Source: Solwaraspora sp. WMMD406 | GTDB taxonomy: Bacteria > Actinomycetota > Actinomycetes > Mycobacteriales > Micromonosporaceae | Direction of reading: 5' to 3' | NCBI RefSeq assembly: GCF_029626025.1 | Contig: NZ_JARUBF010000001.1 | Coordinates: 1,860,001 to 1,924,000 of the forward strand | Length of the DNA: 64,000 nt | Part shown: positions 1 to 64,000 of the stretch, piece by piece | How positions within the stretch are numbered: position 1 is the stretch's first letter | Layout: the number at the start of each line of letters is the position of its first letter | Position numbers and translations under genes: made by a program | The notes under the pieces: generated by a model | Databases searched by the model: none | What the model was told of the DNA's origin: nothing | What the model saw: the letters and a program-made list of their open reading frames with translations, nothing else

Positions 1-172
1 CCAGGATGCCGACGGCCTTCGGGCCGACGCCGTGCATGGCCAGCAGGTCCTCACGACGGTACGTGGCGACCTGGGCGAGGGTGGTGACGCCGGCTGCGAG
101 CAGGGCACTGTTGGCGGGCCGCCCGATCGGCGGCAGGTCACCGACCTGGGCGGGCAGACGGCGAGTGCTCAT
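1..172 (-). CDS. Helix-hairpin-helix protein, partial
   Basis: The reverse strand opens with ATG at 172 and stays open to the window edge, so the C-terminus is missing. The visible 57 residues begin MSTRRLPAQVGDLPPIGRPA and contain a helix-hairpin-helix-like stretch, LLAMHGVGPKAVGIL. This resembles small RNA-polymerase-alpha-CTD-like or DNA-binding HhH proteins that bind DNA without sequence specificity. The family is inferred from the GVGPKA hairpin; the exact role is unknown. No partner gene is visible on this side of the window. Confidence 0.6.
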   Translation of the reverse strand, partial: MSTRRLPAQVGDLPPIGRPANSALLAAGVTTLAQVATYRREDLLAMHGVGPKAVGIL

Positions 173-216
173 CCGGCCACGGTACCCCGGCCGGCGTCAC
201 AGCTGGAGCGCTGCAT

Positions 217-273
217 CGATGTGAGGCTCAGATACCCTACGAGGCGGTCGTAGGGTATCTGAGCCTCACATCG
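217..273. terminator. Perfect 26-bp inverted repeat, probable terminator
   Basis: Bases 217-242 and 248-273 are perfect reverse complements around a 5-nt GGCGG loop. No T-run follows on either strand, as is usual in high-GC actinomycetes. On the minus strand it lies directly at the stop codon (266-268) of a HAD-gene remnant, so it may be that gene's original terminator. Confidence 0.65.
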
Positions 274-338
274 GCGTGCCATTGCCGCCGTCGACTGCGA
301 GCCACTGGCGGAGGGTGGAGAAGTCGGCGTCGGACGAC
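266..338 (-). pseudogene. 3'-end remnant of a HAD-like gene
   Basis: Read on the minus strand this encodes DADFSTLRQWLAVDGGNGTPM followed by TGA (268-266). It matches the C-terminal DADFSAVGQWLA of the intact HAD gene at 594-1124, and the DNA at 297-332 is close to that at 635-670. No upstream coding sequence exists, because the fragment abuts an unrelated VOC fragment. It is the tail of a lost paralogue or a partial duplication. The stop lies inside the hairpin at 217-273. Confidence 0.55.
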
Positions 339-472
339 GTCGACGAGGCCTACCGGGAGCGGCAGGCCCACGGGGTCACCTTTCTCCAGACCCCCCGCCG
401 GTGGGCCCGTTCGTCGGCGTGGTCCTCGACGACACCTGCGGCAACCTCGTCCAGATGGTCAGCCCGGCGTGA
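339..472 (+). pseudogene. VOC/glyoxalase-family remnant, frameshifted
   Basis: One frame gives VDEAYRERQAHGVTFLQTP and, after a frame change near 395, another gives PVGPFVGVVLDDTCGNLVQM then SPA and a stop at 470-472. Together these resemble the last strand-loop-strand of VOC (glyoxalase/bleomycin-resistance) domains, where DDTCGN(L/I)(I/V)Q is typical. The N-terminal two thirds are absent. It is a non-functional fragment joined head-on to the HAD remnant. Confidence 0.55.
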
Positions 473-542
473 GCCCTCACCTCGACTCGGCACTCGCGGG
501 ATCAGGCAGGGTGGCTACCGGCCGCTTCTCACCATGATGAGC

Positions 543-589
543 TGATGTCCTGCCGGGCGACACGCCGACAATCCACCGGCAGGACATCA
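543..589. terminator. Hairpin after the HAD gene
   Basis: TGATGTCCTGCCGG (543-556) pairs perfectly with 576-589 around a 19-nt loop. It sits 5 bases past the stop of the minus-strand HAD gene, so it is probably that gene's terminator. Confidence 0.6.
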
Positions 590-593
590 ACTG

Positions 594-1124
594 TCATGGC
601 GCTGGGGAAGAGGCGGCTTCGCCGCTGCCGGCTGCTAGCCACTGGCCGACGGCGGAGAAGTCAGCGTCGGTGAGGCCGAGATGTGGGTCGACGCGGTGCA
701 GCAGGGCCTCGCCTGGGTGGTGCGCGGACATCCAGTGCCGGTCCATTTCGGTGATCTCGTCGTCGAGCCAGACGAAGGTGCGCCCGGCCGCCCAGCTGGT
801 GAGGAACGCCGTCTTCCAGTGCACGCCGCGCGGCGGCTCGTCGTCCGAGTCCGGCCATGGGACGACCGGCAGCTCCGGCAAGCCGAGCAGCGGCGCGACG
901 ACCTCGTTCGCCTCGGCCATCCACGTAGTTGCCCAGACCAGTTGACAATCGAGCGCCAGCAGCCGGCGGCCGTCGTTCGGATCGAGCCGTTCCAGCAGCG
1001 GATTGCCGATGGCGTCACGATGGGCTGCAGCGTAGGGCGAAGGTGCGCGGCCTGTGGCACGGGCGGCGAAGGGAATCAGTACGCCGTCGACGTCGAGGAA
1101 GACGTAGGGGCGGTTGGAGTGCAC
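594..1124 (-). CDS. HAD-superfamily phosphatase-like protein
   Basis: This 176-aa protein has the HAD nucleophile motif FLDVDGV (D11, D13) at its N-terminus and an FVWLDDE acidic motif IV near residue 118, as in the HAD domain of 'Swiss-army-knife' RNA-repair-type proteins. It should be a cytosolic Mg-dependent phosphohydrolase; the substrate is unknown. The start used is GTG at 1124, for which no strong ribosome site is visible. A fragment of a second copy's 3' end lies just downstream at 266-338. The gene stands alone between the fragment region and the DUF397 gene. Confidence 0.7.
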   Translation of the reverse strand: MHSNRPYVFLDVDGVLIPFAARATGRAPSPYAAAHRDAIGNPLLERLDPNDGRRLLALDCQLVWATTWMAEANEVVAPLLGLPELPVVPWPDSDDEPPRGVHWKTAFLTSWAAGRTFVWLDDEITEMDRHWMSAHHPGEALLHRVDPHLGLTDADFSAVGQWLAAGSGEAASSPAP

Positions 1125-1153
1125 GGGCGTCGTCGGACGGCTGACCGGTCGCG

Positions 1154-1351
1154 TCAGCGGCTGGACACCGTGGTGAGGAACGCCGTCCAGGCGCCGGTGG
1201 GGAAGAGCAGTGCCGGGCCGTGCGGGTCCTTCGAGTCGCGTACGCCGATCGTGCCGCCGGCCAGCGTGGCCACCTCGACGCAGTTCGAGCCGCTGGCGCT
1301 GCTGCGGCTGCTCTTGCGCCAGTGAGCGTGGGACAGTTCTGGTGCGGTCAT
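1154..1351 (-). CDS. DUF397 protein
   Basis: A 65-aa protein with the family signatures WRKSSRS, NCVEVA, VRDSKDP and a C-terminal WTAFL. DUF397 proteins are small actinobacterial partners of XRE-DUF5753 regulators, and together they behave like toxin-antitoxin-like or developmental switch pairs (family knowledge). ATG at 1351 was chosen because it starts at the conserved N-terminus; longer reading upstream is a shadow of the regulator gene. It lies 25 bases downstream of that regulator on the same strand, so the two form an operon. Confidence 0.85.
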   Translation of the reverse strand: MTAPELSHAHWRKSSRSSASGSNCVEVATLAGGTIGVRDSKDPHGPALLFPTGAWTAFLTTVSSR

Positions 1352-1376
1352 CCCGCGTCTCCTCTGGCCGGTCGGG

Positions 1377-2231
1377 TCAGTCGGGAAGCTCCTCTGCCGC
1401 CCGAGCCAGGAACTTGCCGGACTCGTCCGGGTCCATGGCCTTGGCGCGGAGGTGGTCGAACATGAGTTTATATCGCGCCACGTGGGCATCCTCCTCCAGC
1501 AACAGGGTGTTCGCATCGTTCTCGATGTAGACGATGGATGGGTCGAGGATCGGGTCGGCGTAGCCGAGGATGGTGAACGGGCCGGCCATCGCGGCGTGCG
1601 CGCCTGCCCCGAACGGCACGATCTGCAGCTCGATCGACGGCTGGGCGCAGGCATCGATGAGCCGGGTGAGCTGGGTGCGCATCACCTTCGGGCCACCGAC
1701 GACCCGGCGGATCGCCGCCTCGTCGAGGACGATCCAGAGTCTCGGCGGCACATCCCGCGACAGCAGCGACTTGCGGGCGAGCCGGGCGGCGACCCGCCGG
1801 TCGATCTCGTCCGCGTCGGCGGTGCTGCGGCCGGCGTGGATGATGGCGCGGGCGTACTCCTCGGTCTGCAACAGTCCCGGCACGTACAGGCACTCGAAGC
1901 TGCTGATCGCGGTGGCCTCCGCCTCGAAGCCGACGTAGTCGTCGGGCAGCACGTCGCCGTACGCGCTCCACCAGCCCTTCTGCCTGGCCTGCTTGGCGAG
2001 CGCGGTCAACGACTCACGGTCCTCGTCGGACGCCTCGTAAAGGCCCAGCATTTGCTCGGTGTCCTTGAGCGTTATCCGTGAGTGGCCGTGTTCGAGCCGG
2101 ATGACCTTGGTGCGGTGCCAGCCCAAGCGGCGGGCAACCTCCTCGGCCGTCAGACCGGCCGCGTCGCGGAGCCGACGTAGCTCCCGGCGTAACCGGCGAG
2201 CGCGGATCGTCGGGCTCGGAACCTGTGCCAC
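1377..2231 (-). CDS. XRE-family regulator with DUF5753 domain
   Basis: A 284-aa DNA-binding regulator. Residues 10-65 are an XRE helix-turn-helix (LRDAAGLTAEEVARRLGWHR, then KVIRLEHG). The rest is a DUF5753 ligand-type domain with its usual FECLYVPGLLQTEEYARA motif and a C-terminal segment resembling YIENDANTLLLEEDAHV. GTG at 2231 is chosen because AGGTG/GGAGG lies 5 bases upstream; ATG codons further out precede the conserved region. It pairs with the DUF397 gene downstream and diverges from the gene at 2394. Confidence 0.88.
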   Translation of the reverse strand: MAQVPSPTIRARRLRRELRRLRDAAGLTAEEVARRLGWHRTKVIRLEHGHSRITLKDTEQMLGLYEASDEDRESLTALAKQARQKGWWSAYGDVLPDDYVGFEAEATAISSFECLYVPGLLQTEEYARAIIHAGRSTADADEIDRRVAARLARKSLLSRDVPPRLWIVLDEAAIRRVVGGPKVMRTQLTRLIDACAQPSIELQIVPFGAGAHAAMAGPFTILGYADPILDPSIVYIENDANTLLLEEDAHVARYKLMFDHLRAKAMDPDESGKFLARAAEELPD

Positions 2232-2393
2232 GAGAACACCTCCGGGTGCATCCGGGTCTGGCAGCGGCGACGTGAGTCGGATCGAAGTATGTACCAACAC
2301 TCCGTCAAACAGAAGTTGATTGCGACGTTGTATTTTGAGTGCATGGATGCATGCTGAGGGCAGAGATGACGTCGCCACTGCCTGGAGGTGTCC

Positions 2394-3008
2394 GTGACCG
2401 ACAACCGTTCAGCACGCTGGACCGACCCGAGCCTCGATCCGACGCAGCGAAACCGGGACCTGTTCGCCGTACTCGATCGGGCTGACCTGTCCGAACCGGC
2501 ACGGGCCGCCGTCGCGCACGCCCTCGGCCCCGAGGTCGGCCCGGTCGGGCACGCCGAAGCGCTGGTCAACCGCTACCTCAACGAGCGTGAGCGCCGCCGG
2601 CCGGTGGCACAGGCCAACGGCAGCGCCGACGGTCCGGGCGGGATCGGCAACCTGCCGGACTGGCTGCGGTACGACCGGCGCGGCCGGTACACGCTGCACC
2701 TGACGTTCGCCGCCGTCGACGTCGACACCGCGCGGGAGCAGGCCGTCGCGTACGCCGAAGGGCTGACCATCCTGTGCCCGGAGCTGGGCGAGCACGCCCC
2801 GTTGCTGTCGCGGGCGGAGGCGTGGAACGTCAACGAGCCGTTGTTCTGCGGGGTACGTGGCCCGGACGGTGAGGTATGTGCGGAGGTCCGCCACCACGCC
2901 GGGTTCCACCGAGCGGCCGGGTTCGGCGGGCTCTGCTGGGGCGACGGCGACACCGATGGCGGCGGCACCGGCACCGGCACCGGCGACGCTGACGGCACAC
3001 TGCCGTGA
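2394..3008 (+). CDS. Hypothetical protein, 204 aa
   Basis: I do not recognise this family. The first half is charged and helix-rich (NRYLNERERRR near residue 60), the middle has a strand-like YTLHLTFAAVDVDTA stretch, and the C-terminus is a Gly/Thr/Asp-rich tail after a Cys/His segment (EVCAEVRHHAGFH ... GLCWGD). GTG at 2394 has GGAGG five bases upstream. It overlaps the next gene by GTGA at 3005-3008, so the two are translationally coupled. It is divergent from the XRE/DUF397 pair, and such genes often accompany these regulators in actinomycetes. Confidence 0.6.
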   Translation: MTDNRSARWTDPSLDPTQRNRDLFAVLDRADLSEPARAAVAHALGPEVGPVGHAEALVNRYLNERERRRPVAQANGSADGPGGIGNLPDWLRYDRRGRYTLHLTFAAVDVDTAREQAVAYAEGLTILCPELGEHAPLLSRAEAWNVNEPLFCGVRGPDGEVCAEVRHHAGFHRAAGFGGLCWGDGDTDGGGTGTGTGDADGTLP

Positions 3009-3238
3009 CCGGCGCACCCGCCACGCCGCCGTACCCGAGGGTCGTGCCGTGTCAGCACTGCGGCCGACCGGTGCTGCGCGACAACGACGGCAGGTGGATT
3101 CACGCCGACCTGGCGTACCTCTGCCGTGACCGTTGGGGCGGGATCACTGCCACCACCGCCGCCCCGGAGGGGCAGATGGCAGACTGGTGGAGGCATCAGT
3201 CTGGAGGTGAGTCTGCCGGTGAGCGTGGCCGTCCTTGA
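3005..3238 (+). CDS. Small zinc-finger-like protein
   Basis: A 77-aa protein with CQHCGRP near residue 17 and [10 protein letters not shown] near residue 32, a spacing (CxxC...H...C) that could bind one zinc ion. The remainder is unstructured. The GTG start at 3005 overlaps the stop of the preceding gene (GTGA), indicating coupled translation. Its 3' end overlaps the start of the Uma2 gene in another frame. The role is unknown; it could be a small nucleic-acid- or protein-binding accessory of the 2394 gene. Confidence 0.55.
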
Positions 3239-3782
3239 TCACGTGGGGCCGTGGAGCGAGGAGGAGTACCTCGCCCTCGGTGAGACTCCCAACCGTATCG
3301 AGCTGATCGACGGAGGTCTGTGGGTGAGTCCGGCCCCGAGCAAGCCGCATCAGCAACTGTCGTTCCTGCTGATGTCGGCGCTGTATCCGGCTGCCCGAGC
3401 GGTCGGCCTAGCCGCGTACGAGGCGATCAACGTCCGGTTGCGCCCCGACCGGATCGTCATCCCGGACCTCGTCGTGGCCGACACCAGCCGGGACGGATCG
3501 GTGACCGACGCGGCTGAGGTGGTGCTGATCTGCGAGATCACCTCGCCGAGCAACGCCGCCACCGACCGGCTGCTCAAGATGCAGTTCTACGCCGCCGCGC
3601 GGATCGGGTGGTACCTGCTGGTGGAGCCGGAGCTGCCTGCCTTCTCCGCCGTCACCCTGCGGCTGTTCCGCCTCGATGGTGAGCACTACGTCGAGCACAC
3701 GACCGCGACGAAAGGCGAGGTGCTGACCGCCGAGCGGCCGTTCCCGTTCCGGATCGACTCCGGCGCGCTGCTCGACGGGTGA
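3219..3782 (+). CDS. Uma2 (DUF820) family putative nuclease
   Basis: A 187-aa protein of the Uma2/DUF820 family, which has a PD-(D/E)xK restriction-nuclease-like fold. Visible family features are [30 protein letters not shown], the core [22 protein letters not shown] and [16 protein letters not shown], giving the acidic E/D...ExT pattern of the active site. Family members are widespread in cyanobacteria and actinomycetes and their targets are unknown. GTG at 3219 is preferred (GGAGG at 3203-3207), but GTG at 3207 is possible. The stop codon lies in the first unit of a 17-bp tandem repeat. Confidence 0.8.
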
Positions 3783-3844
3783 CCGGGCTCGGCGGGTGAC
3801 CGGGCACGGCGGGTGACCGGGCACGGCGGGTGACCGGGCACGGC
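3777..3844. repeat. Four 17-bp tandem repeats
   Basis: Four units of GGGTGACCGGGCACGGC at 3777-3793, 3794-3810, 3811-3827 and 3828-3844; the first differs at one base. Unit 1 carries the TGA stop of the Uma2 gene. The array fills the gap to the convergent GH67 gene. Confidence 0.9.
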
Positions 3845-3860
3845 GGGGTGACGACGCCGG

Positions 3861-5927
3861 TCAGTGGATGTGGCGGCCGTGCGCGTCCGGGACGCCGGAC
3901 TTGCGGAAAAAGTACGTGTTGATCTGGTCGCGCCATTCCCGCGCGGAGCGGACCTGCTCGTCGAGGCGCTCGGCGACCCGGGCGTACAGGGCCGGATCGA
4001 GGCCGACGTCGGCGAGGCTCTGCCACCGCTCCCGCATCGCCACCGCCTCGTCGGCCCCGGCGAAGTGGGTGTCGTAGATGTGCTGGATCACCGTCGACCC
4101 GCTGTGCAGCACGTGGCCGTACGGCACGTGGTGGAAGAAGAGCAGCAGCTCGTCGGGGCAGTCGGCGAGTGACTCGTACACGTCCGACCAGGGCTTCGGA
4201 TATTGCCCGGCGTAGCCGGTGCCGGTGGCCCGGGTCCGGTCGACGCCGACGCCGTCGCGGTCGGCGAAGTGGTAGGTGCCCCACTGGCTGTACTCGTAGC
4301 CGTCGACCGACGGGCCGTAGTGGCCGGCGGGGTTGACCATGAAGCCGACGCCGAGCGGCGCGGTGTACCGCTCGTAGGTGTGCCACGAGTCGTCCATGAT
4401 CGCGTGCAGCGTCTGCCGCAGCCGGGCGGGCTCGTCGACAGTTCCAGTCGGGAAGGTCAGGTCGATCCACTCGTCGAGCAGCGCGGTCGGGTCGGCGGTC
4501 GGGTCCCAGCCGAGTCGGCCGAACGCATACAGGTTGGCCTGGGCGAGCGGATGCCCGCACCAGTACGGGTCGTTGCCGACGTTCGACACGGCGGCCAGGG
4601 TGCCGCCCCGGGCGGCGATCGCGGCGACCGACGCACCCCGGTCACGGTCGGTGTCGCCGTCGGCTTCCAGACTGTCACCGTCGAACCGGAAGCCGAGCAC
4701 CTCACTCCACAACGGTGCCAGATAGCAGACGTGCCGCTGGTGACCGGTGTACTCCTGGGTGACCTGCAACTCGACGGCCAGCCGGGTGGCCGGCATCGCG
4801 CCGATCACCGGGGACACCGGCTCCCGGGGCTGGAAGTCGACCGGCCCGTACTTGACCTGCACGATCGCGTTGTCGCGGAACTGGCCGTCGAGCGGGGCGA
4901 AATGGTCGTACGCGGCCCGCGCCCGGTCGGTGGAGCGGTCCCGCCAGTCCCGCCGGTGGTTGTAGACGAACGCCCGCCAGTGCACCACCCCGCCGTACGG
5001 GGCGAGGGCGTCGGCGAGCAGGTTGGCACCGTCGGCGTGGCTGCGTTCGTACGCGAACGGGCCGGGCTGGCCCTCCGAGTCGGCTTTCACGACGTAGCCG
5101 CCGAAGTCCGGCACCGCCCGGTGGACCTGGGCGGTGGCGGCCGCCCACCAGTCGCGGACCGCCGGATCGAGGGGATCGGCGGTGTCCAGCCCGCCGAGCA
5201 CCATCGGCGCGGCGAACGTCACCGACAGGTGCGTCCGGATGCCGTACGGGCGGAAGATGTCGGCGAACGTGGCGACGTCGGCGAGCCGGTCGGTGAGCAG
5301 CCGTGCCTCGGTAGGCCCGACGTTGACGTTGTTGACGGTGAGCGCGTTGACGCCGCTGGCGGCGAGCAGTCGGGCGTACGCCCGGACCCGGTCGAGGTCG
5401 TCGGTGATCGCGCCGTCGCGCCAGAAGATCGACCCGCCGGAGTAGCCGCGCTCGACCTGCCCCATCACCGGGTGCACGTCGACGTTGTCCCAGTGGTCGA
5501 GCATCCGTCGCCGGATCGCCGGCCGGTGTGCCCGCGTCGGGATGTCGTCGGCGAACGCCGACTCACCGAGCCGGACCACGTGGAACAGCCCGTACAGCAG
5601 CCCGGCGGGGGAGTCGGCGCTGACCGTGGTGAGGCCGCCGGCCCGGCCGAGGGTGTAACCCTCGTCGCCGAGGTCGCCACCGGTGCCTCTGCCCGCGCTG
5701 CCGGTCAGCGCGAGCAGCAGATCGGCGTCACCGTCGACCGACAGCCGGGTCACCGACCCGCCGAACCGGGCGCAGGCCGCTCGTACCTCGGCGTGCACGG
5801 TGTCGACGAGTGGCCCGTCGCCGGAGACCAGGGTGCGCCGGGATCCGATCGCCCGGAACCCTTCCGCCGGCAACCAGGCCGGATGGACATCGATCGTACG
5901 GCGGCTGGCCGGTGCTGCAGGCGTCAC
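3861..5927 (-). CDS. aguA: GH67 xylan alpha-1,2-glucuronidase
   Basis: A 688-aa glycoside hydrolase family 67 enzyme that removes (4-O-methyl-)glucuronic acid from the non-reducing end of xylo-oligosaccharides. Catalytic candidates are visible in their family contexts: the acid in DSEGQPGP (about E285), and the paired base residues in GPVDFQP (about D364) and QEYTGH (about E392). These positions agree closely with those of the characterised Cellvibrio enzyme. There is no signal peptide, so it should be intracellular. GTG at 5927 is chosen for GGGGAGG upstream; the ATG at 5954 lacks a site. It stands alone here, but the CE15 esterase at 30.5 kb acts on the same glucuronoxylan side chains. Confidence 0.93.
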   Translation of the reverse strand: MTPAAPASRRTIDVHPAWLPAEGFRAIGSRRTLVSGDGPLVDTVHAEVRAACARFGGSVTRLSVDGDADLLLALTGSAGRGTGGDLGDEGYTLGRAGGLTTVSADSPAGLLYGLFHVVRLGESAFADDIPTRAHRPAIRRRMLDHWDNVDVHPVMGQVERGYSGGSIFWRDGAITDDLDRVRAYARLLAASGVNALTVNNVNVGPTEARLLTDRLADVATFADIFRPYGIRTHLSVTFAAPMVLGGLDTADPLDPAVRDWWAAATAQVHRAVPDFGGYVVKADSEGQPGPFAYERSHADGANLLADALAPYGGVVHWRAFVYNHRRDWRDRSTDRARAAYDHFAPLDGQFRDNAIVQVKYGPVDFQPREPVSPVIGAMPATRLAVELQVTQEYTGHQRHVCYLAPLWSEVLGFRFDGDSLEADGDTDRDRGASVAAIAARGGTLAAVSNVGNDPYWCGHPLAQANLYAFGRLGWDPTADPTALLDEWIDLTFPTGTVDEPARLRQTLHAIMDDSWHTYERYTAPLGVGFMVNPAGHYGPSVDGYEYSQWGTYHFADRDGVGVDRTRATGTGYAGQYPKPWSDVYESLADCPDELLLFFHHVPYGHVLHSGSTVIQHIYDTHFAGADEAVAMRERWQSLADVGLDPALYARVAERLDEQVRSAREWRDQINTYFFRKSGVPDAHGRHIH

Positions 5928-6034
5928 GACAGATCCTCCCCAGGCTAGGGACATTCTTCCGGATCAGTATGTGAATCGCACCCTCGGGTGCGGCCGGATT
6001 CGACCTGCTGGCGTTCGTCGGTCACCCTGTCGGT

Positions 6035-6535
6035 GTGGATCTCAACGACACTCAGACGCTGGTCACCCTGCTGAGCGGGCTGGCCATCCTGGTCGGGCTG
6101 GTGGGCGTGGTCGTGCCGATCCTGCCCGGTCTGTTGCTGTGCTGGGCCGGGGTGCTCGGTTGGGCGATCTTCGGCGGCGCGGGCGGCGGCAAGTGGCTGA
6201 TCGTCGTCGTGGCGACCCTGGTCGCCGTCGCTGGTACGGCGGTGAAGTACCTGTGGCCGGGGCGAGATCTCAAACGGGCGGGTGTGCCCAACCGGTCGTT
6301 GCTGATCGGCGGCGCGTTGGGTCTGGTCGGCTTCTTCGTCATTCCGTTCATCGGGTTGATCGTCGGCTTCGTGTTGGGGGTGTGGCTGGCCGAGCGGCAG
6401 CGGCTCGGTGATTTCGCCGCCGCCTGGCCGGCGACGAAGCGGGCGGTGCTGGCGGTCGGGTTGGCGATGCTGATCGAGTTCGGTGCCGCGCTGACCATCG
6501 CCGGGTTGTGGCTGCTCGGTCTGCTGGTGGCCTGA
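6035..6535 (+). CDS. DUF456 membrane protein
   Basis: A 166-aa protein with four to five membrane segments and the DUF456 signature region VGLVGVVVPILPGLLLCWAG followed by FVIPFIGLIVGFVLGVWLAE. Glycine-rich GxxxG segments suggest oligomerising helices. Function of the family is unknown. The start is GTG at 6035. It converges with the DUF1772 gene and has no operon partner. Confidence 0.8.
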   Translation: MDLNDTQTLVTLLSGLAILVGLVGVVVPILPGLLLCWAGVLGWAIFGGAGGGKWLIVVVATLVAVAGTAVKYLWPGRDLKRAGVPNRSLLIGGALGLVGFFVIPFIGLIVGFVLGVWLAERQRLGDFAAAWPATKRAVLAVGLAMLIEFGAALTIAGLWLLGLLVA

Positions 6536-6583
6536 GCTCCGAGCGGCTGGCGTCGCCGCTGGTCAGCTGTTTGGAGCCGTTGC

Positions 6584-7054
6584 TCAGCTGTTGGACAGGG
6601 CGATGCACAGGCAGCCGAAGGCCGCGACGTTGGCCACGGTACGCAGGTTGTGCCAGCGGACCCACACCTTCTCGAAGGCTCGGCGGGCGGCACCCGGGTC
6701 GGACAGCTGCCGTGCCGGACCGGCCCGGTCGAGGCGGTAGTTCAACGGGGCGCTGACTGCGAGGGTGATCAGGAAGGTCGTGGCGTATCCGACGGCTCCG
6801 CCGAGCGCCCATCCGAACACCTGGGGCTGGTCGGCGTATTGCCAGGCGGCGACGGCGTTGCTGACCAGCGCGCCGAGGAACACCAACCCGAAGATCGGGT
6901 TCAGGATCACGATGTTGATCAGCTGCATCACCTCGACGAAGGCGCGGTCCTCGACCCGGGCCAGCGCCGGCATCACCGATATCGAGAACGCGAGGAAGAG
7001 CCCGGCCATCAGGCCCGTACTGATCACGGCCGTGATCAACGCCGCGTCCCGCAT
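6584..7054 (-). CDS. DUF1772 (anthrone-oxygenase-like) membrane protein
   Basis: A 156-aa, four-helix membrane protein: helix 1 about 7-27, helix 2 after [14 protein letters not shown], helix 3 [20 protein letters not shown], helix 4 at the C-terminus. NxxLNPIF and PLNYRLD are typical of DUF1772, some fungal members of which oxidise anthrones; bacterial roles are unknown. ATG at 7054 follows AAGGAG at a good distance, so the upstream in-frame ATG at 7129 is rejected. Transcribed away from the zinc locus. Confidence 0.78.
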
Positions 7055-7225
7055 GTCTGCTCCTTCACCGGAGAACGAGGTGCCCGTCGGATCCCGCCCA
7101 CCGTACGGCGGGCGGGCGACGAAATCCATCTCGGACGAGTCGTTTCCGGGTGGCGGGTGTCCATAGCAGACGCCTGGGGGTGGTCGGCCGAGGTGCGGGC
7201 GGTGTCGGCCGACCGGTGAGCTTAA

Positions 7226-7243
7226 TGAAAACGGCTTCCGTTA
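7226..7243. promoter_or_regulatory. Zur-like box 1, before rpmF-cobW
   Basis: TGAAAACGGCTTCCGTTA, with AACG/CGTT half sites 5 bases apart. It matches four further copies in this locus (8797, 10301, 14609, 19488). Position and gene content (alternative L32, COG0523 GTPase, zinc importer) identify it as a probable binding site for the zinc repressor Zur. Confidence 0.8.
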
Positions 7244-7285
7244 TCTTCTGTTGGAGAGATTTCCGCTGGAGAGAGGGAGGCCGTC

Positions 7286-7465
7286 ATGGCCGTACCGAAG
7301 CGCCGCACCTCGCGGTCGAACACCCGCCACCGTCGCGCCCAGTGGAAGGCGGCGGCACCGACGCTGGTCACCTGCCCATGCCCACGACAGGAGAAGATCC
7401 TGCCGCACCGGGCCTGCGCGCACTGTGGCTTGTACCGGGGGCGCCAGATCGAGGATCCGCGATGA
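7286..7465 (+). CDS. rpmF: 50S ribosomal protein L32, zinc-responsive paralogue
   Basis: A 59-aa L32: [20 protein letters not shown] at the N-terminus and the zinc-ribbon half [10 protein letters not shown] at 44-53. The first knuckle, normally CxxC, is CPC (C30, C32), so metal binding may be weakened. ATG at 7286 has GAGGGAGG upstream, and the stop overlaps the next start (ATGA, 7462-7465). Being under a Zur box and coupled to a zinc GTPase, it fits the alternative ribosomal proteins that replace zinc-binding copies when zinc is scarce (known for Zur regulons). It has fewer than 60 codons and is easily missed. Confidence 0.9.
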
Positions 7466-8799
7466 GCGGCTCCGCGGCCGGCGAGGTGGCCAACGAGACG
7501 GTCGGCTCCGCTGCCGGCGAGGTGGTCGAGGACCGCCGGCTGCCGGTGACGGTGCTGTCCGGCTTCCTCGGCGCGGGCAAGACCACGCTGCTCAACCACA
7601 TCCTGGCCAACCGGGAAGGGCTACGGGTCGCGGTCATCGTCAACGACATGAGCGAGATCAACATCGACGCCGCGTTGGTACGCGACGGCGGCAGCCTGTC
7701 CCGTACCGAGGAGCGGCTGGTCGAGATGACCAACGGCTGCATCTGCTGCACGCTGCGCGACGACCTACTGGTGGAGATCGCCCGGCTGGCCCGCCAGGGC
7801 CGCTTCGACTACCTGGTGATCGAGTCCAGCGGTATCTCCGAGCCGCTGCCGGTGGCGGCCACCTTCGCCTTCGGCACCGACGACGGCGGGGTGTTGGCCG
7901 ACATCGCCCGGCTGGACACCATGGTGACCGTGGTCGACGCGCCGCACCTGATCGCCCAGCTGCGGGCCGGTGAGTCGCTGGAGCAGCGTGGGCTGGCTGC
8001 CTACGAGGACGACGACCGCACCATCGCCGATCTGCTGGTCGACCAGATCGAGTTCGCCGACGTGATCCTGATCAACAAGACCGACCTGGTCGCGCCGGCC
8101 GACCTGGCGACGGTCGAGGCACTGGTGACCAGGCTGAACCCGAAGGCCCGTCAGCTGCGGACGGTCCGGGCGCGGGTGCCGATGGCCGAGGTGCTCGACA
8201 CCGGACGGTTCGACCTGGAGGCCGCCGAGACCGCGCCGGGCTGGGTCGCCGAGCTCAACGGCGACCACGTGCCGGAAACCATCGAGTACGGCATCAGCAG
8301 CATCGTCTACCGGGCGGTCACGCCGTTCCACCCGCAGCGGCTCTGGGATCTGCTCGCCGAGCTGGACACCTTCGGCGTCGTACGGTCGAAGGGTTTTCTC
8401 TGGTTGGCCACCCGCCCGGACGTGCAGGCACTGTGGTCGCAGGCCGGTCCGTCGGCGCGGTGCGATCCGGCGGGGGTGCCGGTGGCCAGCTCGGGTGAGT
8501 GGCCGGACGACCCGGCCGAGCGGGCCGACCTGGAGTCCCGGTGGGATCCGGTCTTCGGGGACCGGTGCCAGGAGCTGGTGTTCATCGGCATCGGACTGGA
8601 CGCAGAGCGGCTACGTGCGGCGCTGGACGGTGCTCTGCTCACCGGCCCCGAGCTGGCGGCGGCCGGAGCGGGGCTGGCGGCCGGGCTCGTCGCGTGGCAC
8701 GAGTTGCCGGATCCGTTTCCGGATTGGGATCTCGGCGAGCTGGACGAACATGGTCATGTGTCGAGCCAGACGACGCGTACCCCTATCGCTGCTAGGTGA
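7462..8799 (+). CDS. COG0523/CobW-family zinc GTPase
   Basis: A 445-aa G3E-family GTPase: Walker A in [12 protein letters not shown] (33-44), the metal-binding CxCC motif GCICCTL (93-97), guanine-specificity NKTD, and a CobW C-terminal domain after residue 280. Zur-controlled members act as zinc chaperones that load target enzymes in zinc starvation. The start at 7462 overlaps the rpmF stop by ATGA. The stop TGA (8797-8799) is also the first triplet of the next Zur box. The first 25 residues carry a low-complexity repeat (GSAAGEV twice) outside the GTPase fold. Zinc rather than cobalt or nitrile-hydratase function is inferred from context. Confidence 0.88.
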
Positions 8800-8814
8800 A
8801 AACGATTACCGTTA
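8797..8814. promoter_or_regulatory. Zur-like box 2, before CAM gene 1
   Basis: TGAAAACGATTACCGTTA; it begins at the stop codon of the GTPase gene and lies 45 bases before the start of the first CAM-domain gene. Same half sites and spacing as box 1. Confidence 0.8.
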
Positions 8815-8858
8815 ACTCCCGGTGGTCCATCGGGGATCACCGGGAAGGAGTCTGTCTC

Positions 8859-9545
8859 GTGTTGACCGCAACTCGGCGGCGCGCCGCTGCTGCCCTGGTG
8901 GCCGGCGCGGCGATGGTCGCGGCGTTGACCGTCTCGGCCGCTCCGGCGCAGGCCCACGGCGTCACGCTGCCGGCGATCCTGACCGCCGGACACGTCGACG
9001 TGATCGAGGTGGAGTACGAGGACGGCGAGCTGGAGCTCGGCGTACACGACGACACCGTCGAGCCCCCCGTGCACCGCGACCCCGACGACGTGATCTTCGT
9101 CGTCAAGCCTCAGGCCAAGACCACCGTCCCCAGTGATCCTGCCTTCGGGTTCCTCGGCACGGCTGGCTCGCCGGTCTGGATCCTGCCGCAGGTGGAGAAC
9201 GAGGAGCTGCTCTTCGCCGGTATCGCCACCGAGGAACTCGAGACGGGTGTCTTCGACGGCGACTCGCTCGACCTGACCGTGCAGCAGCTGATCAGCGCTC
9301 CCAGCTCCGCCAAGGTGGCGATCTACACCGAGGATCTGTTCGGGCAGCCCACCGTACTGGCCAACAGCCGAGACGGCCTGCCGGACGTCGTCGACCTGCC
9401 GGTCGGCGAGCACCTGCACGTCAACTGGGCGTTCAGCAAGGCCGGCGTCTACCTGCTCAAGGTCAAGGCCAGCGCCACCCTCGCCGGCACCACGACCGTC
9501 GTCGAGTCCGACTCGGTCTACCTGCGATTCGTCGTCCTGCCCTGA
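8859..9545 (+). CDS. Secreted choice-of-anchor M (CAM) domain protein 1
   Basis: A 228-aa exported protein: signal peptide 1 to about 33 (RRRAAAALVAGAAMVAALTV, cleavage after AQA), then one complete CAM domain (actinobacterial surface-anchored repeat). Domain landmarks: LTAGHVDV, PDDVIFVV, FGFLGTAG, VWILPQ, DGLPD and HLHVNWAF. It has no anchor of its own, so it is probably released or held by partners. The HxHxNW motif recurs in other CAM proteins here and may bind zinc (inference). GTG at 8859 has AAGGAG upstream. Zur box 2 precedes it and the second CAM gene follows at 29 bases, forming one transcript. Confidence 0.85.
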   Translation: MLTATRRRAAAALVAGAAMVAALTVSAAPAQAHGVTLPAILTAGHVDVIEVEYEDGELELGVHDDTVEPPVHRDPDDVIFVVKPQAKTTVPSDPAFGFLGTAGSPVWILPQVENEELLFAGIATEELETGVFDGDSLDLTVQQLISAPSSAKVAIYTEDLFGQPTVLANSRDGLPDVVDLPVGEHLHVNWAFSKAGVYLLKVKASATLAGTTTVVESDSVYLRFVVLP

Positions 9546-9574
9546 TTCGGGCCGGATCGGAAGGGAGCAGCGTG

Positions 9575-10228
9575 ATGAACCTCCGTATCCGTCGCTGGTC
9601 GGCGGCCGTCGCATCGAGCCTGCTGGCCGCGGCGCTGGCGGTCGTCGCGCCGGCCCCGGCGCACGCCACCATCGTGGAGCTGACCAGCGGTCATGTCGAC
9701 GTCCTTGACGTGGACCATGTCGCCGGTGGGCCGATCGTGGTCAGGGTCGGCGACGACACCGGTTCGACTATCGTCTATCGGGATCCTTCCACCGTGGTCT
9801 TCGCGGTGCCGTCCGCCGCGTACGTCGCGGTGCCGTCCGCCTCGGCCTGGTCGTTCCTCGGCACCGGTGGGTACGCCTACGTGTTGCCGCAGACCAACGT
9901 TTCCGGCCTGCTCTGGGCCGGCTGGGACACCACCGGGGTGGCCAGTGGCGCCCTGCAGTTCAACCGGGTCACGTTCAAGCTGACCGACGTGCAGGGGCCG
10001 GGCGGGTTCAGCGTGTTCACCGCTTCCGGTGGCACCCCCACCGTGTTGTTCGACAGCGGTAACGGGCTGCCGGACAGTCTCAACGTCAACCGCAACACGC
10101 ACGCCCACCCCAACTGGGGCTTCGACGTCGCTGGCACCTACGTGGCGACATTCGAGGTCAGCGGGGTGCGGACGTCGAACGGGCAGACGGTGAGCACGAC
10201 CGAGGAGTTCACCTTCGAGGTCGGCTGA
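9575..10228 (+). CDS. Secreted CAM-domain protein 2
   Basis: A 217-aa protein with a signal peptide ending AHA (about 31), then a single CAM domain: LTSGHVDV, STVVFAVPS, WSFLGTGG, YVLPQ, GWDTTG, NGLPD and HAHPNWGF. It is shorter and less acidic than CAM1 and has no membrane anchor. ATG at 9575 has GGGAG at 7 bases; the adjacent GTG at 9572 is too close. It is the last gene of the box 2 transcript and is followed by a hairpin at 10250-10282. Confidence 0.83.
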   Translation: MNLRIRRWSAAVASSLLAAALAVVAPAPAHATIVELTSGHVDVLDVDHVAGGPIVVRVGDDTGSTIVYRDPSTVVFAVPSAAYVAVPSASAWSFLGTGGYAYVLPQTNVSGLLWAGWDTTGVASGALQFNRVTFKLTDVQGPGGFSVFTASGGTPTVLFDSGNGLPDSLNVNRNTHAHPNWGFDVAGTYVATFEVSGVRTSNGQTVSTTEEFTFEVG

Positions 10229-10249
10229 TCGACTGCCTCGCTCCTCCGA

Positions 10250-10282
10250 GCCGGCACCGGACCTCCACCGTTCGGTGCCGGC
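10250..10282. terminator. Hairpin after CAM gene 2
   Basis: GCCGGCACCG (10250-10259) pairs with 10273-10282. It separates the CAM1-CAM2 transcript from the transporter promoter with Zur box 3. Confidence 0.6.
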
Positions 10283-10300
10283 CGGAGGTCTGAACTGACA

Positions 10301-10318
10301 TGAGAACGGTTTTCGTTT
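10301..10318. promoter_or_regulatory. Zur-like box 3, before the zinc transporter operon
   Basis: TGAGAACGGTTTTCGTTT, 50 bases before the substrate-binding protein gene. AACG/CGTT half sites as in the other boxes. Confidence 0.78.
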
Positions 10319-10367
10319 GCGTGGTAGCGTGCTGCTCGCGAGGTCGTCGAAGAGGGGTTGATGCAGC

Positions 10368-11945
10368 GTGCGCAGCGTACGGGGGCTCATCGGGTCGATC
10401 CTGATAGCCGTCGGCCTGACCGGCTGTGCGGTCCCACCGACGCTGAGCGCCGCCGACGACCGTCTCCAAGTCGTCACCACCACCGGCATCCTGCGGGACC
10501 TGGTCGACAACGTCGGCGGCGACCGGGTCGCCGTCGCCTCGCTCGTCCCCGACGGCGCCGACCCCCACTCGTACGAGCCGTCCCTGCGCGACGTGCGCAA
10601 CGTCGTCTACGCCGACGTCGCCTTCAGCAACTACCTGCTGCTGGAGGAGCACGCCATCATCAAGGCGCTCGACGCCAACCTGCCCGACGGCGTACCGAAC
10701 ATCTCCCTCGCCGAAGGCGCCGTCAAGTACGCGGCCGAGATCATCCCGCTGGTCGAGAACGTCGCGCTCGACACCATCTGGCTCGGCATGCGGGTCCGCG
10801 GCACCGGCGAGACCTACGGCGCCGACCGGGCCTCCGACATCCTGCTGCGGAGCACCGCCGTGACCGGGCCCGGCGCGATGGCCGCCTACCTCACCGAGTC
10901 GTTCGGCAACCCGGCCGTCTACCTCGACTCGGCCGACGGGTTCGACGCGGCCACCGGTTACCGGGACGACACCGCCACCCTGCCGGCTGACGCGCACACC
11001 CACATGAGCTGGGCCTTCACCGAGCCGGGCGTCTACCGGCTCACCATGTCGGCGCGGCTGGCGGTCACCCCCGACAGCCGCCCGGTCGCCCTCGGGGAAC
11101 AGACCTTCACCTTCGCCGTCGGCGTCGACCCGCACAGCGTGCCCGGCATGGCCGGTGCCGAGGTGCTGCGCGGCGGGCACGCCGACATCACCGTCGACCT
11201 CGACGCTGCGGCGCGCGGCGAGCCGTCGCTGTACCTGTTCGCCGACCCGCACGGCGGCGGCGGGGCCCACCAGCACGTGCACGACCCGGCCGACACCGTC
11301 ATCGAGGTACCGAACAAGGCCCTCGCCCAGGTGCCTGCCGGGCGGGACTTCCGGTTCCTCGGCCGCCCCGGCACCGAGATCTTCCAGCTGCCCCAGGCGG
11401 TGCTCGGCAGACACGTACACGGTGAGATCGACCCGCACCTGTGGCAGAACGTCCGAAACGTGATCGCCTACGTCGAGCTGATCCGCGACACCCTGATCGG
11501 CGTCGACCCCGACGGGGCCGCCGAATACCGCCAGCACGCCACCGCGTACATCGCCGAACTGTCGGCGCTCGACGACCACGTACGGGACACCATCGCCCGC
11601 ATCCCGCCCGCCCGGCGGCACCTGATCACCACCCACGACGCGTTCGGTTACCTCGGGGCCGCGTACGACGTGCAGATCTCCGGGTTCGTCACCCCGCACC
11701 CGGCGGCCGAACCGAGCCTGGCCGACCGGCGTCGGCTCACCGAGACGATCCGCAACCTGCGGGTGCCGGCGGTGTTCCTGGAGCCCAACCTGCGGTCGCG
11801 GTCGTCGACGTTGACCGAGCTGGCCGACGACCTCGACGTGCGGGTCTGCGAGATCTACGGCGACACGTTCGACGACCGGGTGACCAGCTACGTCGAGTTG
11901 ATGCGGTTCAACGCCGAGTCGCTGCTCGACTGCCTGGCACCGTGA
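10368..11945 (+). CDS. Anchored-repeat zinc ABC transporter substrate-binding lipoprotein with CAM insert
   Basis: A 525-aa lipoprotein (lipobox LTGC, C20). Residues 30-125 are the N-lobe of a ZnuA-type (cluster A-I) binding protein with DPHSYEP (H67). Residues about 348-525 are the C-lobe with DPHLWQ (H357), TTHDAFGYL (H423) and YGDTF (D499), a plausible His3Asp zinc site. Residues about 126-345 are a CAM-type insert whose halves are swapped: first the C-half (TGPGAMAAYL, HTHMSWAF), then the N-half (RGGHADI, ADTVIEV, FRFLGRPG, FQLPQ). The insert sits where ZnuA proteins have their His-rich loop and itself contains a His-rich DPHGGGGAHQHVHD. It corresponds to the 'anchored repeat ABC transporter, substrate-binding' family. 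GTG at 10368 is the start. Confidence 0.88.
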   Translation: MRSVRGLIGSILIAVGLTGCAVPPTLSAADDRLQVVTTTGILRDLVDNVGGDRVAVASLVPDGADPHSYEPSLRDVRNVVYADVAFSNYLLLEEHAIIKALDANLPDGVPNISLAEGAVKYAAEIIPLVENVALDTIWLGMRVRGTGETYGADRASDILLRSTAVTGPGAMAAYLTESFGNPAVYLDSADGFDAATGYRDDTATLPADAHTHMSWAFTEPGVYRLTMSARLAVTPDSRPVALGEQTFTFAVGVDPHSVPGMAGAEVLRGGHADITVDLDAAARGEPSLYLFADPHGGGGAHQHVHDPADTVIEVPNKALAQVPAGRDFRFLGRPGTEIFQLPQAVLGRHVHGEIDPHLWQNVRNVIAYVELIRDTLIGVDPDGAAEYRQHATAYIAELSALDDHVRDTIARIPPARRHLITTHDAFGYLGAAYDVQISGFVTPHPAAEPSLADRRRLTETIRNLRVPAVFLEPNLRSRSSTLTELADDLDVRVCEIYGDTFDDRVTSYVELMRFNAESLLDCLAP

Positions 11946-11955
11946 GGAGGAATCA

Positions 11956-12894
11956 GTGAAGTCGATCGGCCTGTCGATGGCCGTGTCCGCGCTACTGGCG
12001 CTGACGCTGGCCGCCCAGCCTGGATTGCCCGCCGCCCAGCCCGGGTCGCCCGATCCGGCGCTGGACCAGTCGATCGCCCCGGACCAGCCGGTCGCCGAGG
12101 GACCGGCGGTGCTCGCCGCCGGCCACGTCGACCTGGGGCCGCGCTACGTCGACGACGAGTGGAACCTGCTGATCCACGACGACGCCGCGCAGCCGGTGTG
12201 GCGGGATCCGGACCGGACCGTGCTGCAGGTCACCGACGCCGCGCTGCGGGCCGTTCCGGACGACCCGGTGTACGGCTTCCTCGGCGTACCGGCCGGGACC
12301 GAGGTGCACGTGGTGCCGCAGGTGCAGCACCCCGACGTGGTGTGGGTCGGCTGGAACACCCAGGACCCTCGGGTGATGCAGACCATCGACCGGGGCGTGA
12401 CCCTGGAGCTGGCCGGCGTGGACGGTCCCGGCGAGGTCGTCATGTACCTGCAGGACGGCACGTTCAGCGAACCGCAGGTGCTGTGGCGCTCCACCGAACC
12501 ACCCGGCCAGCCGATGTGGGTCGAGGTCAACACGCACACCCACGCCAACTGGGTGTTCACCGCCCCCGGCGTGTACCTGATCGCCATCCGGGCCAGCGCC
12601 GACCTGGTCGGTGGCGAGCAGGTCTCGGCCACCCGGCACCTCCGGTTCGCCGTCGGCGACGCGACCAGCACCGACGACGCGCTCACCGCGCAACCCGACG
12701 AGGTCGCGGCGCCGCCGCCGGCCGAGCCGGACCCCGCCGGGGCGGACGACGCCGACGACGCTGGTGGCACCGGTCCGTGGCTGGTCGTCGGCCTCGTCGT
12801 GGTCGCCGTCGGGCTGGCCGGCGCGCTGGTCGTCGTGGTGCTGCGCGGGCGGGCGGTACGCCGTCGGGTCGAACAGGAGCGTGCCGGATCGTGA
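11956..12894 (+). CDS. Membrane-anchored CAM-domain protein of the zinc transporter
   Basis: A 312-aa protein with a signal peptide (about 1-27), a full CAM domain (LAAGHVDLGP, DRTVLQV, YGFLGVPAG, VHVVPQ, WVGWNTQ, HTHANWVF), a Pro/Ala/Asp-rich stalk (about 225-265) and a C-terminal membrane helix followed by RGRAVRRR. It should sit on the outer face of the membrane next to the importer. GTG at 11956 has AGGAGG upstream; the stop overlaps the ATPase start (GTGA). This is the transporter-associated repeat protein of this family. A role in passing zinc to the lipoprotein is inferred. Confidence 0.85.
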   Translation: MKSIGLSMAVSALLALTLAAQPGLPAAQPGSPDPALDQSIAPDQPVAEGPAVLAAGHVDLGPRYVDDEWNLLIHDDAAQPVWRDPDRTVLQVTDAALRAVPDDPVYGFLGVPAGTEVHVVPQVQHPDVVWVGWNTQDPRVMQTIDRGVTLELAGVDGPGEVVMYLQDGTFSEPQVLWRSTEPPGQPMWVEVNTHTHANWVFTAPGVYLIAIRASADLVGGEQVSATRHLRFAVGDATSTDDALTAQPDEVAAPPPAEPDPAGADDADDAGGTGPWLVVGLVVVAVGLAGALVVVVLRGRAVRRRVEQERAGS

Positions 12895-13679
12895 CCGCGC
12901 TCGCCGTACACGATCTCGACGTCGACCTCGGTGGCCGCCCGGTGCTGCGCGGTGTCGGACTGCACGTCGACCCGGGGGAGTTGGTCGGGCTGATCGGCCC
13001 CAACGGTGCCGGCAAGACCACCCTGTTGCGGTCCGTGCTCGGGCTGATCCGGATCCGGTCCGGGCAGGTGCTGGTCGACGGGGTGCCGAGCCGGCCGGGG
13101 CGGTGCGCGATCGGGTACGTGCCCCAGCGGCACGAGTTCGCCTGGGAGTTCCCGATCTCGGTGCAGGAGGCGGTGCTCAGCGGCCGTACCGGTCGGATCG
13201 GGCTGCTGCGGCGACCGGGGGCGGCCGACTGGCGGGCCACCGCCGAGGCGATCGACCGGGTACGCCTGGGCGATCTGCGGCGCAGGCCGGTCGCCGAGTT
13301 GTCCGGCGGCCAGCGCCAGCGGGTGCTGGTGGCCCGCGCGTTGGCGTTGCAGCCGGCGTTGCTGCTGCTCGACGAGCCGTTCACCGGGCTGGACATGCCG
13401 ACTCAGGAACTGCTCGGTGAGCTGTTCGCCGGCTTGGCGGCCGAGGGTACGCCGTTGTTGATGACCACCCACGACCTGATCGGGGCGATGGACGCCTGCT
13501 CCCGGCTGGTGCTGCTGAACCGGCGGGTGATTGCCGAGGGCAAGCCGACCGAGCTGCGGGATCCGCAGCTGTGGATGCGGACGTTCGGGATCAGCGAACG
13601 GTCACCGTTGCTGCGTCTGGTCGGTGCCGGCGTCGACACCGCAGCCGTGGCCGCCGCGTCCGGTGAGGGGAGCGGCTGA
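12891..13679 (+). CDS. Anchored-repeat zinc ABC transporter, ATPase
   Basis: A 262-aa ABC ATPase: Walker A GPNGAGKTT (about 35-43), Q-loop YVPQRHEF, signature LSGGQRQR, Walker B LLLLDEP and the switch His in TTHD. The order and sequence match zinc/manganese (ZnuC-like) import ATPases. It overlaps the CAM gene upstream (GTGA at 12891) and the permease downstream (TGATG at 13677-13681), so all three are translated together. Confidence 0.92.
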   Translation: MTALAVHDLDVDLGGRPVLRGVGLHVDPGELVGLIGPNGAGKTTLLRSVLGLIRIRSGQVLVDGVPSRPGRCAIGYVPQRHEFAWEFPISVQEAVLSGRTGRIGLLRRPGAADWRATAEAIDRVRLGDLRRRPVAELSGGQRQRVLVARALALQPALLLLDEPFTGLDMPTQELLGELFAGLAAEGTPLLMTTHDLIGAMDACSRLVLLNRRVIAEGKPTELRDPQLWMRTFGISERSPLLRLVGAGVDTAAVAAASGEGSG

Positions 13680-14608
13680 TGTCGATCACCGAGTTCATCG
13701 CCGACCTGTTCAATCCGGATTTGGCGTTCCTGCCGAAGGCGCTGCTGATCGCGGTCATGTCCAGCGTGGTCTGTGGCGTGGTCGGCTGCTACGTGGTGTT
13801 GCGCGGGATGGCGTTCATCGGTGACGCCGTGGCGCACGCGGTGTTCCCCGGGCTGGCGGTCGCCTTCGTGCTGCAGGGCAGCCTCGTGCTCGGCGGCGCG
13901 GTCGCCGGGATCGTCACCGCGTTGCTGATCGCGGTGTTCGCCCAGCGGCGCCGGCTCAAGGAGGACTCTCTGATCGGGGTGTTCTTCGTGGCCGCCTTCG
14001 CCCTGGGCATCGTGATCATCTCGCAGGCGCCGGGGTACGCCGGTTCGCTGCAGCAGTTCCTGTTCGGTTCGATCACCGGCATCCCGGACCGGGACCTCTA
14101 CACAGTGGGCTTCACCGGCCTGGCGATTCTCTCGGTGTTGTTCCTGCTGCACAAGGAACTGGTCGCGGTCAGTCTCGACCGGGAGTCGGCCCGGTCGGTC
14201 GGGTTGCCGGTGTTCTGGTTGGACATCGTGCTGTACGTGCTGGTCACCCTGGCTGTGGTGATCTCGTTGCAGACGATCGGCAACATCCTGGTCCTGGCGT
14301 TGCTGGTCACCCCGGCGGCGGCGGCCCGGCTGCTCACCGACCGGCTCGGCGTGATGATGCTGCTCGCCCCGGTGATCGGCGGCGGTTCGGCGCTGGTGGG
14401 GCTGTACCTGTCCTGGAGCTACGACCTGCCGGTGGGCGGCACGGTCGTGCTGGTGGCGACGGCGGTGTTCCTGCTGGCCTGGGTCTTCGCCCCGCGTCAC
14501 GGCCTGCTCGCCCGTCGCCGTCGAGAGCCGGAGCGAGAGCCGGTCGGGGTGCCGGAGTCCCAGGTCACACCGGTGCTGGCAGAGGTGACCGAACGGCCGA
14601 TGGGATAA
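13679..14608 (+). CDS. Anchored-repeat zinc ABC transporter, permease
   Basis: A 309-aa integral membrane protein of the ZnuB/ABC-3 family with eight or so hydrophobic helices. The conserved block VVLRGMAFIGDAVAHAVFPG near residues 38-57 is the ABC-3 hallmark with a transport-path Asp/His pair. A cytoplasmic tail after residue 280 is Arg/Glu-rich. It is the last gene of the box 3 operon; its TAA stop directly abuts Zur box 4. Confidence 0.92.
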   Translation: MSITEFIADLFNPDLAFLPKALLIAVMSSVVCGVVGCYVVLRGMAFIGDAVAHAVFPGLAVAFVLQGSLVLGGAVAGIVTALLIAVFAQRRRLKEDSLIGVFFVAAFALGIVIISQAPGYAGSLQQFLFGSITGIPDRDLYTVGFTGLAILSVLFLLHKELVAVSLDRESARSVGLPVFWLDIVLYVLVTLAVVISLQTIGNILVLALLVTPAAAARLLTDRLGVMMLLAPVIGGGSALVGLYLSWSYDLPVGGTVVLVATAVFLLAWVFAPRHGLLARRRREPEREPVGVPESQVTPVLAEVTERPMG

Positions 14609-14626
14609 TGAAAACGATTCTCGTTA
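14609..14626. promoter_or_regulatory. Zur-like box 4, before CAM gene 3
   Basis: TGAAAACGATTCTCGTTA. It starts one base after the permease stop, and GATAAT at 14604-14609, a possible -10 element, overlaps its edge. The next start is at 14704. Confidence 0.8.
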
Positions 14627-14703
14627 CCGTGCGGTGGGGCTCCCGCCCCGCCACGACCACGTCCCGCACCGGTCCACGGTGCGGGCGAGGGGAGGAACCA
14701 ACA

Positions 14704-16173
14704 ATGAGAACAACAGGTGCCCGCAGGTTCGCGGCCCTGGCCGCAGCGGCGGTGATCGCCGGCGGCGTGATGCTGGCGCCGACCGCCGCAGCCGCCGCCG
14801 AGAAGGTGGTGCTCGCCACGGGCCACACCGACGCCGTCGACGTCCACTACCACGACGGCGAACTGTCCCTGGAGGTGCACGACGACACGGTCAGCCCGTC
14901 GGTCAACCGCGACCCGGCCGACGTGATCTTCCAGGTGCTGCCCGAAGCCGCCATGGCGGTGCCGGACGACCCCCGGTTCGCCTTCCTCGGCCCGGCCGGC
15001 TCCCAGATCTGGCTGCTGCCGCTCACCCAGGACCCGGACCTGCTCTGGCCCGGCTGGAACACCACCACCCTCGGCTCCGGCGTCTTCACCGGGGACAAGG
15101 TCCGGATCAGCCTCGTCGACGTCACCGGACCAGGAAACGTCTGGGTGTTCACCCAGGACAGCTTCGGTGGGCCGATCATGAAGTTCCGCAGCGACGACGG
15201 CTTGCCGGACGGCATCGACGTACCGATCCGCACCCACGCCCACGCCAACTGGGCGTTCAGCGCGCTCGGCGACTACACGCTGACCTTCCAGGCCGATGCG
15301 ACCCTGACCGACGGCACGACCGTCAGCACCGGACCGGTCGACTACTCGTTCGTCGTCGGCGAACTCGGCGGCACCGGTCCGGAAACCGTGCTGAGCATCG
15401 CCGGCATGGCCGACGAGTACCAGCCCGGCGACACGGTCACCCTGCAGGCGGTGCAGACCCCGCAGACCGAGCTGGACCACTACCACTGGTTCAGCCGCTG
15501 CCCCGGCTCCGACGACTTCGCCATCATCCCCGGCGAGGCCGGCGCGACCTACAGCTTCACCGCCACCCGTGAGCTCAACGCCTGCGAATACCAGGTGAAG
15601 CTCTACGACGACAACCACAGCGTCGTCGCGACCAGCGCGGAGGTCTGGCTCTGGGTGGCCTTCACCCCGACCGACCCGAGCGCCTCGCAAACCATCACCG
15701 CGTCCATCGACCCCACCCAGGGCGCGCTGGTGATCAGCGTCGACCCGGACGACCGCAGCGTCGTCCTGCCACCGGCGCAGCTGACCAGCGGCGGTGACAG
15801 CTGGGAGAGCACCGGAAGCCTGCGTCCGGTGACCGTCACCGACACCCGGGCCGGCACCCCCGGCTGGAGCGCCTCCGGCCAGCTGCCGGAGAACTTCACC
15901 GGACCCGACGGTGCCACCTTCAGCTCCGGCTACCTCGGCTGGACTCCGCAGGTGGTCGACCAGTCCGCCGGCCAGGGCGTCGTCGCGGGTCCGGTCGTCG
16001 AGCCGTACGTCGTCGGCGTCGGCGGCGGACTCGGCAACAGCGCCGTACTCGGCTCGGCGCCGACCGGCGTGGGCCGGGGCACCGCGACCCTCTCGGCCGG
16101 CCTGCAGCTGCGCTTGCCGACCGAGACCGTGCCCGGCACCTACACCGCGACCCTCACCCTCACCGCGATCTGA
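14704..16173 (+). CDS. Secreted CAM-domain protein with WxL-like C-terminus
   Basis: A 489-aa exported protein: signal peptide to about residue 31, CAM domain (LATGHTDAVDVHYHD, ADVIFQV, FAFLGPAG, WLLPL, LWPGWNT, HAHANWAF) to about 225, a linking Ig-like part with two cysteines (RCPG, NACEY), then a C-terminal domain of about 150 residues ending PGTYTATLTLTAI. That ending and the GWSASGQLP and YLGWTPQV stretches resemble WxL-type cell-surface domains, and the next gene is a DUF916 protein, the usual WxL partner. ATG at 14704 has GGGGAGG upstream. Surface attachment through the WxL-like module is inferred. Confidence 0.8.
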   Translation: MRTTGARRFAALAAAAVIAGGVMLAPTAAAAAEKVVLATGHTDAVDVHYHDGELSLEVHDDTVSPSVNRDPADVIFQVLPEAAMAVPDDPRFAFLGPAGSQIWLLPLTQDPDLLWPGWNTTTLGSGVFTGDKVRISLVDVTGPGNVWVFTQDSFGGPIMKFRSDDGLPDGIDVPIRTHAHANWAFSALGDYTLTFQADATLTDGTTVSTGPVDYSFVVGELGGTGPETVLSIAGMADEYQPGDTVTLQAVQTPQTELDHYHWFSRCPGSDDFAIIPGEAGATYSFTATRELNACEYQVKLYDDNHSVVATSAEVWLWVAFTPTDPSASQTITASIDPTQGALVISVDPDDRSVVLPPAQLTSGGDSWESTGSLRPVTVTDTRAGTPGWSASGQLPENFTGPDGATFSSGYLGWTPQVVDQSAGQGVVAGPVVEPYVVGVGGGLGNSAVLGSAPTGVGRGTATLSAGLQLRLPTETVPGTYTATLTLTAI

Positions 16174-16190
16174 CGATCGCACCGGTGACC

Positions 16191-16226
16191 GGCCGGGCGA
16201 TGGCAGTCCACCGCCATCGCCCGGCC
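16191..16226. terminator. Intercistronic hairpin
   Basis: Bases 16191-16204 pair perfectly with 16213-16226 (14 bp, 8-nt loop) between the CAM/WxL-like gene and the DUF916 gene. It could lower expression of the downstream gene or stabilise the upstream mRNA. Confidence 0.55.
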
Positions 16227-16255
16227 CAACCTCCGAACCGGAACGGACCACCCGC

Positions 16256-17413
16256 ATGCGTAAGCCCGCCGCCCTGGCCACCGGACTCCTGCTCGCCGCC
16301 GGACTCCTGGCCGGACCGGCACCGACGGTGCCGCCCGCACCCGAGCTGGCGTCCGCCGCCGCCCAATCGCTCACCTGGGGCGTGGCCCCGTCCAGCCCCG
16401 AGGGCCCGAACGGACGACCGGCCTTCGAGTACAAGCTCGACCCGGGCGCGACTCTCACCGACTACGTGGCGATCAGCAACCACTCTGACCAGCCGATCAC
16501 CCTCGACGTGTACGCCAGCGACGCGTTCACCACCGACCAGGGCGGCTTCGACCTGCTGGCCGCCGACACCGCATCGGTCGACGTCGGCGCCTGGATCACC
16601 TTACCTGCCCGTACCATCACCGTGCCCTCGACGTCACGGCTGGACGTGCCGTTCACCATCACGGTGCCGGACAACGCCACGCCCGGTGACCACCCGGGCG
16701 GCATCGTCGCCTCGCTCGCCGCCACCGGCACCGACGAGCAGGGCAACCAGGTGGCGGTCGACCACCGGGTCGGCTCCCGGGTCTACCTGCGGGTCACCGG
16801 CGAGCTGCGACCAGCGCTCGACGTGGCGGACCTGTCGATCACGCACGACGGCACCTGGAACCCGATCGCTGGTGGCACCGTCACCGCGACCTTCACCGTG
16901 CGCAACACCGGCAACGTACGGCTGACCGGGCAACCGGACCTCGCCGTCGCCGGCCCGTTCGGATCGGCCAGGCGGACCGCGTCCGGTGACCAACTACCGG
17001 AGATCCTGCCCGGCGACAGCTTCCAGACATCGGTCCGGGTCGACGGCGTACCGCCGTTGTTCCGGCTCGGTGCCCAGCTCACCGTCGAGCCGGCTGCCGT
17101 CACCGACGACGTGCTTGATCCTGCCCCGGTGACCGTCGTCCGCGAGCGCGGCCTGTGGGCCGTTCCGTGGCCGCACCTGGTGTTCCTGCTGCTGCTCGGC
17201 CTGGTCGGCTGGCTCGTGGTCGCGCGTCGACGCAAGAGCCGCTCCCGGCAGGCCGCCCAGCTCGAACAGGCCGTCGCCGCCGCGCGGGAACAGGGCCGCG
17301 CCGAGGCCGCACGCGACCAGAGCGGCACCGAATCCGTACCCGACCAGCGCCGCGCTGAAGCCGTAGCCGATCAGACCGCCGCCAGCGCGCAGCCCACCCG
17401 TACCGCTGACTGA
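16256..17413 (+). CDS. DUF916 (WxL-interacting) membrane protein
   Basis: A 385-aa protein: signal peptide to about 34, a DUF916 peptidoglycan-binding domain (SLTWGVAPSSPEGPNGRPAF at its start, then VAISNHSDQPITLDVYASDA), a second beta domain (about 190-290), a membrane helix near 305-325 and a basic, then Glu/Gln/Ala-rich cytoplasmic tail. In Firmicutes these proteins hold WxL proteins at the wall. ATG at 16256 begins the clear signal peptide. It follows the CAM/WxL-like gene and probably anchors that protein. Confidence 0.83.
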   Translation: MRKPAALATGLLLAAGLLAGPAPTVPPAPELASAAAQSLTWGVAPSSPEGPNGRPAFEYKLDPGATLTDYVAISNHSDQPITLDVYASDAFTTDQGGFDLLAADTASVDVGAWITLPARTITVPSTSRLDVPFTITVPDNATPGDHPGGIVASLAATGTDEQGNQVAVDHRVGSRVYLRVTGELRPALDVADLSITHDGTWNPIAGGTVTATFTVRNTGNVRLTGQPDLAVAGPFGSARRTASGDQLPEILPGDSFQTSVRVDGVPPLFRLGAQLTVEPAAVTDDVLDPAPVTVVRERGLWAVPWPHLVFLLLLGLVGWLVVARRRKSRSRQAAQLEQAVAAAREQGRAEAARDQSGTESVPDQRRAEAVADQTAASAQPTRTAD

Positions 17414-17436
17414 ACAGTCCTTGGGGGATAGCCGAG

Positions 17437-19104
17437 ATGAACATGTTCCGCCGCGCCGTCGCTGCGGCGACCCGACCCCGGCCCGCCGCCGTGACGGCGG
17501 TGTCAGCGCTGGTCGCCGCGCTGATCGCGCCGGCCGCGCCGACGACCGCGCCGTCGACGTCGGCGGCCCACGAACGGGCGTCGGTCGACCCGGTGTCCAG
17601 CCCGGTGAGTGCCGCCGGTACCGACCTGGTGGCGGTCGCGCTCGACGGCGAAACGCTGTCGGTGGTCACCCGCGAGTCACCGGCCGACCGTCGTGGGGCG
17701 TCCGGTGCCGACCGGCGGCCGGCGACGGTGGTCTTCGGGCCGGCGGGCGGGGTGACGGTACGGACTCCTGACCATCCGGCGTTCCGGTTCCTCGGCGGGG
17801 CCGGCCGGCCGATGTGGGCGTTGACCGGCGGCGACTACGACTTCCCGTACCTCGACACCCGGTCGGTGCCGCGCGGCGCGGTGCGCGGTGACGCGGTCGA
17901 GCTGTCGCTACGGCAGGTCGACGGTCCGGGCGGTTTCGCCGCGTACACCCTCGGTGCGCTCGGCCAGCCGACGCCGCTGTTCGGCACCCTCGACGGGATG
18001 CCACGTGCCGTCCGGCTGCCGACCGCGACCAGGACCGGCGGCCTGGTCTGGCTCTTCGACGCCGCGGGTGACTACCGACTGACGCTGTCGGCGGCGGCGA
18101 CGCTGGCCAGTGGCGAGGAGGTGGTCGCCGAGGCCGTCTACCAGGTATCGGTTCCACGGCTTGAGATGGCCGACGCCCAGCCGGCGCCGATCCCGGCTCC
18201 GGCAGCCGACCTGTCGAGGGCGGCCGGTGCCATGGCGGCCGAGGTCGAGCCGCTCGTCGCCGACCCGCCGCCGCTGGCGGCGGCTGCCGCGCCGACGGCG
18301 ACAGCGACGCCCAGCGCCGCCGCGCCGCTCGCGGCGGCGGCGGCCCAGCAGACCGGGTCACGGGTTGTCATCGACGACGGTCACGTCGACATGGGGCCGG
18401 AGCTCGTCGGATCGGACTGGACGATCCGTCTCAAGGACGACACCGTGTCACCACCGGTGTGGCGGGAACTCGCCGACGTGGTGCTGCATGCCAAGGACAA
18501 CGCGAAGATCACCGTACCGGAGGGTGCTGGCTTCCTCGGCGATCCCGGTGACGAGGTGTGGCTGCTGCCGCAGGGTCAGCGCTCCGGGATCGTCTGGCCG
18601 GGCTGGAACACCCAGCATCCGTCCGTCGTGTCTGGCATCGATGGCCCGGTCACCTGGACGTTCAAGGGGATCGACGCTCCGGGTCGGTTCGCGCTCTTCC
18701 TGACCGGCTCGTTCGGTGAGTCCGAGGTGCTGTTCGATTCCTCGGCCAGCCTGCCACAGCAGCTCGACATCCCGAGCAACACCCACGCCCACGGCAACTG
18801 GGCGTTCAGCCAGCCGGGCATCTACCGGTTGGGCTTCGAGATGTCGGCCACCACGTCGTCGGGGTCCAGGGTCACCGACACCAGGACGCTCACCGTGGCG
18901 ATCGGTGACGACACGGACCCGAACGACGGCTTCGGCCCCGGTGGTGGCAGCCCCGGCGGCGGCAGCCCCGGCGGCGGCAACCTGCCACGGACTGGATCGT
19001 CGTGGCATCTGCCGGCCACCGGAGCCGTGTTGGTGATCGCTGGTGCCCTGGTGATGTTCACCGCGCGTCGGCGGCGTCCGACTCAGCCTCAGTGTTCGTC
19101 GTAG
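17437..19104 (+). CDS. LPXTG-type wall protein with two CAM domains
   Basis: A 555-aa protein: long signal peptide (to about 45), CAM domain 1 (about 60-245), an Ala/Pro-rich spacer, CAM domain 2 (about 310-480: DDGHVDMGPE, FLGDPGDEV, WPGWNTQ, HAHGNWAF), a Gly/Ser/Pro linker, then the sorting signal LPRTG (about 516) with membrane helix and RRRR tail. It should be covalently attached to peptidoglycan by a class E-type sortase. Domain 1 has lost the histidines (TRTGGLVWLF in place of HxHxNWxF) and the GHVD motif, so only domain 2 keeps the putative metal motif. It corresponds to the wall-anchored repeat protein of this transporter family. Confidence 0.87.
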   Translation: MNMFRRAVAAATRPRPAAVTAVSALVAALIAPAAPTTAPSTSAAHERASVDPVSSPVSAAGTDLVAVALDGETLSVVTRESPADRRGASGADRRPATVVFGPAGGVTVRTPDHPAFRFLGGAGRPMWALTGGDYDFPYLDTRSVPRGAVRGDAVELSLRQVDGPGGFAAYTLGALGQPTPLFGTLDGMPRAVRLPTATRTGGLVWLFDAAGDYRLTLSAAATLASGEEVVAEAVYQVSVPRLEMADAQPAPIPAPAADLSRAAGAMAAEVEPLVADPPPLAAAAAPTATATPSAAAPLAAAAAQQTGSRVVIDDGHVDMGPELVGSDWTIRLKDDTVSPPVWRELADVVLHAKDNAKITVPEGAGFLGDPGDEVWLLPQGQRSGIVWPGWNTQHPSVVSGIDGPVTWTFKGIDAPGRFALFLTGSFGESEVLFDSSASLPQQLDIPSNTHAHGNWAFSQPGIYRLGFEMSATTSSGSRVTDTRTLTVAIGDDTDPNDGFGPGGGSPGGGSPGGGNLPRTGSSWHLPATGAVLVIAGALVMFTARRRRPTQPQCSS

Positions 19105-19382
19105 TGGTCGCCGTGCGGGGCATGCCGGTGCCCCGCGTGGACGAAGTCCTGGTGGTCACCGTGGGACACCGTCTCGTGGCCGCAGTCGGCACCGTGGGTG
19201 TGGTCACCGTGTGACTCGGCGGTCACGTGCTGGCCGGTCTGGCACTCGTCCCAGTGCCCGGAGTGCTCGTGATGGACATGCCCGTCGTGCAGGTAGTCCG
19301 TGTGCCCGTCGTGGCTGACGGCAGCATGCCCGCAGGTCGTGGAATGGGTGTGCGGGTGTTCGGTGTGCACCGCGTGGGACAT
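19089..19382 (-). CDS. Histidine-rich putative zinc-binding protein
   Basis: A 97-aa protein of which about a quarter is His, with repeated HDGHxDxxHxGH and SHGDHxDxVHAGH units and paired CGH motifs. There is no signal peptide or membrane segment. It is probably a cytoplasmic zinc buffer or storage/delivery protein, inferred from composition and neighbourhood. ATG at 19382 has a strong AAGGAGG. It converges on the LPXTG gene and overlaps its 3' end by 16 bases. A GTATG/CATAC inverted repeat (19396-19415) lies just upstream and could be an operator. Confidence 0.72.
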   Translation of the reverse strand: MSHAVHTEHPHTHSTTCGHAAVSHDGHTDYLHDGHVHHEHSGHWDECQTGQHVTAESHGDHTHGADCGHETVSHGDHQDFVHAGHRHAPHGDHYDEH

Positions 19383-19487
19383 GACGCCTCCTTTTGTATG
19401 TTCACATCGCCATACGACCATAACCTGTCGGGAGCTGTTCGGCGACCCGATCACCTGACCCGGAACAAGGTTTCTGTCCTGCTAAAA

Positions 19488-19505
19488 TGACAACCGTTGC
19501 CAATA
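19488..19505. promoter_or_regulatory. Zur-like box 5, before rpmE2
   Basis: TGACAACCGTTGCCAATA, 12 of 18 bases identical to box 2 and containing the dyad CAAC-C-GTTG. TAAAAT at 19483-19488 is a plausible -10 element overlapping it. It lies between the divergent His-rich and L31 genes and could serve both. Confidence 0.65.
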
Positions 19506-19532
19506 ACTCACGGGAAGCGAGGTCACCGGGCG

Positions 19533-19811
19533 ATGAAGCCTGATATCCACCCCAAGTACGATTATGTCGTTTTTCGGGATCGTAGCGCCGATTTCGCATT
19601 TCTTACCCGGTCGACCGCCACCAGCGCGAAGACCATCGAGTGGACTGACGGTCGTACGTACCCGGTGATCGACGTGGAGATCTCCGCCGCCAGCCACCCG
19701 TTCTGGACCGGCCGTCAACGGCTGCTGGACAGCGCCGGCCGGGTCGAGAAGTTCCGGGCCAAGTACGCCCGCAAGGGCAACGCGAACAAAGGCGGCGGGA
19801 CGCCCGGTTAG
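19533..19811 (+). CDS. rpmE2: 50S ribosomal protein L31 type B
   Basis: A 92-aa type B L31: [16 protein letters not shown] at the N-terminus, [19 protein letters not shown] in the middle and a basic tail. It has no cysteines, so it is the zinc-independent form that replaces the CxxC-containing L31 in zinc limitation (established for Zur regulons). The N-terminus and the box upstream both support the ATG at 19533. It closes the zinc locus. Confidence 0.93.
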
Positions 19812-19880
19812 TTTGCCGGTTTGCCGCGCCGGACTTCGGGTAGCCGCTCGCCGGCTCGGCAGGGCCGGCAGGGAGGTGCC

Positions 19881-20258
19881 ATGGCGACCGTCGGAGCTCG
19901 TACCTGGGTGGTCGCCGGTGGGCGGATCCCGGTGGACAGCAACGGGGAAGAGCCGGAGTTCACCAGCTTCGACCAGCTCTGCCTGCTCAACGCCGAGGAC
20001 GCCGACGCCGGGGTGGAACTGGTCGTCTACTACGCCGACCAGGAACCGGTGGGGCCGTACCGCTGGGTGGTGTGGGCGCGGCGGATCCGACACGTACGGC
20101 TCAACGATCTGGTCGACCCGGAGCCGATCCGCCTCGGCCGGCCGTTCGGCTGCGTCCTCACCTCGTCGGTGCCGCTGGTGGCACAGTTCCAGCGCCAGGA
20201 CACCCGGCTGCCGGGTGTCCTGGCGCTCGTCGACGTGGTCGCCTACCCGGTGCCGTGA
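19881..20258 (+). CDS. Sensory-rhodopsin-transducer-like protein (ASRT family)
   Basis: A 125-aa soluble beta-sandwich protein resembling the Anabaena sensory rhodopsin transducer: WVVAGGRIPVDSNGEEPEF, CLLNAEDADAGVELVVYYAD, EPVGPYRW and the RHVRLNDL segment. Some family members bind DNA or sugars; a rhodopsin partner is not needed in all. No rhodopsin gene is visible here. ATG at 19881 has GGGAGG upstream. It lies alone between the L31 gene and a transporter remnant. Confidence 0.8.
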   Translation: MATVGARTWVVAGGRIPVDSNGEEPEFTSFDQLCLLNAEDADAGVELVVYYADQEPVGPYRWVVWARRIRHVRLNDLVDPEPIRLGRPFGCVLTSSVPLVAQFQRQDTRLPGVLALVDVVAYPVP

Positions 20259-20291
20259 GACGCCAGTGGGTGAGCGGCAACCTTCGGTTCG

Positions 20292-20940
20292 TCAGCTGTC
20301 CGGGATCTCGACCGCCGTCGGCGCGGCGGTGACCGGTGCCGGGCTCACCGGAACCGACCGGTCGACCGCACCCGGCGTACGGGCAGCCATCACCGCGATG
20401 TACAACACCGCACCGATGACCGCACCGATCACCCAGGCGAACCCGCTGAGCTCCGCCAACCACGGAACCCACACCGTGGCCACCGAGAAGACGGCCGCGA
20501 CCGCGAACGCGCCGACCGCCCGCACGTTCCAGCCGTTGACGTAGTGGTACCGACGGTCCGGGTCCATGCTGTACAGATCGGCGACCAGCAGGGTCCGGCG
20601 TTGCACGACGTAGAAGTCGGCGACCAGGATGCCGTAGAGCGGCGCGAGCACCGCCCCCAACGTGTCGACGAACTTCGGCAACCCGATCTGGTCGATCACG
20701 GCGACCCACAGCGCCCCGATGACGAATCCGAACAGCGCCGTCAGATAGCCGCCGCGTGTGAAGCTGATCCGCTGCGGCGACAGGTTCGACAGGTCGTACG
20801 CGGGTGGGATGAAATTGGCGACCAGGTTGATGCCGATCGTCGCGGCCAGAAAGGTCAACGCGTCCAGGACGGTCAACGCGGTGTTGCCGACCTGCCCGAC
20901 GATGTCGGCCGGATTGGTCAGCGGGTCGCCCTGCCCGTCC
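20292..20940 (-). pseudogene. C-terminal remnant of an NCS1-family nucleobase/hydantoin permease
   Basis: The open frame encodes about 215 residues matching the last 40-45 percent of NCS1 symporters: NPADIVGQVGN, the conserved ANFIPPAYDLSNLSPQRISF, GFVIGALWVAVID and GILVADFYVVQRR, with four to five helices. Full members have about 12 helices and 450-500 residues. The N-terminal half is missing; the frame ends at the 15-bp repeat array 20941-20985 that borders the methyltransferase gene. It should not be functional as a transporter. Confidence 0.7.
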
Positions 20941-20985
20941 TGATCCGGTCAGCCCTGATCCGGTCAGCCCTGATCCGGTCAGCCC
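20941..20985. repeat. Three 15-bp tandem repeats
   Basis: TGATCCGGTCAGCCC three times without change (20941-20955, 20956-20970, 20971-20985). The stop codon of the methyltransferase gene lies in the last unit. AGCGGGTCGCC occurs on both sides (20920-20930 and 20988-20998), marking the deletion or insertion junction that cut the permease gene. Confidence 0.88.
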
Positions 20986-21656
20986 TGAGCGGGTCGCCGC
21001 GACACCGCCAACTCGCCGAACCAGCGGCCGGCGTCGCGGAACACCTCCCGGACCGCCAAGCCACCGGCGGCGGCCGTGTCCCGAACCGCCCGTACGCCGA
21101 GCCGCGCCCACCGGAACGGCGGCCCCAGCTCACGTCGACCCGGCGCGGCGGCGGTGACCACATGCGCCCAGCCGCGCCACAGGCCCACCCCGGGATGCTC
21201 CAACTCGACCAGCACCGTACCGTGCGGATGCAGCAGCGACCGGCAGCGCCGCAGCAACGCCACCGGGTCGCCGCCGATGCCGATGTTGCCGTCCAGCAGT
21301 ACGGCGTGCCGCCACCGGCCCTCGCCGGGCAGCGGGTCGAACAGGTCACGATGGATCGCGACCGCCCCCTGCGCCCGGGTGAGCGCCACCGCCTGGGCCG
21401 AGACGTCCACCCCGAGCGCGGTCACCCCGGCGCGGGCGAGCGCGACCGTGACCCGGCCCGGCCCGCAGCCGAGGTCGAGCGTCGGCCCGGAGCAGCGGGC
21501 CACCACGGCGGCGGTCGCCGGTTCGACCGGCCCGTGCCACCGCTCCACCGGCAACCGCCACCGGGTGCCGTCGCCCTGCAGCAGCCAGTGCCCGCCGGCC
21601 GTCGGGGCGCGCAGCGCGGTGGCGAAACCGCTGTCCGGGACGTGCCGTCCCGACAC
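20979..21656 (-). CDS. SAM-dependent methyltransferase
   Basis: A class I methyltransferase of about 225 aa: motif I LDLGCGPGRVTVALA, acidic motif ALGVDVS, and VLLDGNIGIGGDP in place of the usual post-I/II region. Cytosolic; the substrate is unknown but the operon suggests a sugar or sugar-linked lipid. GTG at 21656 is used; TTG at 21665, overlapping the upstream stop (TTGA), is possible. Third gene of an operon after the GT2 and DUF2064 genes. Confidence 0.78.
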   Translation of the reverse strand: MSGRHVPDSGFATALRAPTAGGHWLLQGDGTRWRLPVERWHGPVEPATAAVVARCSGPTLDLGCGPGRVTVALARAGVTALGVDVSAQAVALTRAQGAVAIHRDLFDPLPGEGRWRHAVLLDGNIGIGGDPVALLRRCRSLLHPHGTVLVELEHPGVGLWRGWAHVVTAAAPGRRELGPPFRWARLGVRAVRDTAAAGGLAVREVFRDAGRWFGELAVSRRPAQG

Positions 21657-21661
21657 GGTCG

Positions 21662-22510
21662 TCAACGCTGGGCTCCGCCGACCAGCGGCTGCCCGGACCG
21701 GTACGACCGTTCCGCGCCCACCGCCGCCACCTCTCGGGCGAATCGGCTGCCCGGGATCGTCTCCGCCACGGCCACCGCGTCCCGCCATTCGTCCACGTCC
21801 CGCAGCAGAGGTAGCAGCGTCACCGACAACCCCGACGCGCACAGCGCCGCCCAGGTGTCCTGGCCGGTACGCGGTGTCGACATCGGGACGTCACGCAGGG
21901 CCTCGGCGGACCGGGGATCGGACAGACCCAACGCCCACCAGCCGCCGTCGGCGGCCCAGCCGAGCACCGCGCCGGCGCCCGGCCGGCCGATGCTGGTGCG
22001 GCCGGTGCCAGGCCTGGATCGGCCGGTGCCAGGCCTGGATCGGCCGGTGCCAGGCCTGGATCGGCCGGTGCCAGGCCTGGATCGGCCGGTGCGGCTGGTC
22101 CCGCCGGTGCGGGTCAGCGTGCGGACCGCAGCGGCCAGCACCGCGCCGGTGAGCTGCGGGGTGTCCATCCCGATCTGCAGCACCGGCCGGCCAGGGTAGG
22201 CTGCCGCGACGTCGGCGTGCGCGTTCGCCAGCCGGTCGGCGAACCGGTCGCCCCGCTGCGGCAGCACCCGCCACCCGGCGGCGGCGGTGGTCAGGTCGTC
22301 GCCGGCACCCGGGTAGCCGTCGGCCTCGTCGAGCCGGCCCGCCAACGCCAGCACCGGTGTCGCACCGGCGGTCGCCCGTACCGCGTCCATGGTGTCCAGC
22401 AGCGCGGCGGTGGCGATCCGGGCCGCCTGCGTCGGGCTGGCCGGTGGACAGAGCCGGGTCTTGGCTCGGCCGGCGACCGGCGACTTCGCCACCACCAGCA
22501 GGACGGTCAC
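21662..22510 (-). CDS. DUF2064 glycosyltransferase-like (GT-A) protein
   Basis: A 282-aa nucleotidyl/glycosyl transferase-like protein: VVAKSPVAGRAKTRL at the N-terminus is the family signature, QIGMDTPQL is the DxD-type region and GWAADGGWWALGL the acceptor part. It lies in an operon overlapping the GT2 gene (GTGA at 22510-22507). A four-fold heptad GRSRPGT is inserted in frame near residue 140, encoded by a 21-bp tandem repeat; it probably forms a flexible basic loop. Confidence 0.8.
   Translation of the reverse strand: MTVLLVVAKSPVAGRAKTRLCPPASPTQAARIATAALLDTMDAVRATAGATPVLALAGRLDEADGYPGAGDDLTTAAAGWRVLPQRGDRFADRLANAHADVAAAYPGRPVLQIGMDTPQLTGAVLAAAVRTLTRTGGTSRTGRSRPGTGRSRPGTGRSRPGTGRSRPGTGRTSIGRPGAGAVLGWAADGGWWALGLSDPRSAEALRDVPMSTPRTGQDTWAALCASGLSVTLLPLLRDVDEWRDAVAVAETIPGSRFAREVAAVGAERSYRSGQPLVGGAQR
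22001..22084. repeat. Four perfect 21-bp tandem repeats inside the DUF2064 gene
   Basis: Four identical 21-base units (22001-22021, 22022-22042, 22043-22063, 22064-22084) containing CCAGGCCTGGATCGG. Because 21 is a multiple of 3, copy-number changes keep the reading frame. Confidence 0.92.
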
Positions 22511-23220
22511 CGGGAGCCGTCCATGGTCCGGGAGCGGTCGTCGGCGGCGCGCGAGCCGTCCACGGTCCGTAGCACGCCGACGAAATCGCGGGTCGCCCGC
22601 AGCGTCCCACGTACCGAGCCGGAGACCTTCGACCTGGTGCCGGCGGCCCGGGGCGCGTACCGGACGTCGGACTCGACGATCCGCCACCCGGCGGCCGCCG
22701 CCCGGATCATCAACTCCAGCGGGTAGCCGAACGCCCGGTCGGTGACCCCGAGGTCGAGCAGCGCCTGCCGGCGGGCCACCCGGATCGGACTCAGATCCCG
22801 CAGCGGTACGCCCCGGTGCCGCAGCAGCGCCGCGACCACCGCCGTACCGGCGCGGGCGTGCCACGGCCAGACCCGCGCCGACACCGGCCGGCGGCGGCCG
22901 ACCGACAACTCCGCCCGCCCCGCCGCGACCGGCTCGACCAGCACCGGCAGCTCCGCCGGATCGAACGACCCGTCGGCGTCGAGGACACAGACCAGCTCCG
23001 TCTCGGCGGCCAGCAGACCCGTATGTACGGCGGCCCCGTAGCCCCGGCGCGGCTCGTGCACCACTCGGGCGCCGTGCGCGGCGGCGACCTGCGGCGAACC
23101 GTCCCGGGAGCCGTTGTCCACCACGATCGCCCGATAGCCGGGCGGCAGCCCGGCGAGCACACCCGGCAGGGCGGCGGCCTCGTCGAGGCAGGGCAGCACC
23201 ACGTCGATCGGTGTCGGCAT
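22507..23220 (-). CDS. Glycosyltransferase family 2 protein
   Basis: A 237-aa GT2 enzyme: IDVVLPCLDEAAALPGVL at the start, VVDNGSRDGS, and the DADGSFDP DxD metal site. Similar to polyprenyl-phosphate-type GT2 enzymes but without C-terminal membrane helices. Start ATG at 23220. First gene of a leftward operon (GT2-DUF2064-methyltransferase) under the repeat-bearing divergent promoter at 23268-23317. The C-terminus has a small duplication (TVDGSR ... TMDGSR). Confidence 0.85.
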   Translation of the reverse strand: MPTPIDVVLPCLDEAAALPGVLAGLPPGYRAIVVDNGSRDGSPQVAAAHGARVVHEPRRGYGAAVHTGLLAAETELVCVLDADGSFDPAELPVLVEPVAAGRAELSVGRRRPVSARVWPWHARAGTAVVAALLRHRGVPLRDLSPIRVARRQALLDLGVTDRAFGYPLELMIRAAAAGWRIVESDVRYAPRAAGTRSKVSGSVRGTLRATRDFVGVLRTVDGSRAADDRSRTMDGSR

Positions 23221-23267
23221 GCCGCCGACGCTAGGGGGTGCCGCCGCCGGCCGGCAGCAAATCCACG

Positions 23268-23317
23268 CTTACGGAAGTCTTACGGGGACCCGGTTCTTAC
23301 CGAAGGGTTACGGTCGG
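23268..23317. promoter_or_regulatory. Four-part 11-bp direct-repeat operator, copy A
   Basis: Two head-to-tail pairs of an 11-mer, consensus (C/G)TTAC(G/C)Gnnnn, at 23268-23278 / 23279-23289 and 23296-23306 / 23307-23317, the pairs 6 bases apart. The layout (11-11-6-11-11) is repeated exactly at 25938-25987. Direct repeats at one helical turn are typical for OmpR-type response regulators. It serves the divergent GT2 and GT-C promoters. Confidence 0.75.
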
Positions 23318-23365
23318 GCCGAAGCGCCACCGGGCGTGCGAGGCGGCCCGTACCGTCCGGTGGTC

Positions 23366-24718
23366 ATGACAGCGACAGCGACAGCGATCCCCGAACCGGC
23401 CACCGACCGGCGTTCCGGCCGCGCCGACGCCATCGTGCTCGGTGTCGAACTGGCGCTGATCGCCGCCGCCGTCGTGGTCGGGGCGATCCTCAACCAGCGT
23501 GGCGTGGGCCTGTACGCCGACGCCGCCCCGCTCTACGCGTCCTGGCACCCGCACGTCGGCTGGGGCACGCCGGTCGCGGTCGCGGTCGCCGTGGTGGTCG
23601 TCGGCTGGGGGGTACGGTGGGCCCGCACCGCCCGGTGGGGCACGCTGCTCGTTGTCGGCTACCTGGGCGCGGTGGCCTGGACCCTGTCGCTGGCGATGGT
23701 CGACGGGTGGTCCACCGGCATCGCCGAACGCCTCACCAACCAGGCCGAATACCTGCACGAGGTGCACCGGATCACCGACATCCCGGCGATGCTGGCCGGC
23801 TTCAGCGACCGGATCATCGACTTCCAGCCCGGATCCTGGTCCACCCACACGGCCGGGCATCCGCCCGGTGCCCTGCTGGTCTTCGTCTGGCTGGACCGCG
23901 TCGGCCTCGGCGGCGGCGCGGCCGCTGGACTGGCCTGCGTGCTGACCGGTGCGACCATGGCGGTCAGCGTGCCGACGGCGCTGCGCTGGCTCGGTGCGGC
24001 CGACGCCGCCCGTACCGTGCTGCCGTTCCTGGTCCTGCTACCGGGCGCGGTCTGGATCGGCGCCTCCGGCGACGGCGTCTTCACCGGGGCCGTCGCCGCC
24101 GGGCTGGCCCTGCTGGCCGCCCGCCACCCGGTCGCCCTGCTGACCGGGGGAGTGCTGCTCGGCTTCGCGCTCCACCTGTCGTACGGGTTCGTCCTCGTCG
24201 GTCCGCTCGCGCTCGCCGTACTGGCGTTGCGCCGGGGCAGGTTCCTGCCGGCGCTGCTGATCGCCGGGGTCGGGGTGGTCGCTGTCGTCGTCGCGTTCAC
24301 CACGGCCGGCTTCTGGTGGTGGGAGGGATACCAACTGGTCGTCGAACGCTACTACCAGGGGTGGGCCGCCGAGCGTCCGTACGGCTACTGGGTGTGGGCC
24401 AACCTGGCGGCCGTGCTGTTCTCGGCCGGCCTGGTCGTCGGGCCGGCGCTGCGCCGCGCCGTCGTCGCGGCCGGATCAGAGGTACGGACCGCCCTCGCCC
24501 GGCCGACGATCGTGCTTCCGCTGACCGCGGCGGTCGCGATCGTCGCGGCCGACCTGTCCGGGCTGAGCAAGGCGGAGGTGGAACGGATCTGGCTGCCGTT
24601 CGTGGTCTGGCTGCTGGTCGCCACCGCGCATCTGCCGGCCAGCAGCCGCCGCTGGTGGCTGGCGGGCCAGGCGGCGACCGCGTTGGCGGTCAACCACCTG
24701 CTGCTCACCGTCTCCTGA
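23366..24718 (+). CDS. Polytopic membrane protein, GT-C glycosyltransferase-like
   Basis: A 450-aa protein with about eleven membrane helices. Outer loop motifs such as HEVHRITDIPAMLAGF and STHTAGHPPGALLVFVWLDR resemble GT-C (mannosyl/arabinosyltransferase-like) proteins that use polyprenyl-phosphate sugars. A characteristic FWWWEGYQLVVERYYQGWA region follows residue 310. ATG at 23366, with no strong ribosome site. It is divergent from the GT2 operon and shares its operator. Confidence 0.72.
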   Translation: MTATATAIPEPATDRRSGRADAIVLGVELALIAAAVVVGAILNQRGVGLYADAAPLYASWHPHVGWGTPVAVAVAVVVVGWGVRWARTARWGTLLVVGYLGAVAWTLSLAMVDGWSTGIAERLTNQAEYLHEVHRITDIPAMLAGFSDRIIDFQPGSWSTHTAGHPPGALLVFVWLDRVGLGGGAAAGLACVLTGATMAVSVPTALRWLGAADAARTVLPFLVLLPGAVWIGASGDGVFTGAVAAGLALLAARHPVALLTGGVLLGFALHLSYGFVLVGPLALAVLALRRGRFLPALLIAGVGVVAVVVAFTTAGFWWWEGYQLVVERYYQGWAAERPYGYWVWANLAAVLFSAGLVVGPALRRAVVAAGSEVRTALARPTIVLPLTAAVAIVAADLSGLSKAEVERIWLPFVVWLLVATAHLPASSRRWWLAGQAATALAVNHLLLTVS

Positions 24719-24816
24719 ACTGCGACCTCCTGAACTGCGACGACGCCGGTGGTCTGCCCGGTCGCGGTATCGCCGGTGGTCTGCCCGGTCGGCGGTATCG
24801 CCAGTGGTCTGCCCGG
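24712..24816. repeat. Short direct repeats behind the GT-C gene
   Basis: CTCCTGAACTGCGAC occurs at 24712-24726 and again at 24727-24741; the first copy contains the GT-C stop codon. Three imperfect copies of a 26-28-base unit beginning CGCC(G/A)GTGGTCTGCCCGG follow. They fill the gap to the convergent epimerase gene. Confidence 0.8.
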
Positions 24817-24824
24817 CGGAACGG

Positions 24825-25892
24825 CTACGCCGGGGCGGGCAGCGCCGCCGGGTCCCGCAACGGGTCGGTGGCGAACGCCGCCACCCCTGCGGCGAAACCG
24901 ACCCGGGCGGTGAAACCCAACAGGTGTGCCGCCCGACTCGGATCGGCCACCACGTGCCGTACGTCCGCCGCCCGGGCGCCACCGCCGACCACCGGCGCCG
25001 GACCATCCATCGCCGTGGCGAGCGTCCGCGCCAACTCGCCGACCGTGTGCGGCTCACCGGAACAGATGTTCACCGGCACCATGCCGGCCGGCCGCTCGGC
25101 GAGCAGCGCCAGCAGGTTCGCCCACGCCACGTCGGTGACGTGGACGAAATCGCGCTGCTGCCGGCCGTCCTCCAACACCAGCGGCGGTCGTCCATCGGCC
25201 AGCGCCGACCGGAACAACGACGCCACTCCCGCGTACGGGGTGTCGCGGGGCATCCGGGGGCCGTACACGTTGTGGTACCGCAACGACCAACCACCGCCGC
25301 CGGTCTGCCGGGCCCAGGCCGCCGCCAGGTTCTCCTGGGCGAGCTTGCTGGCCGCGTACGTGCTGCGCGGCTCCAGCGGCGCGTCTTCCGGGACCCGGGA
25401 CCAGCCCAACACGCCATCGCAGGTCGGGCAGCGCGGGTCGAAGTGCCCGGCGGCCAGGTCGTCGGCGCGGCGCGGGGCCGGCCGGACGACGCCGTGCCAG
25501 GCGCACGTGTAGCGGCCCTCCCCGTACACCACCATCGAGCTGGCCAGCACCAGCCGGGTCACTCCCGCGCGGTGCATCGCCGCCAGCAGCACGGCCGTAC
25601 CGTAGTCGTTGTGGCCGGCGTAGGCCGGCGCGTCCGACGGGTCGAGCCCATGGCCGACCATCGCCGCCTGGTGGCAGACCGCCTCCACCCCCGGTAGCAG
25701 GCGGTCCAGCAGGTCGCCGTCGCGGACGTCGCCACGCACCAGGTCGTGCCGCGCCATCCAGCCGGGCGGCTCGCTACCGTGCGCCTGTGGCAGCAGGGCA
25801 TCCAGCGCCACCACCTCATGGCCCTCGTCGACCAGCAGATCGGCGATGTGCGATCCGATGAACCCGGCCGCGCCGGTGAGCAGAATCCGCAT
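24825..25892 (-). CDS. NAD-dependent epimerase/dehydratase (extended SDR)
   Basis: A 355-aa extended SDR: Rossmann motif GAAGFIGSHIAD at 7-18, active-site YAASK with the Ser in LASSMVVYGEG, and family block RYHNVYGPRMPRD. It resembles UDP-sugar 4-epimerases. A CPTCDG insert near residue 160 (with a CAW shortly before) could bind a metal and is unusual for GalE proteins. ATG at 25892. It is divergent from the molybdopterin oxidoreductase and shares operator copy B. Confidence 0.85.
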   Translation of the reverse strand: MRILLTGAAGFIGSHIADLLVDEGHEVVALDALLPQAHGSEPPGWMARHDLVRGDVRDGDLLDRLLPGVEAVCHQAAMVGHGLDPSDAPAYAGHNDYGTAVLLAAMHRAGVTRLVLASSMVVYGEGRYTCAWHGVVRPAPRRADDLAAGHFDPRCPTCDGVLGWSRVPEDAPLEPRSTYAASKLAQENLAAAWARQTGGGGWSLRYHNVYGPRMPRDTPYAGVASLFRSALADGRPPLVLEDGRQQRDFVHVTDVAWANLLALLAERPAGMVPVNICSGEPHTVGELARTLATAMDGPAPVVGGGARAADVRHVVADPSRAAHLLGFTARVGFAAGVAAFATDPLRDPAALPAPA

Positions 25893-25937
25893 CCGCTCAC
25901 CGTATGGCCGGTTCCGCCGGGACCGGCCCGATTCCGG

Positions 25938-25987
25938 CCAACCGTCAGACTTCCGTAAGACGGCGGCCGGCGTAAGGAATCCGTAAT
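25938..25987. promoter_or_regulatory. Four-part 11-bp direct-repeat operator, copy B
   Basis: On the minus strand the 11-mers lie at 25977-25987, 25966-25976, (6 bases), 25949-25959 and 25938-25948. The element at 25949-25959 reads CTTACGGAAGT, identical to 23268-23278. Same 11-11-6-11-11 layout as copy A. It is placed between the divergent epimerase and oxidoreductase genes. Confidence 0.75.
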
Positions 25988-26034
25988 CGCCGAAACGGAT
26001 CCCGGTCGGCCGGTGGCGACTAGCGTGCCGAATC

Positions 26035-27402
26035 ATGCCCACCACCACCGATCCGGTGCCACCGCCACCGCCGGACGGGCGTGGCGCCGTCGACGAGGTC
26101 GGCGTCGCCCGCCGTTGGCGCGGTGTGCTCCGGGGACCCCGCTGGCGCAGCCCGGTACGGGGACCGTGGCTGACGTCGGTCCTCGGTGCCGTTCTGCTGG
26201 TCTGCCTGCCGCTGGTGATCGTCACCGGTCTGCTGGACTACGCCGCCTACGGGCCCCGGTTCGGCCAGGCGTTTCCGTCGAACGTCGGCTGGCTGCGACT
26301 GCCCTACTTCGACTGGCCGACCCGCCCGTCCTGGCTGTTCCGGGTCAGCCAGGGTCTGCACGTGGCGCTCGGCATCGCGCTGATCCCGGTGATCCTGGCC
26401 AAGTTGTGGTCGGTGATTCCGAAACTGTTCGCCTGGCCGCCGGTCCGTTCGGTGGCGCAGGGCCTGGAACGGCTCACGCTGCTGCTGCTGGTCGGCGGGA
26501 TTCTCTTCCAGACGGTCACCGGGCTGCTCAACGTGCAGTACGCGTACCTGTTCGGTTTCGACTTCTACACCGCGCACTACTTCGGAGCCTGGGTCTTCAC
26601 CGCCGCGTTGGTGGTGCACGTCGCGCTCAAACTGCCCCGGATGGTCACCGCGCTGCGGTCCCGGTCGCCGCGCGCCGAGCTGCGGACCTCGCGGGCCGAC
26701 ACCCGTCCCGAGCCACCGGACCCGGACGGGCTGGTCGCGCCCCGGCCGGGACCGGCGACGATGAGCCGGCGCGGGGTGCTCGCACTGACCGGCGGCGGGT
26801 CGCTGCTGCTCGCCGTACTGACCGTCGGGCAGAGCCTGGACGGCCCGTGGCGGCGGTTCGCCCTGCTGCTGCCGAGAGGCCAGCGGCCCGGTGACGGGCC
26901 GAACGGCTTCCCGGTCAACCGTACGGCCGCCGCCGCCGGAATCGGGTCCGCCGACGTCGGCGCGGACTGGCGGTTGGAGCTGGGCGCCGGCCCCGAGGCC
27001 GGGTCCGGAGCCGCCCGTACGGTCCGGCTCAGCCGTGACCAGCTGCTCGGTCTGCCCCTGCACACCGCTCGACTGCCGATCGCCTGCGTGGAGGGCTGGT
27101 CGACACTGCAGACCTGGACCGGTGTCCGGCTGCGTGACCTCGCCGCCCTGGCCGGGGTGCCCGATCCGGCCTCGGCCCGGGTCGAATCGATCCAGCGCGG
27201 CGGGCTGTTCAACAAGGCGACCCTGCAGGCCAACCAGGTGCTGGACGCCGATTCGCTGCTGGCCCTGCGGGTCAACGGGGTCGACCTCTCCCTCGACCAC
27301 GGCTTCCCGGCACGGATCATCGTGCCCGCCCTGCCGGGCGTGCACTGCACCAAGTGGGTCGGCCGCATCGAGTTCCGTCCGCCCGGCGGCACCGATGGGT
27401 GA
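26035..27402 (+). CDS. Molybdopterin-dependent oxidoreductase with cytochrome b561-like membrane domain
   Basis: A 455-aa fusion. Residues 45-205 form four membrane helices with His residues (H109, H181, H195) suited to b-type haem. A further helix with MSRRGVLALTGGGSLLLAVL (243-262) leads to an extracytoplasmic sulfite-oxidase/YedY-type molybdopterin domain (about 290-455) with the cofactor cysteine in PIACVEGWS (C351) and a GLPLHTARLP approach. It probably exchanges electrons between a periplasm-side substrate and the membrane; the substrate is unknown. ATG at 26035. It overlaps the next gene by 8 bases. Confidence 0.85.
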   Translation: MPTTTDPVPPPPPDGRGAVDEVGVARRWRGVLRGPRWRSPVRGPWLTSVLGAVLLVCLPLVIVTGLLDYAAYGPRFGQAFPSNVGWLRLPYFDWPTRPSWLFRVSQGLHVALGIALIPVILAKLWSVIPKLFAWPPVRSVAQGLERLTLLLLVGGILFQTVTGLLNVQYAYLFGFDFYTAHYFGAWVFTAALVVHVALKLPRMVTALRSRSPRAELRTSRADTRPEPPDPDGLVAPRPGPATMSRRGVLALTGGGSLLLAVLTVGQSLDGPWRRFALLLPRGQRPGDGPNGFPVNRTAAAAGIGSADVGADWRLELGAGPEAGSGAARTVRLSRDQLLGLPLHTARLPIACVEGWSTLQTWTGVRLRDLAALAGVPDPASARVESIQRGGLFNKATLQANQVLDADSLLALRVNGVDLSLDHGFPARIIVPALPGVHCTKWVGRIEFRPPGGTDG

Positions 27403-27991
27403 CCAGCCGTGGCGGCGGGCCGGTGCCCGTTTCCAGGCCAGGTACGGTGCGCCGGCCTGGCATCTGGCGCTGGTGGTCGGGTGCTTCACGGTCGCCGGCT
27501 GGGTGGTGCTGCGGCTGGCCGGCGAGGCGACCGCCGTACGGATGCTGGTCTGGTTCGTGGCCGCGGTGATCGTTCACGACCTGGTCCTGTTCCCGGTGTA
27601 CACCGCCGCCGACCGGATGCTACTCACGGCGACCCGGGCATCGTCCGGCGCGCCCGCGCCCGCGCCCGCGTCGACGGCGACCGGCCGCCGACCGGTCGCC
27701 CTCGACCGGTCGGTGCGGCTGTCGCTGGTGAACCACGTGCGGGTGCCGGCGCTGGGCTCGGCGCTGCTGCTGCTCGTCTACCTGCCCGGCGTCCTACGGC
27801 TCGGCGGCGACACGTTCACCGCCGCGACCGGCCTGACCCAACAGCCGTACCTGGCCAGATGGCTGCTGATCAGCGCCGCGATGTTCGCGGCCAGCGGGCT
27901 GTGGTTCGCCGCCCGCTGGTATCGGGTCCGGTCGCGGGCACGGCCGAGATCCACGGCTACCCGCGAGATCCACAGCGCGGGATCGACCTGA
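27395..27991 (+). CDS. Four-helix membrane protein
   Basis: A 198-aa protein with two pairs of membrane helices (about 23-65 and 115-180) separated by a Pro/Ala/Arg linker. Helix 2 carries VIVHDLVLFPVYTAADR, with a His/Asp pair that could be functional. I do not recognise the family. The ATG at 27395 overlaps the oxidoreductase stop by 8 bases, so it is probably an accessory of that enzyme. Confidence 0.65.
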   Translation: MGDQPWRRAGARFQARYGAPAWHLALVVGCFTVAGWVVLRLAGEATAVRMLVWFVAAVIVHDLVLFPVYTAADRMLLTATRASSGAPAPAPASTATGRRPVALDRSVRLSLVNHVRVPALGSALLLLVYLPGVLRLGGDTFTAATGLTQQPYLARWLLISAAMFAASGLWFAARWYRVRSRARPRSTATREIHSAGST

Positions 27992-28021
27992 CCCGCCGAG
28001 AACCTGTCCGTACCGCCGCGG

Positions 28022-29548
28022 TCAGGCCTTTGTCTGCATGCTGGAACGGGCGGGGTTGGCCTGCTCGGTCGCCTTCGGATCCTTTTCGTCCTGCTTGGCA
28101 CGGACACCGGCCTCGACCCGGTCACCGAGGTCGGCGTCGACGTTGCGCCAATACTCGAAGGCGCGCGTCAGCACCGGTTCGCTCACCCCGTTGAGCAGGT
28201 GGCCGACGATGTTGTCGACCAGTCGTCGCCGGGCGTCGTCGTCGAGCACCTCGCGGACCATGGTGCCGGCCTGGCCCCAGTCGTCGTCGGCGGCGTGCGG
28301 TGTGTACGCCGCCCGGACCATGTCGCCGTCGGCGTACCAGGTGCCGCCGTCGTCGGTCAGACCCGGCTGCGCGACCGGACCGCCGTACGAGTTCGGCGCG
28401 TACACCGGGTCGGTGACGTTGTGCATGCGCATCGCGCCGTCCTTGGCGTAGCTGTGCACCGGGACCTTCGGCGCGTTGACCGGGATCTGCCGGTAGTTGA
28501 CCCCGAGCCGGGCGCGGTGCGCGTCGGCGTAGCTGAAGCCCCGGGCCAGCAGCATCTTGTCCGGCGACAGCCCGGTCCCCGGCACCACGTTGTTCGGCTC
28601 GAACGCCACCTGTTCCATCTCGGTGTGGTAGTCGGTGACGTTACGGTCGAGGGTGAGCCGGCCGACCTCGTGCAGCGGATAGTCGCCGTGCGGCCAGACC
28701 TTGGTCAGGTCGAACGGGTTGAAGCGGTACGTCCGGGCGTCGTCGAACGGCATGATCTGCACCTGCAGCGTCCAGGACGGGAACCGCCCGGCCGCGATGT
28801 GCTCGAACAGGTCCCGCTGGTGGTAGTCGGTGTCGGCCGACGCCATCTGGTCGGCCTCGTCCTGGGTGAAGAACTCGATGCCCTGGTCGGTCTTGAAGTG
28901 GTATTTGACCCAGAACTTCTCGCCTCGGGCGTTGATCCACATGTACGTGTGGCTGCCGTACCCGTTCATGTGCCGCCAGGTGCGGGGGATGCCCCGGTCG
29001 CCCATCAACCAGGTGACCTGGTGGGCCGACTCCGGCGACAGCGTCCAGAAGTCCCACTGCATGTCGTGGTCGCGCAGGTTGTTGTCGGCCCGGCGCTTCT
29101 GCGAGCGGATGAAATGCTGGAACTTCATCGGGTCCTTGATGAAGAAGATCGGGGTGTTGTTGCCGACGATGTCCAGGTTGCCGTCGCTGGTGTAGAGCTT
29201 GACGGCGAAGCCGCGCGGGTCGCGCCAGGTGTCGGGGCTGCCGCGTTCACCGGCGACGGTGGAGAACCGGACGATCGCCGTCGTCTCGGTGCCGGGCTGG
29301 AAGACCGCCGCCCGGGTGTACGCGCTGACGTCGCTGGTGACCTGGAACGCACCGAACGCGCCGCCGCCCTTGGCGTGTGGCTGCCGCTCCGGGATCCGTT
29401 CCCGGTTGAAGGTGGCCATCTGCTCGATCAGGTAGTGGTCCTGCAGCAGCAGCGGGCCGTCCGGTCCGACGGTCAGCGAGTGCTCGTCGCTGGCGACCGG
29501 AATCCCGGCGTCGGTGGTGGTCGGCGGAGGTTGCTGGTGGTCGGTCAC
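28022..29548 (-). CDS. katA: Haem catalase, clade 3-like small subunit type
   Basis: A 508-aa monofunctional catalase decomposing hydrogen peroxide. Visible residues: distal His in [10 protein letters not shown] (H58), Asn in VGNNTPIFF (N131) and proximal Tyr in [13 protein letters not shown] (Y340). The [20 protein letters not shown] block is diagnostic. No signal peptide; cytosolic. GTG at 29548 has GAGGAG upstream, and the longer frame is spurious. It lies downstream of the DoxX gene on the same strand but is separated by a terminator hairpin. Confidence 0.95.
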
Positions 29549-29680
29549 TATGGCTCCTCGGGTCGGCGGCACGTCCGTGTGCTGATGACACCCATACCCA
29601 GCCAACGACCGTCCCAGCCCTCCCGGAGCGCTCCGACCTGGTCCGTCAGCGTCGCCGCCGCGTACCGGACGCCGTACACG

Positions 29681-29719
29681 CCGATGTGCCGGACCGTGGG
29701 TGGCGGTCCGGCACATCGG
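29681..29719. terminator. 16-bp hairpin between doxX and catalase
   Basis: CCGATGTGCCGGACCG (29681-29696) pairs perfectly with 29704-29719 around a 7-nt loop. It follows the leftward DoxX gene and so separates it from the catalase gene. Confidence 0.75.
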
Positions 29720-29736
29720 TTTTGGGGGAGGGAAGC

Positions 29737-30342
29737 TCAGATCATCCAGCGGTTGCGCTGCACGAAGGGCAGCCGGGCCCAGAGTCGGCCGAGGCCCCAG
29801 GTGTGGCCGGCGTACGCGGCGGCGAGGGCGACAAGCACGATCGCGTAGACGATGTGGTAGTCGACCAGCGGGTTGGTGGCGTGGGCCGGTTCGCCGCTGG
29901 CGGTGACGCGGTCGAGCGGGAACTCGGCGAGCCACATGAAGACCATCATCAGGGTGCCGGAAGCGGCAGCCACCCGCAGGCCGATACCGGCGATCAGGGC
30001 GACGCCGATGGCACCGAGGCCGGCCATGAAGAGGGTGTCGGCCCACCAGGTGCCGGCGATCGTGTGGAAGAACGACTGCAGCGGTCCGACCTCGACCGAG
30101 GAGAGGAAGCCCTTGGTGGGGGAGCCGCCGTTGATCCAGGCCCGCTCGGCCGCAGTGGCGAAGCCGAAGCCGAAGGTCTTGTCGAGGAACGCCCAGAGGA
30201 AGACGAACCCGGTGGAGATCCGCAGCACGGCCATGACCCGCGCGGCGGTCGTGGTGAGCATGTGGCCGGGGAGTTCTGCCTGCTCCAGGGGGCGGTCGAT
30301 CGATCGGTGGGCGGCCTGGCGGGTGGCCTGCTGGGTGGTCAT
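29737..30342 (-). CDS. DoxX-family membrane protein
   Basis: A 201-aa protein with four membrane helices; [40 protein letters not shown] and AEFPLD are DoxX-type features. DoxX proteins join membrane redox complexes that detoxify peroxides or thiols; proximity to catalase fits (inference). Start ATG at 30342 with GGAGG at 5 bases. The soluble N-terminal 25 residues are His/Arg-rich. Confidence 0.82.
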
Positions 30343-30421
30343 CGTTGCCTCCGCAACTCGCTTCTCTCTGTGACGAGATCAGCTTGCCGCGTTGGCGGTG
30401 TCCCCCGCCTGAGGCGGAACA

Positions 30422-30459
30422 CCCGTGGTGGTCGGGACCAAGGTCCCGACCACCACGGG
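30422..30459. terminator. 18-bp perfect hairpin
   Basis: Bases 30422-30439 pair perfectly with 30442-30459, leaving a 2-nt AA centre. It stands downstream of the leftward CE15 gene and upstream of the DoxX gene. Confidence 0.78.
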
Positions 30460-30511
30460 CCACCTGCCGGGCGCGGAGTTCGCCGCCTCGACATCCGATC
30501 GCGGCGGGTGC

Positions 30512-32254
30512 CTACCGCGCGGAGCAGGTCGGGGACATGCCGGAGCCCGTACCGGTGCCTTGGAAGCCGAACTCGGTCGACTGCCCGGCACCGACGTTGC
30601 CGTTGTAGCTGACGTTGGTGAACTGGACCGCACCGCTGTTGCCGCTGCGGCTGGCGTTCCAGGCGTTGGTGACGGCGGCGCCCGACGGGATGGTCATCGC
30701 CACCGACCAGCCGCTGATCGACGCCGAGCCGGCGGTCACCCGTACGGTGGCGACGAACCCGCCCGGCCACTGGTTGAGTGACACGGTGGCTGTGCAGCCG
30801 CCACCAGGTGGTGGCGTGGTGGTCGGCGGCGGGGTCGTGGGCGGCGGGGTCGTCGGGGGAGCGGTGGTGGGCGGGGGAGCGGTGGTGGGCGGTGCGGTGG
30901 TCGGCGGTGGCGTGGTCGGGGGTGCGGTGGTCGTCGGTGGCGTGGTCGGGGGTGCGGTGGTCGGCGGCGGGGTCGGGCCGTCGGCGAGCGTCGGCGTCGT
31001 CCAGTCACGCCACTGGGCCAGGTTGCCTTGCCGGTTGCTGGCAATCCGGAAGGTGCCGGCCGCGCTGCCGGTGTTCAGCAGGTACTTCTGGATGTGCTGT
31101 TGCAACGGCGTACGCCACTCCGAGCGGGTGGCGCAGTGGTTGCCGTCGGAGACGGCGGACCAGTAGGTGATGTTGTCGATCGCGCCGAGTGCCCGGTAGA
31201 CCTCGGCACCGCCGAGGGCGCCGACGCTGCCGGAGGTCGGAGCCAGCCAGTCGATGTGCGGGTTGTCCATGACGAACAGTCCGCGCGGGGCGATCATGCC
31301 GACCATCTGGTGCGTGTCGACCGGCAGTCCGGCCGGGTTGCCGGTGTAGGAGCCGAACGCGTCACCGAGCCACGGCTGCTCGCCGTACGCGCTGCTCAGT
31401 GGCTGCGCGCCGCTTTCCTGGGCGATGGAGCGGAAGGCGGCGACGCCGCCGCTGCCGGATTCGATCGGCATGGTGAGCGCGACCCGCTGGTCGAACACGC
31501 CGGCGACGAAGGCACCCTTGCCGAAGCGGGAGCAGCCGGTGACGCCGATGTCCGTGCGCAGGATGGCGCCGCCGGACTGTTCGATGACGTCGATGATCCG
31601 GCTGACGCCCCAGGCCTGAGCCATCAGCAGACCGGTGCTGCTGGAGGAACCGTACAAGGTGTAGAAGGCGCCCTGCTTGTTGTTGCGGGGGGTGCCTTCG
31701 CGGGCGACCGACGCCGGGTCGAAGTTGATGACGGCGGCTCCGGCGGACCGGATGGTGGCGGTGTCGGCGCCGAATCCACCGTAGACGATTACGGCCGGGT
31801 GGGGTCCGGAACCGCCGCTGGTCGGTAGTTGGACGCTGGCCGAGAAGCTGGCGCTGCGACCCTGGTGCGACACGTTGACCGTGATGCTGCTGCTCGAAAC
31901 GGTTCCGCTGACGGTCGCCGGCTTCGCCGGCTTGTCGCCGTAGACGTACCGTTCCGCCTGCTCGCGGATCTCGGCCCGCCGGCACCGCCAGTCGGCCTTG
32001 GTGGTGATCCGGGATCCGTCGATTTTCCGGAACGGGTCCGGAAGTCGGGAGGTCGAGGTGAAGGAGCCTGGGTTGGGGACGGGGCAGTCGGCCCCCTCGT
32101 CCTCGACGGTGGACGCGAAGGCGAGGGTGTCGACGTTGGCTCTGGCGGTAGGGGTTGCCGCCAGCACTGTTACCGCTCCAGCGACGGTCAGCGCCGCTGT
32201 CGACAGCACGACGACTGTCGAACGGAGTTTCGAGCGGCCCGATTTGATGATCAC
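30512..32254 (-). CDS. CE15 glucuronoyl esterase with CBM2 domain
   Basis: A 580-aa secreted enzyme that cleaves ester bonds between lignin and the 4-O-methyl-glucuronic acid of xylan. Signal peptide 1-39; CE15 alpha/beta-hydrolase with nucleophile Ser in GCSRFGKGAF (S242), acid Glu in PIESGSGG (E265) and His in DGNHCA (H373); a Thr/Pro-rich linker of TPP-type repeats (about 425-475); and a C-terminal CBM2 cellulose-binding domain bounded by Cys (GGGCTATV ... SPTCSAR). GTG at 32254 follows AAGGAGG. It complements the GH67 enzyme at 3.9 kb. GTTTCG/CGAAAC elements upstream may be its operator. Confidence 0.93.
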   Translation of the reverse strand: MIIKSGRSKLRSTVVVLSTAALTVAGAVTVLAATPTARANVDTLAFASTVEDEGADCPVPNPGSFTSTSRLPDPFRKIDGSRITTKADWRCRRAEIREQAERYVYGDKPAKPATVSGTVSSSSITVNVSHQGRSASFSASVQLPTSGGSGPHPAVIVYGGFGADTATIRSAGAAVINFDPASVAREGTPRNNKQGAFYTLYGSSSSTGLLMAQAWGVSRIIDVIEQSGGAILRTDIGVTGCSRFGKGAFVAGVFDQRVALTMPIESGSGGVAAFRSIAQESGAQPLSSAYGEQPWLGDAFGSYTGNPAGLPVDTHQMVGMIAPRGLFVMDNPHIDWLAPTSGSVGALGGAEVYRALGAIDNITYWSAVSDGNHCATRSEWRTPLQQHIQKYLLNTGSAAGTFRIASNRQGNLAQWRDWTTPTLADGPTPPPTTAPPTTPPTTTAPPTTPPPTTAPPTTAPPPTTAPPTTPPPTTPPPTTTPPPGGGCTATVSLNQWPGGFVATVRVTAGSASISGWSVAMTIPSGAAVTNAWNASRSGNSGAVQFTNVSYNGNVGAGQSTEFGFQGTGTGSGMSPTCSAR

Positions 32255-32322
32255 TGGGCCCTCCTTCCGGACTAGGTGATGGCCGCGTCGCGTGATCGAT
32301 GATCACCGATGCCACTCGATAA

Positions 32323-32359
32323 GTTTCGAACAAATCACCGAAACGTGTCAACGGTTTCG
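32323..32359. promoter_or_regulatory. GTTTCG/CGAAAC elements before the CE15 gene
   Basis: GTTTCGAAC at 32323-32331, CGAAAC at 32339-32344 and GTTTCG at 32354-32359 form inverted pairs. Such motifs resemble LacI-family operators of xylan-utilisation genes in actinomycetes. The CE15 start is 69 bases away. The regulator is not in this window. Confidence 0.45.
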
Positions 32360-32402
32360 ACAGTACCGGGGGAGTGGCACGGCCTGCGGTCGAGCCGCAC
32401 CG

Positions 32403-35036
32403 CTACCCGGCGCCGAAGCAGACGAAGGCGGCGGCGGTGGCGCGGGCGGCGGCCACCGAACCACCGGCGCCGTCGCCGAACGCCCGCTGGGCGTTGGCCA
32501 ACGCCGTCGCCGGAGCGTCTCCCGCCCGCATCCGGCCATGCAGATCCAGCATCAGCGTGCTGGTCAGATCGGCCGGCACCGGCAGGACGGTGGCGATCAG
32601 GCTCCGGGTGCCGAGCGCCAGCAGGACCGCGGTGAACCCCATCACCTCGTCGCCCGGCCGGATCCCGGCCAGACCCGAGTCACAGGCCGACAACACGACA
32701 CAACCGGGCGGGCTGGTCAACCGCTCCAACTCGTACGCCGTCAACGGCCCGTCAGCCAGCTCCAAAGTGGAAAACAGCGGGTTGTCCGCTCGGAACCGGC
32801 CATGCGCGGCGATGTGCGCCAGACCGGCGCCGTTGAGCGCCCCGGTCACCGCGCCGGCCGTGGCCGCCGCACCGGTCAGGACGCGCGATCCGGGCAACAC
32901 GGCGTCGAGCTGACGTACCTCGCTCTCACCGGCCGGCAGCCGGGGCCCCGCCACCAGCACCGAGGGACCCTGCGGTGTCGGCCGTCCGCCGGCGCGCAGC
33001 CACGCCGCCGCCGACGGCGCCACCGTCACCGCCCGGCCCGCGCAGGTCGCCAGATCAGACCACGGTACGGCGTGCAGCGCGCCGATCGGCACGATCACCA
33101 GGGGTCGGTCGGCGACCCGCCGGCGTACCGGATCGAACAGTTGCCGGTCCAGAGTGGTGGCGGTGTGCGCCACGGCGGCGCGGGCATCGGCACTGTCACC
33201 GGTCACGACCAGACGACGCAGCCCGAAGCGGTGCAGCCGGGCGACCCGGACCGCCTCGGCCAATGGGCCGAGATCGTGCAACGTCGCCCGACCGTCACGG
33301 ACCAGCACCGCGTGCAACTGGCTGCCGTGCGCGACCAACTCCAGCAGCACCGCGTCGCCGAGCGCCGTGGCCAGATCCCGCACCCCCGGTGGGGCGAGCC
33401 GGCCCGGCGGGTCGAGCAGCCGTCCGCCGGCCGCCCCCCGTGCCAACTCCCGGATCCGCTGCTCCAGCCGTGCCTGCCGGCCCCGCAACGCCTGCACCGG
33501 ATTCCCGGTGAGCAGCGCGTCCTCAAGCCCGGCGCTGACCATGCGCAACTCGGCGAGAGCGGTGGCCAGATCCGGATCCGCCGGCGGGGACACCGGCCGC
33601 ATCCCCAGCGCGTTGGCCCGCCATCGCTCCGCCCAGGTCAACACCTGGGCCGGCACACCCCGGCGGATCGCGATGTCCAGACCTTCGGCGGCCAGCTCCT
33701 GGCCGTACGCGCCGCTGTGTGCCCGTAGCTCCGTCGCGCCGAGCGACGCGCGGTGCCCGTCCAGCACCGCCAGACCCAGCCGCAACGCCCGGGCGGCCCC
33801 CGACTCGTCCCCGGCCAGCCGGCGACGCAGCGCCAGCGCGTACCACCCCTGCGCCCGGTGGGGTGCGGTACCCCGCGATCGGGAACCGGCGGCGACGGTC
33901 AGCAGCTGCGTGGCCCGGCCCGCGCGCCCCAGCGCGGTGGCGAGTCGGGCGGCCTCGATCCGGGTGGTCAGCGCCGGACCGGGCCAACCGGTCGCGTCGA
34001 GCTGATCGGCGGTCCGTTCCATCGCGGTGAGCAGTCCCGGTGACCGCAGGCCTCGGGCGTAGCCGGCCCGCAGCTCGACGTGTCGGGCGAAGGCGGCCCA
34101 GGTCGGGCGGCCCTGGCGGCGGAAGCGGCTGCGGGCGGCGGTCGCCGCCTCGGTCGCGGTGACGAGATCGTCGGCGAGCAGCGCCGCGCGGGCCTGGGCC
34201 AGCAGCGCTTCGGCCAGGTCCGAAGCCATGCCCCGGCGGCGCAGCTCGGTCACGGCGGTGCTGGCCACCGCCACCGCCTCGTCGATCAACGGTACGGACA
34301 GCAGCAGCTCGAACCGGTCCAGCAGGAGCGCCGGCCGGGGTACGGCGAGCCGGCGGTACTCGGCGTCGACCGTCGCGAAGCAGTGCAGCGCCCCGGCCAC
34401 GTCACCGCGCTGGCCGGCGGCGATGCCGCTGTTCCACCGCGCGTCGGCGGCGGCGAGGTCCAACCCGAGCCGGCCGAAGATGTCGGCCGCCCGTTGCAGG
34501 TCGTCGTCGGGGCCCTGATCAAAGCCCTGGTGAGCGTTGAGTAGCCCACGGTTGTTACGGGCCCGTGCCTCCAACAGCGGGTCACCTTCGCGTCGGGCGA
34601 TCTCGACGGCGACGTCGTAGTCGCGCACCGCTTCGTCGAAGCGTCCCCGGTAGTGCAGCACCACGCCGCGCTGCATCCGGGCCCGGCCGGCGTCCGCCCC
34701 GGTCAGTTGCGGCAGCGCCGAAGTCACCGAGCGGAGGGCCGCTCTGGTGCGCCCGGCGCTGGCCAGCACGTACCCGAGGCTCATCTGGGCCAGCGCCCGC
34801 AGCCGGGGGTCGTCGGCGGCCCGGACGGCGCGGCGCAGGTGGCGCAGCGCGCCGGGCAGGTCGCCCAGTTCGCGCAGGGCCAGTCCGATGGCACGTTCGG
34901 CGGTGGACCGGTCGCCAGGTCGCGACGGGTCGGCGATGACCTGGCGAGCGACCGCGATGGCCTCGTGCGGGTATCGCTGGACGGCATCGAGGGCGGCCTG
35001 TGCTGGGTCGGCACCGGAAACGGTGCGGTCGGCCAT
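32403..35036 (-). CDS. TPR-CHAT domain protein (caspase-like peptidase)
   Basis: An 877-aa cytosolic protein: TPR-like helical repeats over about residues 10-500, then a CHAT (caspase/separase-fold) domain with catalytic His in HIAAHGRF (about H745) and Cys in VVLSACDSG (about C785). Repeat units such as AQMSLGYVLASAGRTRAAL are clear TPRs. CHAT peptidases with TPRs are often effectors or processing proteases of bacterial conflict and signalling systems. ATG at 35036 is used; TTG at 35072 would add 12 residues. It is divergent from a subtilase-sigma factor operon with 234 bases between them. Confidence 0.88.
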   Translation of the reverse strand: MADRTVSGADPAQAALDAVQRYPHEAIAVARQVIADPSRPGDRSTAERAIGLALRELGDLPGALRHLRRAVRAADDPRLRALAQMSLGYVLASAGRTRAALRSVTSALPQLTGADAGRARMQRGVVLHYRGRFDEAVRDYDVAVEIARREGDPLLEARARNNRGLLNAHQGFDQGPDDDLQRAADIFGRLGLDLAAADARWNSGIAAGQRGDVAGALHCFATVDAEYRRLAVPRPALLLDRFELLLSVPLIDEAVAVASTAVTELRRRGMASDLAEALLAQARAALLADDLVTATEAATAARSRFRRQGRPTWAAFARHVELRAGYARGLRSPGLLTAMERTADQLDATGWPGPALTTRIEAARLATALGRAGRATQLLTVAAGSRSRGTAPHRAQGWYALALRRRLAGDESGAARALRLGLAVLDGHRASLGATELRAHSGAYGQELAAEGLDIAIRRGVPAQVLTWAERWRANALGMRPVSPPADPDLATALAELRMVSAGLEDALLTGNPVQALRGRQARLEQRIRELARGAAGGRLLDPPGRLAPPGVRDLATALGDAVLLELVAHGSQLHAVLVRDGRATLHDLGPLAEAVRVARLHRFGLRRLVVTGDSADARAAVAHTATTLDRQLFDPVRRRVADRPLVIVPIGALHAVPWSDLATCAGRAVTVAPSAAAWLRAGGRPTPQGPSVLVAGPRLPAGESEVRQLDAVLPGSRVLTGAAATAGAVTGALNGAGLAHIAAHGRFRADNPLFSTLELADGPLTAYELERLTSPPGCVVLSACDSGLAGIRPGDEVMGFTAVLLALGTRSLIATVLPVPADLTSTLMLDLHGRMRAGDAPATALANAQRAFGDGAGGSVAAARATAAAFVCFGAG

Positions 35037-35270
35037 GTGCTGAAGAATTCCCGACCCGCGCGTCCCGGTCAATCTCGCCGGGCGCGGCGCGGGGTGCCCG
35101 GCCGGTGGTTGTCGGAGCCTGGCACCGACAACCGGGTACGTTCGACCCCGTCATCAATTGACATTGGACTATCCTTTGAAATAATTGTGCTGCTCCCCAC
35201 CGTTTCGTGTCCCACGCCGTCCGTGGCCGCTGCGGTCGGGATCGCCACCCACCCCACCGCTGGAGGTCCG

Positions 35271-36587
35271 ATGTCACCTGAGGACCGCGACACGTCGGGC
35301 CCGTCCGGGCAGATCTCCCGCCGTCACCTGGTGGGGTGGTCGGCGCTCATCGCCGCCGCCCTGCCGTTCGGAGCGGCCGGACAGCCGGCCGCGGCCAAGG
35401 CGGGTGAGCCGGTCGACGACGGCTACCAACAGGCCGTGTGGAAAGCCCTGACCGCCGATCCGGCCGTTCGCTCCTACACCGCCGTCGCCGGTGGCGAGTT
35501 CCTCTACCGCCCCCGGCAACTGTTGGTCGCCCCGCCCGACGTACCCCGGGTGCTGGCCCGGCTGCGTGCGGAGGGCCGTCAGGTCACCGAGAGTCCCGGG
35601 TTCGCCGGGGTGAGTCGGTTGCGTTTCCACCAAGAGACCGACATCCCGGCCGTGGTCCGCACGCTGCGCGACCCCCGGCAGTGGGGTGGGCAACCGGTTC
35701 CCCGGGTACAGCCGCATCACGTCCTGCTCGGCTTCGGCAACATCATGGGCAACCCAGGGGGACCGCCGCAGGCCGCGTCGGCTCTGGCCCCTCCTGACCC
35801 GGCACGGCTCGGCGAGGGGGCGGACGTCATCGTGGGCGTCTGCGATACCGGCATCTGGGACCGGGCCGGCAACGTCCACCCACTGTGGCTCGGCGGTAGC
35901 TATCTGCCGGAGCCTGACGACGAGGATCCGCTCTATCTCAGCGGCAACCAACTGGCGCTGCAGGGCGGACACGGCACCTTCGTCGCCGGAGTGGTCCGCC
36001 AGGCCGCCCCCGGGGTCCGGGTCGACCCCGAGGTCGCGCTGAACGCCAACGGCGTCGGCGACGAGGAAGGACTCGTCGCCGCGATCGGCCGACTCACCCC
36101 GGACGTGTCGATCATCAACCTCTCGCTGGGTTACTTCACCCAGGATGACCAGCCACCGCTACCACTGGCCAACGCCCTTGCCGCCGTGCGCCCCAGGGTG
36201 GTCGTGGTCGCCGCCGCCGGCAACACCGGCACCACGCGCAAATCCTGGCCGGCCGCGCTGGACGGGGTGCTCGCCGTGGCAGCGGTGAGCGAGGTGGGTG
36301 GCGGTCCGGTGCCCGCCAGCTACAGCAGCCACGGCCCCTGGGTCGACCTGTCCGCCCGTGGTGACCGCACCAGCACGTACGTGCACGGCGAGCTGCACCT
36401 GCCCGGTCACCCGATCCTGCCGTTCTCCGGCTTCGCCAACTGGGCCGGCACCTCGTTCGCCACCGGCCACGTCTCCGGTCGGCTCGCCGCGCTGATGACC
36501 GCCGGTGGATGGGACGCCCCGACGGCGGCAGCGGTCATGACCTCCGATCCGATCTGGCATCCCGACTTCGGCGTGCTGATCGGATGA
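35271..36587 (+). CDS. Subtilisin-like S8 serine peptidase
   Basis: A 438-aa S8 peptidase. The triad is visible: D192 in VGVCDTGIWD, H234 in GGHGTFVAG and S395 in GTSFATGHVSG, with oxyanion Asn in AAAGNTG (N318). The N-terminus has a twin-arginine-like SRRHLVGW followed by a weak hydrophobic stretch ending AAAKAG, so export is possible but not certain. ATG at 35271 follows GGAGG. The stop overlaps the sigma factor start (ATGA), so it is coupled to a regulator, an unusual arrangement for a protease. Confidence 0.88.
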   Translation: MSPEDRDTSGPSGQISRRHLVGWSALIAAALPFGAAGQPAAAKAGEPVDDGYQQAVWKALTADPAVRSYTAVAGGEFLYRPRQLLVAPPDVPRVLARLRAEGRQVTESPGFAGVSRLRFHQETDIPAVVRTLRDPRQWGGQPVPRVQPHHVLLGFGNIMGNPGGPPQAASALAPPDPARLGEGADVIVGVCDTGIWDRAGNVHPLWLGGSYLPEPDDEDPLYLSGNQLALQGGHGTFVAGVVRQAAPGVRVDPEVALNANGVGDEEGLVAAIGRLTPDVSIINLSLGYFTQDDQPPLPLANALAAVRPRVVVVAAAGNTGTTRKSWPAALDGVLAVAAVSEVGGGPVPASYSSHGPWVDLSARGDRTSTYVHGELHLPGHPILPFSGFANWAGTSFATGHVSGRLAALMTAGGWDAPTAAAVMTSDPIWHPDFGVLIG

Positions 36588-37249
36588 GTCGACCCGTCGC
36601 TTCAGGCAACCACGACGAGGCCGTCGCCACACTGGTCACCGCCGCCGCTTCCGGTGACGAAAGCGCCTGGACCCAACTGGTCCGCCGCTACACCCCGTTG
36701 GTCGTCGCGGTGATTCGCAGTCACGGTCTGGATCGGACCGACGCGGCCGATGTCAACCAGACCGTCTGGCTGCGTCTGGTCGAACACCTGGGTCGGTTGC
36801 GTGAGTCACACGCCTTGCCCGCCTGGTTGGTGACGACCACCCGGCGGGAGTGCCATCGGATGCTGCGGCTCGGCCGGCGTACCCAGCCGTTCGACCCGCA
36901 CGCCGACCCGGTCGACGGCCGCGCCGGGGTCTTCGGGCTGGTGGAGCCGTCCGCGCCCGACGAGGAGCTGTTGCGTGCCGAGCGCCAGCAGGCCCTGCGG
37001 GACGCGTTCGCCCAGCTCCCGTCCCGCTGCCAGGATCTGCTCGCCATGCTCGCCCAGGATCCGCCGGCGAGCTATCGTGAGGTCGGGGAGCGGCTCGGCA
37101 TGCCGGTCGGCAGCGTCGGTCCGACCCAGGCTCGATGTCTGGCGAGGTTGCGTAGCTGCCCGGCGCTCGCCCCTTACATCCGACCGTCCCCGGGTGGGAC
37201 ACCGGGGAGCGGAGGTGAACGCGATGGAGCAGTGGCCGCCCGCCCGTGA
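36584..37249 (+). CDS. ECF-type RNA polymerase sigma factor
   Basis: A 221-aa sigma-70-family protein. Region 2 covers about 10-80 (WTQLVRRYTPLVVAVIRSHG ... DVNQTVWLRLVEHLGRLRE) and region 4 about 135-195 (LPSRCQDLLAMLAQDP ... SYREVGERLGMPVGSVGPTQ). It should direct polymerase to a small regulon, perhaps this locus. It overlaps the S8 gene (ATGA at 36584) and the following gene by 26 bases. No zinc anti-sigma gene is present; the small downstream protein may take that role. Confidence 0.87.
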   Translation: MSRPVASGNHDEAVATLVTAAASGDESAWTQLVRRYTPLVVAVIRSHGLDRTDAADVNQTVWLRLVEHLGRLRESHALPAWLVTTTRRECHRMLRLGRRTQPFDPHADPVDGRAGVFGLVEPSAPDEELLRAERQQALRDAFAQLPSRCQDLLAMLAQDPPASYREVGERLGMPVGSVGPTQARCLARLRSCPALAPYIRPSPGGTPGSGGERDGAVAARP

Positions 37250-37688
37250 CGACGCGCTGCTGACCGAGTTGGGCGCCGCGCTTCGTGGCCTCGGGCCGGT
37301 GCCGGAGGAGTTCCTTGACGCGGCGTTGGCCGCCTTCAGCTGGCGTACGGTCGACGCCGAGCTGGCCATCGCCGAACTGACCTTCGATTCGGCCCGCGAC
37401 CTGGAACCGGCCGGTCCGACCCGGTCCACGGCGGTCGACCGGACGCTGACGTTTCGATCCGGACCGGTGATCGTCGAGATCGAGGTGACCGCCAGCGGTG
37501 TGGTCGGTCAGCTCTCTCCGCCGTGCCCCGGCCGGGTCAGTGCCCGGACCGCCGACGGGCAGTACGAGGACGTGCCGGTCGATACGCTGGGCCTCTTCTC
37601 GATGGGTGTGCCGCCCGTCGGCCCGGTGCAGTTCCGCGCCACCACGGACCGCTACGGAGTCCGTACCGCCTGGGTGAGCCTGCGCTGA
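37224..37688 (+). CDS. Conserved hypothetical partner of the sigma factor
   Basis: A 154-aa soluble protein with no cysteine-histidine anti-sigma motif. The N-terminal half is helical (EEFLDAALAAFSWRTVDAEL, AIAELTFDSA), the C-terminal half beta-rich (VDRTLTFRSGPVIVEIEVTA). Similar small proteins commonly follow such sigma factors next to CHAT/S8 genes (from memory), but I cannot name a function. ATG at 37224 has GGAGG at 8 bases. Confidence 0.6.
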   Translation: MEQWPPARDDALLTELGAALRGLGPVPEEFLDAALAAFSWRTVDAELAIAELTFDSARDLEPAGPTRSTAVDRTLTFRSGPVIVEIEVTASGVVGQLSPPCPGRVSARTADGQYEDVPVDTLGLFSMGVPPVGPVQFRATTDRYGVRTAWVSLR

Positions 37689-37700
37689 CGCAGGCCAGCG

Positions 37701-37734
37701 GGGCGGGCCCGGACCGTCTGGTCCGGACCCGCCC
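37701..37734. terminator. 15-bp hairpin after the sigma factor operon
   Basis: 37701-37715 pairs with 37720-37734 with one mismatch and a GTCT tetraloop. It lies 12 bases past the rightward operon. Confidence 0.7.
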
Positions 37735-37816
37735 GTGACCCACGACCCCGACCCGCCCGGCCGGCGTACCCGACCCTTCCCGGACAGGGCCGGGTCGCCG
37801 TCAGGGTCGTGCGGTC

Positions 37817-37869
37817 GCGGTACGGGTGGAGGTCGCCGGGTCCCGTTCGGTGACCTCCACCCGTACCGC
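37817..37869. terminator. 18-bp hairpin after the leftward secreted-protein gene
   Basis: 37817-37834 pairs perfectly with 37852-37869 around 17 bases. It is located 10 bases beyond the stop of the minus-strand gene at 37880. Confidence 0.72.
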
Positions 37870-37879
37870 TTCCTGGCGG

Positions 37880-38926
37880 CTACTGGGCTCGCTTGCTCAC
37901 GGTCACGTTGTAGCGGACGCCGCCGAGGTCGGTGCGCTCGCCGCCGTCGGCGCCGGGGCCGATCTGGATCACGTCGATCGCGATCGGCTCCCTGATCGCC
38001 GTGGTGGCGGTGAAGTACAGCTTCAGTGTGAGTCGCTCGCCGGGATTGAGCACGATGTTGTCGATCGAGGCCTGCGCCGGATCCAGGATCTCGATCTGGG
38101 TCCGGCCGACCTGCCGGATGGCCTTGCCCGCCTTGCCGCCGGCGGCCCAGCGTTCGTGTAGGGCCGGTCCGAGGTCGGCGATGATCCGACCGCCGGCGGC
38201 GCGCAGCGGCACGTCACCCTGGCGGAAGATGATGCCGTTGCGGGTCGGCTGGCGGTGCGTGTTGCCGATCGCGAACGGCCGCTCCTCGGGCTGGCTGTCC
38301 GGTGCCAGGGCCACCGAGTCGACGTTACGCCAGACGATGTTGTTGTTGTTCTTGGTGTTCTGGACGGTGTCGGGGCCTTCGCTGCTCATCGGGTCGTTGG
38401 GGGAGACCCAGCGGGCCAGCAGGCAGAAGTGCCCCGGGCCGGGGACGTCGTCCCAGGGGATGGTGACCGTGGTGACGCCGCCGGGTGCGACGGACACCGA
38501 CATCCAGCCGATCTCGGTCCAACCGCTGGGCCACATCGTGCCGCCGCCCGGCGTGCTCCGGTAGACGTGGAGTTCGCCCTGCTCCGTGACTGGGTTGCCG
38601 TACGGTCCGGGGTTGCGCAGATTGACGAAGATGTAGTTGGTCTGTCCGATGATCGGGTTCTGGCTGTTCTGGCATCCTGCGGCGGTGTTGCAGACCTTGA
38701 TGTCCGGGCTCTGCCAGATGTCGCCGATGAGGTGCGGCTGGAGCCCGACGTCGGCCGAGTTGTCCATCATCCAGACGTCGGCTGCCGTGCTGGCGGTAGC
38801 GCTGTCGGTCGAGCGGTCGAGAGCTGCCGCTCCGGCCGAGGTGACCGGCAGCAGCAGCGCCACAGCCGCTGCGGTGATCAGGGCGAGTGTCGATCGACGT
38901 ACGCGTCGCGTCAGTCGCGTGGACAA
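37880..38926 (-). CDS. Secreted hypothetical protein with Ig-like/CARDB-like domains
   Basis: A 348-aa exported protein: signal peptide about 1-35 (RSTLALITAAAVALLLPVTS, then AGA), followed by a beta-sandwich domain with DVWMMDNSADVG, IWQSPDIKV, NPIIGQTNYIFVNLRNPG and PGHFCLLARWVSPNDPM, a pattern seen in several actinobacterial surface proteins. The second half (about 200-348) is another beta domain. TTG at 38926 is chosen because GGGAGG lies 5 bases upstream; the ATG at 38971 precedes no signal sequence. Two cysteines (VCNTAAGC) may form a disulfide. The function is unknown. Confidence 0.68.
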   Translation of the reverse strand: MSTRLTRRVRRSTLALITAAAVALLLPVTSAGAAALDRSTDSATASTAADVWMMDNSADVGLQPHLIGDIWQSPDIKVCNTAAGCQNSQNPIIGQTNYIFVNLRNPGPYGNPVTEQGELHVYRSTPGGGTMWPSGWTEIGWMSVSVAPGGVTTVTIPWDDVPGPGHFCLLARWVSPNDPMSSEGPDTVQNTKNNNNIVWRNVDSVALAPDSQPEERPFAIGNTHRQPTRNGIIFRQGDVPLRAAGGRIIADLGPALHERWAAGGKAGKAIRQVGRTQIEILDPAQASIDNIVLNPGERLTLKLYFTATTAIREPIAIDVIQIGPGADGGERTDLGGVRYNVTVSKRAQ

Positions 38927-39105
38927 AGGTTCCTCCCGAGGTAGGGGTGGAACGCGAACCGTGACGGTCACGGCCGCGCGGGGTGGATACCTCTACCGAG
39001 AGAGATCGACGGACGAAAATACCTCTGGTGGGGTGGGTGGATGGTCAGATGGCGAAAATAGCGGCGTTCGCCGCGCGCGTGCCCGCCACGTCCACCGGGG
39101 TGGGG

Positions 39106-39684
39106 CTACCAGTGCGGCGGCTTGTTGTCGTCGAAGACGATGTCGATGGCCGGCTCGACCGGCTCGACCGGAGCACTGGTCTGCTGCAGGAACAGCGAGA
39201 CGGTCGAATCGTGGGCGACGAGGGAGCCCGCCGCCGGCGACTGGCTCCGCACCTCCCACGTGGTCCCCTCTCCCAGGTCGAGGAGCACCATCTCGCCAGG
39301 GTGGATGACCTGCCCGTTGATGTCGGCACGTAGTTGGCTGTCGCCGAGCCGGCTCAGTGCCATGTGCGGGTCGAGCCCCACCACATCTGGTACCGACACC
39401 GGCAGATGTTCCTCGGCCGGAGCGGAGTCGACCGTGATGGTGACCCGCGCGCTCACCGCCGCACCGGCGGCCAGGCCGAGCGTCGTCGAGTGCACCCGGG
39501 CCTGGAACCAGCATCCGTGCGTCGGGACGCCCGCCGGCACCGCGACCCGTACCCGGAAGTCTTCGGACACGCCGACGTCGACCTGCCGGTGGGGCTCGTC
39601 CACGACGAACCACGCCCCGCTGGTGTTTTCCCCGGGCAGCACGTCCACGGTGGCTCGATCGGTGGTCCTGCTCCCCGACCTCAA
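39106..39684 (-). CDS. PASTA-domain-containing protein
   Basis: A 192-aa protein: an N-terminal beta-sandwich (about 10-105, with HGCWFQARVHST) and a C-terminal PASTA-like domain (VPDVVGLDPHMALSRL ... VRSQSPAAGSLV) as found in peptidoglycan- or beta-lactam-binding proteins. No signal peptide is visible. TTG at 39684 overlaps, as TTGA, the ancestral stop (39681-39683) of the gene cut by the IS element, which supports this start and shows the two were once coupled. The IS now separates it from its original promoter. Confidence 0.6.
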   Translation of the reverse strand: MRSGSRTTDRATVDVLPGENTSGAWFVVDEPHRQVDVGVSEDFRVRVAVPAGVPTHGCWFQARVHSTTLGLAAGAAVSARVTITVDSAPAEEHLPVSVPDVVGLDPHMALSRLGDSQLRADINGQVIHPGEMVLLDLGEGTTWEVRSQSPAAGSLVAHDSTVSLFLQQTSAPVEPVEPAIDIVFDDNKPPHW

Positions 39685-39766
39685 TCACGTCGCCTAGCTA
39701 TCACGGATCCGGCCAGGTCGAGCGCTACGGAAAGTGGATCACTCGCCGCTGCTGGCAGATAGCCCT

Positions 39767-39776
39767 GGTCTAGCCC
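39767..39776. repeat. Target-site duplication, left copy
   Basis: GGTCTAGCCC, identical to 41287-41296 on the other side of the IS element. Confidence 0.92.
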
Positions 39777-41286
39777 CAACGCCGCTCGGTTAGGGCGGGT
39801 GGATGGTTAGCAAGTGTTTGTGATTATATCGATGGCTATGGTGGCTTTGTAGCTGCGTCGGTCTACGTTGGGTCCGCGGGCTTGGTACTTGGAGTTCGAG
39901 CGTTTGATCATGCGGGTCTTCACCCGGATCCGACGCTCAGGTAGCAGGTGGGCCAGAACCGCACGACCGATGGCGCCGACCAGGTCGATGACGGTGTCGG
40001 CGAGGACGCCGGCGGCGTGGGTGACCTGGTCGCGGGCGGCGTTCAGGGCGGTGGTGAAGCTGGCCCGGTCAGGGCCGGTGCCGGGCCGGCTGTCGGTGGC
40101 GTCGGTCATGGCGTTACGCAGGATCTGGTAGACGACCAGCAGGGCGTAGACCTCCTGGTCGATGCCGTCGGGAGTACGCGCGCGCAGGACCCGGCCGCCG
40201 AGGATGCTGGATTTGATCTCCAGGTAGGCGGTTTCGACCTCCCACCGGCGGTGGTACAGCTTTATCAGTTCGCCGGCCGGGTGGGTGCGTGGGTCGAGCA
40301 GGGTGGTGATCAGCCGGTAGCCGCCCGTGCGGACGCCGTCGATGGTCTGGACGCTGATCTCAGCGTCCACGACCCGCACCCGTACCGTGCCGATGGTCGA
40401 CAGCCAGGATCCGTCGTGGTACCGGCGGATCACCGGCAGGCGGCGGCCGTTCTTGCAGCGGATCAGCAGGTCGGCCCTGGTGGCGGCGAGTGTCTGGATG
40501 AGGTCGGCGGCGGCGTAGTTACGGTCGGCCAACAGCAGCATCCCGGCGGCCAGGCTCCGGGCCAGGGAGCGGGCCTGGTCGAGTTCGCTGGTGCCGAGTG
40601 GAGCGAACACGGCGTCGATGATCGAGCGGGTGCCGCAGGTCAGCAGGACACTCAGCCGTAGTGCCGGGTAGCCCGCGCCGCCGTGGTTACCCCGTTGTTT
40701 GCGGTAACGGACCCGGACCGCCTCGGCGTCGGCGACCGACATCGTGGTCCCGTCGATCGCTGTCACCAGCAGGCCCCGCCACCGCACGGCGTGCGTCGCC
40801 GTGGTGACCGCCGGGCCGCGCAGCAGATCGAACAGGGCCCGCAACGGCGTCGACCCGAGCCGCTGACGCGCCTCCCGTAACGTGCCTGAGGCCGGCTCGG
40901 TCAGATCCAGCCCGGTCAGACCGGCGGTCAGTTTCCGCCACACCTGCCCGTAGCCGAGTTCGGCGAACAAGCAGCCTGCGAGGACGAGGTAGACCACGAC
41001 CCGGGCCGGGAGTAGCCGGATCCGCTGCTGGGTACGACGGGTCGCGGCAAGGACCTCATCGACCATCTCGAAGGGCAGGAACTGGGTCAACTCACCCAGA
41101 TGACCCGGCGCGAACACACCTGCGGCTACCCGCACCGTCCGAGTTATGGCAATCTGATCGACCAAAGCGGAGTTCCTGGTCTCGAGGCGTCTTGGAGTGA
41201 CTCACCTCGTTACAGGAACTCCGCTTTCCCATGTCCGACCGACACACCCTTGACCGCTGCCGCAACGGCTTAACCGAGCGGCGTTG
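39777..41286. mobile_element. IS4-family insertion sequence, complete
   Basis: A 1510-bp element with perfect 16-bp terminal inverted repeats (39777-39792, CAACGCCGCTCGGTTA, and 41271-41286) carrying one transposase gene. It is flanked by 10-bp direct repeats GGTCTAGCCC at 39767-39776 and 41287-41296, a target duplication typical of this family. The intact ends, duplication and transposase suggest a recent insertion. It interrupts the 3' end of the gene at 41270-42292. Confidence 0.93.
39807..41165 (-). CDS. IS4-family transposase
   Basis: A 452-aa DDE transposase: an N-terminal domain of the IS4-transposase type, first Asp in VTAIDGTTMSVAD, second in LLADRNYAAADL, and the Y-(2)-R-(3)-E signature in YHRRWEVETAYLEIKS. 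The gene fills the element and reads leftward. No frameshift is seen, so it should be active. Confidence 0.93.
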   Translation of the reverse strand: MVDQIAITRTVRVAAGVFAPGHLGELTQFLPFEMVDEVLAATRRTQQRIRLLPARVVVYLVLAGCLFAELGYGQVWRKLTAGLTGLDLTEPASGTLREARQRLGSTPLRALFDLLRGPAVTTATHAVRWRGLLVTAIDGTTMSVADAEAVRVRYRKQRGNHGGAGYPALRLSVLLTCGTRSIIDAVFAPLGTSELDQARSLARSLAAGMLLLADRNYAAADLIQTLAATRADLLIRCKNGRRLPVIRRYHDGSWLSTIGTVRVRVVDAEISVQTIDGVRTGGYRLITTLLDPRTHPAGELIKLYHRRWEVETAYLEIKSSILGGRVLRARTPDGIDQEVYALLVVYQILRNAMTDATDSRPGTGPDRASFTTALNAARDQVTHAAGVLADTVIDLVGAIGRAVLAHLLPERRIRVKTRMIKRSNSKYQARGPNVDRRSYKATIAIDIITNTC

Positions 41287-42292
41287 GGTCTAGCCCGCTC
41301 GCCTTCATCAAGAGGCGTAGCTTCCCTTGGTGCTCGGCCGCGACAGCCGAGTGATTGATGAGGTCGCGCGCCGCGTTCGCGTCCTCGTCGTGAACAGCAT
41401 CTGCCACCAGCTGTTTGATCAGGCCATCTGCGACATTGGTTGGCAAGCCCACCCCCGAGAGGTCCAGGGCCGCCAGTCCGAGGCGAACGCGGAACACGGC
41501 GAGCCCGGGAGTTCGCGGTACGGCTGACACTCGATCGATGAGGTCAGCGTGGTCGGCGGCGACCGTCCCCACGGCCAGCTCCTGCCAGGTGTTGAGGAGC
41601 CCATGCGCCGATTGCTCCCACGGCGCCTCGATCTCGGTGGCCGCGAGGAGAGCCGCTGCTGACGGCCCTTCGTCCCGCAGCAGATGAGCGACGATCGCGA
41701 CCTGTCGTCCATCAAGGAGGGTCGGTCCGATCCCGTCGTATCGGCGTACATGGTTCACGGCGTCGTCCCACCGTCCCGCAAGGGTGAGGGCGCGGGTTCC
41801 GTCGGAGAGCAGTGTGCCGCGCAGCCAACTGATGATCTGACTGAGTTCTTCGGGAGCGGCGGGAAGGTGTCGAGGATGTACCTCCAGGTCGTCCAGAACA
41901 GCGGGAGTGCCGCCGACGATGGCCGTGTACAGGTGGGTGAGTAGGCGGTACGCGCCGTCGCCGTCGCCGTCACGAATGCGCAGGCGAGCGAGGTTGACGA
42001 CTGGTTCGAGAGCGAAGCGGGCCGTGTAGCCGTTCAGCGGGGCTTGGCTGAGGTAGAGGCTGGCGTGGCGGCGGCACCAGGCGCGGGCAAGATTGGGGTC
42101 TCCGCAGTCGGAGGCAACGAGGGCCGCCCCGTTGAACACCATGGACGCCTTGTCCGGGTCGCTCTCGCAGTGTGCGGTCTCGGCGAGCCTGACGAGCCGG
42201 TCTACCCGAGCGTCCAGAGGTTTGGCGGGCGGTCGTTTGCGGGCGACGAGAGGGAAGCGGGCGGCGATGGTGGCGGCACGAGACGGAGTCAT
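41270..42292 (-). pseudogene. TPR-like lanthipeptide-locus gene, 3' end cut by IS4
   Basis: The open frame gives 340 residues, mostly helical repeats (RAWCRRHASLYLSQAPLNGY, RLLTHLYTAIVGG), and ends with PTPLG and a TAA supplied by the IS terminal repeat. Removing the IS and one target copy restores the frame into 39766-39681: after SGLD the ancestral protein continued QGYLPAAASDPLSVALDLAG and finished IARRRD-stop at 39681. About 27 native residues are therefore lost. ATG at 42292 has AGGA upstream. The role is unknown; such repeat proteins may be regulators. The remaining protein may still be made. Confidence 0.72.
41287..41296. repeat. Target-site duplication, right copy
   Basis: GGTCTAGCCC, identical to 39767-39776. 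The ends of IS and duplication can be shifted by a base or two because the junction bases are the same. Confidence 0.92.
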
Positions 42293-42377
42293 GATGTCCT
42301 CATCTGCTGCGAGAGGGCCGCATGTGGGCAACGAGGTGCGTTCAGGTCGTACGTGACGGCTGAGCCGCGCTCGTCTA

Positions 42378-42404
42378 CCGGGGCGGGACAGGGCACCGCC
42401 CCGG
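42378..42404. terminator. Hairpin after the lanthipeptide operon
   Basis: CCGGGGCGG (42378-42386) pairs with 42396-42404. It is 12 bases past the stop of the LanB-C/PIMT gene and would separate it from the TPR-like gene. Confidence 0.6.
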
Positions 42405-42415
42405 CCTGGATACGG

Positions 42416-44500
42416 TCAGAAGGAGATCGTGAGGATGGTGTCGGCTCGGCTGATGTCGCCGTGGTCGGCGGGCTGGGTTCCTGCGCGGTAGGCGGTGACG
42501 GTGGGCTGGTTGGGGCGGTTCGCCTCGTCCCATTGGTCGAGCAGGTTGGTCAGCTCGGTGGCGAGCGTGGTGGCGTCCGGGCCGTGGGCGATCGCGCCGA
42601 GTTCGTGGTGACCGTTGCCCGCGTCCTGGAAGGCGAGGTAGGCGATGGTGGCGCCGTGGTAGATGGCGGCACCGGCCCACCTATAGGCGGGGGTGACCAG
42701 TCCGCTGGTGCGGGCGGTGTCACCGACGCCGAGGCGGCCGAACGGCCTGTTGGCGCTGACGAGGAGCCACAGGTCGAGGTGGCCGATCGGGTCGGTGTCG
42801 CTGACCTGGATGCCGGTCCAGCGTTCAAGCCGGGGGTGGCTCAGAGCCTTGGCGAGCGCGGCGCGGTCGGGTTGGTCGGTGGCGTCGAGTTTGAGGACCA
42901 CGTCGGTGTCGAGGCGTACGTGGTGGTCGGTGTGTTCGGTGCTGCCGCGCATGGGGACGAATCCGCAGACCAGCGGCGTCGTGGTGCTGACGAGCTGGTG
43001 GGGGCTGGTGCGGTGGAAAGCGAAGCATCGGGTCAGGCCGCTTTCGTGTACGCGCAGGGGCACGACGATGCGGCCGTGGTCGGCGAGTTGTTCCCACCAG
43101 GCGGCGGAGATGTCCCAGGCTCCGGCGGTGACGATGATCCGGTCGTAGGGCGCGTGGTCGGGGTCACCGAGGGCTCCGTCGCCGCAGACCACTGTGACGC
43201 TGTGGTAGCCGGCGCGGTCGAGGCCGGCGCGGGCGCCGTCGGCGAGGTCCTGGTCGAGTTCGATGGTGACGACCGTGCCGCCGGGGCTGGTCAGCTCGGC
43301 GAGCAGGGCGGCGTTGATGCCGGTGGCCGCGCCGATCTCCAGGACGCGGTGGCCGGGTTGTGGGGCGAGTTGTTCGAGCATGTCCGCGACGAGGCTGGGA
43401 CTCGACGCGGACGACAACGCGGCACCGCTGGGGTCCCGTTTGGTGACGATCTGGCGGCGGGTGTACACGGTTTCCAGGTCGACGCCGGGGAGGAACTGCT
43501 CGCGGGGGACCGTACGGAATGCGTGCGCGACGGGGGCGGAGCGGATGTGGCCGCGCTGTTCGAGCGTGCTGACGAGTTGTTCGCGCAGCGTCGCGGCACT
43601 CGACGTTCCCGGTGCGGTGGGGGAAGTGTTCACTGCGTTGACCCTACTTCCGATCTTGGCGGCGGGTTGATAGCCGGATGGGGTGTCGAACGGGTGGTGG
43701 AAGGCGACGTTCACGGCCGCCGTCGCGAGCAGCCAGGTGTCAGCCGCAGAGATACCGAGCCGGTTGAACAGGAACAAGAGGTGGTGGGTGAGCACCTCGC
43801 GTAGGTCGCGGGTCAGCGCGCCGTGCCGGTCGAGGAAGCCGAGGTCCGCGCCCGCCAGCTCGTGGGCTTGTGGCCATCGCGGGGTGATGACCAGAGGGCT
43901 TCCGGCCGTGTCGTCGGCTGCGGTGATCAGGCGCTGCACCGCCGCGATGAGCCGTGGGCTCGGCGCGGGGGCGTTCGGTTGGTGCCGGCGCGAGGCGAGA
44001 AGCCGCCAGACGTCGCCCTGCTCGGAGAACTCCAGTCCGGCGGCGCGCATGAGGCGAGTGGCGAGCAGGACGCCGAGTTCACGCCGATGGGTGCCGCCGG
44101 CGGTGGCGAGATGGCCGAGGATGTGGCGGCTGTCCGCGTGGAAGAGGGAGTGGGCGATCGTCATTGCCTGGTCCCCGCCGAAGGCGTACGCCTCGGGCCG
44201 GTAGATGGGCTCGGTGACACCGCGGATGCGGTCGTCGTCGGTGATGGAGGCGAGGAGGGCGTAGACCTGGGCGAGCCTGTCGCCGGGCAGGAGCCGCAGC
44301 CGCCACGTCTCGCTCTTGCGGATGAACCAGAAGGCGGTGATCGCCCGGTGGTCTTCCGCAGCGATGAGCTCAGGGGCGAGCCGCGTTGCGGCGAAGTCCT
44401 CAGCGGTCTGCCAGTCCGAGAACGTCAGGTTGATCCGGCGCCATCGGCTCACCGGTGCCACGCCTGGTGGCTCGGTGTCGGGTTCGGAGTCGAGATCCAC
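42416..44500 (-). CDS. Fusion of LanB-C (thiopeptide-type elimination domain) and FxLD-system O-methyltransferase
   Basis: A 694-aa two-domain protein. Residues about 18-285 resemble the SpaB_C/thiopeptide-type biosynthesis domain (WRRINLTFSDWQTAEDFAAT, FWFIRKSETWRLRLL, FLFNRLGISAADTWLLA). Residues about 305-694 are a protein-L-isoaspartate-O-methyltransferase-like (PIMT) domain with REQFLPGV, the SAM motif VLEIGAATGINAALL and VVTIELDQDLAD; this matches 'methyltransferase, FxLD system'. Such PIMT homologues methylate Asp to give isoaspartate or imide in lanthipeptides. GTG at 44500 has GAGGAG. Last gene of the operon, 14 bases from lanC. Confidence 0.88.
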   Translation of the reverse strand: MDLDSEPDTEPPGVAPVSRWRRINLTFSDWQTAEDFAATRLAPELIAAEDHRAITAFWFIRKSETWRLRLLPGDRLAQVYALLASITDDDRIRGVTEPIYRPEAYAFGGDQAMTIAHSLFHADSRHILGHLATAGGTHRRELGVLLATRLMRAAGLEFSEQGDVWRLLASRRHQPNAPAPSPRLIAAVQRLITAADDTAGSPLVITPRWPQAHELAGADLGFLDRHGALTRDLREVLTHHLLFLFNRLGISAADTWLLATAAVNVAFHHPFDTPSGYQPAAKIGSRVNAVNTSPTAPGTSSAATLREQLVSTLEQRGHIRSAPVAHAFRTVPREQFLPGVDLETVYTRRQIVTKRDPSGAALSSASSPSLVADMLEQLAPQPGHRVLEIGAATGINAALLAELTSPGGTVVTIELDQDLADGARAGLDRAGYHSVTVVCGDGALGDPDHAPYDRIIVTAGAWDISAAWWEQLADHGRIVVPLRVHESGLTRCFAFHRTSPHQLVSTTTPLVCGFVPMRGSTEHTDHHVRLDTDVVLKLDATDQPDRAALAKALSHPRLERWTGIQVSDTDPIGHLDLWLLVSANRPFGRLGVGDTARTSGLVTPAYRWAGAAIYHGATIAYLAFQDAGNGHHELGAIAHGPDATTLATELTNLLDQWDEANRPNQPTVTAYRAGTQPADHGDISRADTILTISF

Positions 44501-44514
44501 GACGCTCTCCTCGT

Positions 44515-45777
44515 CTAGGTGATCAGCAGGCTGGTGGCCCAGCGGGCGTCGGTCTCGGTCGCGACGGTGTGCAGGGTGAGGGCGATGCCGGCGGGGCCCG
44601 TGATCAAGCCAGATCGCGCCGGGGTGGTGTCCGTGGCGTGCTGGATCAGCAGGCGCACGATCTGAGGCAGCTGTTTTCGGAGGCTGGTGGTGCGGGCGTC
44701 GGCGGCGGCGTACCAGGCCGTAGCGGCAAGCCCTGCCCAGCCGCGACACAGCGACGGATCGATGATCCGGCTGAGTTGGAGGGGGTCGGCTAGGCAGCGG
44801 GTCAGGGCCTCTTCTGCCGCCTCTTGCCGGGCGGGGTCGTTGAGAGCGATCCCGGCTAGCTGCTGAGCGCGGGCGATGCCGGGGGTGCCGTAGCACCAGG
44901 ACGGCCGCGCCGGTCCGCTCGTGGAGGGCTTCCCGGCGCGCAACTCCGCGACGGTGATCTTCTCCGGCCACCACGGTCCCGCAGGGCTTGTCTGCTGCCA
45001 GCGGTCGAGCCACGTGCAGATCCGGCGGATCGCCTCCGCGTGTCCCGGCACCCGAATGTCCTGCCGCATGGCCAGGGCCAGGAGAGCCAAAGGGCCGGTG
45101 ATGCCGTGCGCCATGCCGAAGTTGGCATGTCCGCCCTGCTCCGGACCTTCGCGGTCGGCGGGGTCTGCGCTCCACCAACCTGGCGCGAGTCGGCCCGCCT
45201 CGTCATCGGTGTGCACCGGCTCGGTGAGTTGGACGAGGTACGCCAGCACCCGCCGGAGCAGAGGTTTGTCCGGGGTGCGGCGCAGCAGGTGGGCTCCCAG
45301 GCCGGTCAGCCCGCGTACGAGGTCGAATTCCGACAGCGAGGGCCGGGCACGCGCCGCAAGGCGTGCCGTGGCAGCGGCCAGGCGGCGTTCCACCAGATCG
45401 TCGAGGGCATGATCAAGCGCGTCCAGGGCTGCCGGGTGGGAGTGCGGCATGGCCATGGTCAGCGCGTGGGTGACAGCGGGTGCGCCGAACCAGAGTCCGG
45501 CTCCGCTGCCGTTGTTCAGCGTGTCAGCGGTCGCGCGTCGCAGCCATACATGGACCGGTTCCCACCCACCGTGTCCTGTTTGCGCTCGCACCCCGTGCAG
45601 GAGTGCCACTCCGGCGGCACCCCGGGACAGCGACTGGGCGTACCAGCGGGTACTGCGTGGCCCGTAGTCGTCTGCTGCGAAATCCGGGGGCGGCGGCTCG
45701 GTCAGGGTATCGGTGATGCACGCGGCCATCGCCTCGGCCGCCCGTAGCAACGGTGTCCTCAGCGGTGTTTCGGTCAT
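44515..45777 (-). CDS. lanC: Lanthionine synthetase C (LanC), zinc ligand altered
   Basis: A 420-aa LanC-like cyclase adding Cys thiols to dehydro-residues of the precursor. Family landmarks: FDLVRGLTGLG (D152), NFGMAHGITG (catalytic-region H224), SWCYGTPG (zinc Cys C295, Y296). The last zinc pair, normally C-H-G, reads LCRGWAG, so C344 is present but the His is Arg345 (codon CGC; CAC would be His). Cyclisation may therefore be impaired or use another ligand. The start overlaps the lanB stop (ATGA at 45774-45777). Confidence 0.87.
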   Translation of the reverse strand: MTETPLRTPLLRAAEAMAACITDTLTEPPPPDFAADDYGPRSTRWYAQSLSRGAAGVALLHGVRAQTGHGGWEPVHVWLRRATADTLNNGSGAGLWFGAPAVTHALTMAMPHSHPAALDALDHALDDLVERRLAAATARLAARARPSLSEFDLVRGLTGLGAHLLRRTPDKPLLRRVLAYLVQLTEPVHTDDEAGRLAPGWWSADPADREGPEQGGHANFGMAHGITGPLALLALAMRQDIRVPGHAEAIRRICTWLDRWQQTSPAGPWWPEKITVAELRAGKPSTSGPARPSWCYGTPGIARAQQLAGIALNDPARQEAAEEALTRCLADPLQLSRIIDPSLCRGWAGLAATAWYAAADARTTSLRKQLPQIVRLLIQHATDTTPARSGLITGPAGIALTLHTVATETDARWATSLLIT

Positions 45778-48700
45778 CGGGATGCTCCTACGGCGCGAAC
45801 CCGGCGACGCACCGCCGCCAGCGCGACATGGCGAGCCAACCGATACGTGAGCTGCTCGGCGTCTTCGTCGGGACCGAGAGCGCGAACGACGTGCAGGTGC
45901 GTCAGCGACGCGAGCACCGAGGCGGGGGTGAGCGGGCCGGCGACGGCGGACAGTTCGGCTGCGTACCGGGTTGCGGCCCTGGAGCGTTCCTGCCATGCCT
46001 GCTGGATGGGCTCGGGAAGTTCGCTCGGGTCGAGGGTGACCGCTTGACGCAGCACGTCCCGCTGGACCGTTGCCTGCCCGGTCTGCTCGGGGCGCGCCAC
46101 CAGCCACTCGCATCCCTCGGTGCGGCTGCCGAGCATCGAGGCGGCCAGGTCAACCGTGCTCAGGGCGGTCAGTGCCTGCCGATCGATCCCAGACGCCGGC
46201 TGCGCTACCAGCTGCGCCAGGGCTGCGGTGGAGTCGGCGGCGAACAACTTCTCGGCCGCTAACAGCGCGGTGCCGCAGCCGTAGCGACCGGACTCGGGAT
46301 GGTAGGTGTCCAGGCTCCAATCGCCGGCAAGGCGCTGCTGCCGGAGCCCGGCGACCCACCGCCCGATCCGTACCGCCGCGTCGCCGTAGTCATCGGTGTG
46401 CAGTCGTAGTCGAAGATGCGGGGTGGGGCGTTGCATGCGCACGAACCACCACAGCGGCGGCTCGGGCCAGTCGGCGAACAGCGCGGGTAGCCCTCGCATC
46501 ACCACCAGCTCCATTGTCGAAGGCTCGACGGCCACCGAAGCGGACAGCAGGCGACTGGCACCCGGCATGACCGGCTCGGGGGGAGCGGGCGGAGGCCATG
46601 CGCCTGGCGCGGTAACCGCGGCCGGCGCGGCGGCGGGCGCTGCCATCGAGGCGACTGGCACGACGATCTCGTGGGCGCGCCCGGAGAGCCAACCGAAGTC
46701 CTCCGGGCTCGCCGCGTCTACCACGGTCACCCGTCCGGCGCTGGCGTCCAGGTGGGCACGCAGCAGGGCACGATCCATGGACTGATCGAGGTGGAGCCGA
46801 AGCCTCTGGTCACCGTTGCCGACCTGCACCCATGCCGGCAGCCGCAGCCTCTTCCGCAGCGCCTCCCAGGCCGTCAACCATTCGCCATCGCCTGCGTTCG
46901 CAGCGGGCAGGGACGTCGGATCGACGCGCCACCGGGCCGCCGCCAGGAGGACGCGGCCGTATCTCAGCGCGGGTCGAAACGGCAAGCAGGAAGCCGTACC
47001 CCAGTCGAACGGTTTCAGCCGGGCATCCGTGGCTCGCGGCAGCTCCAGGAGGAACCGGCCGAGTAGCGGCATCGTGTGTACGGCGGCGGCATGCGCCACT
47101 GTCGGCTCCACCACCCGCCGCCGCGACATCGACACCAGCACTAACCGGTCGCGGCCGGCGGTCACACCGAGGTCGTCGAGGCCAATCACGTTCTCGGCCA
47201 CGGGCCGGTGCTCGGCCAGGCTGACCAGCCACGGTAGTACCTGCCGAGAGCTGAGCACGTTCTGGGTGTGCAGCGTGCGCGGTGGGAAGCTCAGCTGCGC
47301 CGGTATAGCGCCAGCCACCGCGACAGGAAGGCGGGCGAACTCCCGGTACATCAACTCCCGGTCGGCGTAGGGCAGCCCGTCGAGGAAGCGCCCGCTCGTC
47401 GCCATCGCCGAGCGGCCCATGCCAGTCAGCGCGACAGTGAACCGTCTCTGTGCCAGCGCTTCCAGCGAGACCGCGCGGACCTCTGCCGAGACGTCGACGT
47501 GAGGGCTGACAGGCCCGGTGACTCTGCCAGTGCCGGCGAGCCATTCGACGGTCGCGTCATCGAGAATCACCTCACGTACACCGTCGATCAACGCTTGCTG
47601 AGCCAGCGTTAGCAGGCGTTCATCGCGGCTGGACAGTGGTGCCGCAGGCGCGTCGGTCACAGTGCCGAAGTGTTGTGGGTAGCCCAGCCCGACGAGCGGA
47701 TCTACCAGCCGAGCGAGCGGCACCACTGCCGTCATCCCGTAGCGGTCGACGAACCGGGCACGGTACGCACGCCACTCTGGCCGCCCCGCCGGATCTGGCG
47801 TCAGCCGTCGTAGCACCTCCACTGATGCCGCGATCTCGGCGGCGACCTGCTCCGGCAGGGCGATCTGATCCGCGAGCTGAAGATCCACCGCGAGCGGCTG
47901 GGTAGCCGTTGCCACGCTGCGCATGTGGTCGGCGAGCCCACGAAGGTACGTCGCGCTCCCCGCGCTGGTAACACCGAGACGACCATGCAACGAACGCAGC
48001 TCGGCCCGAAGGGCGCGCTGTCCCTCAGGATCACCGTCGAACACCGCATCGAGGGTGTCCAGGACATGCCTGATCGGGTCTGTGCACGTCGATGGTGGTC
48101 GGAGAGCGGAGATCAACACGCCGTGATCCACCAAGCCGGCAACCATCACCTCAGCGGACGCGCGTGGAAAGCCTGGAAACGCAGCAGCTACCGCGTCGAC
48201 CAGCTCAGCCCACGGCAATGGGGCACAGGCGAGCGACACCGCCAGCCGTACCGCTTCGGTGTTCCTCACCGAGGTCGACTCCGCACTTGCAGAGGCGTGC
48301 GGCCGGCGCGCCACGACGATCCGAGGCCCGTTCACCAGCGCCAGGTTGTTCGCCTGCAGGGGCAGACGGCGGCGTACGTCGGGCTCGGCTTCAAGGCGCG
48401 CAATCAGGGAGGCGAGCCACCTCGCGTCCGGCCGTACCCGGATCGCCGGCTGCCCTGCCGGTACCACCGCAGCCACCGTGTCGAACCGCAGGTTTGCCAC
48501 CCCCGAGAACAACCCGAAGGGTGTCGCCCGCCGCTGCGCACGGACCAGGTACCGCGCCAGCGCTAGCGCCATCCGCCACCCTCCGTCCGGAGTGGCGCCT
48601 CCTGTAGCGAGGACCGCTTCTACGCGAGCAGCGAACTCAGGGCTGGCGGCCCAGACAGCCTCGGCCAAGCCGACCTTCCGCCACGTCGCGTGCAACCAGT

Positions 48701-48803
48701 CCGCAATACCGGAGGGGTCGCTCCGGCCTTGCCAAGGCGCTGGGCCGTCGGGCCATGAGTGAGCGGCAATGCGGATCGTCGCGGCATCGACCGACCGAAA
48801 CAT
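45774..48803 (-). CDS. lanB: Lantibiotic dehydratase (LanB), full length
   Basis: A 1009-aa class I dehydratase, which glutamylates Ser/Thr of the precursor using Glu-tRNA and eliminates glutamate. The N-terminal glutamylation part starts MFRSVDAATIRIAAHSWPDG and runs to about 700; the C-terminal SpaB_C-type elimination part (about 760-1000) includes WWFVRMQRPTPHLRLRLHTD and DTYHPESGRYGC. ATG at 48803 follows AAAGGGGGA. It is separated from the precursor gene by a strong hairpin and overlaps lanC. Confidence 0.92.
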   Translation of the reverse strand: MFRSVDAATIRIAAHSWPDGPAPWQGRSDPSGIADWLHATWRKVGLAEAVWAASPEFAARVEAVLATGGATPDGGWRMALALARYLVRAQRRATPFGLFSGVANLRFDTVAAVVPAGQPAIRVRPDARWLASLIARLEAEPDVRRRLPLQANNLALVNGPRIVVARRPHASASAESTSVRNTEAVRLAVSLACAPLPWAELVDAVAAAFPGFPRASAEVMVAGLVDHGVLISALRPPSTCTDPIRHVLDTLDAVFDGDPEGQRALRAELRSLHGRLGVTSAGSATYLRGLADHMRSVATATQPLAVDLQLADQIALPEQVAAEIAASVEVLRRLTPDPAGRPEWRAYRARFVDRYGMTAVVPLARLVDPLVGLGYPQHFGTVTDAPAAPLSSRDERLLTLAQQALIDGVREVILDDATVEWLAGTGRVTGPVSPHVDVSAEVRAVSLEALAQRRFTVALTGMGRSAMATSGRFLDGLPYADRELMYREFARLPVAVAGAIPAQLSFPPRTLHTQNVLSSRQVLPWLVSLAEHRPVAENVIGLDDLGVTAGRDRLVLVSMSRRRVVEPTVAHAAAVHTMPLLGRFLLELPRATDARLKPFDWGTASCLPFRPALRYGRVLLAAARWRVDPTSLPAANAGDGEWLTAWEALRKRLRLPAWVQVGNGDQRLRLHLDQSMDRALLRAHLDASAGRVTVVDAASPEDFGWLSGRAHEIVVPVASMAAPAAAPAAVTAPGAWPPPAPPEPVMPGASRLLSASVAVEPSTMELVVMRGLPALFADWPEPPLWWFVRMQRPTPHLRLRLHTDDYGDAAVRIGRWVAGLRQQRLAGDWSLDTYHPESGRYGCGTALLAAEKLFAADSTAALAQLVAQPASGIDRQALTALSTVDLAASMLGSRTEGCEWLVARPEQTGQATVQRDVLRQAVTLDPSELPEPIQQAWQERSRAATRYAAELSAVAGPLTPASVLASLTHLHVVRALGPDEDAEQLTYRLARHVALAAVRRRVRAVGASR

Positions 48804-48860
48804 GAATCGTCCCCCTTTCGTTACGAGGCGCTCCTCCGAGGACATGGCTGGATGTGGGGT

Positions 48861-48903
48861 GCTGGTTCCGGCAGGCATCGGGGGATCGCCTGCCGGAACC
48901 AGC
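48861..48903. terminator. Attenuator hairpin between precursor and lanB
   Basis: 48861-48876 pairs perfectly with 48888-48903 (16 bp, 11-nt loop), 12 bases past the precursor stop and 58 bases before the lanB start. Such partial terminators raise precursor over enzyme levels in lanthipeptide operons. Confidence 0.72.
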
Positions 48904-48915
48904 GGGGGTGTTCGG

Positions 48916-49050
48916 TCAGCAGTCGCTGCCCTTCACGGTGTCGCAGCCGTCGTCCGTGTCGGCCAGCAGAGCGGCGGCGACCGGACCCTCCGTGACGATC
49001 TGCACGTCGAGCTCGAACGGGTCGTTGCTGACGGCGAGCAGGCTGTTCAT
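48916..49050 (-). CDS. FxLD-family lanthipeptide precursor
   Basis: A 44-aa peptide with the FELD leader motif at residues 12-15 (NDPFELDVQIV) and an acidic core ADTDDGCDTVKGSDC (30-44). The core has Cys36 and Cys44 with Thr32, Thr38 and Ser42 as possible ring donors, and five Asp residues as PIMT targets. ATG at 49050 has GGAGG 5 bases upstream. Too short to be found by length filters; the identification rests on the FxLD motif and the lanBC-PIMT genes behind it. Confidence 0.85.
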   Translation of the reverse strand: MNSLLAVSNDPFELDVQIVTEGPVAAALLADTDDGCDTVKGSDC

Positions 49051-49262
49051 GGCAACCTCCAATGGGACTGGATGATGGGTGGGCAGGTAGCCCCCGCAGC
49101 TACCGGCACGTTGGCTGGCGGATCGATCCGCCTTCTCTGGCACGGCGTCCAAGGAGAACTCGCGACGTTCGGCCTGCCCGCCGCCACGCCCTCCCCGGCA
49201 GTGATAGCGGGCAGGAGCCAGGGATGCCGGACGGCGATCAGCGTTGCGCTCGTGGCGTCCAT
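49047..49262 (-). CDS. Possible small ORF coupled to the lanthipeptide precursor
   Basis: A 71-aa frame (MDATSATLIAVRHPWLLPAI...) with a strong GGGAGGAG 5 bases before its ATG at 49262 and a stop that overlaps the precursor start (ATGA at 49050-49047). The sequence has two Cys and many Pro and matches nothing I know. It may be a coupled leader ORF or non-coding; codon third positions are GC-rich only in the first half. Confidence 0.35.
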   Translation of the reverse strand: MDATSATLIAVRHPWLLPAITAGEGVAAGRPNVASSPWTPCQRRRIDPPANVPVAAGATCPPIIQSHWRLP

Positions 49263-49571
49263 GCCGCTCCTCCCGCACCTCGGACCGTCGGGACTCCGCC
49301 GCGAATCTGTCGCCGCGTGACCCCACTCCAAGCCGTAGACACATCGCTTGTGGTGATTCCACGATCGCGGTTCTTGCATAGCCCCGGGAACACCGGCCAA
49401 TGGGGAAAGTTAAGGGGGAGAGTTATCGGTCGCCGCGCGCTTGACCAGGGGTTTCTATGCGGAAAGCATGATCGGCGCTGGCGGTGATCGGCAAACAGGC
49501 GTTACGCTCTCGTCGCCGGGGTCCAGGCGGGATGGATCGTCGGAGCTATTCGCGTCTCTCTCTCGCCGGGG

Positions 49572-50461
49572 GTGTCGTTGATCAGTCCGTTTGTGCGTCG
49601 TCGCCGGCTCGCTACCGAACTCGTGCGGCTACGGGAGGAACACGGCTACTCCGCTGAGCGGATTTGCAAAGAGACAAAGATCGCCAAGCAGAAGCTGAGC
49701 CGTTTGGAAAACGCGAGAGTCCGACCAGATCAAGACGAGATCATGCGAATCCTCGACCACTTTCGGGTTGACGAGCAGCGGTGGGAAGAGATCATGGCCA
49801 TCGCTCGCGAGTCCCAGGAGAACGGCTGGTGGGAGAAGTTCCGCGTCGAGATGGGACCACGCCAGGCCGCCAGGCCCTCTACGCGGACCTGGAAGCCGGT
49901 GCGGAGCACATCGCCGAATACCACATCACCCTGCTGCCAGGCTTGTTGCAGATCCCGGCGTACACCGAGGTCCGCGCGGTGGCAGATCGTGCCGCCTACC
50001 CCCGCAGATTCACCGTGGAGCGAGCACTGGAAGCCCGAGCTGCCCGGCAACGGGTCCTTGACAGACCCGGCGGACCCACCTACGAAGTGATCATCGATGA
50101 GCTCGCGATCCGTCGGCACGCCGCACCGCCGGAGGTCGTCCGCGCGCAGCTTGACCACCTGATCAACGTCGGTCACGAGAAGCAGAAGACCACGATCCGG
50201 GTACTGCGGCTGACCGCGCGAATCGCTGGCAACGCGGTACCCCGGCCGTCGTACTTTAGCTACCGATACCCCGACCCGAGCGATCCAGTGGTCGTCGCGG
50301 TCGACACCATCACCAGCGACCTCGTCCTCACCGACCCGGACGAGGTTGCCAACTACGCCTCCTTGTACGAGCGCCTGCGTTCCGCGGCCCTCAGCCCCGC
50401 CGACAGCCTCGACTTCCTCGCCAGCGTGGCGGAGGAACTGCCCGACTACACCAGGAGATGA
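49572..50461 (+). pseudogene. XRE-DUF5753 regulator, frameshifted by an 8-bp duplication
   Basis: The first frame (from GTG 49572) gives an XRE helix-turn-helix (LREEHGYSAERICKETKIAK) up to GWWEKFRVEMGPRQA. The second continues QALYADLEAGAEHIAEYHIT through the DUF5753 domain to DYTRR at 50459. CGCCAGGC occurs twice in tandem at 49860-49867 and 49868-49875; deleting one copy joins both halves in one frame (EMGPRQALYA). The whole protein would be about 293 aa. It would have been the partner of the DUF397 gene directly behind it. Confidence 0.82.
49860..49875. repeat. 8-bp tandem duplication in the regulator gene
   Basis: CGCCAGGC twice (49860-49867, 49868-49875). It shifts the frame by +8; loss of one copy would restore the gene. 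Confidence 0.9.
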
Positions 50462-50463
50462 CC

Positions 50464-50667
50464 ATGTACCCCGAGAAGTTCACCAACTGGCGGAAGTCCA
50501 GCCGCTCCGGCGGTGGCGACAACTGCATCGAGGTCGCCTTCGCGCTCGACGGCACCTTGGGCATGCGGGATTCGAAGGACCGGACGGGACCAGTGCTGGG
50601 GTTCACCCGGGGTGAGTGGACGGCGTTCACTGGCGGCATCCGCGAAAGTGATTTTGACGCACACTGA
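50464..50667 (+). CDS. DUF397 protein
   Basis: A 67-aa protein: NWRKSSRSGGGDNCIEVAFA, MRDSKDRTGPVL and GEWTAFTGGI are family signatures. ATG at 50464 is 6 bases after AGGAG; ATG at 50458 overlaps the regulator's stop but is too near the site. It is the partner of the now-broken XRE-DUF5753 gene and is probably deregulated or silent in its absence. Confidence 0.85.
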   Translation: MYPEKFTNWRKSSRSGGGDNCIEVAFALDGTLGMRDSKDRTGPVLGFTRGEWTAFTGGIRESDFDAH

Positions 50668-50681
50668 GATGCTGCCTCGTC

Positions 50682-50707
50682 GGCGCGCCCGGGAAGCCGG
50701 GCGCGCC
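50682..50707. terminator. 11-bp hairpin with GAAG loop
   Basis: GGCGCGCCCGG (50682-50692) pairs with 50697-50707. It follows the DUF397 gene. Confidence 0.75.
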
Positions 50708-50859
50708 GCGCAAGACCTCGGAGTGTCACCGCTTGCAGGCGCAGTTCATGCTGGCCGGCGTAGTGCCCTGCCCGCCAATCTCGCGCCGGCTCGGAAGAAG
50801 CCGGACTCCGATGCGAGCATGAAGTGGGAGTTGCGCGCTCCTGTCGATTTGTTCTCAGC

Positions 50860-51234
50860 TCAGCGCATCGAGACCAACGTCTGCTCGATGTGTTCGAAGA
50901 TGTCCGAGTCCGTCTCCTGCTGCCACTCTGGCATGTCTGACCAGTCGGCCACGTAGGAAGCCTTCGGGCTGGGAAAGTGTTTGAAGATCTGCGCAATCCA
51001 GCACAGGGCGACGAAGCGTCCTTTCTGTTCACGGGTCAGCTTCGCGGTTGCGCCGGCGGCGGCCTCGATGAACTGGCGGACCTGCTCATACACTGCGGCG
51101 GCACTGTCCCGTTCCCATTCGGGCGTATCATCCCAGGGCGTGACGTAGCCCGGTTTCGGTTCGCCGGGGTAGTGCTTTCGGACTCCCGCGATCCACGCCT
51201 CCCGGAACACACGCCCTGGTTCTTCGACCTGCAC
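50860..51234 (-). CDS. Hypothetical protein made of two internal repeats
   Basis: A 124-aa acidic protein whose halves are alike: AWIAGVRKHYPGEPKPGYVT / PWDDTPEWERD in the first and CWIAQIFKHFPSPKASYVAD / WSDMPEWQQETD in the second, each followed by a helix (VYEQVRQFIEA; IFEHIEQTLVS). I do not recognise the family. GTG at 51234 has GGAGG at 6 bases. It lies 22 bases behind the HTH-TPR regulator gene, so the two form an operon. Confidence 0.65.
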   Translation of the reverse strand: MQVEEPGRVFREAWIAGVRKHYPGEPKPGYVTPWDDTPEWERDSAAAVYEQVRQFIEAAAGATAKLTREQKGRFVALCWIAQIFKHFPSPKASYVADWSDMPEWQQETDSDIFEHIEQTLVSMR

Positions 51235-51256
51235 GCTGGTCCTCCCTCCGGTCGTG

Positions 51257-52702
51257 TCAGTTCCCTGCCCTTATCAGGGCATTGATTTGGCTGTTGAGAT
51301 GCCGCACGTGAGTGTCGGCAAGGAACGGCTGCAAGTGGTGGTGTAGTCGGTTGAGTTTGGAGCCGACCACGCCGGAGCCGCTTTGGCGGGCAGTATCGAG
51401 GGCGGCGCTGCCGTAGAGCACGATCTGGTGTACGTCGCTACGGTGAACTCCGACCAAGGCGAGGTCTGTCAGGACGGTTCCGCGTCGTCGTGTGGAGAGG
51501 CTCTGCGACAGAGCGCCGGACAGCACAGGTTCGGCCAGGTCTGGGCGCCTCAACTCGACGTAGCAGGCCCCGCGTTCCTCGGCGAGCCGGGAGCCGTCGA
51601 AGCGCAACCATCCGCCGTTGTGAACCCGGCCGGGCAGGTGGTTGACCTCTTCGGCTTGGTCGAGCGCCCGCCGGCATCCGCTGAGGTCGTCGAGGCCCGC
51701 GAGAGCCTGCGCCTGCACGGTTCGTGCCCAGTGCCGGGTCGATAGCGCGCTGTCCCCGTTCTGGGCTAGGCCGGTGGCAACGTCCAGCATCGGTGCGGCG
51801 TGCCGGAAGTCGCGCTCGTAGACGCTGATGAAGGCGTGACGGATCATCGCGCACGCCCAAAGATCGTAGGCAGCGGCTTCTCGGGCGGCGGTCGCTGCCA
51901 GCGTGTAGCAGTGCGCGGCCTCGCCGTACGCGTTCGCGTCGAAGGCGACCTCGCCCGCTAGCTGGAGCAGGTCGGCGGTGACCCCGCAGAGCCTGCGGTG
52001 CACGGGTGTCGTGTGGGAGCGGCGTAGGTTGACCGTGAGCGTCGTCAGCTGACGGTTGACCAGCGGTGATACTGCTGCCTTGGACTCGGCTGCGCCGAAG
52101 GCCGCCCACAGCTGGGCGTTCAGTCCCTCGTACTCGTCGAGGGTCGCTGGATCTAGTCGCCTGGTCCCGTCACTGGAGGACTCGATGCGCGCCCAGTCGA
52201 GCTGGCTGCCCGGGACAGGCGCGGCCAACAGCGCACCTGTCAGGCTCAGCAGGCGTAGCAACTCGCGGCGGTTCATGTCGCCAGTGTCCGTGATCTCCCC
52301 GCCGGTCAGCGACTCGTTAGCGTGATCATCACCAGCGGTGAGCATCTCGCGAGGGGGTCTCTGGTGCGCCACGGGGTCGGAGTGGCGTTGGCCACGGGTG
52401 ATATAGAAGCCCAGGTCAGCGTCCCGCGTTGCCTTCAGCACCGCTCGGAATGCCTCCCGGGTTGTCGGCTTGGGCCAGCGGTGTTCTCCTCGCTCAAGCT
52501 TGCCGACGTGGTTGGCGTCCATGCTGGTTCTCGTGCCGTAGGTGTCCCACAGGTAGTTGTTGACCGCCTCGGCGACCTCCTGCCGGGACATCCGTCGGCC
52601 TGAACCGCTTGGGGACAGAAGTCGGCGGCGGGCGTCGCTGAGCAGCGTGTTGGGGCCATCTGACGCACCCGACTTCGGTGCCAACCCATCACCGCCCGTC
52701 AA
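51257..52702 (-). CDS. HTH-TPR transcriptional regulator
   Basis: A protein of about 480 aa. Residues about 38-100 are a helix-turn-helix region (MSRQEVAEAVNNYLWDTYGT ... NHVGKLERGEHRWPKPTTRE); the rest, after a MNRRELLRLLSLTGALLAAP segment near 142, is TPR-like helical repeats (GEAAHCYTLAATAAREAAAY, HWARTVQAQALAGLDDLSGC). This is a common actinobacterial signalling-regulator design. TTG at 52702 is provisional; the ATG at residue 38 would cut the HTH. It is possibly a regulator of the lanthipeptide locus (inference). Confidence 0.75.
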   Translation of the reverse strand: MTGGDGLAPKSGASDGPNTLLSDARRRLLSPSGSGRRMSRQEVAEAVNNYLWDTYGTRTSMDANHVGKLERGEHRWPKPTTREAFRAVLKATRDADLGFYITRGQRHSDPVAHQRPPREMLTAGDDHANESLTGGEITDTGDMNRRELLRLLSLTGALLAAPVPGSQLDWARIESSSDGTRRLDPATLDEYEGLNAQLWAAFGAAESKAAVSPLVNRQLTTLTVNLRRSHTTPVHRRLCGVTADLLQLAGEVAFDANAYGEAAHCYTLAATAAREAAAYDLWACAMIRHAFISVYERDFRHAAPMLDVATGLAQNGDSALSTRHWARTVQAQALAGLDDLSGCRRALDQAEEVNHLPGRVHNGGWLRFDGSRLAEERGACYVELRRPDLAEPVLSGALSQSLSTRRRGTVLTDLALVGVHRSDVHQIVLYGSAALDTARQSGSGVVGSKLNRLHHHLQPFLADTHVRHLNSQINALIRAGN

Positions 52703-52948
52703 AACTCGCTGGTACCCCTGTCGGGCGGTCCTGCAAGACCGCTCCCACCCTCATCCCCTGGTCTGCTGGACCATGCCACGCCAGAATGCCAGCGTGAGCA
52801 CCTGACTACAAGACACATCGCCCCGTGAGGCGTAGTCAACCAGTAACGCCGATGGTCGAGGGGACCTTCGGACTGGGCTACGAGCGGGACTGCTGCGCCT
52901 CGTTCCGGCGGGACAGCCCGGCCTGTTGCGGTGCCATCCTTTGAAAGG

Positions 52949-52996
52949 GTGTTGACAATACAACACAAGAGGCCCAGTCTTGTCATGTCACATGAC
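52949..52996. promoter_or_regulatory. Two palindromes before the HTH-ATL gene
   Basis: GTGTTG (52949-52954) and CAACAC (52961-52966) are inverted around 6 bases; they overlap a TTGACA -35-like hexamer at 52952-52957. GTCATGT-C-ACATGAC at 52982-52996 is a perfect 15-bp palindrome. The gene starts at 53013, so both could be operators, perhaps for its own HTH protein. Confidence 0.55.
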
Positions 52997-53012
52997 TTTG
53001 AAAGGACTGGAC

Positions 53013-53696
53013 ATGACCCAGATTGCGCTCGCACTGGCGAAGTTCGCCCGCGCACAAGGCGATCTCTACCTCAACCTGGCCGCCGACTTGGAAGCCGCAG
53101 CGCAGGTCCCTGACCTCACCGCAGACGCTGAGGTCGAGATCCCGACCGGGCGCGGCCAGCGCCAGCAGCAGATCCTCGCCGTGCCCGGTCTCAGCACCGA
53201 GAACGGCATGAAGACTGCCGACATAGCCGCCGCCATCAGCTACGACGGACCGAACACGCACACCTCGCTGCAAGCCCTGCACAAGGCCGGCCTCGTCGAG
53301 CCGGTCCCGGGCGCGTCCCCGCAACGATGGCGGCTGGCCCCCCGCTATCGCACCACCAGCGTCGTCTTCATGCGCATGGCATCCCGCGTCCGCGAAGGCG
53401 AGTGGACAACCTACGGAGACATCTCGATTGCCGTGCGCGGCGACACCAAGGCGGCCCGAGGCGTTGGGCAGGCCGCCGCAGCCCTCGCCAACTTCCCCCA
53501 CCCCGAACGAATCCTCATGGAGGGCGGGCGCATCAATCCGAAGTGGCGCGACAGTCAGAATCGGGGGCCGGAGTACTGTCGCCAACTGTTGGAGAGTCAG
53601 GGCGTTCGATTCGACAACGATCTCGCCGATGCAAGCCAGCGCGTGACGTGGGATGAACTGCGTCGCCGCGACGAGTCTGAACCCGTCACCGAATGA
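53013..53696 (+). CDS. Winged-helix protein with alkyltransferase-like (ATL/MGMT-fold) domain
   Basis: A 227-aa protein. An N-terminal helix (about 1-30) is followed by a winged-helix stretch (MKTADIAAAISYDGPNTHTS, ALHKAGLVEPVPG; about 68-105) and an MGMT-type DNA-binding domain (about 122-215: GEWTTYGDISIAVRG, ARGVGQAAAALANFPHPERI, then GPEYCRQLLESQGVRF). ATL proteins flag alkylated bases for repair; the PCHR alkyl-acceptor site is not seen, in line with an ATL-type protein. ATG at 53013 has AAGGA upstream. Combining a wHTH and ATL domain suggests a DNA-damage-linked regulator. Confidence 0.7.
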   Translation: MTQIALALAKFARAQGDLYLNLAADLEAAAQVPDLTADAEVEIPTGRGQRQQQILAVPGLSTENGMKTADIAAAISYDGPNTHTSLQALHKAGLVEPVPGASPQRWRLAPRYRTTSVVFMRMASRVREGEWTTYGDISIAVRGDTKAARGVGQAAAALANFPHPERILMEGGRINPKWRDSQNRGPEYCRQLLESQGVRFDNDLADASQRVTWDELRRRDESEPVTE

Positions 53697-53727
53697 CCGC
53701 GTCGACGATGTAGCCAGGACGGAGCCC

Positions 53728-54402
53728 ATGGCACACGGACCGAACACCATCGAGATCAACGGCGCCGCGATGCTTCTCACGGCCGTCAGCGGCGGCACTG
53801 CGGTTCACCTCACCGCTACCACGGCACCCGGCGCCGGCCGCGAAGCAGTACCCGACTTCTACTTTGACGGCAACGACCGCGTGCCGGCCGACTACGACCT
53901 CATGGCCCTGCGTGACCTTCAATGGTCCGACAAGACGATCTGTGGCCGCGTCTGGGCGGTCATGGTCGGCGGCGACGGCGGTGCAGTTGGCCGGCACGGC
54001 GAAGTAGCGTACGCCCCAACCTGCCGGCGCTGCCTGACCTTGATCGACCGCCATTTCCCAAAGCCCGAACCCGACGACCGACTCGCGCTCGTCGCCCAAC
54101 TCGCTACCGACGTGGTCATGGACCGACGAGGCTACGTCGAGATCCACCACGTACCCGGTGACCAGCAAGACGCTCTGCGCAAAGCCGTCCGCGCCGCGAT
54201 CCGGAGGCGCACCGATCACCCCGTCCGGACCTACTCGATCAACGGCGTCATCTACGTCGAATGCCAGGCCATGTACGACCGGTACGCCCGCCAAAACGAC
54301 CGCGAAGCCGCCGACGCCGTGGGCGCGGTACTGCGAGGCGAGCCGCCGCCGCAGCGCGAACGCGACTGGGTCATCTCATGGGCCACCTGGGGCGTCAGCT
54401 GA
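53728..54402 (+). CDS. Hypothetical protein, 224 aa
   Basis: I do not recognise this family. It is soluble, with a CRVWAVMVGG region, a CRRC pair (TCRRCLTLIDRHF) that could bind metal, and a C-terminal RTYSINGVIYVECQAMYDRY / WVISWATWGVS part. The ATG at 53728 has GGAG 4 bases upstream. It lies 31 bases behind the HTH-ATL gene on the same strand and is probably cotranscribed; a terminator hairpin follows. Confidence 0.55.
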   Translation: MAHGPNTIEINGAAMLLTAVSGGTAVHLTATTAPGAGREAVPDFYFDGNDRVPADYDLMALRDLQWSDKTICGRVWAVMVGGDGGAVGRHGEVAYAPTCRRCLTLIDRHFPKPEPDDRLALVAQLATDVVMDRRGYVEIHHVPGDQQDALRKAVRAAIRRRTDHPVRTYSINGVIYVECQAMYDRYARQNDREAADAVGAVLRGEPPPQRERDWVISWATWGVS

Positions 54403-54423
54403 CGCCGAGGCCATGAGACGAGC

Positions 54424-54458
54424 GAACGGCTCCCGCCGATCTGGGCGAGGAGCCGTTC
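54424..54458. terminator. 10-bp hairpin
   Basis: GAACGGCTCC (54424-54433) pairs with GGAGCCGTTC (54449-54458). It follows the gene ending at 54402. Confidence 0.65.
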
Positions 54459-54535
54459 ATCACGATCCGAGCGAAAACTGAGCCTCAACGGTCAGATGTC
54501 GGTCGATGACCACGCGTTGTTGCAGTTCTGTGATG

Positions 54536-54607
54536 TGCCCCCGGCAGGATTCGAACCTGCGCCCCCGCCTCCGGAGGGCGGTGCTCTATCCCCTGAGCTA
54601 CGGGGGC
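54536..54607 (-). tRNA. tRNA-Arg (CCG)
   Basis: A 72-nt cloverleaf read on the minus strand: acceptor GCCCCCG/CGGGGGC, D arm GCTCAGGGGATAGAGC, anticodon stem CCGCC with loop CTCCGGA (anticodon CCG), and T arm with GGTTCGAATCC. Discriminator A; CCA is not encoded. It reads the Arg codon CGG. tRNA-Arg genes are frequent integration sites, but no matching att copy was seen. Confidence 0.95.
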
Positions 54608-54720
54608 TCAGCGACCCAGGAAGACTAGCAAACGACCCCCAGGGTTGCCGAACTGGTATGCGTGATGTCGCGTCCAGGCTGATCGGGTGCCGTGCCGCCG
54701 GATCGGCGGCCCGTCCGGCG

Positions 54721-54752
54721 GCCGTCCGGCGACCACGCGACCGCCGGACGGC
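54721..54752. terminator. 11-bp hairpin behind the winged-helix gene
   Basis: GCCGTCCGGCG (54721-54731) pairs with CGCCGGACGGC (54742-54752). It stands 36 bases downstream of the minus-strand gene ending at 54788. A further CCGTCCGGCG lies at 54711-54720. Confidence 0.6.
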
Positions 54753-54787
54753 ATGGCCGGTCCGCCCCTGCGGACTGCCGCCGATGG

Positions 54788-55483
54788 TCAGGCGGTGCGG
54801 GCCGTCCGGGCGCAGCTGGGCAACAGGTGCGTGACGATGGTGCGCGGCAATCGTCGGGGCAGCTGGGAGCTGACCCAGGAGCCGTCCACCACGATGTGCG
54901 CGCCCCGTCGATCCGGGCCGCACAGGCGCAGCAGGAACTCGCGCGGTAGTGGCGGGTCGAGTGACGGGGTCAGGATCATGAAGCGGATCTGTCCGCGTAC
55001 CGAGGCGGCGGACAGCACGTCGGCGGCCGGCGTCGTGCCGTGCAACCGGGTCCGGCCCAACCACCACAGGTCCATCCGGTGCTCGCGGGCGGAACGCATC
55101 ACCTCTGGGTAGACGTGCTCGACCCAGTCGGTCACCGCGTCGACGCAGAGCCCGCAGGCCCGCTGCGCCGGCTTACGGGGCGCCAGCCCCCACGAGTCCA
55201 GGTAGTGGCCGACGTCGGTCGGGCTCAGCGTCAGCCCGAAGCGTCGTTCGACGAGGGTGGCGACGGTACGCCGGCTCCACAGTTCGTCGTCGAGCGCGTG
55301 TTCCTCGGGCCACCGACCCCGCAGCATGTCGATGAGTTCGAGTTCTTGTTCCGGTGTCAGCCCGCCAGCTTCACCGGTCTGTGTTCCGCGACGGCGGGCC
55401 GCCACCGCGCCGTCACCGCCGAGTGTGTGCCGCCGGCACCAGCTCGTGATCGATCTCCGAGTGTCACTGAGAACTGCCCCCAC
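54788..55483 (-). CDS. Winged-helix protein, possible domesticated IS630-type transposase relative
   Basis: A 231-aa protein. Residues 40-105 resemble the winged HTH of IS630-like transposases (LTPEQELELIDMLRGRWPEE, ELWSRRTVATLVERRFGLTL). The C-terminal part (GQIRFMILTPS ... GAHIVVDGSWVSSQLPRRL) recalls a degenerate DDE domain, but the catalytic Asp-Glu set is not complete. No terminal repeats were seen, so it is not an intact IS. GTG at 55483 is provisional. Function unknown; it may act as a DNA-binding regulator. Confidence 0.55.
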   Translation of the reverse strand: MGAVLSDTRRSITSWCRRHTLGGDGAVAARRRGTQTGEAGGLTPEQELELIDMLRGRWPEEHALDDELWSRRTVATLVERRFGLTLSPTDVGHYLDSWGLAPRKPAQRACGLCVDAVTDWVEHVYPEVMRSAREHRMDLWWLGRTRLHGTTPAADVLSAASVRGQIRFMILTPSLDPPLPREFLLRLCGPDRRGAHIVVDGSWVSSQLPRRLPRTIVTHLLPSCARTARTA

Positions 55484-56062
55484 GTCAGGACCAACGATGC
55501 TGTATCGGGACGGTAGCGATATCTAGCCAGAAAACGTCCGAGACCGTAGGGTCCGTCAAAGCATCTAAAGTAGCTATATGGTATACTATGTATATATAAG
55601 TCCGATTTGCCCTTACGGGCATCCCGGCTCGGCGGGCCGCGTGCTCCTCGGGAGGATGTGGAAGGTGTGGGCGCCAGGTTGGCCCCGAAGGGCGCATTCA
55701 CGCGGGAGTCCATGTAGAGATCGTCGAGGCGTGCTGGCGGATAGCTGCACGACCGCGCAGGTCGGGAGGGACTTCGGGAGAACCGCCGGTCCTACGAGGA
55801 CGTCGACATCCTCATGTGGGCTACGGACTTTTTCGTTTTAATGCCGGGCTGATCGATGTTTGCCGAGGTTCGCTCGCTGCCGGTGTATGAGCCGCCGGCC
55901 GGAACGTGACCGTACGGAGACCCGGTGAACGTGTACCCGTTCATTGAGGCGGAGAAGGCGCGGCCAGGCAGCGCGTCGGAGGCGGGTGTGCGCGGACCGC
56001 GCGGCGGTCCGTGCACCGGCCGGTACCAGCGGCCTGGCGCAAACCGCCGCGCGGTGTGAAGA
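55484..56062. other. 579-bp intergenic region with an AT-rich island
   Basis: No convincing gene was found. Bases 55565-55600 are strikingly AT-rich for this genome (CTATATGGTATACTATG, then TATATATAAG). The remainder has ordinary GC and only short shadow frames. It could be the promoter region of the 54788 gene or a trace of transferred DNA. Confidence 0.5.
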
Positions 56063-56479
56063 TCAGGCGTAGATCGTAAAGGCCGGGCTCGTGGATGTGG
56101 TTTGCAGCGCCCCGCTGGCCGTGTAAATGGTGACCCTGCTCCGGATGGTCTTGTAGCTGGCCGGCAGGCTGGCGACTGCCTGATACCAGCAGCACCAGTT
56201 TCCCGACCTGGTCAGGCGTGCCTGGTTGACCTTCTGGTGCCAGGTGCCGTTGACCTGGATCCACACCGAGTAGTAGTAGTAGTAGTTGTTGGGGGTCCAG
56301 TTGAAGTAGAAGTCGGCTCGTGCGTTGCTGCCGTACGAGCCGTGGTCGATGCACGCCCCGACTGCCTGATTGGTCTGGTCGCAGCCGCCGACGGCGAGCG
56401 CTGGTGAGGCGGTGACCACGGTTGTGCCGCCCACGACGAGTGCGATCACAGCGAGGTACCGACCCAACTTTTTGATCAT
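56063..56479 (-). CDS. Small secreted protein
   Basis: A 138-aa protein with a clear signal peptide (GRYLAVIALVVGGTTVVTAS, then PALA at about 29). The mature part is rich in Tyr/Trp and Asn (FYFNWTPNNYYYYYSVWIQV) with Cys residues in GGC, GACID and NWCCWYQ that could form disulfides. A beta-rich fold is likely. I do not know the family. ATG at 56479. It stands alone, divergent from the SARP gene. Confidence 0.68.
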   Translation of the reverse strand: MIKKLGRYLAVIALVVGGTTVVTASPALAVGGCDQTNQAVGACIDHGSYGSNARADFYFNWTPNNYYYYYSVWIQVNGTWHQKVNQARLTRSGNWCCWYQAVASLPASYKTIRSRVTIYTASGALQTTSTSPAFTIYA

Positions 56480-56708
56480 GCTGGTTCCCTTCGACTAGCC
56501 ACTGCCTGCCTGCACCGGGACTCCCGGTCGGTCGTCCCTAGAGGAGTCTGTCGGAGCAGGCTGCGCGCGCTATGCGTTCGCTATGCGCGATCATCCGGCT
56601 TCCCGGGTAGCGATCTGCCTGTCGTGCAGGCAAGTGATCGACCTCGATGGTGCGCTACTCTGGCCTTTGTTACGTGAGAACGTGACCACTTCGGGCAACG
56701 GGGGCAGG

Positions 56709-57518
56709 ATGAAGTGGAAACTTTTGGGGCCGGTGGAGGTGCACAGGGTCGACCGACAGGTGCGCCATCTCCGGCCCCGACAGCGGGCTGTGCTTGCCTA
56801 TCTGCTACTCAACGCCAACCGGGTGGTCTCCACCGGCCAGGTAATCGATGCCGTGTGGGCCCATACCCCACTGCGGAGTGCCCGGCTACAGGCGCAGGCC
56901 TGCGTCTCCGCGCTCCGACGGGCCATGGCGGCCAACCTGGCAGACGGACCGCTGGTCAGCGAGGCCGGCGGCTACCGAATGGTGGTGGCGAACGGTGAGC
57001 TGGACCATGAGGATTTCGTCCAGCGGGTCAGCCACGCCCGGTCGTCCCATCGGGCCGGGCGGTCCGAGGAGGCGGCCGACCAGCTCCGTGCGGCATTGGC
57101 GTTGTGGCGGGGAACGCCGCTGGGCGGCGCCAACGGCGCCTTCGTCGCGGATGCTTCGGCGGCCCTGGAGCAACAGCGCCTGGCGGCACACGAGGACTTG
57201 GCGGACATCGAGTTAAGTCTCGGGCGGCACGCCTCTCTCGTCCCGGAATTGTCCACGTTGGTCAGTGCGAATCCATTCCGGGAGCGCCTGGCGGCGCAGT
57301 TGGTCGTCGCTCTGGCCGGGGCCGGTCAGCAGGCGCGAGCCCTAAAGGTCTATCAGGAAGTGAAGTCCCGGCTCGCCGAGGAGTTGGGTCTGGAGCCCGG
57401 GTCGGGTCTGAGCGCCGCCTACCTGAGTGTGCTGCGCAATGAAATCCCCGGCAGACGGCGAGACGGCAGCGCACCATCGTCGCTGGTGCGGATCGACGGT
57501 TGGCAAGCCTCGATCTGA
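56709..57518 (+). CDS. SARP/AfsR-type transcriptional regulator
   Basis: A 269-aa protein: an OmpR-like winged HTH (about 1-90: WKLLGPVEVHR, RQRAVLAYLLLNANRVVS, SARLQAQACVSALRRAM) and a bacterial transcriptional activator domain (about 97-245: ELDHEDFVQRVSHARSSHRA, LAAHEDLADIELSLGRH, ALKVYQEVKSRLAEELGLEP). SARPs activate secondary-metabolite genes by binding heptameric direct repeats. It has no NB-ARC extension, so it is the short form. ATG at 56709. It could act on the lanthipeptide genes but is not adjacent to them. Confidence 0.9.
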   Translation: MKWKLLGPVEVHRVDRQVRHLRPRQRAVLAYLLLNANRVVSTGQVIDAVWAHTPLRSARLQAQACVSALRRAMAANLADGPLVSEAGGYRMVVANGELDHEDFVQRVSHARSSHRAGRSEEAADQLRAALALWRGTPLGGANGAFVADASAALEQQRLAAHEDLADIELSLGRHASLVPELSTLVSANPFRERLAAQLVVALAGAGQQARALKVYQEVKSRLAEELGLEPGSGLSAAYLSVLRNEIPGRRRDGSAPSSLVRIDGWQASI

Positions 57519-57551
57519 GCGTCGGACGGGCCGGCGGCCGCTGGCCAGCCA

Positions 57552-57591
57552 CCGAGAACGCGAGCTGTCCGCCGGCAGCTCGCGTTCTCGG
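57552..57591. terminator. 16-bp hairpin between convergent genes
   Basis: CCGAGAACGCGAGCTG (57552-57567) pairs perfectly with 57576-57591. It is shared by the SARP gene and the leftward DUF305 gene. Confidence 0.8.
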
Positions 57592-57617
57592 GTCGACCCG
57601 GAGTGCACCCGTTGGCG

Positions 57618-58343
57618 TCAGCCGCCGATCTGGGACTGCAGCGTCCGGATCAGCTCAATCTCCTTCTGCTGGCCGCTCACCATCGAGCCGGCCAGCCAGC
57701 GCAGGTTTTCGTCGTCGGAGAGATCGAGAATGCCGTCCGCCATGTGGATGCCGCCTAGGTGATGGGTCAGCATCAGCGACAAGTAAAGCCGGTCGACGTC
57801 GATCCCGTCGGCCTCGCGTAGCTCGTTGCGTTGGGCGTCGGTGGCCATCCCGGGCATCAGCCCGTCCACGATCGCCCATTCACCACTGGTCTCCATCCAG
57901 GCCATCCGAGGTTGGGTGCCGGTCGGCTCCAGACCCCACTCGCGCAGCCAGGTCTGCATGACCCCGATCTGCCCTTGCTGGGTCAGCGCGATGTCGCTGG
58001 CCAACGTGCGAACCGCCGGGTTCTCGCTGCGCTCCAGCACGATCATCGACAACTCCACCGCCTGCGCGTGGTGGGTCGACATGTCCCGGGCGAAGCCGGC
58101 TTCGGGGGAGGCGTCACCGGGTTCGAGTAGACCGGGGGTGAGCAGACCGGCGGCGTACCCGAGAAGCAGGCCGACTGCGACGGCGGCCGTCAGCCAGGCG
58201 ACGCCGAACCCGGCGCGGCGCGGCGACGCCGAATCCACCGCCGACGTCTCGGTGCTGGATCCCTCGGGCGTGACCTGCTCGGCCGACTCGGTGGCGGCGG
58301 CCGGGTCGCGGTCGGTGTCACCCATCGGACCTGTCCTGGTCAC
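57618..58343 (-). CDS. DUF305 membrane-anchored protein
   Basis: A 241-aa protein with one membrane helix (about 45-70) and an external DUF305 four-helix domain, seen in FARDMSTHHAQAVELSMIVL, QQGQIGVMQTWLREWG and LMLTHHLGGIHMADGIL. The His/Asp/Glu pattern is ferritin-like and may bind metal. The GTG at 58343 overlaps the upstream stop (GTGA); ATG at 58325 is possible. It forms an operon with the DUF3105 gene, a frequent pairing. Confidence 0.82.
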   Translation of the reverse strand: MTRTGPMGDTDRDPAAATESAEQVTPEGSSTETSAVDSASPRRAGFGVAWLTAAVAVGLLLGYAAGLLTPGLLEPGDASPEAGFARDMSTHHAQAVELSMIVLERSENPAVRTLASDIALTQQGQIGVMQTWLREWGLEPTGTQPRMAWMETSGEWAIVDGLMPGMATDAQRNELREADGIDVDRLYLSLMLTHHLGGIHMADGILDLSDDENLRWLAGSMVSGQQKEIELIRTLQSQIGG

Positions 58344-59224
58344 GACCCCGCGCCGTCCATGGCCTGTTCCTGCTGGCCGAGGTCACGTGGGGTGTCGCCG
58401 GTCGCGGTGATCCCGCCGGAGCACGTCGCCTGCGGCTCGACGGTGGCATTCTGCCGCAGCGCGCGGATGAACTCGTCGACGCGCGGATCGCCCGCGTCGT
58501 CGACGGCCAACTGGAAGCCCCAGGCCTGCAACGAGATCGGTGACTCCAAGCCCTCGTACGGGCTCATCATCGTGTATTCGTTGCCGCGTACCTTGCTGGC
58601 CAGCGTCTCCACCTGGTCGGCCGGCAGATCGTCGCGATAGGTCACCCAGACCGCGCCGTGCTCCATGCTGTGCACCGCGTGCTCGTCGGCGATCGGTGCC
58701 GGGTAGACGTCACCCATGCAGTTCTGCCAGTTGGGGTTGTGGCTGCTGCCGACGGGCGGCTGAATCTCGTACTCCAGCGGACCCCACTCGTGGGACTGCT
58801 TGCCGGCCATCGGCTGCAGCGCGGCCGGGTTGGACTCCCGGTAGTTGACCAGCCCCTCGATGTCGGCGGCGCGATCCTGCCAGGAGCGGGCACCCTGGGA
58901 CACGGCGTACGCGCCGTACCCGATGATGCCGGTGGCCAGCACCCCGACCGCGACCATCAGCGCGATCGGACCCCAGTTGCGCTCCTGGGTGACCTTGACC
59001 GGTTTGACCGGCTTGCGCGGACCTTTGCCGCCCTTGCCCGCCGGACCCCCCGGCCGGCCGCCGGCCGGCTTGCCGCCGCCGCTGGCCTTCCCGGCCGAGG
59101 ACTTCGCGGCCGTCGGCTTGCCGCCGGCGCCTGGATCGGCCTTGGGCTTGCCACCGGCCGCCGGCTTGCCGGTGCTGACCACGGAGGGACGGCGGTTGTC
59201 GCCACCCTGGGTGCTGATGCTCAT
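58340..59224 (-). CDS. DUF3105 membrane-anchored protein
   Basis: A 294-aa protein: a Gly/Lys/Pro-rich cytoplasmic N-terminus (1-80), one membrane helix (WGPIALMVAVGVLATGIIGY) and an external DUF3105 domain (HEWGPLEYEIQPPVGSSHNP, EHAVHSMEHGAVWVTYR) with conserved His residues that may bind metal. ATG at 59224. It leads the operon with DUF305 and is divergent from argS. Confidence 0.82.
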   Translation of the reverse strand: MSISTQGGDNRRPSVVSTGKPAAGGKPKADPGAGGKPTAAKSSAGKASGGGKPAGGRPGGPAGKGGKGPRKPVKPVKVTQERNWGPIALMVAVGVLATGIIGYGAYAVSQGARSWQDRAADIEGLVNYRESNPAALQPMAGKQSHEWGPLEYEIQPPVGSSHNPNWQNCMGDVYPAPIADEHAVHSMEHGAVWVTYRDDLPADQVETLASKVRGNEYTMMSPYEGLESPISLQAWGFQLAVDDAGDPRVDEFIRALRQNATVEPQATCSGGITATGDTPRDLGQQEQAMDGAGS

Positions 59225-59327
59225 GGTGTGGTGCCTCGTCAGGTCGGTCGGTCATGGGGGCGGGGCGGCACTGGAGCAGGTCGGGTCGCCGCCGAGTCAC
59301 CGAGTCTACCCCCGGTAACATGCTTTG

Positions 59328-60992
59328 GTGACTCCCGCCAATCTCGCCGAGATCGTCCGCGCCGCGGCCCGGTCGGTCTTCGTCGACCGTGACCTCGATC
59401 TATCTCTGCTCCCCGACGCGGTCACCGTCGAGCGTCCCCGCAACCCGGAGCACGGCGACTACGCCGCCAACCTGGCGCTGCAGTTGGCCAAGCGCGTCGG
59501 CACGCCGCCACGCGAGCTGGCCGCCGCGCTGGCCGCCGCGCTCAGCGCGGCCGACGGGATCAGCTCGGTGGAGATCGCCGGACCCGGCTTTCTGAACATC
59601 CGGCTCGACTCGGCCGCCGCCGGGGCGCTGGCCCGCACCGTGGTCCAGGCCGGCCGCGCGTACGGGCACAGCACCCACCTGGCCGGTCAGCGGCTCAACC
59701 TGGAGTTCGTCTCGGCCAACCCGACCGGACCGGTGCACATCGGCGGTAGCCGGTGGGCCGCCGTCGGTGACTCGTTGGCCCGGATCCTGCGGGCCGCCGG
59801 TGCCGACGTCGGCACCGAGTACTACGTCAACGACGCCGGTGCCCAGATCGACCGGTTCGCCAACTCGTTGCTGGCCGCCGTCCGGGGCGAGCCCACGCCG
59901 GCCGACGGCTACGCCGGGGCGTACATCGCCGACATCGCCGGCGTCATCGCCGGCAAGCACCCACAGGTACGCGACCTCGACGACGACGCCGCCTGGGAGC
60001 TGTTCCGGGTCGAAGGCGTGGCGCTGATGCTCGACGAGATCAAGTCGTCGATGGCCGCCTTCGGCACCCACTTCGACACGTTCTTCCACGAGAAGGACCT
60101 GCATTCCCGGGGTGAGTTGGACCACGCCCTGACCCGGCTGCGCGACCAGGGTCGGGTCGTCGAGCGCGACGGTGCCGCCTGGCTGCGGACCACCGACTTC
60201 GGTGACGACAAGGACCGGGTGCTGCGCAAGTCCAGCGGCGAGTGGACCTACTTCGCCGCCGACTGCGCCTACTACCTGGACAAGCGGGAGCGCGGCTTCG
60301 AGCGGATCGTGATGATGCTCGGCGCCGACCACCACGGCTACATCGGCCGGCTGCGCGCGATGGCCGCCTGCTTCGGCGACGACCCGGACGTGACGCTGGA
60401 GATCCTGATCGGGCAGATGGTCAACCTGGTGCGGGAGGGGGCGCCGGTACGGATGTCGAAGCGGGCCGGCACCGTGGTCACGCTGGAGGACCTGGTCGAG
60501 GCGATCGGCGTCGACGCGGCCCGGTACGCGCTGGCCCGCTACTCGTCCGACTCGCCGATCGACATCGACGTGGAACGCTGGACCCGGGCCAAGAACGACA
60601 ACCCGGTCTTCTACGTGCAGTACGTCGCCGCCCGGACCGCGAACGTCGCCCGCAACGCCGCTGATGTCGGCCTGCACCGGGGCGAGCCCGAGGCGTTCCG
60701 CCCCGAGCTGCTCGACCACGACAAGGAGAACGAGCTGCTCAAGGCGATCGGGGAGTTCCCCGGCGTGGTCGCCTCCGCTGCCGAGCTGCGGGAGCCGCAC
60801 CGGATCGCCCGCTACCTGGAGGAGCTGGCCGGGGCGTACCACCGGTTCTACGACAAGTGCCGGATCATGCCGCTCGGCGACGAGGAGATCACCGACCGGC
60901 ACCGGGCCCGGCTGTGGCTCAACGACGCCACTCGTACGGTGATCGTCAACGGCCTGGACCTGCTCGGCGTCTCCGCGCCCGAGCGGATGTGA
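59328..60992 (+). CDS. argS: Arginyl-tRNA synthetase
   Basis: A 554-aa class I synthetase charging tRNA-Arg. The N-terminal Add1 domain ends near 90, the HIGH-type motif is [10 protein letters not shown], the KMSK-type motif VRMSKRAG, and the C-terminal DALR anticodon domain begins about 430. GTG at 59328 gives [10 protein letters not shown]; the TTG just before it is less likely. It opens the argS-lysA-hom-thrC block. Confidence 0.96.
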
Positions 60993-61074
60993 CCGATGTC
61001 ATCCGGTAGGCGCGAGCAGCCGATCCGGTCCACCCCCGCAGGACCTGACCATGATCGACGAAGGACGGTAGCGC

Positions 61075-62460
61075 GTGCGCGCACACGAAGCCGGGGCACT
61101 GCACGGTGACCTGGGCAGCCGAGGACCCGGCTGGCTGCGTACCCCGGAGGACGTCAACGCCCTGCTGCCGCAGCTGTGGCCACGGACGGTGACCCGGTCG
61201 GCCGCCGGTGCGCTGACCATCGGCGGCCGGGACGTGCGGGAGCTGGCCGCCGAGTACGGCACCCCGGCATACCTGCTCGACGAGGCCGACCTCCGGGCCC
61301 GCTGCCGCGACTTCCGGGCCGCGTTCGCCGACCACGACGTCTACTACGCCGGCAAGGCGTTCCTCTGCCGGGCGGTGGTGCGCATGGTCGCCGAAGAGGG
61401 CCTGCACCTCGACGTCTGCACCGGCGGTGAACTGGCCGTCGCCCTGTCGGCCGGGATGCCACCGGAGCGGATCGGGTTCCACGGCAACAACAAGAGCGCC
61501 GCCGAACTGACCCGGGCACTCGACGCGGGCGTGGGCCGGATCATCGTCGACTCGTTCGACGAGATCGCCCGGCTGACCGAGCTGGCCCGGACCCGCGGTG
61601 TACGGCCGAAGGTGCTGATTCGGGTCACCGTCGGGGTGGAGGCGCACACCCACGAGTTCATCGCCACCGCCCACGAGGACCAGAAGTTCGGCTTCTCGCT
61701 GGCCGGCGGTGCCGCCTTCGACGCCGCCGCCCGGATCCTGGACGACGGTGTGCTGGAGCTGCGTGGCCTGCACTCGCACATCGGCTCGCAGATCTTCGAC
61801 ACCAGCGGGTTCGAGGTGTCCGCGCGGCGGGTGCTGGCCTTGCAGGCGCAGATCCGCGACGCGCGCGCCGTCGAGCTGCCCGAACTCGACCTCGGCGGCG
61901 GCTTCGGCATCGCGTACACCAGCCAGGACGACCCGGCGCCCGCACACGACCTGGCCAAGCGGATCAACAAGATCGTCGACAGCGAGTGCGACGCGCTCAA
62001 GCTTGCCGTACCGCACCTGTCGATCGAGCCCGGCCGGGCCATCGTCGGCCCGGCCGTGGTCACCCTCTACGAGGTCGGCACGGTCAAGGACGTCGACGGC
62101 ATCCGCAGCTATGTCAGCGTTGACGGGGGGATGAGCGACAACATCCGTACCGCGCTCTACGACGCCTCCTATTCCGCCACCGTGGCCTCCCGGTCGTCCA
62201 CGGCGCCGCCGGTCCTGGCCCGCGTGGTGGGAAAGCACTGTGAGTCCGGGGACATCGTGGTGAAGGATGAATTCCTGCCCGCCGACGTGCAGCCAGGAGA
62301 TCTTCTCGCGGTACCCGGTACGGGGGCGTACTGCCGGAGCATGGCGAGCAACTACAACCACGTGCCCCGGCCGCCGGTCGTCGCGGTCCGCGACGGTGTC
62401 GCCCGGTTGATCGTCCGCCGGGAGACCGAGGACGATCTGCTGGCCTTGGACGTGGGTTGA
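61075..62460 (+). CDS. lysA: Diaminopimelate decarboxylase
   Basis: A 461-aa PLP enzyme for the last step of lysine synthesis. PLP lysine is in VYYAGKAFL (K94), the phosphate site in GGGFG, and HSHIGSQI and the C-terminal CESGD (with the catalytic Cys) are typical of LysA. GTG at 61075 is the start. It precedes hom, as in other actinomycetes. Confidence 0.95.
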   Translation: MRAHEAGALHGDLGSRGPGWLRTPEDVNALLPQLWPRTVTRSAAGALTIGGRDVRELAAEYGTPAYLLDEADLRARCRDFRAAFADHDVYYAGKAFLCRAVVRMVAEEGLHLDVCTGGELAVALSAGMPPERIGFHGNNKSAAELTRALDAGVGRIIVDSFDEIARLTELARTRGVRPKVLIRVTVGVEAHTHEFIATAHEDQKFGFSLAGGAAFDAAARILDDGVLELRGLHSHIGSQIFDTSGFEVSARRVLALQAQIRDARAVELPELDLGGGFGIAYTSQDDPAPAHDLAKRINKIVDSECDALKLAVPHLSIEPGRAIVGPAVVTLYEVGTVKDVDGIRSYVSVDGGMSDNIRTALYDASYSATVASRSSTAPPVLARVVGKHCESGDIVVKDEFLPADVQPGDLLAVPGTGAYCRSMASNYNHVPRPPVVAVRDGVARLIVRRETEDDLLALDVG

Positions 62461-62494
62461 CGCTTGTCAGAACCGGGCGTACGGGTCGGTCGGC

Positions 62495-62540
62495 GGCTTG
62501 GACGTGGGAGAGCGCGCGGCTTGGACGTTGGAGAGCGCGC
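62495..62540. repeat. Two 23-bp tandem repeats
   Basis: 62495-62517 and 62518-62540 differ at one base (GGCTTGGACGTG versus GGCTTGGACGTT). They lie between lysA and hom; the lysA 3' end (CCTTGGACGTGGGTTGA) has a similar core. Confidence 0.85.
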
Positions 62541-62566
62541 GGGCGCGATCGTGATGTGGAGTGAGC

Positions 62567-63871
62567 ATGGGTAAGCCGGTACGACTGGCGTTGCTGGGCT
62601 GCGGCACGGTCGGCTCCGAGGTGGTGCGGCTGCTGCACGCGCAGTCGACCGACCTGGCCGCCCGGGTCGGAGCGCCGATCGAGATCGCCGGTATCGCGGT
62701 CCGTCGGCCCAACCGGACCCGCGGTGACCTGCCGGTCGACCCGGCGCTGTTCACCACCGACGCGCTCGGGCTGATCAAACGGGACGACGTCGACGTGGTC
62801 GTCGAGGTGGTCGGCGGGATCGAACCGGCCCGTACCTGGCTTGTCGAGGCGCTGCGGTCCGGCAAGAGCGCGGTCACCGCCAACAAGTCCCTGCTCGCCG
62901 AGGACGGCGGCACCCTGCACGACGCCGCCGCCGAAGGCGGCGCGGACCTCTACTACGAGGCGTCGGTCGCCGGTGCCATCCCGCTGCTGCGCCCGCTGCG
63001 GGAGTCCCTGCACGGCGATTCGATCACGCGGGTCACCGGCATCGTCAACGGCACCACCAACTTCATCCTCTCCGCCATGGACACCACCGGGGCCGGGTTC
63101 GCCGAGGCGTTGGCGGAAGCCACCGAGCTCGGGTACGCCGAGGCCGATCCGACCGCCGACGTGGAAGGCTTCGACGGCGCCGCCAAGGCCGCAATTCTCG
63201 CCTCACTGGCCTTCCACACCCGGGTCGGTGCCGCCGACGTGCACCGGGAAGGCATCACCGAGGTGAGCGCCGCCGACATGGCCAGCGCCAAGGCGATGGG
63301 GGCCACCATCAAGCTGCTCTGCATCGCCGAACGTGGCCTGGGCGCGGCCGGCACCGAATCGGTCAGCGTCCGGGTCCACCCGGCGATGATTCCCCGTACC
63401 CACCCGCTGGCCAGCGTCGGCGACGCGTTCAACGCGGTCTTCGTCGAGGCGGTCGCCGCCGGGCAGTTGATGTTCTACGGCCGGGGAGCCGGCGGCGCGC
63501 CGACCGCCAGCGCGGTCCTCGGCGACATCGTCGCCGTCGCCCGAAACCGCCTCGCGGGGGTACGCGCGGCGAGCGAGTCGGTCTACGCCGATCTGCCGAT
63601 CCGGCCGATGGGTGAGGCGATCACCCGCTACCACATCAGCCTCGACGTGGCCGACCGCGCCGGGGTGCTGGCCGCTGTCGCCGGGGTCTTCGCCCGGCAC
63701 GACGTCTCGATCGCCACGGTGCGCCAGTCCGGCCGGGACGCCGACGCCAGCCTGGTGATCGTCACCCACCGGGCACCGGACGCCGCGCTCGCCGCCACCG
63801 TCGAGGAACTGCGCGGCTTGGACATCGTCCGCTCCATCGCCAGCGTGCTGCGGGTCGAAGGTGGCCAGTAG
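62567..63871 (+). CDS. hom: Homoserine dehydrogenase
   Basis: A 434-aa NAD(P)-dependent enzyme making homoserine for threonine and methionine. NAD-binding motif LLGCGTVGSEV at 8-18, catalytic region GIVNGTTNFILSAM, ELGYAEADPTADVEGFD, and a C-terminal ACT regulatory domain (about 350-430). ATG at 62567 has GGAG at 5 bases. Confidence 0.95.
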   Translation: MGKPVRLALLGCGTVGSEVVRLLHAQSTDLAARVGAPIEIAGIAVRRPNRTRGDLPVDPALFTTDALGLIKRDDVDVVVEVVGGIEPARTWLVEALRSGKSAVTANKSLLAEDGGTLHDAAAEGGADLYYEASVAGAIPLLRPLRESLHGDSITRVTGIVNGTTNFILSAMDTTGAGFAEALAEATELGYAEADPTADVEGFDGAAKAAILASLAFHTRVGAADVHREGITEVSAADMASAKAMGATIKLLCIAERGLGAAGTESVSVRVHPAMIPRTHPLASVGDAFNAVFVEAVAAGQLMFYGRGAGGAPTASAVLGDIVAVARNRLAGVRAASESVYADLPIRPMGEAITRYHISLDVADRAGVLAAVAGVFARHDVSIATVRQSGRDADASLVIVTHRAPDAALAATVEELRGLDIVRSIASVLRVEGGQ

Positions 63872-63964
63872 CTGCCCGTACCCGAACCGTGGGGTGCGGA
63901 GCCTGCCGTACCCGGCGCACCGGGACGGCCGGTACGCTGGGCGCGCTCACCCGAGGAGGTCGTC

Positions 63965-64000
63965 ATGTGGCGTGGCTTGATCGAGGCGTACCGGGACCGG
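63965..64000 (+). CDS. thrC: Threonine synthase, N-terminal fragment
   Basis: Starts MWRGLIEAYRDR at the window edge, which is the usual N-terminus of actinomycete ThrC. GAGGAGG stands 8 bases upstream. It follows hom as expected in the hom-thrC-thrB order. Only 12 codons are visible. Confidence 0.85.
   Translation, partial: MWRGLIEAYRDR

Follow-up and report, generated by a model that had tools for sequence, protein, structure and literature searches.

Gene content of the locus

The window, that is, the whole stretch of 64,000 nucleotides that was analysed, belongs to the 7.16 Mb genome of Solwaraspora sp. WMMD406. It contains a cluster in which a substrate-binding lipoprotein is found together with ABC transporter components and several CAM proteins (positions are those of the window, with the matches behind each assignment in brackets):

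7450 to 8799, + strand: CobW/COG0523-type GTPase (Pfam cobW, E 6.5e-56; CobW_C, E 1e-21)
8859 to 9545, + strand: CAM1, secreted single CAM protein, normal order (NF038134 positions 2-184; AlphaFold model)
9572 to 10228, + strand: CAM2, secreted single CAM protein, normal order (NF038134 positions 2-184)
10368 to 11945, + strand: substrate-binding lipoprotein, ZnuA-like (TIGR03772, E 2.7e-236, profile positions 1-486 of 486)
11956 to 12894, + strand: CAM3, a ZnuE-like protein whose single CAM is accompanied by a hydrophobic C-terminal segment and a charged tail (NF038134 positions 1-184)
12891 to 13679, + strand: ABC transporter ATPase, TIGR03771 (E 6.6e-111; ABC_tran)
13679 to 14608, + strand: ABC transporter permease, TIGR03770 (E 4.6e-141)
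14608 to 16173, + strand: CAM4 protein (NF038134 positions 1-184)
17437 to 19104, + strand: two-CAM LPxTG-type surface protein, TIGR03773 (E 2.1e-111; LPXTG_anchor 16.3 bits, cut-off 15.9)

The partners expected in a TIGR03772 operon, i.e., TIGR03771, TIGR03770 and CAM surface proteins, are thus all present in the window. CAM1 and CAM2 show no visible anchor, their sequences stopping immediately after the domain, and could be soluble zinc carriers. The listed ATG of CAM4 falls within an operator-like site, and the ATG at 14704 is the likelier start. The region 15911-17413 of the window encodes a WxL-interacting-protein-like peptidoglycan-binding domain (PF06030, E 9.6e-14) beside the CAM genes, and similar ones are present in many related loci.

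For comparison, the best 80 of 463 relatives of the lipoprotein from genome contigs were taken and, with the protein of the window, make a sample of 81, which is biased to close relatives because only the best 80 of 463 were used. The sample contains near-copies (e.g., L103/L105 and L116/L132), in such a way that 53 proteins are left at less than 88% identity, and the CAM counts all come from loci picked for carrying the lipoprotein. In 81/81 of these loci (best 80 of 463 plus the window) a single-CAM frame starts 450 bases or less 3' of the lipoprotein frame, the ATPase and the permease come next wherever the contig reaches, and several CAM proteins are found per cluster.

Zur-like sites

Sites resembling Zur boxes were located with a by-eye pattern:

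7225 to 7242, + strand: Zur-box-like site (0 mismatches)
8796 to 8813, + strand: Zur-box-like site (1 mismatch)
10300 to 10317, + strand: Zur-box-like site upstream of the lipoprotein gene (0 mismatches)
14608 to 14625, + strand: Zur-box-like site (0 mismatches)

With a generic Zur pattern, the window gave 5 matches where 0.86 would be expected, and the cluster accounts for 3 of them. With a tighter pattern and up to 2 mismatches, 10 sites were found in the whole genome against 1 with a reversed control; 6 of them lie outside the cluster, and the count within the cluster is not independent, as the pattern was written by eye from four cluster sites. The cluster sites are Zur-like by resemblance, and actinobacterial Zur sites are described as 21-base palindromes in the accessible part of PMC2823685. 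The Zur-like sites and the CobW gene suggest zinc as the substrate; the best PDB sequence match of the lipoprotein is a manganese protein. One of the sites outside the cluster, at G000:C1:6297910 of the same genome, precedes another CAM gene on the minus strand (G000:C1:6294000-6300000). Another Zur-box-like site, at G000:C1:1066944, lies where a lipoprotein-like frame begins; by eye this frame looks like an iron/cobalamin-type binding protein, and it is followed by a methyltransferase-like frame.

The lipoprotein is a ZnuA-type binding protein

The product of 10368-11945 (+ strand) is a 525-residue lipoprotein with the lipobox LTGC, the Cys20 of which is invariant across 13 aligned rows (alignment A1). 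It reaches 784.8 bits against TIGR03772 (curated cut-off 350.45) with the whole model covered, being a full-length member of this NCBIfam family (anch_rpt_subst, anchored-repeat ABC transporter substrate-binding protein), and the insert described below lies inside the model. The NCBIfam text reportedly describes a binding protein with one copy of the TIGR03769 domain and proposes a substrate relay; TIGR03769 is unable to reveal a permutation, because it has only 41 positions, located in the C-half of CAM.

The lipoprotein also matches Pfam ZnuA (E 2e-64), and the two lobes and His ligands of the ZnuA-type cluster A-I proteins are present, as judged from this match and from the correspondence with published ligands. 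Against the AztC model it scores 199.9 bits, below the cut-off of 350, so it does not qualify as an AztC. AztC is not known to have an inserted domain. Among the PDB sequences matched by the lipoprotein, a manganese protein comes first and AztC (5w56) second, and when the lipoprotein profile was compared with the MntA chain 5hx7, profile positions 2-69 and 319-491 were aligned. The lobes and their putative metal ligands are:

10464 to 10733, + strand: N-lobe, residues 33-122, with His67 in DPHSYEP as probable ligand equivalent (alignment to the N-lobes of MntA and AztC PDB sequences; Pfam ZnuA)
11406 to 11942, + strand: C-lobe, residues 347-525, with probable ligand equivalents His357, His423 and Asp499 (matches to the MntA, AztC and PsaA C-lobes)
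11412 to 11438, + strand: HVHGEIDPH, residues 349-357, a conserved HxH beside the second ligand equivalent, His357 (HVHGxxDPHxW)

By analogy with related proteins, Asp499 is presumably the fourth ligand, and the equivalent Asp of a Tyr/His-x-Asp motif is present in 81/81 lipoproteins (best 80 of 463 relatives plus the window). In the same sample of the best 80 of 463 plus the window, HVHGxxDPHxW was found in 80/81 and the third-ligand pattern in 79/81, and the first ligand lies in DxH..EP-like contexts, with 66/81 matching a strict DPH pattern and 77/81 a looser one. In the 54 rows of alignment A2, the Asp and His of the first ligand are invariant, and so are the His of the second and third. 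The assignment of His67, His357 and His423 as likely metal-ligand equivalents follows from their correspondence to H63, H317 and H383 of Corynebacterium diphtheriae ZnuA, as given in the accessible part of PMC12445094, and the spacing from 357 to 423 (66 residues) is the same as that from 317 to 383.

The insert is a circularly permuted CAM domain

As judged from its NF038134 matches, the insert (residues ~125-345) corresponds to a CAM domain that is complete but circularly permuted:

10740 to 11120, + strand: CAM C-half, placed first, residues 125-251 (NF038134 positions 77-184; own CAM HMM 71-184)
11121 to 11162, + strand: linker from the old C-terminus to the old N-terminus, residues 252-265 (gap between the two HMM matches)
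11163 to 11399, + strand: CAM N-half, placed second, residues 266-344 (NF038134 positions 1-73; own CAM HMM 3-75)
10995 to 11003, + strand: HxH motif, His210-Thr-His212 (HxHxxWxF in 81/81, best 80 of 463 plus the window)
11178 to 11186, + strand: HxD motif, His271-Ala-Asp273 (GHxD after HxH in 81/81, best 80 of 463 plus the window)
11247 to 11288, + strand: His-rich string in the insert, residues 294-307, lineage-specific (His counts of the equivalent loop)

In hmmscan the first piece of the insert (window 10737-11138; residues 135-251) matched positions 77-184 of NF038134 (choice_anch_M) with an E-value of 2.2e-17, and the second (window 11127-11423; residues 266-344) matched positions 1-73 with an E-value of 5.3e-8. 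Against this model of 184 positions the insert sums 92.6 bits in two stretches, over a cut-off of 55, so that both halves are present; as the N-half does not precede the C-half, it is classed only as a permuted variant of NF038134. The cyclic order is kept, the coverage is nearly full and the old ends are joined through the linker 252-265, as in a circular permutation. By contrast, the five neighbouring CAM proteins scanned match positions 1-184 or 2-184 in normal order. The sequence-only reading had proposed that the C-half comes before the N-half, the reverse of the neighbouring CAM proteins, and the succession of matches to 77-184 and 1-73 bears it out; the frame, coordinates and motifs that it gave are also as it described them.

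The halves were then swapped in silico. A CAM HMM was built from five CAM domains of the window, and 74 inserts were used, the other 7/81 not being parsed for swapping. When the profile of these 74 inserts was compared with that of 75 CAM domains, the start of the native inserts aligned to template positions 76-188 (E 2.5e-25) and the end to positions 4-80 (E 1.3e-15), and swapping the halves led to a single alignment of 184 columns (E 2e-39), values that exclude chance. With this HMM, one full-length CAM match was obtained in 51/74 swapped inserts and in 0/74 native ones, and the best-domain score increased after swapping in 74/74 (best 80 of 463 plus the window). Template positions 76-80, at the end of the LPQ strand, were matched at both ends of the insert, giving an overlap of five positions.

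What is directly seen are two separate HMM matches, and these could also be produced by two independent insertions of CAM halves. However, the halves together span template positions 4-188 with the overlap located just at the break, and both of them (three by eye), with both half-motifs, are kept in 81/81 lipoproteins (best 80 of 463 plus the window), so we regard two insertions as very improbable. From its sequence, the insert is almost certainly a permuted single CAM domain.

An AlphaFold model of CAM1 (window 8955-9542; pLDDT 97.6, pTM 0.91) places the break in the loop that connects strand 73-77 to strand 86-91. A Foldseek search of the PDB with this model did not retrieve a convincing relative: the one match at E ≤0.001 was a peptidylarginine deiminase with a query TM-score of 0.36, and the highest query TM-score among the 50 matches listed was 0.40. 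The best values of the CAM profile against PDB sequences were only E 0.29 and 0.7.

The insert occupies the place of the His-rich loop

In the alignment to 5hx7 (MntA) the insert falls in a gap before the DPHxW ligand. An insert-free comparison set was made with the 27 binding proteins found among the matches listed in two genome searches. A His-rich stretch just before DPHxW was detected in 16/27 of these relatives (e.g., L026, L030, L031, L044 and L052) and a short loop devoid of it in 8/27 (e.g., L036-L038, L048 and L051), the other 3/27 being uninformative because the pattern matched the first ligand. The lipoprotein shares its family (Pfam ZnuA) and the position of this loop with the His-loop ZnuA-type zinc binding proteins, but has the permuted CAM domain where these have the His-rich loop. 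The comparison hence supports, from sequence, the earlier proposal that the insert takes the place of the ZnuA His-rich loop, with 16/27 insert-free relatives among the matches listed being His-rich there.

This location would also fit a role as a local zinc collector, in which the insert, as a folded substitute for the His loop, would capture dissolved zinc or buffer it near the cleft with no protein donor. The shared place with the His-rich loop of those 16/27 relatives among the matches listed, and the HVH element kept in 80/81 lipoproteins (best 80 of 463 plus the window), speak for this role, but the likely donors encoded alongside share homology with the insert, a single-CAM gene being next in 81/81 loci of the same sample, and we consider a collector that dispenses with protein donors rather unlikely.

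Conservation, spread and origin of the permutation

The permuted order was detected in 81/81 lipoproteins (best 80 of 463 plus the window), 78 of them with both halves over the HMM threshold; in the Lentzea rows L115, L116 and L132 the C-half alone is over the threshold, and the N-half was read by eye. In the 330 other CAM-bearing frames of the same loci, 409 full domains were all in normal order, with 34 partial matches, and no permuted CAM pair was found among them. A looser rule (gap below 120 residues) called 78/81 lipoproteins and 0/330 other frames as permuted. Twelve further lipoproteins, down to 47% identity, showed the same order in the alignment, at least 4 of them being probably repeat strains of the 80. 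A sequencing or assembly artefact at the locus, for which no support was found, is already refuted by these independent records, as the same arrangement appears in 80 other loci (best 80 of 463) and in the 12 more, at least 4 of them probably from the same strains; its probability is negligible.

Lipoproteins over the family cut-off were present in 11/150 genomes of the order and in 3/396 of the phylum sample, the genome of the window being counted in each, and the most similar loci among the best 80 of 463 belong to Micromonospora and Jiangella.

In 81/81 lipoproteins (best 80 of 463 plus the window), HxHxxWxF is followed by GHxD; as a control, both motifs were found in 331/362 normal CAM domains. 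The spacing from HxH to HxD in this sample of the best 80 of 463 plus the window is of 53-61 residues (median 58), and the linker between the permuted halves has 10-70 residues (median 15). The His-rich string that the sequence-only reading had noticed is indeed found at residues 294-307, but it is not a family trait, since the equivalent loop has at least 3 His in 14/81 lipoproteins and none in 36/81 (best 80 of 463 plus the window). The His element conserved in the family is instead HVHG, residues 349-352, beside the DPH ligand. The same reading had suggested that the binding protein may mimic the anchored CAM proteins, which holds as far as the HxH/HxD residues are kept in 81/81 (best 80 of 463 plus the window).

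This retention of the motif residues also bears on a role of the insert as a docking platform, an idea raised by that reading as well, in which the permuted CAM would pass no metal and would pair with a wall CAM protein or with the ZnuE-like protein, bringing the binding protein to the zinc donors. That the lipoprotein and the product of the next gene share this domain in 81/81 loci (best 80 of 463 plus the window), and that each cluster has several CAM proteins, would agree with docking; a dock-only domain, however, would not need the HxH/HxD residues that are kept in 81/81 of this sample, and we find this role unlikely.

In a quick tree of 96 rows, 24 lipoprotein inserts were grouped on one side of a single branch (SH-aLRT 99), which is consistent with a single origin of the insert; long branches meet at the lipoprotein group, and its place among the CAM domains is unsure. 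An origin in a tandem CAM protein was considered for the insert as well, and is not established. The overlap at template positions 76-80 and the frequent presence of multi-CAM genes near the lipoprotein gene are hints of it, but BLAST best matches and linker lengths point elsewhere: in 58/74 cases the swapped insert was matched best by a single-CAM protein not of the ZnuE type, and the linkers of tandem CAM proteins have at least 36 residues (median 69), against a median of 15 in the lipoproteins.

Relation to described systems

One of the closest parallels comes from C. diphtheriae, where, in the accessible part of the work by Peng, Lyman and Schmitt (PMC12445094), the ZnuA encoded in the znuAECB-znuFG cluster is described as having a reversed HxD/HxH motif with 45 residues between its elements and, like our lipoprotein, separate ligands (H63, H317 and H383). 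By that description its motif spacing, 45, is shorter than the 53-61 (median 58) found in the lipoproteins here. The gene order of binding protein, ZnuE, ATPase and permease is common to the C. diphtheriae cluster, as far as it is described in PMC12445094 and PMC6711530, and to this locus; the accessible text of PMC6711530 also reports the homologous cluster to be zinc- and Zur-regulated. A search of the main text of PMC12445094 did not return any word starting with permut or insert.

According to the same part of PMC12445094, thermal shift assays show a response of ZnuE, ZnuF and ZnuG to zinc, ZnuF and ZnuG are located in the cell wall, and the His residues of ZnuE are required for growth at low zinc. 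The zinc response persists in a ZnuE with the motif His residues changed to Ala, so that binding of zinc through the ZnuE motif is not settled by the data given there, and deletion of znuA has a modest growth effect only (PMC12445094).

A second parallel is AztC, a zinc binding protein in which a flexible loop receives the zinc of a partner, AztD, which is a beta-propeller and not a CAM protein (available parts of PMC6689063 and PMC7463823). Zinc transfer from AztD reportedly requires this loop and every one of its three His (PMC7463823, in part), and the loop includes His120-Tyr121-His122 (PMC6689063, in part), comparable to His349-Val-His351 of the lipoprotein family.

Hence, the family and its CAM match (NCBIfam) and the reversed HxD/HxH of C. 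diphtheriae ZnuA (2025, PMC12445094, in the part available) were already known. As far as searched, what is new is that a whole domain is permuted, in all the members examined, at the place of the His-rich loop and with both half-motifs kept. No description of a CAM permutation in this family was found among the titles and abstract openings of the papers listed from the literature searched, which included few subscription journals, nor, in the portions of those sources available, a demonstration that a CAM protein and a TIGR03772 lipoprotein dock or that metal passes from one to the other.

A proposed built-in zinc acceptor

The permutation, its place and its conservation are demonstrated at the level of sequence. 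Taking the evidence as a whole, we consider it probable that the lipoprotein carries a complete permuted CAM domain acting as a built-in acceptor for zinc delivered by CAM proteins; for the role of the insert as acceptor or relay in itself, the balance is moderately favourable. In this reading, a CAM domain was opened at the loop after the LPQ strand, its old ends being joined by a short linker, and put into the ZnuA-type loop ahead of the second metal ligand (DPH). The insert would fold as a single CAM sandwich, bind zinc at His210, His212, His271 and Asp273, and stand in for the flexible His-rich loop as a folded built-in acceptor. Its donors would be CAM proteins that are secreted, set in the membrane (ZnuE-like) or anchored to the wall. 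Zinc would pass from them to the permuted CAM site, from which it could move to the conserved HVH element, then to the cleft site (His67, His357, His423 and Asp499) and finally to the TIGR03770/03771 transporter.

The idea of a folded acceptor on the loop derives from the data on the AztC loop and its His residues and from the HVH parallel, as far as they are given in PMC7463823 and PMC6689063, and so it is proposed by analogy. In its favour we count the HxH/HxD residues kept in 81/81 lipoproteins and HVHGxxDPHxW in 80/81 (best 80 of 463 plus the window), the single-CAM gene next in 81/81 loci of the same sample, and the Zur-box-like sites. Against it we count the modest effect of the znuA deletion and the zinc response of the His-replaced ZnuE (accessible part of PMC12445094), the 8/27 insert-free relatives among the matches listed that have no His-rich loop, and the fact that the best PDB match is a manganese protein.

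An acceptor of this kind would be of interest because little is known of how metals pass across the thick Gram-positive wall to a membrane pump, and a donor-type domain, fused and permuted at the loop that matches the zinc-taking loop of AztC, offers a concrete, testable hand-over site. A permuted insert would also account for the HxD/HxH pair of C. diphtheriae ZnuA being in reverse, and the family provides a natural case in which circular permutation and domain insertion occur together and are kept. More tentatively, it is possible that a metal uptake protein, once, turned its flexible metal-catching loop into a permuted copy of the domain of its own donors. Zinc would then travel through a series of like domains from wall to membrane to pump, and fusion and permutation would have turned the final one towards the cleft.

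Further CAM-bearing frames were noted in the course of the searches. In Microbacterium marinilacus, six consecutive CAM matches lie in one frame (L100:1576-9240) upstream of the lipoprotein gene, and in the genome of the window a long open frame of 1317 aa (G000:C1:3991365-3992321) shows two CAM-like matches.
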